Below, one piece after another: positions 1 through 33,387 of a DNA stretch of 33,387 nucleotides; position 1 is the stretch's first letter; every line of letters starts with the position of its first letter. Position numbers and translations under genes: made by a program. Below the pieces are notes generated by a model. It did not search any database. It worked only from the letters and a program-made list of their open reading frames with translations, and was not told where the DNA came from. Origin of the DNA: Archaeoglobus sp. (GTDB lineage Archaea > Halobacteriota > Archaeoglobi > Archaeoglobales > Archaeoglobaceae); contig JACDNU010000030.1 in the NCBI GenBank assembly GCA_017656505.1, forward strand, positions 1 through 33,387, read 5' to 3'.

Positions 1-23
1 CATGTGGGTAGTTTATTTTCATT

Positions 24-84
24 GGTTAAAAATGTTTTGTCTAATACTCTAATTTCAAATAATAAAAGGTGTAGAATAGGAGGT
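24..84 (+). promoter_or_regulatory. Likely promoter and Shine-Dalgarno site of first transporter operon
   Basis: An A/T-rich TATA-like element (GGTTAAAAATG, 24-34) lies upstream of a strong Shine-Dalgarno sequence, AGGAGGT at 78-84, six bases before the ATG at 91. The TATA assignment is weak because the whole leader is A/T-rich; the ribosome-binding site is clear and fixes the start. The window begins with CAT, which could be the ATG of a divergent minus-strand gene outside the window, but nothing else of it is visible. Confidence 0.4.
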
Positions 85-90
85 TAAGGG

Positions 91-1446
91 ATGAAGAAAG
101 CGAGTTTGGTGATTTTAACCGCACTGCTTGTCGGAATGCTCTTGTTCGGCTGTGCTCAGCAGCCCGCAAAACCAACTCCCACACCAGCGGCAACCCCAAC
201 TGCCACTCCAGCCGCAACTCCTGCAGCAACTCCGGGAGAGAAGATTCCAGATAAGATACTAATTGGCGGCACCTTAAGCTTAACAGGAAAATATTCCAAA
301 GAAGGGCAGATGGCTCTCTGGGGAATTCAGGCTGCGATTAAGTGGGTTAATGAGGTGCATGGAGGAGTAAATGTGGGTGGTAAAAAAGTTAAGCTTGAGT
401 TCAAGTATTACGACGATGAGTCGAAAAAGGAGGCTGTGCAGAGCCTTTATGAGAGGCTCATCACCTCAGATAAAGCGATGTTCCTTCTAGCTCCATACAG
501 CTCAGGATTAACGCTTGCAGGAGCCCCAATTGCCGATAAACATGGCTTATTATACATGAGCCATGGAGGTGCAAGTGACAGGATATTTGAGCAGGGATAT
601 GCTTACGTTGTGCAGACGTTGAGCGTTGCGAGCATGTACCAAGTTCCATTCTTCGATATGGTAAAAAGCATCGATCCTGAGGCCAAGAAAGTGGCTATGA
701 TATATGAGGATAGTGAGTTCTCAAAGGCCGTGTTTGCAGGAGCGAGGAAGTACGCTGAGAAACTTGGATTTGAAATTGTCATAGACAAGACATATCCGCC
801 CAACCCAACCGATTTAACACCGCTTCTTTCTGAAGTTAAAGCAGCCAAGCCGGATGTCATTATAGGAGGTGGGCATTTCGCAGATGGTCAGCTCCTCACA
901 AGTCAGATGGCAGATTTGAAAGTAGATGCAAAGGCGATATCGATTCTGGTTGCGCCCTCTTTGCCCAAGTACTACGAGGCACTTGGAACGAAGGCAGAAG
1001 GAATATGTGCACCCGGACAATGGGAGGTTGGCGTCTCTTACAGCCCTGAAGCTGCGAAAAAGGCAGGAATTGACTACTTCGGCCCAACCCAAGATGAATT
1101 CCTCAAGCTCTTCCACGAAGTAGCAGGAGCAGAAAATATGCCAAGCTATCAGGCTGCTCAAGCTTCTGCAGCCGTTCTCGCCTATGCGAAAGCTATAGAG
1201 GAGGCAAACAGCTTGGACACTGACAAAATAAGAAACACTATGAATAACCTACACTTCATGACGTTCTTTGGTGAGTGGAAGATCGATCCAGCGACAGGAA
1301 AGCAGATTGGCCACAAGATGGTTATATTCCAGTGGCAGGGAGGAGAGAAAAAGATAATATGGCCACCTTCTGCTGCGAACGCTGAGCCTTACTATCCAAT
1401 CCCAACTTGGGATGAGAAGGCGGCTGGAAAGCTAGCTAAAAAGTAA
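91..1446 (+). CDS. ABC transporter substrate-binding lipoprotein (branched-chain amino acid type)
   Basis: This is a 451-residue extracytoplasmic solute receptor of the Leu/Ile/Val-binding (Peripla_BP_6, type I fold) family. It captures a small solute outside the membrane and delivers it to the permease pair encoded just downstream. Residues 1-21 form a lipoprotein signal (charged start, hydrophobic core, lipobox LFGC with Cys21). A Pro/Thr/Ala-rich tether follows to about residue 50, and the two-lobed domain begins near KILIGGTLSLTG. Family features are the YDDES stretch, the YSSGLT ligand-loop region and GGGHFADG. The gene heads a five-gene operon in the standard liv order. The paralog at 4982 shares these motifs and an almost identical MTFFG segment near the C-terminus. 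The true substrate is unknown: receptors of this family also bind amides, urea and aromatic acids, so 'branched-chain amino acid' is only the family label. Confidence 0.9.
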   Translation: MKKASLVILTALLVGMLLFGCAQQPAKPTPTPAATPTATPAATPAATPGEKIPDKILIGGTLSLTGKYSKEGQMALWGIQAAIKWVNEVHGGVNVGGKKVKLEFKYYDDESKKEAVQSLYERLITSDKAMFLLAPYSSGLTLAGAPIADKHGLLYMSHGGASDRIFEQGYAYVVQTLSVASMYQVPFFDMVKSIDPEAKKVAMIYEDSEFSKAVFAGARKYAEKLGFEIVIDKTYPPNPTDLTPLLSEVKAAKPDVIIGGGHFADGQLLTSQMADLKVDAKAISILVAPSLPKYYEALGTKAEGICAPGQWEVGVSYSPEAAKKAGIDYFGPTQDEFLKLFHEVAGAENMPSYQAAQASAAVLAYAKAIEEANSLDTDKIRNTMNNLHFMTFFGEWKIDPATGKQIGHKMVIFQWQGGEKKIIWPPSAANAEPYYPIPTWDEKAAGKLAKK

Positions 1447-1463
1447 TTTTTTAATTTTTTAAT
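1447..1463 (+). terminator. Oligo-T tract between binding protein and permease genes
   Basis: Two T runs (TTTTTTAATTTTTT) directly follow the stop codon, the usual form of an archaeal intrinsic terminator. Since the permease genes follow with no clear new promoter, partial termination here would leave the binding protein in excess over the membrane parts. The second operon has the same arrangement at 6302-6317. Confidence 0.4.
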
Positions 1464-1491
1464 AAGGTAACAACATAATAAGGTGAAAATA

Positions 1492-2388
1492 ATGCCATTT
1501 TTTGAACAGCTAGCAGGAAACTTGGTTTATGGAGCGATCCTTGGTTCAGTTTACGGACTTTCAACAATGGGTCTGAGTTTGATTTTCGGGGTGTTGCGGA
1601 TAGTCAATGTCGGTCACGGGCCATTCATAATGCTTGGAGCTTTTACGGCATTCTGGATGTTTACACTCTTTGGAATTGCTCCGGTGGTTTCAATCTCTGT
1701 AGCTCTTGTTTTAGGACTTGCACTGGGATTTGTTATCTTCTTTGCGGTGATAAGGAGATTGATCAATGCTCCTGAGCTCTCGACTTTGCTTGCCACTTTT
1801 GCGATAGGAATCTTTCTTGAGGAGATCGCCAAATTCATGTGGGGGCCAGATCACAGAGGTTACAGCTGGGACATTGGAGACATAGATATAGGTATCACTC
1901 TAATACCCTATTCAAAGATCCTTGCATTCATCTCAAGCATAATCATAGCCTATCTCCTTTACATGTGGTTCCAGAAAACGAAACTGGGAGCGGCAATTAG
2001 AGCGGTTGTTGAAGACAGTGGTGGAGCTGCTGCATGTGGAATCAACGTTGGCAGGATTTATGCCCTCAGCTTTGCGATCGGTATAGGATTAACTGTTGCA
2101 AGCGGAGTTCTTGTAACCCTCTTTGTTCCTGTAGGGATAAACCCGTACATGGGACATGAATACACACTCAAAGCTTTCGTTATAGCCGTTCTCGGTGGAC
2201 TAGCCTCTCCGTGGGGAGCCTTCTACGCTGGCTTTATATTCGGACTGATCGAAAACGGCTCATACACTCTCCTCGGTTTAATACCAGGGGTTGAGCCCTT
2301 CAGCCTTACGAGATTTGTTGCTTTCTCTCTTCTGCTTGTAATCCTCCTGATAAAGCCCACCGGCTTACTTGGAGGTGAAAACAAGTGA
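1492..2388 (+). CDS. livH: ABC transporter permease, LivH type
   Basis: This is one of the two membrane subunits of the branched-chain-type importer (BPD_transp_2, LivH/LivM superfamily), about 298 residues with roughly eight hydrophobic segments. The N-terminal YGAILGSVYGLSTMGLSLIF stretch, the IVNVGHG motif and the INAPELSTLLATF segment are typical of LivH. The C-terminus has VLGGLASPWGA and KPTGLLGG, also LivH hallmarks. An in-frame GTG lies at 1483, but AGGTG at 1481-1485 works as a ribosome-binding site for the ATG at 1492, so I prefer the later start. The stop overlaps the start of the next gene, so the two permeases should be made together and form the translocation channel. Confidence 0.9.
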   Translation: MPFFEQLAGNLVYGAILGSVYGLSTMGLSLIFGVLRIVNVGHGPFIMLGAFTAFWMFTLFGIAPVVSISVALVLGLALGFVIFFAVIRRLINAPELSTLLATFAIGIFLEEIAKFMWGPDHRGYSWDIGDIDIGITLIPYSKILAFISSIIIAYLLYMWFQKTKLGAAIRAVVEDSGGAAACGINVGRIYALSFAIGIGLTVASGVLVTLFVPVGINPYMGHEYTLKAFVIAVLGGLASPWGAFYAGFIFGLIENGSYTLLGLIPGVEPFSLTRFVAFSLLLVILLIKPTGLLGGENK

Positions 2389-3377
2389 GATTTTTTGAGA
2401 AATACGCTTCACTCATTCCAGTACTCCTAATTTATGCCATTTTGTTCGCAATAGGCATTTCGTTTCCTGGAATGTGGCAGCCTGTGGCGTTCATAATGTT
2501 CTACATAACTCTCGGACAGGCATTCAACATATTTCTTGGGCTTACAGGATACGTTGATTTCGGCTACGTTGCCTTTCTTGCTTTAGGGGCCTATGGAATG
2601 GCTATTGCTGTGGATAATCTGGGAGGAGCTAATCTTGGATATGGGATAATCCTCATAGGCCTGCTTCTTGCCATCTTAATGGCCTCGATTTTGTCCGTTG
2701 CGGTTGGAGCTGTGGCTTTAAGGCTCAGGGGAGCTTATTTTGCCATTGCAACCATCGGTGTGAATGAGGGCTTTAGATACTTCGTTGAAGGAGCTAGATT
2801 GTGGGGGGGTTCAGAGGGAATAATAATCTCAGGAGACATGAGGAACATCTTCGGGAGGGAGACAGCTAACTTCATTTCAACCTTCGTTTCTGATATTTTA
2901 GTCTTCATAATCGCAATTCTGGCGGCGATTGTAACGATATTGATAATGAATAGAAGGATGGGTTATGCTCTGATGGCCGTAAGGGAGGATGAGGATGCTG
3001 CAAAGGTGATGGGGATTAACGTAACAAAATACAAGGTAATGGCGTTCATAACCAGTGCCTCATTTGCTGGACTTATTGGTGCCTCTGCTTGGACCTTAAA
3101 GATGACCTATGTTTTCCCATCGGATGTTTTCCTGATCACCTATACCGTTGAAGCGATAGTCATTGTTATGCTAGGAGGAGCAGGTACCTTGATGGGGCCT
3201 ATTGTTGGAGGCTTAATTTATGGGATCCTCAAGTACTACCTCTCAATAACTCTCCCCGGCTTTCAGCTTCTGGTTCTTGCTCCACTGCTGATTGTGATAG
3301 TCGTCGCTTTTCCAGACGGAGTTGTTGGAGCACTTAGAAGGAGACTTACCGGAAATGTGAAGAAGTACCTAAGGTGA
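2385..3377 (+). CDS. livM: ABC transporter permease, LivM type
   Basis: This second membrane subunit (330 residues) partners the preceding LivH. It is a very hydrophobic protein with LivM marks: the LGLTGYVDFGYVAFLALGAY segment, the RLRGAYFAIATIGVNEG motif (the cytoplasmic coupling region), the REDEDAAKVMGIN loop and VMLGGAGTLMGPI. It starts with GTG, which overlaps the TGA of livH; GGAGGTG at 2371-2377 is a good ribosome-binding site seven bases upstream. Length and motif order are normal for the family. It ends four bases before the ATPase gene. Confidence 0.9.
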   Translation: MRFFEKYASLIPVLLIYAILFAIGISFPGMWQPVAFIMFYITLGQAFNIFLGLTGYVDFGYVAFLALGAYGMAIAVDNLGGANLGYGIILIGLLLAILMASILSVAVGAVALRLRGAYFAIATIGVNEGFRYFVEGARLWGGSEGIIISGDMRNIFGRETANFISTFVSDILVFIIAILAAIVTILIMNRRMGYALMAVREDEDAAKVMGINVTKYKVMAFITSASFAGLIGASAWTLKMTYVFPSDVFLITYTVEAIVIVMLGGAGTLMGPIVGGLIYGILKYYLSITLPGFQLLVLAPLLIVIVVAFPDGVVGALRRRLTGNVKKYLR

Positions 3378-3381
3378 TTTT

Positions 3382-4113
3382 ATGGAACTTCTTAGACTAG
3401 AAAACGTAACCAAAAGGTTTGGAGGGCTTGTTGCAGTCAACAAGGTGAGTTTTACAGTCGAAAAAGGGGAAGCAATTGGGATAGTTGGCCCGAATGGAAG
3501 TGGAAAGACAACGCTTTACAATTTGATAAATGGGGTTTACTTTCCGGATGAGGGCAGAATTTACTTCGAAGGTCAAGATATTACAGAGTTGCCAACTCAC
3601 GCTCGGGCTCCTCTCGGAATGGCAAGAACGTTTCAGATTCCTAGGCCCTTTGGTGGGGCAACAACGAGGGAAAATGTCGCCGTAGGAGCGATGTTCGGTC
3701 ATGCAAAGGCAAGTGTGGATGAGGCCCTTGAAATTGCAGACGAATACCTCAAATTGGTTGGAATATATGACAAAGGGGATGTGGAAGCTGCAAGGCTTAC
3801 GCCCCTTGAGAAAAAGCTTATGGAGGTTGCCAGGGCTCTTGCAATGAAGCCAAAGCTCCTTTTACTCGATGAAGTCATGGCAGGGATGAACCCTTCTGAT
3901 ATCGATCAACTCATCGAGCTCCTCAAGAGGGTCAAGGAGGAGGAGGACATATCGATCGTATCGATGGTGGAGCATCTCATGCATGCCATTACAAAGTTTG
4001 CAGAAAGAGTCATAGTGATGCATCAGGGGGAGAAACTTCTCGAAGGGCCTACGATGGAAGTGCTTAACCATCCAAAGGTTGTAGAAATCTACTTGGGTAA
4101 AAAGGTGGTTTAA
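3382..4113 (+). CDS. livG: ABC transporter ATPase, LivG type
   Basis: This is a 243-residue nucleotide-binding subunit. Walker A is GPNGSGKTT (residues 36-44), Walker B is LLLLDEV (159-165) with catalytic Glu164, and the switch His is His198 in VEHLMHA. The place of the LSGGQ signature holds LTPLEKK (139-145), so the canonical signature is missing, and the residue after the Walker B Glu is Val rather than the common Pro. Both features recur in the paralog at 8168 and belong to a LivG subgroup rather than to decay. It pairs with LivF encoded two bases downstream; together they power the LivHM channel from the cytoplasmic face. Confidence 0.9.
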   Translation: MELLRLENVTKRFGGLVAVNKVSFTVEKGEAIGIVGPNGSGKTTLYNLINGVYFPDEGRIYFEGQDITELPTHARAPLGMARTFQIPRPFGGATTRENVAVGAMFGHAKASVDEALEIADEYLKLVGIYDKGDVEAARLTPLEKKLMEVARALAMKPKLLLLDEVMAGMNPSDIDQLIELLKRVKEEEDISIVSMVEHLMHAITKFAERVIVMHQGEKLLEGPTMEVLNHPKVVEIYLGKKVV

Positions 4114-4114
4114 G

Positions 4115-4819
4115 ATGCTGAAAGTTGAAGGCTTGGAATCTGGATATGGTACGATGCAAGTGCTTTGGGGAGCGGATTTAGAGGTGAAAAAGGGCACGAT
4201 AACAACGGTGCTCGGGCCAAACGGTGCTGGAAAATCAACCCTTTTGAACACGATTTTTGGGCTGGTAAAGCCGTGGAATGGAAGGATAATTTTGAATGGA
4301 GAGGACGTAACCTTCGACCCTCCACACGACAAGGTCGAAAAAGGTCTGACAATTGTGCTTGAAGGAAGACACCTTTTTCCAAGTATGACTGTGAGAGAAA
4401 ACCTCATCCTTGGAGCATACACCGATAGAGCGATGGAGAAGTTAGAGAGTTCGCTTGAGCTCGTTTATTCGCTCTTCCCGGTTCTGAAGGAGAGAGCAGA
4501 GCAGATGGCAGGAACGCTCAGCGGTGGAGAACAGCAGATGCTGGCCATAGCCAGATCTTTGATGACGAATCCAGACATAGTTCTTATGGATGAACCAAGC
4601 CAGGGATTAGCTCCAAAACTCGTTATGGAAGTTTTCGATACGATAACCAAGCTAAAAAATGAGGGTTTAACAATCCTTCTTGTAGAGCAGAATGTTTTCG
4701 CATCGCTTGAGATTTCCGATTATGCTTACGTTCTTAATGAGGGTAGGATCGTTCTTGGAGGAACAATAGATGAAGTAAAAGATTCAGAGGAGATAAAGAA
4801 AGTATATCTCGGGCTCTAA
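4115..4819 (+). CDS. livF: ABC transporter ATPase, LivF type
   Basis: This is the second nucleotide-binding subunit (234 residues) and last gene of the first operon. Walker A is GPNGAGKST (34-42), the signature is a full LSGGEQQ (135-141) and Walker B is IVLMDEP (155-161). As in other LivF proteins the switch position is Gln (VEQN) rather than His. The Q-loop region reads VLEGRHLFP, where most LivF proteins have VPEGR. The ATG follows the livG stop by one base, and AAGGTGG near the end of livG provides a ribosome-binding site. A/T-rich sequence after the stop probably ends the transcript. Confidence 0.9.
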   Translation: MLKVEGLESGYGTMQVLWGADLEVKKGTITTVLGPNGAGKSTLLNTIFGLVKPWNGRIILNGEDVTFDPPHDKVEKGLTIVLEGRHLFPSMTVRENLILGAYTDRAMEKLESSLELVYSLFPVLKERAEQMAGTLSGGEQQMLAIARSLMTNPDIVLMDEPSQGLAPKLVMEVFDTITKLKNEGLTILLVEQNVFASLEISDYAYVLNEGRIVLGGTIDEVKDSEEIKKVYLGL

Positions 4820-4941
4820 AGTTTAACATTTAATTTTGATAATTATTAAAAATTTTATATTACATTTGCTATTAGATTTCATAAGCAATTAAGCAAAAAT
4901 ATTAATTTTTAATAACTTTTCAGACTATTTTAAAGCAAGCA

Positions 4942-4976
4942 TTAAATATGTTATTATTCGCACCCTAAGCTGGGTG
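4942..4976 (+). promoter_or_regulatory. Promoter of second transporter operon with hairpin over the Shine-Dalgarno
   Basis: TTAAATAT at 4942-4949 is a good archaeal TATA box; transcription should start near 4970-4975, a few bases before the ATG at 4982. CACCC (4961-4965) and GGGTG (4972-4976) are perfect 5-base inverted arms around TAAGCT. The right arm carries the GGGTGA ribosome-binding site. If transcription starts upstream of 4961 the hairpin could mask that site; if it starts near 4970 the pair is a DNA-level element or chance. Confidence 0.45.
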
Positions 4977-4981
4977 ATTGG

Positions 4982-6301
4982 ATGAAAAAGATTCTGGTTG
5001 TATTGCTGTTACTCTCTGTTTTGCTAGTTGGATGTGCCCAGCAGACTGTGCAGCCTAGCGCAACATCTACACCAACTACCCAAACAACACCAAGTGCAAC
5101 CTCTACACCATCCACATCTGCAGCAGAGAAAATCTTAATAGGCTTTTCTGAATCGAAGACAGGCAAATTCAATGCAGAATCAAAAGAACAGACGAATGGC
5201 TTCCTTCTTTGGATGGAAAACGTGAATGCTGAGGGTGGGATTTACGTAAAAGATCTCGGCAAAAAGGTGAAGGTTAGTTACACTTCATACGACGATGAAA
5301 GCAGTGGTGAAAGAGTTCAGCAGATTTATGCAAAGCTAATAAGCGAGGATAAGGCCGACTTCCTCATAAGCCCCTATTCTAGCGGCCTGACAGCCTCAGC
5401 AGCGATAATTGCCGAGCAGTATGGCAAGGTGATGGTTGCAACTGGAGCGGCTTCAGACAGCATCTTCAACAAAGGATACCAGCACGTCTTCCAGCTTTAT
5501 ACACCATCTAGCAGGTATTTGACGAGTGCGGTTGACCTACTCCAAACAAAGTTTCCCGATGCAAAAAAGGTTGCAATAGTCTATGAGAACTCGAAGTTTG
5601 CGAAAAGCGTAGCCCAAGCGACCAAGAGCTATGCAGAAGAGAAGGGACTAGAAGTTGTTCTCTACGAAGCTTATGAGCCCGGTACAACAGATTTCACATC
5701 CTTCATAAACAAGATCCAGGCAGCGAACCCGGATGCGATAATCGGAGGTGGACACTTCGCCGATGGAGAGACTTTTGCAAAGCAGATTTTCGAGAAGAAG
5801 GTAAAAATAAAGCTGCTTTCACTTCTTGTGGCTCCAGCAGTTCCTGAATTTGCGGAAATTGGAGATGCAGCACTCTACGTAACCGGACCATCCCAGTGGG
5901 AACCTCAGGCAAAATACACGAAAGAGGCAGCACAGAAAATGGGTGTAGAGTTCTTTGGGCCGACTGTTGAAGAGTTTGTAAAGGAATACAAAGCAAAATA
6001 CGGATATGAACCCGGCTACCATGCCGCAGGAGGATATGCTGCTGGATTGATCTTACAGAAAGCAATTGAGGACGCGGGAACACTGGACTCAGAGAAAGTT
6101 AGGGAGGCTTTAGAGAACATGAAGGTCATGACGTTCTTTGGCTATCTAGAGTTCGAAAAAGGAGAATATTACGGAAGGCAGATAGGCCATGATATGGTAG
6201 TAATTCAGTGGCAGGAGAGCGACGGACAGCTTAAGAAAGAAGTTGTATGGCCTGAGACTGGAGCTTCTTCGCAAGTCATAGCATACGATGAGAAATACTG
6301 A
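4982..6301 (+). CDS. ABC transporter substrate-binding lipoprotein, second paralog
   Basis: This 439-residue solute receptor is paralogous to the one at 91. Residues 1-18 are a lipoprotein signal ending in LLVGC (Cys18), followed by a Thr/Ser/Pro-rich tether to about residue 47. The Peripla_BP_6 domain starts at KILIGFSESKTG. It shares YDDES, YSSGLT, GGGHFADG and MTFFG with its paralog, but the surrounding loops differ, so a different ligand preference is likely. It heads its own five-gene operon with a separate promoter (4942-4949). The two operons probably arose by one block duplication because gene order and gene junctions match. Confidence 0.9.
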   Translation: MKKILVVLLLLSVLLVGCAQQTVQPSATSTPTTQTTPSATSTPSTSAAEKILIGFSESKTGKFNAESKEQTNGFLLWMENVNAEGGIYVKDLGKKVKVSYTSYDDESSGERVQQIYAKLISEDKADFLISPYSSGLTASAAIIAEQYGKVMVATGAASDSIFNKGYQHVFQLYTPSSRYLTSAVDLLQTKFPDAKKVAIVYENSKFAKSVAQATKSYAEEKGLEVVLYEAYEPGTTDFTSFINKIQAANPDAIIGGGHFADGETFAKQIFEKKVKIKLLSLLVAPAVPEFAEIGDAALYVTGPSQWEPQAKYTKEAAQKMGVEFFGPTVEEFVKEYKAKYGYEPGYHAAGGYAAGLILQKAIEDAGTLDSEKVREALENMKVMTFFGYLEFEKGEYYGRQIGHDMVVIQWQESDGQLKKEVVWPETGASSQVIAYDEKY

Positions 6302-6317
6302 TTTCCTTTTTTATTTT
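6302..6317 (+). terminator. Oligo-T tract after second binding protein gene
   Basis: A T-rich run (CCTTTTTTATTTTT) sits between the binding protein stop and the GGGAGGG ribosome-binding site of the next gene. It matches the T tract at 1447-1463 in the first operon and may cause partial termination so that the receptor is made in excess. Confidence 0.4.
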
Positions 6318-6330
6318 TGGGAGGGAAAAA

Positions 6331-7191
6331 ATGAATGCGGAGGTTTTAATTGACAGCATTATAAGTGGTCTGCTGCTCGGACTCGTTTATGGTTTGGCAG
6401 CGATAGGTTTAAACCTCATTTGGGGAGTTATGAAAGTGATTAACCTATCCCACGGCGCTTTTATAGCCTTGGGGATGTTCTCGATATGGATCCTTTATAC
6501 ATCATTTGGTATCTTTCCTTACATTGGTATTATCATGATCCTTGGTTTGGGATTGGTTCTTGGCATAATTACCTACTTTGGAGCCCTTCACAGGGTTATC
6601 GATGCCCCAGAACTCTCAACCTTACTTGCAACCTTCTCTGTGAGTTTAATTATTATCGGATTTGGAACGTTCATTTTTAAAACAAATCCTAAGGCGCTTG
6701 ATTTCTCTTTAGGAGGGATAGAGGCAGGTTCAATTGTTATTTTAGGAACAAAGGTTGCAACCGGAGTAATTTCAATCATTTTCACAGTTCTGCTTTACGC
6801 TTTCCTGTACAAAACAAGGCCTGGAAAAGCGATAAGGGCTGTTTCAATGAACAGAACCGCAGCAGAGCTGATGGGAATAAACTCATCTCTGATCCTCGCC
6901 CTGAGCTTCGGGATAGGAATAGCTCTTGCAATGGTTGCCGGAGCTTTAATTGCAACAATATTCCCCTTCACGATTCTTTCTGGCGGGGGATACGAGCTGA
7001 AGAGCTTCGTGATCTGCGTTCTTGGAGGGTTAGGAAGCCCGATAGGCGCTTTAGTTGGTGGAATAACCCTCGGCTTGATTGAGAGCGTCGTAACTTTGGG
7101 CATTCAGACGAGCTTCGTTCCAGTGCTAGAATTTGCGTTGCTCGTTGCGATCCTCGTTTTAAAACCGAGTGGTTTGCTGGGGGGTAAGTGA
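6331..7191 (+). CDS. livH: ABC transporter permease, LivH type, second paralog
   Basis: This 286-residue membrane subunit has the LivH pattern: SGLLLGLVYGLAAIGLNLIW at the N-terminus, VINLSHGAF, the IDAPELSTLLATF segment, and VLGGLGSPIGA followed by KPSGLLGGK at the end. GGGAGGG lies just upstream of the ATG. It is a clear paralog of the protein at 1492. The TGA stop shares its last base with the ATG of the next permease gene, which points to coupled translation of the two channel halves. Confidence 0.9.
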   Translation: MNAEVLIDSIISGLLLGLVYGLAAIGLNLIWGVMKVINLSHGAFIALGMFSIWILYTSFGIFPYIGIIMILGLGLVLGIITYFGALHRVIDAPELSTLLATFSVSLIIIGFGTFIFKTNPKALDFSLGGIEAGSIVILGTKVATGVISIIFTVLLYAFLYKTRPGKAIRAVSMNRTAAELMGINSSLILALSFGIGIALAMVAGALIATIFPFTILSGGGYELKSFVICVLGGLGSPIGALVGGITLGLIESVVTLGIQTSFVPVLEFALLVAILVLKPSGLLGGK

Positions 7192-8171
7192 TGAAGGATA
7201 GCCTGAAGAATCTCACGGATGTTTCTTTGCTCTGGCTGCTTGCCATCATAGCGGTAATGGCGGTAATCCCGCCTATCACAAACTCGATAACGATGAGAGA
7301 GGACATATTCCTGATACTGCAGTACATTGCTTTGGCTGCAAGCCTAAACATTATTCTCGGATTCACCGGCTACGTAAGCTTCGGGCACATAGTTTATTAT
7401 GGCATAGGGGGCTACGTCGCTTTCGCTTTGATGTATTTCTACGGTATCCACCTAATTCCAGCGATGATTGCTGGAGGAATCGTTTGTGCTATCATAGCCT
7501 ATCTTTTGGGCGAAGCGGTGTTAAGACTTAGGGGAGCATACTTCGCGATCGCAACCATCGGTATCAATGAGGCTGTAAAGGCTCTGGTTAACAATCTGGA
7601 GTTTCTTGGAGGTTCAGCGGGACTCTTTTTCAACTTCAAGATCTACCAAAACTATGGTGGGGCTGGAAATGCCATATGGCTTGCGTACTACCTAATGGCG
7701 ATTCTGGCAATAGTTGTTATCACATCGAATTACCTAATAAAGAAATCCAAGTTTGGTCTTGGCCTGATGTCGATAAGAGAGGATGAAGATGCAGCCATAG
7801 TTCTCGGCATCGACACGAAGAAGTACAAAAGCTTGGCTTACATGCTTTCAGCCTTTTTCCCCGGAATGGTCGGAGCGATATTCTTCTTCAAAAACGGAAA
7901 CATCGAACCGGTAAATGCTTTCCACCTTCTTAAATCTATTGAGATGATATTCATGGTCGTGCTTGGAGGTTTCGGAACCGTGACTGGGCCTTTCGTTGGT
8001 TCGCTGCTTTATGAAAGGATTAGAGGTCTGCTCCTCGTAAATCCGCTTTTCAAAGACCTTCACATGGCTGTTGCCGGCATAATCCTTCTGCTGCTGATCC
8101 TTTTCGTCCCATCGGGTGTAATAGGGTATTTGAGAGATAAAGTAGCAATTCTGAGGAGGTATGTAGAATGA
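7191..8171 (+). CDS. livM: ABC transporter permease, LivM type, second paralog
   Basis: This membrane subunit of about 326 residues carries the LivM marks LGFTGYVSFGHIVYYGIGGY, RLRGAYFAIATIGINEA, REDEDAAIVLGID and VVLGGFGTVTGPF. An in-frame GTG at 7188 directly precedes ATG at 7191; I chose the ATG because it forms a standard TGATG stop/start overlap with livH, though either gives nearly the same protein. The 3' end overlaps the start of the ATPase gene by four bases (ATGA). Confidence 0.9.
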   Translation: MKDSLKNLTDVSLLWLLAIIAVMAVIPPITNSITMREDIFLILQYIALAASLNIILGFTGYVSFGHIVYYGIGGYVAFALMYFYGIHLIPAMIAGGIVCAIIAYLLGEAVLRLRGAYFAIATIGINEAVKALVNNLEFLGGSAGLFFNFKIYQNYGGAGNAIWLAYYLMAILAIVVITSNYLIKKSKFGLGLMSIREDEDAAIVLGIDTKKYKSLAYMLSAFFPGMVGAIFFFKNGNIEPVNAFHLLKSIEMIFMVVLGGFGTVTGPFVGSLLYERIRGLLLVNPLFKDLHMAVAGIILLLLILFVPSGVIGYLRDKVAILRRYVE

Positions 8172-8977
8172 GCATACTGGAAGTTGACGGAATTACGAAG
8201 ATGTTTGGTGGCCTTACAGCTTTGAACAGGGTCACATTCAAGCTTGAGGAGGGTGAAATACTTGGAATCATCGGACCGAACGGAGCGGGCAAGACAACGC
8301 TTTTCAACGTTATCTGCGGTGTTTATCCGCCTGAAGAGGGGAAAGTCGTTTTTAATGGAGAAAACATCACCGGGCTTTCTCCGTTCAAGATCACGAGGAA
8401 AGGGATTGCAAGAACCCACCAGGTTGTGAAGCCCTTGAACGAGCTTACAGTCCTGGAAAACGTGATGGTTGGTGCATGCTTTGGAAGGGACTACAGACCT
8501 CTGGCTGAAGCAAGAGAGATAGCCTTTGAAATCTTGGAGCTTACCGGATTGATAGACAGAGCTGAGCTGCCTGCAGGGAAGCTGAATGTGCCGGAGAAAA
8601 AGAGACTTGAGCTTTCGAGAGCTTTGGCATCTAATCCAACTCTGCTGCTGCTCGATGAAGTTCTAGCCGGCCTGAATCCTGCTGAAGTAAACGAGATGCT
8701 CGAGATTATTGAGAACGTGAGGAAGAAGGGAATTACGATCATGATGATCGAGCACCTCATGCATGCGATAATGAAAATCTCCGACAGAATAATCGTTCTC
8801 GACTACGGCGAGAAAATTGCTGAAGGTTCACCGGAAGAGGTATCGAAGGATCCCAGAGTAATCGAGGCATACCTCGGAGATCCAGAGCTCTCTTTGAAAC
8901 TTTTGAAAAAAAGAAAAGCAGAATTTGACGCTGCAGAGGGGGCAGAAAAAGCAGAGAGGGCGAAGGAGGGGACATAA
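8168..8977 (+). CDS. livG: ABC transporter ATPase, LivG type, second paralog
   Basis: This is a 269-residue nucleotide-binding subunit. Walker A is GPNGAGKTT (36-44), Walker B is LLLLDEV (159-165) and the switch His is in MIEHLMHA (His196). The signature position reads LNVPEKK (139-145), again non-canonical, as in the paralog at 3382. Unlike that paralog it has an extra C-terminal tail of about 33 residues after YLG (236), rich in Lys, Glu and Ala and probably helical; the normal family end is near residue 236. The start overlaps livM by ATGA, and the stop is two bases before livF. Confidence 0.9.
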   Translation: MSILEVDGITKMFGGLTALNRVTFKLEEGEILGIIGPNGAGKTTLFNVICGVYPPEEGKVVFNGENITGLSPFKITRKGIARTHQVVKPLNELTVLENVMVGACFGRDYRPLAEAREIAFEILELTGLIDRAELPAGKLNVPEKKRLELSRALASNPTLLLLDEVLAGLNPAEVNEMLEIIENVRKKGITIMMIEHLMHAIMKISDRIIVLDYGEKIAEGSPEEVSKDPRVIEAYLGDPELSLKLLKKRKAEFDAAEGAEKAERAKEGT

Positions 8978-8979
8978 GC

Positions 8980-9690
8980 ATGAACTCTTTAGAGGTAAGA
9001 GATCTCGAATCGGGCTATGGAGAGGTGAAGGTTCTCTGGGGATTGAATCTTGATGTGAGAAAAGGGCAGCTGACGACGATCCTCGGATCGAACGGTTCAG
9101 GAAAAACGACTTTTTTGCGGACAGTGATGGGGATCATAAACCCTTGGAATGGGAACATCAAGTTTAACGGAGAGGATGTTACCAAACTGTCAACCCATCA
9201 GAAGGCCGAGAAGGGAATAATAATGGTTCCAGAGGGAAGACTCGTATTCCCAGAAATGAGCGTTTACGAGAACCTCGAGATGGGAGCCTATACCAAAAGA
9301 GGCCGAGAGAAGTTTGACGACTCACTCGAGTTTGTAGTGTCTCTTTTTCCAAGGTTAAAGGAGAGGTTCAACCAGAAAGCAGGAACGCTCAGCGGTGGAG
9401 AACAGCAGATGCTAGCCATAGCCAGAGGACTTATGTCGAGGCCGGATCTTTTCATTTTAGATGAACCTAGCCTCGGATTAGCTCCCAAGCTGGTAATAGA
9501 GGTTTTCGAGACGATAAACAAGCTTAGGGAGCAGGGACTGACTATGCTGCTTGTGGAACAGAACGTCCATCTGAGCCTTGCGATAACCGACTACGTTTAT
9601 GTGCTCTCAGAAGGCAGAATAAAGATGGAAGGAAAAGGAGAGGAGCTTGCGGAGTCGGATGAGATAAGAAAAGCTTACCTCGGAGTTTAA
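8980..9690 (+). CDS. livF: ABC transporter ATPase, LivF type, second paralog
   Basis: This 236-residue nucleotide-binding subunit closes the second operon. Walker A is GSNGSGKTT (36-44), with Ser where Pro is usual; the signature is LSGGEQQ (137-143), Walker B is LFILDEP (157-163) and the switch residue is Gln in VEQN. The VPEGR Q-loop segment is typical of LivF. A 48-base block around the signature (9379-9426) matches the block at 4508-4555 in the first livF with one mismatch, including the wobble positions, while flanking sequence is much more diverged. Confidence 0.9.
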   Translation: MNSLEVRDLESGYGEVKVLWGLNLDVRKGQLTTILGSNGSGKTTFLRTVMGIINPWNGNIKFNGEDVTKLSTHQKAEKGIIMVPEGRLVFPEMSVYENLEMGAYTKRGREKFDDSLEFVVSLFPRLKERFNQKAGTLSGGEQQMLAIARGLMSRPDLFILDEPSLGLAPKLVIEVFETINKLREQGLTMLLVEQNVHLSLAITDYVYVLSEGRIKMEGKGEELAESDEIRKAYLGV

Positions 9691-9779
9691 AATTTAGTTT
9701 CAGAATTTTTTATCAGTTTTTGGTATAAAATAAAACCAAGAGTATCAAAAGCTTTAAACTTCAAGGAGAAACTACTCTC

Positions 9780-10153
9780 GTGAGATTCGTTGTTCATGAG
9801 CATTTCGCATCCCACCATCATTTTGATTTGAGGCTTGAGATGGAAGGAGTAGCGAAAAGCTGGGCCGTGCCAAAGGGAATGCCCCTCAAGAAAGGAGAGA
9901 AGAGGCTTGCCATCCAAGTTGAAGACATAACGTTGAATACATGGATTTCGAAGGCGAAATTCCCGAGGGCTATTATGGGGCTGGAAAGGTTTTGATATGG
10001 GACAAAGGGGAGTACGAACTGCTAAAGCAAAGTGAAAGGGAAATAAAGGTAAGACCTATGGGTGAAAAGCTTAATGGTACTTATGTCCTTCTTAAATTCC
10101 CGAAAGCGGGAAAGAGCGCTTGGCTCGTAACTTTTGGAAGCTTCTATATATAG
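9780..10153 (+). pseudogene. Frameshifted DNA ligase D-type 3'-phosphoesterase domain protein
   Basis: Two overlapping frames together encode a stand-alone LigD phosphoesterase (PE) domain, which trims 3'-phosphate or ribonucleotide ends during break repair. Frame one (GTG 9780, AAGGAG upstream) has [26 protein letters not shown] and [12 protein letters not shown], the expected metal-binding His and Asp/Arg block. Frame two (from 9941) continues with [20 protein letters not shown] and GEKLNGTYVLLKF. In intact homologs the two parts are contiguous (ED..L.Y.DFEG.IPEG), so a single base is missing near 9936-9940. The C-terminus (AWLVTFGSFYI) also departs from the usual NWLLIKK-like end. I see no slippery heptamer, so a real mutation or an assembly error is likelier than programmed frameshifting. 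No ligase or polymerase domain is adjacent. Confidence 0.75.
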
Positions 10154-10317
10154 GCAACATATAGGATTATTTTAGGATTTCTGGGAGACTAATCGCTGCA
10201 AATACTGTAATCGTGCTCCTGAATTCAAAATGGGTTCATGAAGCTGGAAATTTTAAAAAATAAAAAGTTCTACCCCCTTTCCTCTTATAACCCTCTATAT
10301 ACCTAATTTAGCCAAAA

Positions 10318-10983
10318 TTAAACAAACCTAACCCCCAAATCCTTAAGCTTGTTTCTGAGCATGATGTTGATGAGTAAGGGAGTAAGGCTTTCCACCATTG
10401 ATGAGACTGCTAGCGGCCCGGCATCGTAAGCTTTGAGACCATCGATCTGGTTGGTTAGTTCGATAACGATTTTTTTGGCTTCATCGTCGTCTCCGCAGAC
10501 AGCAACATCCCACTCAAAGCTTTCGTTGAAGCGGGCGAACTTCTCGGCAGGAATAGTTTGATAGGCAGAAACAACTCTGCTATCTAATATGGAGGCAAGC
10601 TTTTCCGCTGCCGAACCTTCGGGGAGCTTTGAATAGTAGAAGGTTTTTCCTCTCTTTTCCATGGGGACGAGGGGTGAGATGACTATCTTGTCCTTTAAAG
10701 CTTGTTTAAGGAATTCGGCAGTAGCAAAGGCATGTTCCCAGGGAATTGTGAAAACAGAGATGTCAGCCTGCTTTGCTGCATCCTCGTTTGCCAAACCTTT
10801 GATTGTTGGCTTTTCTCCCAGCTTTTCTAGGATTTGGTTGTATTCGTTTGCTTTCATTTTTGCTTTCTCAAGTTTTCTAGAGCCTACTATTACGTCGTGG
10901 CCCAGGATGGCGAATCTTACCGCTAAACCAATGCCTAAGTGGCCAGTCCCGCCGAGTAAGGCGATTTTGAAGTTTGATTTCAT
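10318..10983 (-). CDS. npdG: F420-dependent NADP oxidoreductase
   Basis: This roughly 221-residue enzyme moves hydride between reduced coenzyme F420 and NADP+, giving NADPH for biosynthesis. The N-terminal Rossmann motif is GGTGHLG (11-17), and VGSRKLEKA contains the Ser35/Arg36 pair that reads the 2'-phosphate of NADP. TIPWEHA, SPLVPM, CGDDDEAKK, IDGLKAYDAGPL and the C-terminal ESLTPLLINIM segment all match the A. fulgidus Fno enzyme as I remember it. A GTG lies in frame at 10992, but it is part of the GGTGA ribosome-binding site, so I place the start at the ATG at 10983. It lies downstream of the malic enzyme gene on the same strand, separated by about 100 bases of repeat-rich DNA, so it probably has its own promoter. 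F420 chemistry supports a methanogen-like or Archaeoglobales host. Confidence 0.93.
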   Translation of the reverse strand: MKSNFKIALLGGTGHLGIGLAVRFAILGHDVIVGSRKLEKAKMKANEYNQILEKLGEKPTIKGLANEDAAKQADISVFTIPWEHAFATAEFLKQALKDKIVISPLVPMEKRGKTFYYSKLPEGSAAEKLASILDSRVVSAYQTIPAEKFARFNESFEWDVAVCGDDDEAKKIVIELTNQIDGLKAYDAGPLAVSSMVESLTPLLINIMLRNKLKDLGVRFV

Positions 10984-11060
10984 GGAGATCACCCTACCAC
11001 CCGATCACCTATCATTAACCTATTTCATTTAACCAATTCATTAAATTTCATCAGATCTCA

Positions 11061-11094
11061 TTAAATCATTCAACCATTTAAATCACTCAACCAT
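11061..11094 (-). repeat. 17-base tandem repeat at end of malic enzyme gene, upstream of npdG
   Basis: On the plus strand TTAAATCATTCAACCAT (11061-11077) is followed directly by TTAAATCACTCAACCAT (11078-11094), 16 of 17 bases identical. The second copy contains the last codons and the stop of the malic enzyme gene (ATG GTT GAG TGA on the minus strand), and the first repeats them just beyond the stop. Weaker CATT(T)AACC-like copies continue leftwards to about 11011, toward the npdG start. Confidence 0.8.
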
Positions 11095-12465
11095 GAAATC
11101 AGCCGACAACTCTAGGCCGTTTGGAGGCTCTGGAATAAAGCCTTTCTCCATGAGGAACCTTATCTTGCTTTCTGAACTCATGATCATCTGCCTCGCATGC
11201 TCGAAGATCTCCTCCTCGCTAAGCTTCAGCCTCGCTAGGCCTTGCTCTATTGCTTTCTTTGCAACGGCTAAGGCAACTTCCGGAAAGACATCAGCTTCAG
11301 TCATGTGCGGAATGACGTAATCTTCATGCAATCCTTTCTTTTCCGCATATCTCACGAGGGCTTTAGCAGCTTCAATTGCCATCTCGTCAGTTATCGTTTT
11401 AGCCCTTACTTCGAAAACACCCCTGAAGACTGCCGGAAAGACGAGAGAGTTGTTAACCTGATTGGGAAAATCGCTTCTTCCAGTGCCGACTATCCTCGCT
11501 CCCGCTTCCTTAGCCTCCCAGGGCCACATCTCCGGGATTGGATTTGCTTCGAGAAAGACTATCGCATCATCGTTCATGCTGGCTATCCACTCCTTCTTGA
11601 TCACTCCCGGCCCAGGTTTGCTTGCCGCAATTAAGACATCTGTGCCTTTTATCGCTTCCGCCATTCCCCCTTCTCTTCCTTCTCCGTTCGTTTCCAGGCA
11701 GTACTTCCATTTGTAGGGATCTTTGTCTTTTTGAGCTTCGAGATCCTTCCTTCCAGGATGGAGCAAGCCCTTGCTGTCGACTATGTAAATTTTCTTGGGA
11801 TCTGCTCCCGCCTTTATCAGCAATCTCACTCCAGCAACATTAGCAGCTCCCACTCCTATTACGGCTATACTTACATCTGAAAGCTTCTTTCCGACAACTT
11901 CTAAAGCTCCGAGAGTTGCTGCTAGAGTTGCTGTCGCTGTGCCTTGCTGATCGTCATGCCATACAGGGATGTCCAGCTCCTTTCTCAGCTTTTCTAGAAT
12001 GAAGAAGCATTTCGGCTTGGCTATGTCTTCCAGATTGATTCCTCCGAATGAAGGTGATATGGCCTTTATTATTTCTATGAACCTGTCAGGATCCTTTTCG
12101 TCGATGACGATTGGGAAAGCATCCACTCCACCGAGATATTTGAAGAGTAAAGCTTTTCCTTCCATCACCGGCAAGGCTGCCTTTGGCCCTATGTCGCCCA
12201 AGCCCAAGACACGAGTGCCATCGGTTGCTATCGCTACGGTGTTCCACTTGTTTGTATAATCGTAAACCTTGTCCGGATCTTCGGCTATCTCCAAGCAAGG
12301 TTTTGCTACGCCTGGCGTATACCAAACGCTGAAGTCGCCCAAATTCCTGATCGCGCATTTGGGGAGCATTTCTATCTTTCCCTTGTAATGCCTGTGCCAT
12401 GAGCTTGAAACCTTCTCAGGAAGTTTTGCCTTTTCGAGTAGTTCTTCAACTGTCACCTTTCTCAT
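11083..12465 (-). CDS. Malic enzyme (malate dehydrogenase, decarboxylating)
   Basis: This 460-residue cytosolic enzyme decarboxylates malate to pyruvate with NAD(P)+ and a divalent metal. The N-terminal domain has SVWYTPGVAKP with the catalytic Tyr49, and GPKAALPVMEGKALLFK with the catalytic Lys104. Metal ligands lie in NLEDIAKP (Glu146/Asp147) and HDDQQGTA (Asp171/Asp172). The Rossmann fold follows with VIGVGAANVAG near residue 200, and ANPIPEMWP is another family stretch. The start ATG has GAGAGGG five bases upstream on the minus strand. Cofactor choice cannot be read safely from the sequence. With the oxaloacetate/pyruvate carboxyltransferase at 31871 it places C3/C4 exchange in this region; npdG just downstream also handles NADP. 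Confidence 0.93.
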   Translation of the reverse strand: MRKVTVEELLEKAKLPEKVSSSWHRHYKGKIEMLPKCAIRNLGDFSVWYTPGVAKPCLEIAEDPDKVYDYTNKWNTVAIATDGTRVLGLGDIGPKAALPVMEGKALLFKYLGGVDAFPIVIDEKDPDRFIEIIKAISPSFGGINLEDIAKPKCFFILEKLRKELDIPVWHDDQQGTATATLAATLGALEVVGKKLSDVSIAVIGVGAANVAGVRLLIKAGADPKKIYIVDSKGLLHPGRKDLEAQKDKDPYKWKYCLETNGEGREGGMAEAIKGTDVLIAASKPGPGVIKKEWIASMNDDAIVFLEANPIPEMWPWEAKEAGARIVGTGRSDFPNQVNNSLVFPAVFRGVFEVRAKTITDEMAIEAAKALVRYAEKKGLHEDYVIPHMTEADVFPEVALAVAKKAIEQGLARLKLSEEEIFEHARQMIMSSESKIRFLMEKGFIPEPPNGLELSADFMVE

Positions 12466-12484
12466 AATATCCCTCTCAAAAGCC

Positions 12485-12512
12485 TTTAGAATGTTTAGAA
12501 TGTTTTATTATG
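12485..12512 (-). promoter_or_regulatory. Malic enzyme promoter with 9-base tandem direct repeat
   Basis: TTTAGAATG occurs twice head to tail at 12485-12493 and 12494-12502, followed by TTTTATTATG. On the minus strand this is a TATA-like AATAAAA element (about 12503-12509), then two CATTCTAAA units, then the ribosome-binding site and ATG of the malic enzyme. The repeats therefore fall between TATA box and expected transcription start, where a bound repressor would block RNA polymerase. Confidence 0.55.
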
Positions 12513-12577
12513 AACTTAATAACTATTTCCTATGAATTTTAATAAAGAGTGGAAAATAATAGGCAAAATGCATAAAG

Positions 12578-12585
12578 TTTATTAA
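12578..12585 (+). promoter_or_regulatory. TATA box of RHH regulator gene
   Basis: TTTATTAA is centred about 27 bases before the ATG at 12609. No ribosome-binding site precedes that ATG, so the transcript is probably leaderless. Confidence 0.55.
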
Positions 12586-12608
12586 CTAAATAGATTTTCA
12601 CCCTGTTT

Positions 12609-13169
12609 ATGGCAAAGAAGTTCACCCGAGTATCGGTAGCTCTAGATCGCAAATCTGAAGAAATGCTCAATATCCTCGTTAGGAAAAAAAATACAACAAT
12701 TTCTGAAATTATAAGAAGGGCAATAAACACGTATTTCGAACTTGAGAATGCAGCCACAAAGATAACCCCTGATATAACTAAGATATATACTGACTTTCTC
12801 TCCGATGGTGAACACTGTATTGTTGACATAGAGCACTGGACAGCGATGCTCGATGAACTCAACAGAAAAGCTTCAGACGAGTTCTGGGAAATTATGGAAA
12901 AGATAGGGTACGAACATGGCATCCAGTACAAGAACAAAGGGCTAACGGATGTTTACGATATTCTGAGATACATGGAAGTCGGAAACTGGTTCAGAGTTAA
13001 GATAGACGGGGAGGGTAGCTATACACTCATTCTTTCAACGCACACATCTCAAAAATTCCTCAGAATATTCTTTGAGAACATCTTCAAGGCACAAGGGATT
13101 CCCGTTAAGATCTACGAGGGTTTCGGAAAACTTAGGCTTGTGAAACTAAAAGAAGGAGAAGAGGTGTAA
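12609..13169 (+). CDS. Ribbon-helix-helix (CopG/Arc-type) transcriptional regulator
   Basis: This 186-residue protein begins with a ribbon-helix-helix DNA-binding unit: strand FTRVSVALD (about 5-13), helix SEEMLNILVRKK and helix TISEIIRRAINTYFE. Such units dimerise and insert the paired strands into the major groove, usually at short direct repeats. The remaining 130 residues form an acidic then mixed alpha/beta domain (with GNWFRVKIDGEGSYTLILST and a C-terminal VKIYEGFGKLRLVKL) that I do not recognise; it may bind a ligand. The gene is divergent from malic enzyme with 143 bases between them, and a 9-base tandem repeat lies in the malic enzyme promoter. That makes malic enzyme a candidate target, but this is inference from position. 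Confidence 0.75.
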   Translation: MAKKFTRVSVALDRKSEEMLNILVRKKNTTISEIIRRAINTYFELENAATKITPDITKIYTDFLSDGEHCIVDIEHWTAMLDELNRKASDEFWEIMEKIGYEHGIQYKNKGLTDVYDILRYMEVGNWFRVKIDGEGSYTLILSTHTSQKFLRIFFENIFKAQGIPVKIYEGFGKLRLVKLKEGEEV

Positions 13170-13230
13170 GGGGAAGTAACAGAGTTTAGTTCTCGAACAA
13201 TCAGAAAATTTTTATTGTTTTGCGTTTACT

Positions 13231-13602
13231 ATGAGTGGAATGACAGAAGTTGAAGAGGGGAGTTACGAGCTCGTAATTGCACCCCAGCCGGTGGCGGAAA
13301 TAGCAAATCGGATCATCCTCAATCTCAAGAAAAAGTATCCGATCCATGAAATAATGAAACTGACTAAAGACAACAGCTCAAAGAACGTTTACATCGTTGT
13401 CAGCAAAGAACACCCTGAAAAAGTAAACCTCATCGTGGATCATGGCAAGAAATTTTCCTACTGTTGTGAAGATCCGCTCTTCATTCCCGTTCCAAAGAAG
13501 TTTGCTGTTCTCGAGCCTGATGCAAATTATTTTGAGAGAACGTTAAAGGCGAATATCTATCTCGCTTTGATGGAAGCTGCAGAGACAGAGCTCCATCGCT
13601 GA
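13231..13602 (+). CDS. Hypothetical protein, 123 residues
   Basis: I do not recognise this protein. It is a soluble mixed alpha/beta protein with no signal peptide or membrane segment. Visible features are an acidic N-terminus, a helix EIANRIILNLKKKYPIHEIM, a strand NVYIVVSKEHPEKVNLIVD, a Cys pair in FSYCCEDPLFIPVPKKF, and a C-terminal helix. Codon use and amino-acid mix look like the neighbours, so it should be real. A TATA-like TTTTTATT lies at 13209-13216; its spacing fits a leaderless start at the second Met (13240) slightly better than at 13231. It lies 61 bases after the RHH regulator on the same strand and may be co-regulated. Its end is four bases from the convergent lipoprotein gene. 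Confidence 0.65.
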   Translation: MSGMTEVEEGSYELVIAPQPVAEIANRIILNLKKKYPIHEIMKLTKDNSSKNVYIVVSKEHPEKVNLIVDHGKKFSYCCEDPLFIPVPKKFAVLEPDANYFERTLKANIYLALMEAAETELHR

Positions 13603-13606
13603 AGCA

Positions 13607-14896
13607 CTAAATTTCTCCGTCGAAGAGAATAAATTCAGGCTTTTTCGTCTGATACCTTTCTTTATAATCATTCCAAAACAGATTTGGCCCACCTATAACA
13701 AGTATCCTCCCGTGATAGCTTTTTTCCACTTCAACCTTGTCGCAGAGTATTCTTCCAACCCCGATGCTCCTCGAATTCTCTTCTATAAGCACTATCGAGT
13801 CGATGTAAATCGGTAAGCTCCCATTAGCGTTCTCCAAAATTATCCTCCCCGATTCTGATTTTGCGGTAACATTCGGTTTATCAAAGCTGAGCGATGATAG
13901 AACTTTTGACGATTTTATCGAGATTTCTCCTCCACCTTCGGGAGTTGCAGCTATCCTCAGGAATTTTTCAAGGTTCAGATGGATCTCTGCTTTTCCATTC
14001 CTCACATCAAAGATGTCCCGATTTAGATTGCTGTCGAAATTTACATCGATGCTCTCTCCTCCAGTTATCCTAAAAGTTTTAGAAAAAGTTTTACCAGGAA
14101 GCTTTATCTCGGCCGTAAGCCTTGGAGGAATGAGTCCTGAGAAATTCAGCTCGAAATCGATCCTTCCGCAGGAAACTTTCGAGTTAACAACCTCAACTTG
14201 CGAGGATAGACTAATCTCTTTCTCTTTCTCGATTTCATAGCTTGCTGCAGTACTCCCCCCAGGCTGGAGGAGTCTAACCTCCTTTACCATCTTTATTTTG
14301 AGGTTTTCACCCTCTTTTACTTGCTTAAGGGCGTAATTCGTGCTGAAACCTTCTAGCTCATCGTCGATGTCAACGGTATCGAGTGTTCTTTTATCCACTA
14401 TTCCGTCAGAATAAAGAAAAACCTGCCAACTTCCTTCTTCCTCTTTGATGTTGGTCACAAAATCAAGCTTAAAAATAACATCCCACCTGCCCGTGCTTCG
14501 ATTGTAGTCTGCGTGAAGTGGGTTAAAAATTAATTTTGATATTTTTACAACTTCTTTTGTTAGATTGGCTGGAACGGTCTGGTTAGTTTGGTTAGTTTGA
14601 TTTTGCTTTCCAACCCCTTCAGGCTTCAAGCTTTCGTTGGCTTTTAACCCGCCTTGTTTTCCACTCTCGTTCACAGGTGTGACATTCCCTTCAGCTTCCC
14701 CACTCGAGAAAAAGGGGAGTTTTTTCAGCAGATCTCCTATGAACGGAATCGATTCGGGATTGAACGGTAATTTGGGGACGGGTATGGATGGAAGTGAGGG
14801 GAGAGCAGGCATAGAAGGTAAAGAGGGTAAAGAAGGCATAGAGCACCCTGAAATTACGAGTGAAATTAGAATTAGAGCCAAGATCTGATATTTCAT
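13607..14896 (-). CDS. Surface lipoprotein with Pro-rich repeats and a sequon-dense stalk
   Basis: This 429-residue protein of unknown function is predicted to be anchored outside the membrane. Residues 1-18 are a lipoprotein signal ending VISGC (Cys18). Residues 19-39 are seven consecutive [S/A]-[L/M/I]-P tripeptides, followed by a Pro/Phe-rich stretch to about 63. Residues 71-113 hold seven N-glycosylation sequons (Asn71, 76, 87, 99, 102, 105, 111), three of them in NQTNQTNQT. From about residue 115 the protein looks like one or more beta-sandwich domains (alternating strands such as WDVIFKLDFV and GRIDFELNFSG), with no catalytic motif I can name. It could be a cell-surface structural or binding protein. 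The start lies only 38 bases from the divergent ABC gene and has a TATA box at the leaderless distance. Confidence 0.8.
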   Translation of the reverse strand: MKYQILALILISLVISGCSMPSLPSLPSMPALPSLPSIPVPKLPFNPESIPFIGDLLKKLPFFSSGEAEGNVTPVNESGKQGGLKANESLKPEGVGKQNQTNQTNQTVPANLTKEVVKISKLIFNPLHADYNRSTGRWDVIFKLDFVTNIKEEEGSWQVFLYSDGIVDKRTLDTVDIDDELEGFSTNYALKQVKEGENLKIKMVKEVRLLQPGGSTAASYEIEKEKEISLSSQVEVVNSKVSCGRIDFELNFSGLIPPRLTAEIKLPGKTFSKTFRITGGESIDVNFDSNLNRDIFDVRNGKAEIHLNLEKFLRIAATPEGGGEISIKSSKVLSSLSFDKPNVTAKSESGRIILENANGSLPIYIDSIVLIEENSRSIGVGRILCDKVEVEKSYHGRILVIGGPNLFWNDYKERYQTKKPEFILFDGEI

Positions 14897-14934
14897 GTTC
14901 TCAATTCAAATTGTTCTAATAAAAGGTTAACCAA
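14897..14934. promoter_or_regulatory. Compact divergent promoter region
   Basis: Only 38 bases separate two divergent start codons. For the minus-strand lipoprotein gene, CCTTTTATTAG (complement of 14916-14926) is a TATA box centred 25 bases from the ATG, so that transcript is leaderless. For the plus-strand ABC gene, AAAGG (14922-14925 area) is a possible ribosome-binding site nine bases before the ATG; its own TATA box must lie in the AATTCAAATT region or inside the lipoprotein gene. Confidence 0.5.
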
Positions 14935-15993
14935 ATGATAATGATGAGATTTACTTTCCCCCTCAAAAAAGATTTTATTGAGGGAGATTCCAGCTTCTTT
15001 GTGGTAATTACTGAAAAGAGCCATGCTGAGGTCGAAAAGATAATAAAGGTTGAAGAGCTCACAAAATTCTTCGGAGAGTTCGCTGCGGTAAAAGAAGTAT
15101 CCTTTGAAGTTGAGAGAGGTGAAATTTTTGGTATCCTTGGGCCGAACGGAGCTGGCAAGACAACTCTAATAAAAATGCTCTCTACTTTGCTGAAACCCAC
15201 CTCAGGCAGAGCCTTTGTTGCTGGATATGATGTTGTTAAAGAACCGCAAAAGGTTAGACAGAATATAGGAATAGTTTTTCAGGAACCAACCCTAGATGTT
15301 GAACTTACAGCCAGAGAGAACCTCGACTTTCACGGCAGAATCTATGGAATGGACCGTAGAAAGAGGGAAAAGAGGATTTCCGAGGTTTTAGAGCTCGTCG
15401 GCTTGAGCGATAAGGCTGATGTTCTAGTTAAAAAGTTCAGCGGTGGGATGCAGCGAAGGCTCGAAATAGCCAGAGGCTTCATGCATTTTCCCAAAGTTCT
15501 CTTTTTGGATGAACCAACCCTCGGCCTTGACGTTCAGACGAGGAGGAACATCTGGGATTACATAGAAAAGCTGAGGAGAGACGAGGATGTTACAATAATT
15601 CTCACCACACACTACATCGAGGAGGCTGAACACCTATGCGATCGCGTTGCGATAATCGATTTTGGGAAAATAATAGCCCTCGACACCGTTAAGAATTTAA
15701 AGGAAAGAATAGGAAAGGATACGATAGAGATCTCAGTCAACGGAGAGTTCGAAAGCATACTGAGGAAGGAGAAACTCAGTGTTGTGAGGACTGCAGAGAG
15801 CTTGGTTCTCTCAACCAGCGATGGAGAGAAGCTGATTCCAAAGCTCTTCTCTCTGGCCCAGGAACATGGGGTGGAAATTCAGTCAGTGAAGTTTAAAAAA
15901 TCCAGCCTTGAGGATGTTTTCGTCCTTCTGACAGGAAGAAGGATTAGGGAGGAATCTGCAAGCCATCCGATGCTGAGAAGGATCAGGAGGTAG
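14935..15993 (+). CDS. ABC exporter ATPase, DrrA-like
   Basis: This 352-residue ATPase belongs to the CcmA/DrrA family that drives export of drugs, lipids or polymers with an ABC-2 permease. Walker A is GPNGAGKTT (69-77), the Q-loop Gln is in IVFQEPTLD (about 116), the signature is FSGGMQ (168-173), Walker B is VLFLDEP (188-194), and the switch His is in TTHYIEEAE. The C-terminal 100 residues are the extra domain seen in DrrA-like proteins. The usual start of the family is near IIKVEELTKFFG; here about 36 residues precede it. The only alternative start in between is a GTG at 15001 without a ribosome-binding site, so I keep the ATG at 14935. The permease follows after 25 bases. Confidence 0.88.
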   Translation: MIMMRFTFPLKKDFIEGDSSFFVVITEKSHAEVEKIIKVEELTKFFGEFAAVKEVSFEVERGEIFGILGPNGAGKTTLIKMLSTLLKPTSGRAFVAGYDVVKEPQKVRQNIGIVFQEPTLDVELTARENLDFHGRIYGMDRRKREKRISEVLELVGLSDKADVLVKKFSGGMQRRLEIARGFMHFPKVLFLDEPTLGLDVQTRRNIWDYIEKLRRDEDVTIILTTHYIEEAEHLCDRVAIIDFGKIIALDTVKNLKERIGKDTIEISVNGEFESILRKEKLSVVRTAESLVLSTSDGEKLIPKLFSLAQEHGVEIQSVKFKKSSLEDVFVLLTGRRIREESASHPMLRRIRR

Positions 15994-16018
15994 GCGATGG
16001 GAAAGAAGAGGTGATATG

Positions 16019-16774
16019 ATGGAGTTCTATGGTGTTTACATCTTATGGCTTAGAGACCTGAAAAGGTATATGAGGGCGAGGAGCAGGATAATTGGCTCGC
16101 TTGGAATGCCAATATTCTTTTTAGCTTTCCTCGGGATGGGTTTCAGGAGAGCGCAGATTCCATCGCTGGAAGGGATTTCCTACATCGATTTCTTAGCTCC
16201 TGGAGTTGTTTCGATGGTTGTCCTTTTTACCGGCACCTTTTCCGGAGTTTCGGTAGTCTGGGACAGGCAGTTTGGATTCCTGAGAGAGATAATGGTTTCC
16301 CCAATAAGCAGAACAACAATTGCTTTGGGAAGAACTCTAGGGGGTGCTACGACGGCAATTCTCCAAGGATTTCTCATGCTGGTAGTGAGCTTTGCCATAG
16401 GCTTTAGGCCCGACTTTTTAGGAATGATTTATTCCCTCGCCTTCATGGTTCTGATTGCAATTTCCTTTACAGGTATGGGGATAGCGATATCAACCATAAT
16501 GGAGGACATTCACGGATTCCAGCTCGTTATAAACTTTTTCGTCTTCCCGATCTTCTTTCTATCCGGAGCTTTGTTTCCAGTTGAAGAGTTTCCCGAGTAC
16601 ATTCGCTTTTTAACATATCTGAACCCTCTCACCTATGGTGTGGATGGAATGAGATGGAGCCTGATCCATTTCTCCGAGTTCAACCCTATCATAGATTTCA
16701 TAGTAATCGGAGCGTTCAGCGTCCTCGTCATACTGATCTCCACAATCCTTTTCAACCGGACGGAAGTTGGGTAA
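16019..16774 (+). CDS. ABC-2 type exporter permease, DrrB-like
   Basis: This roughly 251-residue membrane protein is the channel half of the exporter whose ATPase lies upstream. It has about six hydrophobic segments, and family marks: an N-terminal amphipathic WLRDLKRYMRARSRI, the segment YIDFLAPGVVSMVVLF, the REIMVSPISRTTIALGRTLGG coupling region, and FFLSGALFPVEEFPEYI before the last helices. Two ATGs are adjacent (16016 and 16019); GAGGTGA at 16008-16014 is better spaced for the second. The substrate is unknown. Nothing nearby encodes a recognisable antibiotic or surface polymer pathway, apart from the divergent lipoprotein. Confidence 0.88.
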   Translation: MEFYGVYILWLRDLKRYMRARSRIIGSLGMPIFFLAFLGMGFRRAQIPSLEGISYIDFLAPGVVSMVVLFTGTFSGVSVVWDRQFGFLREIMVSPISRTTIALGRTLGGATTAILQGFLMLVVSFAIGFRPDFLGMIYSLAFMVLIAISFTGMGIAISTIMEDIHGFQLVINFFVFPIFFLSGALFPVEEFPEYIRFLTYLNPLTYGVDGMRWSLIHFSEFNPIIDFIVIGAFSVLVILISTILFNRTEVG

Positions 16775-16806
16775 TCAGATTGCTAATTTGTATTCGGAAT
16801 GGAAAG

Positions 16807-16815
16807 TTTAAATAA
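16807..16815 (+). promoter_or_regulatory. TATA box of small winged-helix gene
   Basis: TTTAAATAA is centred about 26 bases before the ATG at 16837. No ribosome-binding site is seen, so the transcript should be leaderless. This also argues against the in-frame TTG at 16828 as the start. Confidence 0.6.
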
Positions 16816-16836
16816 GTAAGATGTAAATTGTTTATC

Positions 16837-17136
16837 ATGGTATTGAGGAAGCTGAAGCAGGAGTCGGAGATCGCGCTAAGGCATCTCCTCGTCCTTCATC
16901 ACGTATGGAAAAATCAGCCGATAGGTATCTTCAAGCTCTCCGAAATCCTTAACATGCCAAAGCACAGGGTCAGATATTCGCTTCGAGTCCTTGAACAATC
17001 AGGAATAATTGAGCCCACCCAATATGGAGCCGTTATAAGGGAAGGTGCCGAAAAGGAGATAGAGAAGCTGAAAAAAGAGATGAAGGAAATCCTGGAGAAT
17101 ACAAAGATCGTGAGTGATAAGCTAAACGAGCTTTAA
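16837..17136 (+). CDS. Small winged-helix DNA-binding protein
   Basis: This protein of about 99 residues is probably a transcription regulator. Its first part is a winged helix: a helix ESEIALRHLLVLHHVWKN, a helix-turn-helix KLSEILNMPKHRVRYSLRVLEQSGII and a short wing (EPTQYGAVI). The last 35 residues are a highly charged Glu/Lys helix with heptad-like spacing, likely a coiled-coil dimer interface. I see no ligand or metal site. It has its own leaderless promoter and follows the ABC exporter by 62 bases, so exporter control is possible but unproven. Its end faces the convergent iron regulator gene, 22 bases away. Confidence 0.75.
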   Translation: MVLRKLKQESEIALRHLLVLHHVWKNQPIGIFKLSEILNMPKHRVRYSLRVLEQSGIIEPTQYGAVIREGAEKEIEKLKKEMKEILENTKIVSDKLNEL

Positions 17137-17158
17137 TGTTTAATCCATTTACCTATTT

Positions 17159-17857
17159 CTACTTCCCCCTAAATCTCTTCCTTCTCCTGAAAAAACCGGT
17201 TTTTTCCTCAACTTTCGTGTCATTCTTTCTGTTGTTCTCATGCTTTAGAACGAAGATTGCTGCAGCAAGATCCTTATCGAGAGCAAACTGTGTGTTTCCA
17301 ATCTGGATTATGAAGCTGGGAAAAACCCTTATAACCTTTAATCTCTCACCCGGAAGCAATCCGAATGATACAACCTTATCAGAAAGGTCTTTTCCTCCAA
17401 CAACATATTTTATGACTCCCTCATCTCCTGGAGATAGCTCACTTAGGCGAAAGATTATCCTGCCAACTTCCCTCTCCCCTTTCACACAACAATCCCCGGG
17501 CGGAATAGATGAGCCATGAGGACAGACAGTTGGATGGCCTAGCAAAGTGCATATTGCCTCCTCCACTTCATCACTTATTATGTGCTCGAACCTGCAGGCA
17601 GACTCTTCTATCTGGCTCTCTCCCATCCCGAGAATGTCGTTGAGAAGTCTTTCTGCTAGCCTATGAAGCCTTATTATCTTCCTCGCTCTCTTTTCTCCTT
17701 CTTCTGTAAGGGTAAGTCCATTGCCAGCCTTCACCAACCCTTCTTTGATTAGATATTCTTTCAAGGATTCATCCACATCTTTCAGCTCAAAATTCTCATG
17801 CAAAGAAAGCCAGATTTCCTTTAAGAGGTTTTCTGCATCTTCTCTCCTCTCTCTCAT
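17159..17857 (-). CDS. Iron-dependent regulator: DtxR-type domain fused to FeoA/SH3-like domain
   Basis: This 232-residue protein combines a DtxR/IdeR-type metal-sensing repressor with a C-terminal FeoA-like SH3 domain. A winged-helix region occupies about residues 8-60. The dimerisation and metal part has LHRLAERLLNDILGM (His65, Glu69, matching DtxR His79 and Glu83) and ACRFEHIISDEVEEAI (Cys88, Glu91, His92, matching DtxR Cys102, Glu105, His106), the iron-type ligand set. Glu84 stands where DtxR has His98. A Cys-rich CPHGSSIPPGDCC stretch follows (112-124), then the FeoA-like domain (about 136-206) and a basic tail. The start ATG is four bases after the feoB stop, and its AGGTGA site overlaps that stop, so it is cotranslated with the transporter it probably controls. 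Confidence 0.88.
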   Translation of the reverse strand: MRERREDAENLLKEIWLSLHENFELKDVDESLKEYLIKEGLVKAGNGLTLTEEGEKRARKIIRLHRLAERLLNDILGMGESQIEESACRFEHIISDEVEEAICTLLGHPTVCPHGSSIPPGDCCVKGEREVGRIIFRLSELSPGDEGVIKYVVGGKDLSDKVVSFGLLPGERLKVIRVFPSFIIQIGNTQFALDKDLAAAIFVLKHENNRKNDTKVEEKTGFFRRRKRFRGK

Positions 17858-17861
17858 CCCA

Positions 17862-19757
17862 TCACCTGTACATGAAGTTAAGCAGAACGTTCGTCAGATA
17901 GCCCACGCTGAAAGCTATGCTAATCGCTATAAAAAATATCGCCAAGCCAGTCTTCAACCCCCTTTCCTTGCACATCACCCCAAATTGAGCAACGCATGGG
18001 ACAAAGAGTGTTAGCGTTACCATAGCAACGATAATCTGGGAATAGCTCATCAATCCCTTAGCCGCGAGATCGAAAAGTCCAGCTGCTCCATAATCCCTCC
18101 GGAAGAATCCGTAAAGCAAAATCAGGCCAGCCTCTTTCGGCAGACCTATTAGCTGAGAAGGATATGCCAAGGCATCGACAACCAGATCAAACACCTTTGT
18201 GAGCCTGCCAATCCAGATTACCACGCTAACCAGAACGAAAATCGGCATAACTTCCTTGAAATACCATTCCAATCTCGTAACAGTTTTAAAAACGACGTTG
18301 CTGAGATTTGGAACTCTGAGTGGTGGAAGCTCAATGAAGAAGAGCGAAGCTTCGCCCTTAAGCGTTTTTGATGCTGCTTTCCCGACAGCAAGCATGACAA
18401 CAGAGATAATGGAGATCCACATCAAAAGGGCGAGGAAGTCTGGAGCGATTCCCATCATAACACCAAGCTGAGCACTGCATGGGATGCCAACTGCAAGCAT
18501 TAAGGTTGCTATTACCCTCTCCTTTCTCGTTTCAAGCGTTCTAGTGACTATCGTTGCCATAGTTCCGCATCCCAAGCCAAGCAAGAGCGGAATTACAGCC
18601 CTTCCACTCAGACCAATTTTTTTGAAAGCGGTGTCGAGCAAGGCAGCGAGTCTAGGTAGGTAGCCAGAATCCTCCAAGATTGAGAAGGCTATGAAGAAAG
18701 TCGTAACTATGGGGAAGATTATCGCAACTGCATATCTGATTCCAAGGGTTACAACTCCATATTCTCCCCCAATGAGTTCCCTCAGCCAATAATTCTCCAC
18801 ATAAGCTGTGAGAAAATTATTAAGCGGAACGTTTATGTAATCTTCATAGGCTGTCTCGATGAGATCAACTAAGATCTGGGCTCCAAGAACTCCAGCGAAT
18901 AAGTAAATCATGTACAGGCTCAGTAACGCCATGGGAAATGAGAAATAAGGATTTATCGAGAGCTCTGTTATTCTTTCTCTCAAACCTCCCCTCTCGTATT
19001 CTCTTCTCTTAACAATCCCTTCCAAGTACTCATTTGCCTGATCCTGAATTTTCTTGAAGATTTCATAACTCTTCACCCCTGTTTCCAGCAGTCTTTTTAT
19101 CTCATCAAAGTTACTCTCATTTCTCAGCATTTCAATGGTGTCTGAATCGCCTGCAAGTGCAAGAATTGAAAGCATTCTCTTACTAATTGGATATTCTTTT
19201 TCAATTAACTTGGAAACTTTCTCTATCCTCTCTTCAAAATCAGAATTCAGTTTTATAACTTCTTTCTCTGGATTTTTGAATTTATTAGTCTTTATTAATT
19301 CTCTCAACCTGTCTATGCCCTTCTTTTGCGTTGCTATCGTCTTTACAACCGGTATCCCAAGCTTAGCTTCCAGACTTTCTGCATCTATTTCTATTCCAAG
19401 CCTTTCAGCCTCATCCATCGCGTTCAATACAAGAATCACATTGAAGCTTGCCTCGATCAGCTGGAGGGTAAAAGGTAGCATCCTCTCGATGTTTTTGGCA
19501 TCAACGACATGTATGACCAAATCTGGCCTATCGAATAGAATTCTCCTTGCGACCTTTTCCTCCTCGGTTATGGCTATGAACGAATACATGCCTGGGGTGT
19601 CTATAAGACTGAAATCCGCTCCTTTTATTTTCCCCCTTGTTATATCAACCGTAGTTCCAGGATAATTTGAAACTGTAGCGTATTTTCCCGTTAAAGCGTG
19701 AAAAATCAGACTTTTTCCAACGTTTGGACTACCCACTAGCACGACAACCTCTTCCAC
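17862..19757 (-). CDS. feoB: Ferrous iron transporter FeoB
   Basis: This 631-residue protein takes up Fe(II) across the cytoplasmic membrane. The N-terminal G domain has GSPNVGKS (9-16, P-loop), YPGTTVD (switch I), DTPG (53-56) and NAMD (112-115), followed by the helical linker domain. The membrane part has two conserved gate motifs, IPCSAQLGV and VPCVAQFGV, and GLGCGTMATIVTRTLETRKER between them. At 631 residues it is shorter than the bacterial 770-residue form but usual for archaea. It starts with GTG at 19757, 25 bases from a TATA box (19778-19786), so the mRNA should be leaderless. A perfect iron-box-like palindrome lies between TATA box and start. No separate feoA gene is adjacent; the FeoA domain is on the regulator. 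Confidence 0.95.
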   Translation of the reverse strand: MEEVVVLVGSPNVGKSLIFHALTGKYATVSNYPGTTVDITRGKIKGADFSLIDTPGMYSFIAITEEEKVARRILFDRPDLVIHVVDAKNIERMLPFTLQLIEASFNVILVLNAMDEAERLGIEIDAESLEAKLGIPVVKTIATQKKGIDRLRELIKTNKFKNPEKEVIKLNSDFEERIEKVSKLIEKEYPISKRMLSILALAGDSDTIEMLRNESNFDEIKRLLETGVKSYEIFKKIQDQANEYLEGIVKRREYERGGLRERITELSINPYFSFPMALLSLYMIYLFAGVLGAQILVDLIETAYEDYINVPLNNFLTAYVENYWLRELIGGEYGVVTLGIRYAVAIIFPIVTTFFIAFSILEDSGYLPRLAALLDTAFKKIGLSGRAVIPLLLGLGCGTMATIVTRTLETRKERVIATLMLAVGIPCSAQLGVMMGIAPDFLALLMWISIISVVMLAVGKAASKTLKGEASLFFIELPPLRVPNLSNVVFKTVTRLEWYFKEVMPIFVLVSVVIWIGRLTKVFDLVVDALAYPSQLIGLPKEAGLILLYGFFRRDYGAAGLFDLAAKGLMSYSQIIVAMVTLTLFVPCVAQFGVMCKERGLKTGLAIFFIAISIAFSVGYLTNVLLNFMYR

Positions 19758-19759
19758 GT

Positions 19760-19775
19760 TTTAGGCTTGCCTAAA
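19760..19775 (-). promoter_or_regulatory. DtxR/IdeR-like operator palindrome of feo operon
   Basis: TTTAGGC TT GCCTAAA is a perfect 7-base inverted repeat around two bases. It lies between the TATA box and the GTG start of feoB, overlapping the expected transcription start. It resembles the TTAGG...CCTAA core of DtxR/IdeR iron boxes. The second gene of the operon encodes a DtxR-type regulator, so iron-dependent autorepression is the natural reading. Confidence 0.75.
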
Positions 19776-19777
19776 TT

Positions 19778-19786
19778 GTATTTAAG
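19778..19786 (-). promoter_or_regulatory. TATA box of feoB
   Basis: The minus strand reads CTTAAATAC, centred 25 bases before the feoB GTG. The same nonamer forms the thiM TATA box at 30056-30064. Confidence 0.65.
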
Positions 19787-19873
19787 GTTTTCCACTAAAG
19801 GTGTGAACTTATTAATTATTAATTATTTCAACGTTAACGATAGGTTTTTCCACTCAAAGTTTAGCTAAATTAC

Positions 19874-20788
19874 ATGGAACTAGACTACGATTACCCTCCC
19901 TACCGCCCGCCGAGTGAGGCAGGGAGTGCCTTGCTGAGGGTTGTGAGAGGATGTACTTGGAACAAATGCGCTTTTTGCGGGATGTACAAGGACATAAAAT
20001 TCGAGCAAAGGAGGAAAGAAGAGGTCTTCAAGGAGATTGAACACCTTAGAGAGTTCTTCCCCGTTGCGAGGACAGCCTTTCTGGGAGACTCCAATCCGCT
20101 TGTTCATAAGGACATAGTTGAAATCGTAAGGTACCTTAGAGAGAGAAACCCTTGGATCGAAAGGGTAACAGCCTACGCCAGAGCGAGAACGATTGCGAGG
20201 ATGAAAAGGGAGAAACTGGAGGCTCTGAAGAGAGCTGGATTAAACAGACTGCACATTGGCATGGAGAGTGGAGATGATGAGATCCTTGAGATGGTGAGCA
20301 AGGGTGCGACTGCTGAGGATCTTATCGAAGCTGGCAAAAAAGGTGGGAAGTTTTTCGAAATATCATTCTACTATATTCTCGGCCTTGGAGGAAAGGAGAG
20401 AATGGAGAATCATGCGAAGAGAAGTGCTGAAGTCATTAACCAAGCGAGGCCAGATTTTGTGAGGGTAAGGACGCTCACGGTTATCCCCGGAACTCCAATC
20501 GAAAAGATGATAGGGGAAAAAATAACCCTGCTAACTGCTGAGGAGCAGCTTAATGAACTGAGAATGCTCGTTGAGGGTATTAAAGTGAGAACATACTTCA
20601 CATGCGATCATGTGTCGAACTATCTCTTCCACAGAGGTAGGGCATTTTTCATGGGAGTTCATGGAGTGCTTCCCGATGAAAAGGAAAGAATGCTCGAAGA
20701 GATTTCCGATGCTTTAGAGCTTGTGAGGTCGATTGGCGAAGTTATGAATTCAAACGATATGGCAAAGCTCGGGAGAATAATGCTCTAA
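19874..20788 (+). CDS. Radical SAM protein of unknown substrate
   Basis: This 304-residue protein has a radical SAM TIM-barrel with the cluster motif GCTWNKCAFCGMY: Cys27, Cys32 and Cys35, a CX4CX2C spacing rather than the classic CX3CX2C. The sequence around it (RVVRGCTWNKCAFC) matches a COG1032-like family I have seen with this spacing, so it looks natural. FLGDSNPL, RLHIGMESGDDEILEMV and YYILGLGG are the barrel strands that bind SAM. No B12 domain precedes it. The gene is 52 bases upstream of thi4 on the same strand, so it may share its transcript. The function is unknown; a link to cofactor synthesis is only a guess from position. TTTAGCTAAA (19860-19869), a 10-base palindrome, lies just before the start. 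Confidence 0.8.
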   Translation: MELDYDYPPYRPPSEAGSALLRVVRGCTWNKCAFCGMYKDIKFEQRRKEEVFKEIEHLREFFPVARTAFLGDSNPLVHKDIVEIVRYLRERNPWIERVTAYARARTIARMKREKLEALKRAGLNRLHIGMESGDDEILEMVSKGATAEDLIEAGKKGGKFFEISFYYILGLGGKERMENHAKRSAEVINQARPDFVRVRTLTVIPGTPIEKMIGEKITLLTAEEQLNELRMLVEGIKVRTYFTCDHVSNYLFHRGRAFFMGVHGVLPDEKERMLEEISDALELVRSIGEVMNSNDMAKLGRIML

Positions 20789-20840
20789 ATGAAAAAGCTC
20801 TTTAACTCCTCCAATCCAGCAAGAGGTGGGAGGTTGGGAG

Positions 20841-21608
20841 ATGGTTAGTAACGAGATTAACGAGATCACAATTTCAAAAGCCATCGCCGAAAAATACTTT
20901 GAAAAGCTAAAGGCTTCGCTCGAGAGTGAAGTGGTCATCGTTGGAGGGGGGCCATCGGGATTGGTTGCAGCGTACTATCTCTCAAGCAAAGGCTACGAAG
21001 CAACACTCCTCGAGAAAAAGCTCAGTTTAGGCGGCGGAATCTGGGGTGGAGGGATGATGTTTAACAAGGTGGTTGTGCAGAGTGATGCTCTCGAGGTCTT
21101 GGATGAATTTGAAGTTAGTTATGAAAAATACGACGAAAAGCATTTCGTAGCCGATGCGATAGAGCTTGCTGGAGCTCTGATATACAAAGCATCCAAAAAA
21201 GCCAGACTCTTCAATCTGATAAATGTAGAAGATGTTATGGTAAGGGATGGAAAAATAACCGGTCTGGTGGTAAATTACACACCCGTTGAGATGAGCAATC
21301 TGCATATCGATCCGATAACGATAGCGGCAAAAGCAGTTGTGGATGCAACCGGTCATGATGCTTTTGTCTGCAATATGCTTTCGAAAAAAACCGGTGAGCT
21401 GGAGCTTAAGGGAGAGAAGTACATGCATGCTGAAATGGGAGAGAAGGGAGTTGTTGAGTACACCTCAGAAGTTTATCCGGGACTTTTCGTTGCTGGCATG
21501 ACTGTGGCAGCCGTTTATGGATTGCCAAGGATGGGTCCGATTTTTGGAGGGATGCTGCTGAGTGGAAGGAAGGTCGCAGAACTTATAGAGTCTAAATTGA
21601 GGATTTAA
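20841..21608 (+). CDS. thi4: Thiazole synthase / ribose-1,5-bisphosphate isomerase family (Thi4)
   Basis: This roughly 255-residue enzyme of the Thi4 family builds the thiazole half of thiamine from NAD, glycine and a sulfur source. Visible motifs are the dinucleotide-binding GGGPSGLVAA, the acidic strand end LLEKK, GGGIWGGGMMFN, DATGHDA and the C-terminal GLPRMGPIFGGMLLSG. Yeast Thi4 donates sulfur from its own Cys205; aligning from the GHD motif without gaps puts a Leu at that site here, which fits the sulfide-using archaeal type, although another Cys sits three residues earlier. An upstream in-frame GTG (20826) precedes a GGGAGGT ribosome-binding site (20828-20834), so the ATG at 20841 is the start. 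thiM and thiE are found 9 kb away. Confidence 0.9.
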   Translation: MVSNEINEITISKAIAEKYFEKLKASLESEVVIVGGGPSGLVAAYYLSSKGYEATLLEKKLSLGGGIWGGGMMFNKVVVQSDALEVLDEFEVSYEKYDEKHFVADAIELAGALIYKASKKARLFNLINVEDVMVRDGKITGLVVNYTPVEMSNLHIDPITIAAKAVVDATGHDAFVCNMLSKKTGELELKGEKYMHAEMGEKGVVEYTSEVYPGLFVAGMTVAAVYGLPRMGPIFGGMLLSGRKVAELIESKLRI

Positions 21609-21670
21609 CTCAATCCCTTTTGCTTTAACCTCTTCGAGCTCTTCCACAATTATACTGTTTTTCAGGTTCT

Positions 21671-21703
21671 GCTTAACTTCCGCTTGACTCCCGCTTAACC
21701 CCA
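21671..21703. repeat. Three tandem 11-base repeats
   Basis: Three successive units, GCTTAACTTCC, GCTTGACTCCC and GCTTAACCCCA, lie head to tail at 21671-21681, 21682-21692 and 21693-21703. The GCTTRAC part is conserved and the tail varies. Confidence 0.7.
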
Positions 21704-21782
21704 AATTTCCTTTACTCAAGATCCAGCCCACTAGGTTTGAAAGAAAGATTACAATCCAATGGGTGTCTTCTCACCTTCTTGC

Positions 21783-21917
21783 TCACCCCTTTATATAAGC
21801 CCAAGGCTTAATTAGATGCTCCTTGCCGTCAACCTCCAGCTCTGCTGAGTAGGTGGTGAGCATGTCGGGAGGGTTAGAGTAATCAAAACGATCAATAAGA
21901 TCATTAGCCGGTTCATG
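21783..21917 (-). pseudogene. Possible gene remnant on the minus strand
   Basis: A 44-codon open stretch without a start codon except an internal ATG (21863) reads like real protein, including IDRFDYSNPPDMLTTYS and KEHLIKPWAYIKG. It ends in TGA at 21783-21785. The same frame has a second TGA at 21771-21773 and then reopens (HWIVIFLSNLVGWILSKG, later KNSIIVEELEEVKAKGIEL) into the end of thi4. No ribosome-binding site is seen. I cannot name a family; it may be a decayed gene or chance. Confidence 0.3.
21790..21810. promoter_or_regulatory. TATA-like element overlapping a 6-base inverted repeat
   Basis: TTTATATAA (21790-21798) is the strongest TATA-like sequence in the gap and is nearly palindromic, so it could serve either strand. 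It overlaps TAAGCC CAA GGCTTA (21796-21810), a perfect inverted repeat with a three-base loop. No intact gene follows at a suitable distance on either strand, so any transcript would be a small RNA or a remnant. Confidence 0.35.
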
Positions 21918-21942
21918 CTATTCATTACAAACAAAGGGCTGG

Positions 21943-22521
21943 CTAGAAGATCTTCTTTGCAACCTCCACCGATTCTTTGTCGAAGATAACCAGAGCCACC
22001 TCATTTACATTCGAAGCTTTCTCCGAGAAATCCCTTACAGCCTCAATAAAGGTTTTAACTACCTCTTCAAGCGGACAGCCATAAATCCCTGCGCTTACCG
22101 CTGGAAAGGCAATAGAATTAAGCTCTAGTTCCTCTGCTTTATCCAAAGGCCCCTTGAATGCTTTGTAGAGCTTATCCTTAAACGAGTCATCCCATTTCCC
22201 GCTGCATATTGGGCCAACGGTATGGATAACGTACTTTATGCCCCGATCCTCAAGCTTCATTGCCGGCGTAACAACAACCTCTCCATGGTCTATGTAACTC
22301 CTGCCTATCTGCTGTTTCATCGCTTCCTTGCTTATCCTCGTGTATTCAGCAGCATTTCCAGCGCATGCCTTTGCTATGGCATAAGCAACTCCTCCACCAT
22401 GCTCCAAATGCTTATTTGCCGCATTGACAATAGCATTCGCGGGATAAGCTGTGATGTCCCCCTGCACAAGCTTCACCGAAATCTTACCAACCTTGATCTC
22501 CTTCACTTCCTCCACAGCCAT
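21943..22521 (-). CDS. Macro-domain ADP-ribose-binding protein (Af1521-like)
   Basis: This 192-residue protein is a single macro domain that binds ADP-ribose and may remove it from proteins. Key parts are QGDIT (Asp22, adenine contact), IVNAANKHLEHGGGVA (residues 31-46, the distal-ribose and catalytic loop), the phosphate loop AVSAGIYG (141-148) and VIHTVGPICSGKW. It matches the A. fulgidus prototype Af1521 over its whole length, from memory, including AIAKACAG, SYIDHGEVVVTPAM and YKAFKGPL. A TATA-like GATTTAAC (near 22542-22549, minus strand) is about 25 bases before the ATG, so it is probably leaderless. It is divergent from the gene at 22633, with a 13-base tandem repeat between their promoters. 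Confidence 0.93.
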   Translation of the reverse strand: MAVEEVKEIKVGKISVKLVQGDITAYPANAIVNAANKHLEHGGGVAYAIAKACAGNAAEYTRISKEAMKQQIGRSYIDHGEVVVTPAMKLEDRGIKYVIHTVGPICSGKWDDSFKDKLYKAFKGPLDKAEELELNSIAFPAVSAGIYGCPLEEVVKTFIEAVRDFSEKASNVNEVALVIFDKESVEVAKKIF

Positions 22522-22564
22522 GAAAACAAATCGTTTTGAGATGTTAAATCCTTTATGCCTCCGG

Positions 22565-22590
22565 CGTATTATTCTACCGTATTATTCTAC
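22565..22590. repeat. Perfect 13-base tandem repeat between divergent promoters
   Basis: CGTATTATTCTAC occurs twice with no spacer (22565-22577 and 22578-22590). It lies midway between the TATA box of the macro-domain gene and that of the gene at 22633, about 15-20 bases from each, where an activator or shared regulator could act. Confidence 0.75.
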
Positions 22591-22602
22591 GATCGAAAAT
22601 AT

Positions 22603-22610
22603 TATATTAA
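22603..22610 (+). promoter_or_regulatory. TATA box of gene at 22633
   Basis: TATATTAA is centred about 26 bases before the ATG at 22633, and there is no ribosome-binding site, so the transcript is probably leaderless. Confidence 0.6.
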
Positions 22611-22632
22611 GTTATTACACAAATTCTGAGAT

Positions 22633-23031
22633 ATGAAGGTTAAAGAAGCTCCGAAAACGGCCACAAGCATAATCGTTCGATCTGCTTCTGCAGCAAGAAT
22701 TACGCAGTCGAAAAATCCGTTCCTCGAGCTCATGAGAAGGCTTTTCAGGAAAGAAGATGTAGCGATGAAGGCTATAAAGTTCATCAACATAATCGATGAA
22801 AGGCAGAAAGCTGGTAAGCCTGTTAGAGTTGATGAATGGGAGAGTTTGATGGAAGAGCTTAGAATGGTTCGTTCCTCTTTCTATTCCATGAGAAACAAGC
22901 TTTTGGGCGCGGGGATGATTTCTGTAAAGGATGGAGAATATCGCCTCAGCGGGGTCTTCAGCAGGGATCTCGTCGATATGGCGAGATGGTGGTGGACAGC
23001 AGTACTGGGTTACGATCCCGAATCCTTGTAA
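22633..23031 (+). CDS. Hypothetical protein with helix-turn-helix-like C-terminal half
   Basis: I do not recognise this 132-residue protein. The first 30 residues are basic and Ser/Ala-rich; the middle is helical ([21 protein letters not shown]). The part [40 protein letters not shown] reads like a winged helix with a recognition helix [16 protein letters not shown] and a wing (KDGEYRLSG), as in archaeal regulators. It ends with [15 protein letters not shown], where three consecutive Trp are striking. It is divergent from the macro-domain gene, with a 13-base tandem repeat between them that it could bind; this is inference. Confidence 0.65.
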
Positions 23032-23137
23032 CCCTCTATTTTAATTAATTACTTAAATTAATAAGATTATAAACCAAACTATTCATAAAAGAGGAAAATT
23101 TAAGTCTTTTCGATGCAAACTGAGTAGGGGGATGGGC

Positions 23138-23482
23138 ATGAAAAAGGTGGTTGTTATTGGTTGCGGAGCTTATATGGACTCGGGCTATGGATGTCCGGGA
23201 GAGTGGAGGTGTCTGAAAGCAGCAGCCCTCGGAGATGGAAAATTTGATGAGGCTTCAAGCGTTGTATCTTTCGTGAAGTGTGAATGCCCGGGACGGACAA
23301 TTCTGCCAAATCTGGGAATGGCGATGCAGCTATCGGGAATTAAGCCAGACGCAATATACCTAAGCTCTTGTTTGGTTAATGCTGTGCCAAAGTGTCCCTA
23401 TGGTACTGCTGAGGAATTTGCTAAGCTCATAGAAGAGAAAACTGGAATTCCTGTTGTGCTTGGAACCCACGATTACCACTAG
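23138..23482 (+). CDS. CGGC-domain protein (Cys-rich, putative metal-binding)
   Basis: This protein of about 114 residues belongs to the CGGC family of small putative metal-binding proteins of unknown function. It has a short strand KVVVIGC and seven Cys, in VIGCGAYMDSGYGCPGEWRC, KCECPGRT, SSCLVNAVPKCPYG (residues 9, 19, 25, 48, 50, 78, 86 counted from the chosen start). The layout suggests a flavodoxin-like fold with a metal or cluster site. ATG also occurs at 23132, but the AGGGGG ribosome-binding site (about 23126-23131) is correctly spaced only for 23138. A TATA-like AATTTAAG lies near 23097-23104. It has no obvious functional partner in the window. Confidence 0.75.
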   Translation: MKKVVVIGCGAYMDSGYGCPGEWRCLKAAALGDGKFDEASSVVSFVKCECPGRTILPNLGMAMQLSGIKPDAIYLSSCLVNAVPKCPYGTAEEFAKLIEEKTGIPVVLGTHDYH

Positions 23483-23492
23483 ATTACTACTG

Positions 23493-23505
23493 AAATCTTT
23501 TATTT
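23493..23505 (+). terminator. T-rich tract after CGGC gene
   Basis: A T-rich run (TTTTATTTTT) begins about 15 bases after the stop codon, the usual archaeal termination signal. A second T run (CTCTTTTTTTAC) lies at about 23545-23555. Confidence 0.35.
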
Positions 23506-23555
23506 TTAATTAAAGTTGTATTATCCATTATCATCTTACCTATCCTCTTTTTTAC

Positions 23556-23575
23556 ACCTTTCACCAACCTTTCAC
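23556..23575. repeat. 9-base direct repeat upstream of acyl-CoA dehydrogenase
   Basis: ACCTTTCAC occurs at 23556-23564 and again at 23567-23575, an 11-base pitch. It lies about 50-70 bases before the acyl-CoA dehydrogenase start, so it could be an operator or a chance duplication. Confidence 0.6.
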
Positions 23576-23626
23576 TAAAACAAAAATGTATTATACTTCC
23601 AAACCAACCCAATTAATGGTGATAAA

Positions 23627-24727
23627 ATGGTAGAGGAGGTTTCTGATATAAAAGAAGGCCTATCCAGGGTTTTACCTTTAATATCAAAAAAATCAAGCGC
23701 AATAGATAAGAATAATGAAATGTATTCTGATGTCCTTCAGGCTCTTTTCGATAATAAGCTAATGTCCATTCTCGCTCCAAAAGAGTATGGGGGATTTGAG
23801 AGTTACTATCTCGCTTGTTTAGTTGCTGAATCAGTTGCAAAGATTAATGCCGGTGTGGCCCATTCAGTTGTTGTTCATAACGCAACCGTCGATGCTCTCA
23901 GGCTTTTCGGCACTGCTGAGCAGAAGGAGAAGTGGTTGCCGAAGCTCAAAAAGAAAGCTGGAACTCTCGCTATGACCGAACCTTCGGGTGGAAGTGATGT
24001 TTCAGCGTTAAAAATGGAGGCTAGAAAGGAAGGAGATGTTTACATCCTGAACGGAAGGAAAACGTTGATAACGAACGCATCCTTTGGAGGTGTCTTCATC
24101 GTGATAGCAAAAACAGAAGAGGGGTTAACGGCCTTTATCACCGAAAAAGATGGAGTTGTTGTTACAAAGCTCAATCAATCGGGAATGCGTGGGAGTGGAT
24201 TGTCTTCAGTCGGATTCTCAAATGTTGAGGTTGCAAAGGAGGACATCCTCGGTGGTTTGGGGAAGGGATTGAAAGTTGCGCTTGGAACGCTCTCGCCAAA
24301 CAGAATTCCTTTCGCAGCAATGGGTCTCGGAATCGCTGAAACTTGCTTGGAATCAGCTATAAAGTATGCAAAAGGTAGAACAGCTTTCGGAAAGAAAGTT
24401 GCAGACTTCCAAGGAATCCAGTGGATGATTGCAGAACTCGCCACAGAGATCGAAACTCTCAGGAGTTTCATTTACAATTCAGCAGAGATTGCCGATGGAA
24501 AAGAATCTTCGTTAGATGTTACAACGCTCGGTGCAATGTGCAAGCTGAAAGCGGCAGAGATTGCAAAGAAAGCTGCAGAGATGGCAGTTGAGATATACGG
24601 TGGGCATGGGGTGATCGTAGGCTCTCCAGTTGAGAGAGCATACAGAGACGCGAAGCTTTTGGACATCGCAGAAGGGACGTCTGAGATAATGAAGGTTTTG
24701 ATCTCGAGAACCATTCTTGGGAGGTGA
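23627..24727 (+). CDS. Acyl-CoA dehydrogenase
   Basis: This 366-residue FAD enzyme oxidises an acyl-CoA to the 2-enoyl-CoA and passes electrons to an electron transfer flavoprotein. Marks are LAMTEPSGGSDVSALK (flavin and substrate contact), RGSGLSSVGFSNVEV, FGKKVADFQGIQWMIAELAT and the C-terminal IYGGHGVIVGSPVERAYRDAKLLDIAEGTSEI in which Glu349 (EGTSEI) is the catalytic base of the short/medium-chain type. Length is a little short (usual 380-400) because the N-terminal helix is brief. The ribosome-binding site is GGTGA ahead of the ATG. The stop lies inside the GGAGGTGA site of the next gene. Chain-length preference cannot be read from sequence. Confidence 0.92.
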   Translation: MVEEVSDIKEGLSRVLPLISKKSSAIDKNNEMYSDVLQALFDNKLMSILAPKEYGGFESYYLACLVAESVAKINAGVAHSVVVHNATVDALRLFGTAEQKEKWLPKLKKKAGTLAMTEPSGGSDVSALKMEARKEGDVYILNGRKTLITNASFGGVFIVIAKTEEGLTAFITEKDGVVVTKLNQSGMRGSGLSSVGFSNVEVAKEDILGGLGKGLKVALGTLSPNRIPFAAMGLGIAETCLESAIKYAKGRTAFGKKVADFQGIQWMIAELATEIETLRSFIYNSAEIADGKESSLDVTTLGAMCKLKAAEIAKKAAEMAVEIYGGHGVIVGSPVERAYRDAKLLDIAEGTSEIMKVLISRTILGR

Positions 24728-24731
24728 AGAC

Positions 24732-26567
24732 TTGACCAGTCCGCCGAAAGAATTCATGAGAAGGATCAAACCATTTTCCTTTCTGACTGAGGATGAACTC
24801 AATCTTTTGGTCGATAATCTTGATGTTGAGGCTTACGAAAAGGGAAGCACGATAGTAAAGAAAGGTAAGCAATCCAAATATATTTTTCTAGTCTTTTCCG
24901 GAGTTGTTGGACTCTATGATGACGACACACTCGTCGATACAGCTTCGAAGGGTGAGATTTTTGGTATTCTCTCAGCTATAACTGGAAATCCATTCTCCCT
25001 CTCCGCAATAGCTATGGACGATACGATATGCTACAGAATTAAAAAAGAGGCATTTAATAAGGTATTCGAGAAAAATCCGAAATTCTCAGCTTTCTTCAGC
25101 ACTTTCATAAACAGGAGGTTCAGATCCTTCACAAATCTGCTTAAAGAAACTGAGGGGGCATTTCAGGAAGAGATATACCTTACAAGGGTAAAAGAGATCG
25201 TCACGAAAGATCCGGTTGTCTGCGAGCCAAATACCTCCATCGAAGAAGCTGCAAGGATAATGCTGGAGAAGAACGTTGGATCGATAGTTGTGGTCGATCA
25301 GGGCAAGGCTGTTGGCATACTCACGGATCACGATTTGAAGAGGGTTCTCATCTCCGGCGACAAAAATGCGAAGGTTACGGAATTCATGAACTCTCCTGTT
25401 ATAACCGTTAATGCCGACCAGCCAGTTTTCGAAGCTTATCTGACGCTGATAAACAAAGGGATCAATTACATAGTCGTTGTCGATAATGGAAGGGTTGAAG
25501 GAGTTATAACGAGCAAGGATATCTTAACTCAATTCGAGCCAAGCTCTTCTCTGATCGCCTTATACAGGAAGATCAGAAAGGCAAACTCGATGGATGAACT
25601 AAAAAGCCATCTTGCTGGAATAAGGAAAGCTGTAGCTGGACTGGCAATGAAGGGTGTGCATTTCTACGAGCTTAGCAGGATGATAACCTCCGTTTACGAT
25701 TCAACGGTCGTTAGAGTTATCAAAATGGTAGAAGAGGACTTCAAAAAAGATGGCATAACACTCCCAGATTATGTGTGGATTCACGTTGGCAGCTCGGGTA
25801 GAAAAGAGCAGATTATCGCAACCGATCAGGATAACTGCCTTATTCGTAGCGCCGATGAAGATGAAAAGCTGATGATTGAATTTGCTAAAAAAGTGAACGA
25901 GGCTTTGGATTACATTGGAATTCCAAAATGCACAGCTAACTACATGGCTTCCAATCCAAAATGGAACTTAAGCCTCGAAGATTGGAAGGCAAATTTCGAG
26001 AAATGGTTCACTTCCCTTACCGGAGAGAACATAAGATATCTCTCTGTTTTTCTTGATATGAGACCCATTTATGGAGATCAAAAGCTTTATCTCGCTTTGC
26101 TCGACCACATCAAAAGTAACATTACCAATCAAGCAATAAGGTTCCTTGCCCTTGACGCGACATCCATCGAGCCACCGATAGGTTTCTTCGGTATCAAGGG
26201 ACTCGAAAAAGGCCTTGACATAAAGCTCCACGGAATATATCCCATAGCCAATGGAGTTAGGGTTCTAGCTTTGGATAACAAAATTTTGGATACAACCAAC
26301 ACTAGGGAAAGGTTAGAGAGGCTAAGTGAGATGGGTGTTTTGAGTGATGAGAGGGCTCGAGAAGTCTTGGAAAGTTATGAGTTCCTTCAGGAGCTGAGAT
26401 TAAAGCGCCAGTCTGCAGCTGTCTCGGCTGGCAGTGAGGGGGATAACGTGATAAGACTCGAAAATATTGACAGAATTGATGCATACGTTTTGAAGGAAGC
26501 TTTGAAGATAGTTTCATCTTTCCAGAATTTTATAAGGGGTAAATACAGAATTGAAAGCGGGTTCTAG
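24732..26567 (+). CDS. Cyclic-nucleotide-binding / CBS / DUF294 nucleotidyltransferase-like sensor protein
   Basis: This protein of about 611 residues is a multi-domain cytoplasmic sensor (COG2905 type). In order: a cNMP-binding-like beta-roll (about 10-125), two CBS domains (VCEPNTSIEEAARIML... near 163-210 and VITVNADQPVFEAYL... near 222-268) that bind adenyl nucleotides, a DUF294 nucleotidyltransferase-like domain with GSSGRKEQ (353-360) and the acidic pair in TDQDN (365, 367), and the DUF294 C-terminal helical domain. A TTG at 24717 is also in frame, but GGAGGTGA (24719-24726) is correctly spaced for the TTG at 24732. It sits four bases after acyl-CoA dehydrogenase and eight before a DnaQ-like exonuclease. 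In bacteria the same protein type occurs beside this exonuclease and an acetate-type symporter, as here. Confidence 0.88.
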   Translation: MTSPPKEFMRRIKPFSFLTEDELNLLVDNLDVEAYEKGSTIVKKGKQSKYIFLVFSGVVGLYDDDTLVDTASKGEIFGILSAITGNPFSLSAIAMDDTICYRIKKEAFNKVFEKNPKFSAFFSTFINRRFRSFTNLLKETEGAFQEEIYLTRVKEIVTKDPVVCEPNTSIEEAARIMLEKNVGSIVVVDQGKAVGILTDHDLKRVLISGDKNAKVTEFMNSPVITVNADQPVFEAYLTLINKGINYIVVVDNGRVEGVITSKDILTQFEPSSSLIALYRKIRKANSMDELKSHLAGIRKAVAGLAMKGVHFYELSRMITSVYDSTVVRVIKMVEEDFKKDGITLPDYVWIHVGSSGRKEQIIATDQDNCLIRSADEDEKLMIEFAKKVNEALDYIGIPKCTANYMASNPKWNLSLEDWKANFEKWFTSLTGENIRYLSVFLDMRPIYGDQKLYLALLDHIKSNITNQAIRFLALDATSIEPPIGFFGIKGLEKGLDIKLHGIYPIANGVRVLALDNKILDTTNTRERLERLSEMGVLSDERAREVLESYEFLQELRLKRQSAAVSAGSEGDNVIRLENIDRIDAYVLKEALKIVSSFQNFIRGKYRIESGF

Positions 26568-26575
26568 GTGGTGGA

Positions 26576-27190
26576 ATGAATCTCAGAGAGGCGAAATTCT
26601 CCGTTATAGATCTGGAAACAACGGGCTTAAACCTTCTGAAAGATGAAATCCTCTCTATTGCCATAGTTCCGATGAAAGGAACGAAAATCATGGCGGGTGA
26701 GAGCTATTATACCTTCGTCAAGCCATCAAACTACGATCTCAAGTCTATGAAATTTCACGGAATTGACCCCAAAACGCTAAAACAAGCTCCCAGTTTTTCT
26801 GAGATTTCAGAAGAGGTGAGAGAGAGGATCGAGGATAGTATAATAGTCGGTCATGCAGTTGAAATTGACTTGAATTTCCTTAAAAAGGCATTCAAAGCCC
26901 AAGGCATTGAGCTGAATAATAAAAGCATAGATATAGCTCTGCTTGAAAAATGGCTGTGTGATAGGCTTGGAGAGAGAAAATGTACGGCAGATTTAAGCTT
27001 AGACGCTTTGATAAGGGACTATAACCTCAGTATGAGGTTCAGACACGACGCTCTGGCTGATGCCTTTCTAACAGCGCAGATATTCCAGATTCAGTTGCTG
27101 AAGCTCATGAAGTATGGCTTAACTTCGGTAGAAAGGGTGCTCTCAGCTATCGAATCTACAAAAATGAGTCGAATTGACTTTATCTTTTAG
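26576..27190 (+). CDS. DnaQ-like 3'-5' exonuclease (DEDDh family)
   Basis: This 204-residue protein is a stand-alone exonuclease domain like the proofreading subunit of bacterial DNA polymerase III. ExoI is IDLETTG (Asp12, Glu14), ExoII is VGHAVEIDLNFL (Asp98), and ExoIII is RHDALADA (His157, Asp162), the complete DEDDh metal set, so it should be active. It also has the usual HGIDPKTLKQAPSF loop. Archaeal replicative polymerases proofread themselves, so this enzyme is more likely in RNA or nucleotide metabolism or tied to the sensor protein encoded upstream. The start ATG follows GGTGG. The T-rich sequence after the stop probably ends the transcript. Confidence 0.88.
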   Translation: MNLREAKFSVIDLETTGLNLLKDEILSIAIVPMKGTKIMAGESYYTFVKPSNYDLKSMKFHGIDPKTLKQAPSFSEISEEVRERIEDSIIVGHAVEIDLNFLKKAFKAQGIELNNKSIDIALLEKWLCDRLGERKCTADLSLDALIRDYNLSMRFRHDALADAFLTAQIFQIQLLKLMKYGLTSVERVLSAIESTKMSRIDFIF

Positions 27191-27237
27191 CAATTTTTAA
27201 ATTATTTAATGTTTGCAAGGCGAAAGAAATAGAAAGA

Positions 27238-27245
27238 TTTAAATT
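27238..27245 (+). promoter_or_regulatory. Promoter of symporter gene pair
   Basis: TTTAAATT lies about 45 bases before the ATG at 27286. Transcription from about 27267 would leave a short leader carrying the GAGGTGATG ribosome-binding site. Confidence 0.55.
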
Positions 27246-27285
27246 TGTAATTATTTTTCCATATATTGGTGAATGAGGTGATGAA

Positions 27286-27498
27286 ATGCCATGGCCACCT
27301 AAAATATTTTGGGTAGGGTTGATACTATACTACGGCTTCGTAGCGATTTGCTGGATTGGCGAAGCGACTGCAGGATGGAACCACATACCTTTGGCGGTAG
27401 AGTTGTACGCAGCGTTGCTGGGAACGTGGATTATACCACTGATAATGTCGGTGATATACTTCTACTTCCCAGAAAAAGCAGAAGAGGCATCGGGGTGA
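27286..27498 (+). CDS. Small two-helix membrane protein, likely symporter small subunit
   Basis: This 70-residue protein has two hydrophobic segments (about 8-26 and 38-60) around a short hydrophilic turn (GEATAGWNHIPLAVELY) and a charged C-terminus. It begins MPWPPKIFW. It lies five bases before the Na+/solute symporter gene. Bacterial acetate-type symporters are often preceded by a small two-helix protein (DUF485 or DUF4212 type), and position and architecture fit, but I cannot assign it to either family by sequence. The likely role is assembly or stability of the symporter. Confidence 0.7.
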   Translation: MPWPPKIFWVGLILYYGFVAICWIGEATAGWNHIPLAVELYAALLGTWIIPLIMSVIYFYFPEKAEEASG

Positions 27499-27503
27499 TA
27501 TAA

Positions 27504-29105
27504 ATGGCGGATCCAATTGTTGTTGGAATAACAGTTCTGTATTTCGTGGCCATAATCGTCATTGGCTGGTATTCGAGAGTTAGAATGAAAAGTGCCACCG
27601 ATTATTATGTTGCCGGAAGGCAGATTGGTAGCGTTGTTAACGGTTTGGCTCTGGAATCAACCTACCTAAGCCCCGCCTCAATGCTAGGTTTGCCGGCCTA
27701 TGTCTTCATAATAGGCTATCAGTTCTGGTGGGCAATGGCGGCTATTATTGCAGGAATGCCTATAGCAACCTTGCTTACAGCTGCTGCGATGCGAAAGTAT
27801 GGGCCTACAAGCTTCGCTGACTACTATGCAGATAGATATAACGACCAGAACCTCAGATGGCTGGTGGGAATAATAGTCATATTCGGCGCGATTCTGTACA
27901 TCACGCTGTCCATCGTTGGTATGGGCATATTCCTGCTGGCGATCCTGAGATTCCCGTACCTCTACGGCGTCATTCTGGGAGCAGTAATAGTCATGATCTA
28001 CGTTGTCTTCGGCGGTATGGTTGCTACAAGTTGGAATGCAGCATTCCAGGCTGTGCTGATGACAATAGCAGCAGTCATTGCAGCAATAGGAATCATAAAT
28101 TATTTCGGAGGGCTAGGACCCTACCACATGGCAATACTCGAGAACAACCCGAAGTTCTTCAACACCCCCTCTGATATCGAACCGAGCCATATCTACGCTG
28201 CCACATGGCTCGCTGTCATAGGCTGGTTCTTTGTCTGGCACTACGGCTTTGCGACGATGCCTTACACGGTCGTCAGATTCTTCACCGTCATGGACATGAA
28301 AACAGCGAGAAGGAGCATCTTCTGGTGCACCCTCTTTGCAGGCATCTTCTACCTAGGCCTCGAAATCATTGGTGCTGGAGCTAAAGTTATAATCGAGAAG
28401 GCTCACCCGCTAGTTTTGCAGGGGACGGTTCCGGCGAATGCGGTTAAAGTCCTTGCATACTATGCCAAGACATACGGTGTTGGAACCGTAACAGACTATT
28501 CAATGGTCGCGGCAGTCGAGGCTTTGCAGAATCCGTGGGTCCTTGGAATACTTTGCGCTGGAGGTTTGGCTATTGCGATGTCAACTGCTGCCGGCTGGGT
28601 TATGGTCGTGAATGTCATCGTTACGAGAGACTGGGCCGACATGATGCTTAGAAGCAAATTCGCAAAGGAGAACCCGATCCTCATGGCGAGGATAATCTCA
28701 GTGATCTTCCTTGCGATAGGCTTAGTTATTGCCATCAACCCGCCTGCCTTGGTGCTTGACCTTTCTGGATGGGCGTTCGTCGTGATCATAGCATCCATTG
28801 GCCCGAGCTTAGTCCTTGGCCTGTGGTGGAAAGGAGCTACTAGAACCGCAACTTGGGTTACAGCTGTAATAATGTTCGTCCTCCACTTGTATGCATGGTT
28901 ATACGCGAAGTTCACCCTCGGCAAGCCACACTTCTTCTTCCTTAACACAGCTCTAGGACTTAGCAAGACTGCCATCGTAACTCCGCATCAGGTATGGGCG
29001 ATTCCATTAGGATTCCTGTTGTTCATCGTGATCTCTCTGGTCACAAAGAAGCCCGAGCCAGAAGTGGTGGAGAAATACTGCGTACAGCTGACAGAAAAGC
29101 TCTAA
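27504..29105 (+). CDS. Sodium:solute symporter, acetate/carboxylate type (SSS family)
   Basis: This 533-residue membrane protein has 13 or so hydrophobic segments and the SSS pattern: SATDYYVAGRQIGSVVNGLALESTYLSPASMLGLPAYVF near the N-terminus (sodium and substrate region of TM1), ADYYADRY, VFGGMVATSWNAAFQAVLM, TMPYTVVRFFTVMD and IAMSTAAGWVMVVNVIVTRDW. These match ActP-like symporters for acetate or other short monocarboxylates, and the VC_2705-like subfamily seen beside CBS/DUF294 proteins. The upstream small membrane protein and the upstream sensor and exonuclease genes support that assignment. Import of acetate, propionate or pyruvate would suit the acyl-CoA and C3/C4 enzymes in the window. 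The substrate is not proven by sequence. Confidence 0.9.
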   Translation: MADPIVVGITVLYFVAIIVIGWYSRVRMKSATDYYVAGRQIGSVVNGLALESTYLSPASMLGLPAYVFIIGYQFWWAMAAIIAGMPIATLLTAAAMRKYGPTSFADYYADRYNDQNLRWLVGIIVIFGAILYITLSIVGMGIFLLAILRFPYLYGVILGAVIVMIYVVFGGMVATSWNAAFQAVLMTIAAVIAAIGIINYFGGLGPYHMAILENNPKFFNTPSDIEPSHIYAATWLAVIGWFFVWHYGFATMPYTVVRFFTVMDMKTARRSIFWCTLFAGIFYLGLEIIGAGAKVIIEKAHPLVLQGTVPANAVKVLAYYAKTYGVGTVTDYSMVAAVEALQNPWVLGILCAGGLAIAMSTAAGWVMVVNVIVTRDWADMMLRSKFAKENPILMARIISVIFLAIGLVIAINPPALVLDLSGWAFVVIIASIGPSLVLGLWWKGATRTATWVTAVIMFVLHLYAWLYAKFTLGKPHFFFLNTALGLSKTAIVTPHQVWAIPLGFLLFIVISLVTKKPEPEVVEKYCVQLTEKL

Positions 29106-29107
29106 AC

Positions 29108-29150
29108 CCTAACCTTTTTTCTTTTTTAATTTTATTAAAATTTAATTAGT
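29108..29150. terminator. T/A-rich terminator between convergent genes
   Basis: The run CCTTTTTTTCTTTTTTAATTTT directly follows the symporter stop codon; this is a typical archaeal oligo-T terminator, and A-rich stretches on it can serve the opposite strand. Confidence 0.5.
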
Positions 29151-29151
29151 A

Positions 29152-29182
29152 TTGTTTAGCTTGTTTAGCCATTTTGTTTAGC
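29152..29182. repeat. Three copies of a 9-base direct repeat
   Basis: TTGTTTAGC occurs at 29152-29160, 29161-29169 and 29174-29182, the first two adjacent. They lie in the short gap between the symporter and the convergent methyltransferase gene, ending four bases from the latter's stop codon. Confidence 0.7.
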
Positions 29183-29185
29183 TTG

Positions 29186-30013
29186 CTAGCTTTTCACGCG
29201 AAGGTCGAGGACGTATCGGTAAACATAGGGTGCATAATGTCCGCATTGCCTTAGATGTTCCAGCTCAACGTCAATTCCCTGTTCTCTGAAGAGTCTTACA
29301 ACTCTTTTCGGCAAAATTTCTTTTTCCTCTTCTTTTCCCGCAAAAGTGTAGTAATGAACGATTCCTCCCCTCCTAATTTTTCCCCTCACAGCTGAGATAA
29401 AGTTTTCAGCGATATATGGCGAGGGCATAAGGATTCGATCGAATTCTCCTTCCAATTTGGGCAACACTTCTTTAACATCCCCTTCGTAAACCTTTACCTT
29501 CTCTTCAACCTTGTTCAGCTCTACATTCTTTCTAAAGTATTCCACCGCCACTGGATTGAGCTCTATTCCCACCACCTCTGCCGGATTTGCAAGCCTTGCG
29601 ATAACTATCGCATAAGGGCCAACACCTGCGAATATAACTAAAACCCTCTCTCCATCCCTGACAAGCCTGGCTATCCTCTCCCTCTCTCCCGAAAGCTTGA
29701 CAGAGTAGTACACTTTCGTTGGATCTACCAGAAACCTGCAGCCATGCTCCTTAACCACAGTCTCGGTCTCATTTCCATAAATGATCTCATATCTGGCAAC
29801 CCTATAAACCCCCTCAACCTCTCCGGTTTTTCTTAAAATAGTTTTGACGTTCTTGTGCTTCTTCAGGATTGCCTCCACTATCAGATCCTTTTGATGATAA
29901 ATTTCGTCGGGAATCTCAACTATGACTATGTTCCCAATTATCTCGAAGCTCCTCCTCACAAGCCTGAGTTCTTCGCCAGAAAGCTTGTCTTTAAGCAACT
30001 CCTTGATGCTCAC
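29186..30013 (-). CDS. Trm5-like tRNA (guanine-N1) methyltransferase family protein
   Basis: This 275-residue SAM-dependent enzyme resembles archaeal Trm5/COG2520, which methylates G37 next to the tRNA anticodon. The N-terminal half has KTILRKTGEVEG and EHGCRFLVDPTKVYYSVKLSGERERI, the usual D2-like region with the catalytic Arg area. The Rossmann fold begins VLVIFAGVGPYAI, with IELNPVAVEYFRKNVELNKV (acidic SAM ligand Glu151). The position of the Trm5 NLP motif reads MPSPY (196-200), a variant found in part of the archaeal family, so the exact base modified is uncertain. It starts with GTG at 30013 with a TATA box (30035-30042) 26 bases away and no ribosome-binding site. Confidence 0.82.
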   Translation of the reverse strand: MSIKELLKDKLSGEELRLVRRSFEIIGNIVIVEIPDEIYHQKDLIVEAILKKHKNVKTILRKTGEVEGVYRVARYEIIYGNETETVVKEHGCRFLVDPTKVYYSVKLSGERERIARLVRDGERVLVIFAGVGPYAIVIARLANPAEVVGIELNPVAVEYFRKNVELNKVEEKVKVYEGDVKEVLPKLEGEFDRILMPSPYIAENFISAVRGKIRRGGIVHYYTFAGKEEEKEILPKRVVRLFREQGIDVELEHLRQCGHYAPYVYRYVLDLRVKS

Positions 30014-30034
30014 CGAAAAAAGATAACTGATAGG

Positions 30035-30064
30035 AAATAAAAGGTTGTCTGAAGGCTTAAATAC
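30035..30064. promoter_or_regulatory. Two back-to-back TATA boxes between methyltransferase and thiM
   Basis: Minus-strand TTTTATT (30035-30042) is centred about 26 bases from the methyltransferase GTG. Plus-strand CTTAAATAC (30056-30064) is centred 25 bases from the thiM ATG. Both genes therefore look leaderless, and the two promoters lie within 30 bases of each other. Confidence 0.65.
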
Positions 30065-30084
30065 TCTTTTAACACCGTGAAATC

Positions 30085-30873
30085 ATGGAACTAATGAAAC
30101 ACCTTGGCCGGGATTTTGATAAGATCAGAGAGAAGAGACCGCTGATCCACCACATAACGAACTATGTCGCGATGAACGATTCAGCCAACGCAACTCTCGC
30201 GATAGGAGCATCACCTATTATGGCCCACGCCCATGACGAGGTTGAAGAATTGGTTTCCACTGCTTCAGCCCTTTTAATAAACATAGGCACGCTCGACAAC
30301 TACTGGTTTAAAAGTATGCTCCTCGCTGTAGGCGCTGCGAAAAAAATCCCAATTCTGCTCGATCCTGTTGGAGCGGGGGCAAGCAAGCTGAGAACTGAGG
30401 TAGCTTTACAATTGCTTAATTACAATATCTCCGTCGTGAAAGGCAATTATGGGGAAATTCTAAGTCTGAGTGGAGACAAAAGTGCGATCAAGGGAGTGGA
30501 TTCACTCGTGTCTTCTTTTGAAAAAGTTTCAGATGCTGTGAAAGACCTCTCAGCCAACTATAAAACGATCGCCGTTGCTACCGGAGAAGTTGACGTCATA
30601 TCGGATGGTAAAAAAGTTTATCTCATAAAAAACGGCACGGATAAATTTGAGAGAATCACCGCAAGCGGTTGTATGCTGGGCAGCGTGATCGCATCATTTC
30701 TCGCAGTCCAGAAAAATCCGCTGATAGCAGCGATTGAAGGTGTAGCCGTTTATACGATAGCAGGAGAACTTGCTGAAGAACAGACGGGGAGTTTTAAGGT
30801 AGCTTTGCTGGATAGTTTAGCAAAGATAGACGCTAAAACGGTTGGGGAAAGGATTAAATTGGAATTGTACTGA
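30085..30873 (+). CDS. thiM: Hydroxyethylthiazole kinase
   Basis: This 262-residue enzyme phosphorylates 4-methyl-5-(2-hydroxyethyl)thiazole for reuse in thiamine synthesis. Family marks are PLIHHITNYVAMNDSANATLAIGASPIM at the N-terminus (substrate pocket), LLDPVGAGAS, VVKGNYGEI (nucleotide region) and ITASGCMLGS, whose Cys196 is the catalytic residue region of ThiM. It is of usual length and has a leaderless promoter. thiE follows 81 bases downstream on the same strand, so the pair provides thiazole salvage and coupling; Thi4 at 20841 makes thiazole anew. No pyrimidine genes (thiC, thiD) are in the window. Confidence 0.94.
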   Translation: MELMKHLGRDFDKIREKRPLIHHITNYVAMNDSANATLAIGASPIMAHAHDEVEELVSTASALLINIGTLDNYWFKSMLLAVGAAKKIPILLDPVGAGASKLRTEVALQLLNYNISVVKGNYGEILSLSGDKSAIKGVDSLVSSFEKVSDAVKDLSANYKTIAVATGEVDVISDGKKVYLIKNGTDKFERITASGCMLGSVIASFLAVQKNPLIAAIEGVAVYTIAGELAEEQTGSFKVALLDSLAKIDAKTVGERIKLELY

Positions 30874-30876
30874 TTC

Positions 30877-30905
30877 AGGATGATAGCAGGATGATGAAGG
30901 ATGAT
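30877..30905 (+). repeat. Three AGGATGAT repeats between thiM and thiE
   Basis: AGGATGAT occurs at 30877-30884, 30888-30895 and 30898-30905, with a 10-11-base pitch. A fourth GATGAT precedes the thiE start (near 30946). A 19-codon open frame beginning ATGATGAAGG at 30892 crosses this region and ends at TGA a few bases before the thiE ATG. Confidence 0.6.
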
Positions 30906-30954
30906 GGAAGGAGGATTGCAAAACGCAGGTTAGAGATGGTAAAAAGATGATAAA

Positions 30955-31671
30955 ATGAGACTTGAGAAATATCTCCCTCTCTATTTCATAACAGATTCAA
31001 ACTTTGGTTACAAGCATGAGGAGCTGACAGAAATGGCTTTGAAGGCTGGAGTCAAAACTATTCAGTTTAGGGAGAAAAGAATGAGTACGAAAGAAATGTA
31101 TGAGATTGCAAAAAGAATAAGAAAACTTACAGAAGAGTATTCCGCCTTGTTCATAGTAAACGATAGACTCGATATCGCTCTTGCTGCAGATGCCGACGGC
31201 TTGCACGTCGGCCAAGATGATTTGCCGGCGAAGGTCGTTAGGAAGGTTGTTGGAGAGATTGTTGAGATAGGGGAGGCCGCTGGAAAAGTTGGAAAAATTA
31301 AAAAAGTTGCCGGAACAGTTGGAGAGGATACGATCAAGCATTTCATCCTTGGAGTTTCGGTAAGCAACGTAAGCGAGGCTTTAAAAGCTGAGAGAGACGG
31401 AGCAGATTACTTGGGAGCGGGGCCGATTTTCCGAACTTCAACCAAAGAGGATGCTGGAGATGCAATAGGGATTTCTGGGCTGAAAGAGATTGTTAACGCA
31501 GTAAGCATCCCAGTAGTTGCAATAGGAGGGATCAATCATTCAAACGCTAATCTTGTTCTCGAGACTGGATGTGCCGGAATTGCTGTTATTTCTGCTATAG
31601 CAGCAAGCAAAGATCCCAGAAAAAGTGCAGAGGAGCTTATAAAAATTGTTAGGGAATTTAAAGAGTTTTGA
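30955..31671 (+). CDS. thiE: Thiamine phosphate synthase
   Basis: This 238-residue TIM-barrel enzyme joins the thiazole and pyrimidine phosphates to thiamine phosphate. Marks are TIQFREKRMS (residues 35-44), LFIVNDRLDIALAADADGLHVGQDDLP (diphosphate and metal site), YLGAGPIFRTSTK (152-164), VVAIGGI (187-193) and GCAGIAVISAI. Between HVGQDDLP and GVSVS there is an extra, low-complexity stretch (about residues 100-129, Gly/Val/Lys/Glu-rich with GKVGK and GTVGE) where usual family members have only a short connection. It should lie on the surface. It lies downstream of thiM, and the ribosome-binding site is weak (GATGATAAA). Confidence 0.93.
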   Translation: MRLEKYLPLYFITDSNFGYKHEELTEMALKAGVKTIQFREKRMSTKEMYEIAKRIRKLTEEYSALFIVNDRLDIALAADADGLHVGQDDLPAKVVRKVVGEIVEIGEAAGKVGKIKKVAGTVGEDTIKHFILGVSVSNVSEALKAERDGADYLGAGPIFRTSTKEDAGDAIGISGLKEIVNAVSIPVVAIGGINHSNANLVLETGCAGIAVISAIAASKDPRKSAEELIKIVREFKEF

Positions 31672-31833
31672 TTCCAGAGGAGTTTGATCTAGTGGGATTC
31701 TGAAGATCCTGGAGATATTTTTATTTTCAAAATTTTGAGATTTCTAGGTTCGATTTTGGTATATTCAGAGCGATAGAACTTCAGATGGTTCAGAGAAATC
31801 GAAAGAAACCAAGAGAAAACAAAAAAGAAAAGA

Positions 31834-31842
31834 ATTAATATT
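31834..31842 (+). promoter_or_regulatory. Promoter of carboxyltransferase gene
   Basis: ATTAATATT is a TATA-like box about 33 bases before the ATG at 31871; GGTGA at 31862-31866 is the ribosome-binding site. The rest of the 199-base gap (31672-31870) is A/T-rich and holds several TTCAGA words but no gene. Confidence 0.45.
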
Positions 31843-31870
31843 CTGCCATTGAGCATTTTCCGGTGATTAA

Positions 31871-33301
31871 ATGAGGGTCAAGATCGTAGATCTCACGCTT
31901 AGGGATGGCCACCAGTCTTTGCTTGCCACTAGAATGCGAACTAGAGATATTCTGCCGATCGTTGAGAAGTTCGATGAATCAGGAATAGCTGTTATGGAGG
32001 TTTGGGGAGGGGCAACCTTCGATGCAGCTCACCGCTTTTTGAACGAAGATCCATGGGAGAGGCTCAGAGAGATTAGAAAGAGGGTAAAGAATGCCCAGCT
32101 TTCCATGCTTTTGAGAGGACAGAATGTGGTTGGCTACCGCCATTATCCCGACGATATTGTGGAGAAATTCGTGCTCAAGACCGCTGAAAACGGTTTAGAC
32201 TTCTTCAGGATTTTCGATGCTTTAAATGATGTGAGGAATCTTGAGACGGCAATAAAGACAGCAAAGAAAACGGATTCCCACGTCCAAGGAACTATTTGCT
32301 ACACGATTTCCCCCGTTCACACAATCGAGAAATACGTTGAGATTGCTGAAGAGCTTGTCGCCCTTGAAGTTGACTCGATATGCGTTAAGGATATGGCTGG
32401 ACTGCTATCTCCAAAGATGTCGTATGAGATTGTTAAAGCGTTAAAGAAGGAGGTTGGAATTCCGATAAATGTTCACTCGCACTACACAAGCGGGATGGCT
32501 TCGATGGCTTTGCTGAAGGGAGTCGAAGCCGGAGCAGAGCTAATCGATACCTGCATGTCACCGCTAAGTATGGGAACCAGCCATCCCCCAACGGAGAGTA
32601 TTGTCTACGCTTTGAACGAGCTAGGTTACGAGACTGGAGTTGATTTGGAAGTACTCATGGAAATCAGAGAGTACATGATGAAAATAAGGGAGAAGTATGC
32701 GGGCTACTTAGATCCGCTTTCCACAATCCCAGACACGAACGTTCTCGTTTATCAGATTCCAGGAGGTATGTTCTCCAACATGATAAGCCAGCTCAAGGAG
32801 CAAAACGCGATGGATAGGTTGCCGGAGGTGCTGGAGGAGGTTCCGAAAGTCAGAGAAGATCTGGGCTATCCGCCTCTGGTTACTCCAACCAGTCAGATCG
32901 TAGGCGTTCAGGCAGTCGTTAATGTGCTGGTTGGGGAGAGATACAAGGTTGTTACAAAGGAGACTAAGGATCTCGTCAGAGGTATGTACGGCAGGACGCC
33001 GGCCAAAATAAAGGATGAAATCGTTAAACTCATTCTGGGCGATGAGAAACCAATCGATTGCAGGCCGGCAGATTTGCTCGAGCCAGAATTCGAAAAGAGG
33101 AAGAAGGAGCTTGAAGCTGAGGGGATTGAAGCAAGCGATGAGAACGTTCTACTCTACGCCTTGTTCCCGCAGACCGGGCTCAAATTCCTCAAAGGTGAGA
33201 TTGAGGAGGAACCTTTCCCACCAGTCGCAAAGGCGGTTTCTGGAAAGTATAGGGTGGAGATAGAAGGCAAGGAATATGAGGTGGAAGTGGAACCGATGTG
33301 A
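31871..33301 (+). CDS. Carboxyltransferase subunit of pyruvate carboxylase / oxaloacetate decarboxylase
   Basis: This 476-residue protein is the carboxyltransferase (PycB/OadA type) that moves carbon dioxide between biotin and pyruvate/oxaloacetate. It starts with the conserved VDLTLRDGHQSLLATRMRT (metal ligand Asp12). FFRIFDALND, ICVKDMAGLLSP (Lys173, the carbamylated lysine) and HSHYTSGMA (His202 and His204, metal ligands) complete the active site; QIPGGMFSNM and the PTSQIVGVQA stretch are family marks. The usual C-terminal biotinyl domain with the AMKM lysine is missing; the protein ends soon after the linker (KYRVEIEGKEYEVEVEPM), so a separate biotin carrier is needed, and none is seen nearby. 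It fits with malic enzyme in C3/C4 metabolism. Confidence 0.9.
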   Translation: MRVKIVDLTLRDGHQSLLATRMRTRDILPIVEKFDESGIAVMEVWGGATFDAAHRFLNEDPWERLREIRKRVKNAQLSMLLRGQNVVGYRHYPDDIVEKFVLKTAENGLDFFRIFDALNDVRNLETAIKTAKKTDSHVQGTICYTISPVHTIEKYVEIAEELVALEVDSICVKDMAGLLSPKMSYEIVKALKKEVGIPINVHSHYTSGMASMALLKGVEAGAELIDTCMSPLSMGTSHPPTESIVYALNELGYETGVDLEVLMEIREYMMKIREKYAGYLDPLSTIPDTNVLVYQIPGGMFSNMISQLKEQNAMDRLPEVLEEVPKVREDLGYPPLVTPTSQIVGVQAVVNVLVGERYKVVTKETKDLVRGMYGRTPAKIKDEIVKLILGDEKPIDCRPADLLEPEFEKRKKELEAEGIEASDENVLLYALFPQTGLKFLKGEIEEEPFPPVAKAVSGKYRVEIEGKEYEVEVEPM

Positions 33302-33306
33302 ATCGA

Positions 33307-33331
33307 CAACCAAATTAACCAACCAATTAAC
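33307..33331. repeat. 12/13-base tandem repeat after carboxyltransferase gene
   Basis: CAACCAAATTAAC (33307-33319) is followed directly by CAACCAATTAAC (33320-33331), identical but for one missing A. Confidence 0.6.
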
Positions 33332-33351
33332 AATATAGGGTCCTTACAAAA

Positions 33352-33387
33352 CTAACTCTCAGCCAACCTCTGCAATACCTTCTTTTC
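33352..33387 (-). CDS. Possible C-terminal end of a minus-strand gene (partial)
   Basis: On the minus strand the last 36 bases of the window read as eleven sense codons (EKKVLQRLAES) followed by TAG at 33352-33354. The charged helical sequence looks like a protein end and would make a convergent neighbour of the carboxyltransferase gene. Eleven codons are too few to be sure, and the product cannot be named. Confidence 0.35.
   Translation of the reverse strand, partial: EKKVLQRLAES

Follow-up and report, generated by a model that had tools for sequence, protein, structure and literature searches.

Why an exonuclease gene lies in a row with genes for a putative nucleotide sensor, a solute symporter and an acyl-CoA dehydrogenase is the question raised by a locus of Archaeoglobus sp. 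that we analysed within a 33,387-nucleotide stretch of DNA, hereafter the window (source genome G000, family Archaeoglobaceae, 2.52 Mb in 95 contigs). A preliminary description had placed five genes there in a row, and open reading frames together with Pfam confirmed all of them at the positions given: an acyl-CoA dehydrogenase (ACAD), a cNMP/CBS/DUF294 protein, a DEDDh exonuclease, a two-helix membrane protein and a sodium:solute symporter (SSS). This arrangement is far beyond chance. The module is archaeal, as had been claimed, its DUF294 protein being 85% identical to a protein of 'Archaeoglobus sp. JdFR-27' (L062). To our knowledge, the DUF294-exonuclease pair has no known biochemical function, and none was reported in the literature searched.

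The DUF294 gene (24732..26567, + strand) encodes a 611-aa protein in which cNMP_binding, two CBS, DUF294 and DUF294_C domains follow one another in one chain, all above the Pfam cut-off and in the same order as in bacterial relatives. The ORF caller had chosen TTG 24717 as its start; because the ribosome-binding site GGAGGTGA lies at 24720..24727 (+ strand) and the relatives in alignment A1 start at TTG 24732, the latter was adopted, which puts the gene exactly four bases past the ACAD stop, the distance originally noted. Energy sensing by this protein is plausible from its CBS and cNMP domains. The nucleotidyltransferase (NTase) motif GS...DxD...D is intact (G353, S354, D365, D367 and D442), and GSxxRxEQ, TDQDN and D442 are conserved among the relatives in A1. 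The tested NTase residues are conserved in every intact form, the conservation of D365 and D367 in bacterial loci being partly built into the search pattern. No solved structure of a DUF294 domain was found by sequence. When the structural model (pLDDT 87, pTM 0.64) was compared with the PDB, the top three matches were GlnE adenylyltransferase domains, over approximately 400 residues, and DrrA was within the first ten. The protein thus resembles GlnE and GlnD in its NTase and helical C-terminal domain; in contrast to them, it carries cNMP and CBS sensors in front, lacks an HD or second NTase domain, has no known client and is only ~11-14% identical.

Taken by itself, the modelled fold speaks more for nucleotidylyl transfer to a protein than for RNA tailing. 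A GlnE/GlnD-like DUF294 domain might accordingly add AMP or UMP to a protein client, which could be the symporter, an acyl-CoA enzyme or even the exonuclease; the DEDDh enzyme, as a phosphodiesterase, might take it off again, in the manner of the HD domain of GlnD. The GlnE matches, the conservation of both active sites and the near-constant pairing of the two genes agree with such a cycle; we nevertheless regard it as unlikely, since the exonuclease is closest to DinG, PolC and epsilon enzymes and we know of no DnaQ-type enzyme that acts on protein-NMP.

The exonuclease gene (26576..27190, + strand) encodes a 204-aa protein of the DnaQ/RNase_T type that matches PF00929 with E=9e-26. It had been called a complete DEDDh enzyme, and D12, E14, D98, H157 and D162 are indeed all in place, so that 3'-5' exonuclease activity is predicted. 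Its model (pLDDT 93.6) has the DinG, PolC and epsilon exonucleases as nearest structures. The window enzyme shares fold and catalytic residues with DnaQ/PolC/DinG-type enzymes, whereas it differs from them in standing alone, in being tied to a sensor gene and in that these archaea yielded no other enzyme of the RNase_T type. Among 22 Archaeoglobaceae genomes scanned, RNase_T was present in 15 and absent in 7, and DUF294_C was present and absent in exactly the same genomes (Fisher p=6e-6, not corrected for relatedness). Furthermore, all 21 RNase_T matches in these genomes, including both of those in the window genome, adjoin a DUF294-type gene. This exclusivity together with the shared presence and absence indicates that the exonuclease is not a general housekeeping enzyme in Archaeoglobaceae, and the idea that a housekeeping exonuclease reached the locus by accident was rejected on this basis.

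Variation in the enzyme was seen among 80 bacterial and archaeal loci. The Exo II aspartate (D98) is replaced by glutamate in 26 of the 80 exonucleases (L091, L080, L077 and 23 others), mainly from Vibrio, Marinomonas and Actinomycetota, and activity may be altered in these proteins. Near bacterial DUF294-symporter operons, some exonucleases are long and have the RNase_T domain at their C-terminal end. Upstream of it, a PAS-type region was detected in most of eight such proteins (over the cut-off in some, weaker in others), accompanied by faint kinase-like remnants; in one of them, inspection by eye showed two hydrophobic segments at the N-terminal end. The genes of these proteins lie next to those of response regulators and histidine kinases. 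In particular, four sensor-like PAS-type proteins in which a C-terminal exonuclease replaces the kinase (L055:9664-11640, L061:11637-13700, L118:12323-14458 and L138:367-2523) adjoin both response regulators and DUF294-symporter operons.

In each of 20 regions taken from 20 Archaeoglobaceae genomes, the exonuclease gene directly neighbours a DUF294-type gene. The 80 further loci were picked by a short DUF294 motif, a choice blind to the exonuclease, and form an uneven set, skewed towards Vibrio, Marinomonas and Pontibacter. The exonuclease lies directly before or after the DUF294 gene on the same strand in 63 of them, or 64 when L108 is counted, whose exonuclease is hidden by a GC-rich overlapping frame; gaps are mostly -8 to +13 bases. 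A long exonuclease was present within the flank in a further seven loci, and none was found nearby in nine, two of which are cut by a contig end. By comparison, a symporter of any tested kind occurs in the flank of 31 loci and a high-scoring acetyl-CoA synthetase in 14. The pair is therefore the core of the conserved neighbourhood and the symporter its looser part; with 20/20 regions and 64/80 loci, the neighbourhood extends well beyond this genome, which settles the survey proposed at the outset in favour of conservation. Adjacent pairs occur in at least 11 phyla: Aquificota, Acidobacteriota, Bacteroidota, Nitrospirota, Thermodesulfobacteriota, Actinomycetota, Pseudomonadota, Chloroflexota, Campylobacterota and Myxococcota as well as archaea, and in Bacillota on a plasmid. 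The trees of the two proteins have their main clades in common, one of them a Bacteroidota clade whose exonuclease genes precede the DUF294 genes, and their pairwise distances correlate (r=0.88, 80 pairs), to which common ancestry by itself would contribute a part. None of the 80 loci contains a fusion of the two; three longer DUF294 proteins have a second cNMP domain instead. Recent transfer from bacteria was rejected, as the exonucleases of archaea group in a single clade (support 100/98); the archaeal DUF294 proteins are one side of a weak branch (support 71). An old acquisition of the pair, in either direction, is possible from these trees.

A second, paralogous locus of acetate type in the window genome (G000:C14:27000-45000; L052) separates the functions that the window protein combines. 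Besides an acetyl-CoA synthetase, an ActP-like symporter and an exonuclease, it encodes two partial versions of that protein: DUF2a, a CBS protein that retains an intact NTase, and DUF2b, a cNMP/CBS protein that has lost the NTase motif. Nine such split loci were examined (L052, L053, L194-L199 and L202). In the eight that are complete, DUF2b is without the GS/DxD motif and DUF2a keeps it, and in all eight the exonuclease adjoins DUF2b on the strand of DUF2b; this dyad is oriented opposite to DUF2a in L196, L197, L198 and L053. At the remaining locus, L202 of genome G002, DUF2a, the symporter and the synthetase are kept, whereas neither DUF2b nor its exonuclease is present on a contig that extends ~5.7 kb further, and the whole genome has one RNase_T gene. 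As G002 is a draft, the two genes are likely, though not certainly, missing. It is therefore the sensor half, and not NTase catalysis, that the exonuclease tracks.

This distribution bears on both catalytic readings. In a GlnD-like system the removing enzyme is expected to go with the active modifying enzyme; here it accompanies the NTase-dead half and, in G002, is absent although an intact NTase remains, which weakens modification and demodification of a protein client rather than excluding it, as both halves otherwise lie in one cluster. The preliminary description had proposed that DUF294 makes a nucleotide or RNA tail that the exonuclease removes; in a related version, the product would be a small nucleotide messenger that the exonuclease degrades. 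An NTase fold and a 3'-5' exonuclease in one unit would suit this proposal, and cNMP and CBS domains of other proteins bind nucleotides. It lost ground, however, because the exonuclease stays with the half that has lost its NTase motif and because some DUF294 proteins whose tested NTase residues are intact have no exonuclease next to them; with protein nucleotidylyltransferases as the nearest folds in addition, we judge it distinctly improbable.

The genes around the pair vary yet stay within carboxylate and acyl-CoA chemistry. ACAD lies beside it in three genera (g1, g9 and g13); in L044, two family III CoA-transferases, an acetyl-CoA-synthetase-type ligase and an AMP-binding ligase follow it, and L041 has a matching ORF pattern; at the split locus, the partner is acetyl-CoA synthetase. 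The recurrence of these neighbours supports the acyl-CoA link suggested earlier. A histone-deacetylase-type gene was also observed beside the symporter in one relative (L041:12158-12979, - strand); AcuC, of the histone-deacetylase class, acts on acetyl-CoA synthetase in Bacillus. In V. cholerae, acs-1 may lie beside a pair of the DUF294-exonuclease type, which the literature searched did not confirm.

The resemblance to bacterial acetate-symporter loci, stated previously, is borne out by a Pseudomonas operon (PMC9927547) and by annotated plasmid loci. In P. putida, PP_0354 and PP_0353 form an operon linked to MxtR/ErdR, and their P. aeruginosa homologues adjoin actP and yjcH (PMC9927547); the P. 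fluorescens homologue Pflu5625 belongs to the CrbS/R regulon (PMC5715377). PP_0354-PP_0353 and PA3232-PA3235 (actP), of the MxtR/ErdR (CrbS/R) regulon, have a DUF294 protein followed by an RNase_T exonuclease, as here, and in P. aeruginosa a symporter of the SSS family and a small membrane protein are encoded next to the pair, as in the window (PMC9927547; L058), where the pair is likewise adjacent with a symporter nearby. The window locus differs in being archaeal, in having ACAD in front, in having behind the pair a small protein for which tests showed no relationship and a symporter with its own promoter-like block, and in a protein identity of ~23-27%. The pairing in Pseudomonas and its place in an acetate regulon are already known, and the most fitting view of the window locus is an archaeal version of this bacterial gene pair, which is known but still uncharacterised. 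The open-access literature searched contained no paper on the breadth of the pair, its exclusivity in these archaea or its split form, and none joining DUF294, acetate and a symporter.

Deletion of PP_0353 or actP-I slows growth of P. putida on pyruvate, whereas deletion of PP_0354 does not; mRNA degradation was raised by the authors as a speculation (PMC9927547). Such differing phenotypes, and recurrent SSS, acetyl-CoA synthetase, ACAD and CoA-transferase neighbours, could mean that sensor, exonuclease and transport genes are neighbours through growth on acetate-like substrates, with no direct mechanism between sensor and exonuclease. We consider this improbable: the link of DUF294 to the exonuclease is much stronger than that to the symporter (64 against 31 of 80), the pair persists in bacteria where no carboxylate or acyl-CoA genes were found nearby and in reversed order in the Bacteroidota clade, and at split loci the exonuclease is inverted or absent jointly with the sensor half.

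The reading that we favour, tentatively, is a nucleotide-sensor-gated exonuclease serving carboxylate and acyl-CoA metabolism. The cNMP/CBS/DUF294 protein would be a cytosolic nucleotide sensor, with the exonuclease as its dedicated partner and output. We propose that the exonuclease is bound by the sensor and gated by adenine- or cyclic-nucleotide levels; the gated enzyme would trim or degrade nucleic acid, most likely RNA, and thereby adjust carboxylate uptake and acyl-CoA metabolism, while the GlnE-like NTase domain might determine which state the complex adopts or modify a client protein. Four lines of evidence favour gating: the adjacency of the pair combined with RNase_T exclusivity; the split loci, where the exonuclease keeps to the NTase-dead cNMP/CBS half, shares its inversion at four of them and, in G002, is absent together with it; the long bacterial exonucleases, whose PAS-type sensor regions in same-type loci suggest an exonuclease used as an output domain; and the P. 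putida phenotypes, in which loss of the exonuclease, not of DUF294, resembles loss of actP-I (PMC9927547). On the other side stand the nine loci without a nearby exonuclease, and the silent DUF294 mutant also fits independence of the two proteins (PMC9927547). Conservation of the tested residues in all intact forms suggests that NTase catalysis matters too, to which gating gives a secondary role. Somewhat more speculatively, the pair may represent a widespread, undescribed signalling route, archaea included: a cyclic-nucleotide/CBS sensor would control an exonuclease dedicated to it, targeted nucleic-acid turnover would tune uptake and activation of small carboxylic acids, and, in the archaeal split form, a pseudo-NTase would have become the exonuclease scaffold. 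The recurrence of the pair in archaea and bacteria, often close to genes for uptake and activation of acetate-like acids, points to a control circuit with a chemistry that is now testable. Archaeoglobaceae offer a clean case, with the exonuclease only beside the sensor and intact NTase naturally separated from the sensor half, and the puzzle of an exonuclease in an acetate locus can be answered with a few purified proteins and P. putida KT2440 deletions.

The symporter (27504..29105, + strand; 533 aa) belongs to the SSS family (PF00474 E=2e-50), as described. Its further designation as acetate-type is inference only, because the best NCBIfam models all score below cut-off: TIGR03648 (VC_2705 family; 194/321 bits), to which it is closest, and the ActP models (TIGR02711, 124/1099 bits). 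Directly before it, a 70-aa two-helix membrane protein of the MPWPPK family is encoded (27286..27498, + strand; alignment A3), an order reminiscent of VC_2705-type (DUF4212 and SSS) and ActP-type (DUF485 and SSS) pairs, from which the window genes differ in a symporter under both cut-offs and in a small protein without clear DUF4212/DUF485 homology. By itself, the small protein matched neither Pfam nor NCBIfam; the best Pfam result for its family was DUF4212 (E=0.04, 3/13 members), and profile comparison with DUF4212 and DUF485 did not show homology (hhalign probability 3.4 and 1.3), so that membership in either family is unsupported. Among 197 sampled genomes it occurs only in Archaeoglobaceae, in 14 genomes, all of which have the fused DUF294 type, linked or unlinked; G032 has the pair without it. 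It lies beside the SSS gene even when unlinked from the pair and is a probable symporter accessory protein. Both genes lie beside the pair in most of the 20 Archaeoglobaceae regions, are divergent in L041, L042 and L044, and are not nearby in L038, L046, L047 and L051.

The ACAD gene (23627..24727, + strand) encodes 366 aa with three Pfam ACAD domains over cut-off (PF00441/02770/02771). Its gap to the DUF294 gene is -4 to +34 bases in nine genomes of three genera, which agrees with the proposed co-expression of these two genes. Its extension to symporter and ACAD as one unit was weakened by a 30-bp block with a BRE/TATA-like core 5' of the small-protein gene (27227..27256, + strand), near-invariant in eight genomes, and by the divergent or unlinked symporters of other genera; a single five-gene operon as the simplest reading was rejected on these grounds. 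The block, present also in G005, where hundreds of kilobases separate the small-protein and symporter genes from the pair, is probably the promoter of these two genes, and a regulator may bind it, as its conservation exceeds what a core promoter needs. A search with the block gave one site per genome at ≤3 mismatches in six genomes, with no regulon seen. A separate conserved element, an A-tract and TATTATA 5' of the ACAD gene (23582..23595, + strand; five-genome alignment within the genus), is promoter-like. With an element before each, there are probably two units, ACAD-DUF294-exonuclease and small protein-symporter, and read-through is possible.

Three further genes lie upstream. A CGGC-domain protein is encoded immediately 5' of the ACAD gene (23132-23482; Pfam scan). 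The 132-aa product of 22633-23031 has no Pfam match, is ~94% conserved in the two nearest relatives, above its neighbours, and is possibly a small DNA-binding regulator. A putative macro-domain protein, identified by eye, is encoded at 21943-22521 (- strand) and is also found at the locus in two relatives.
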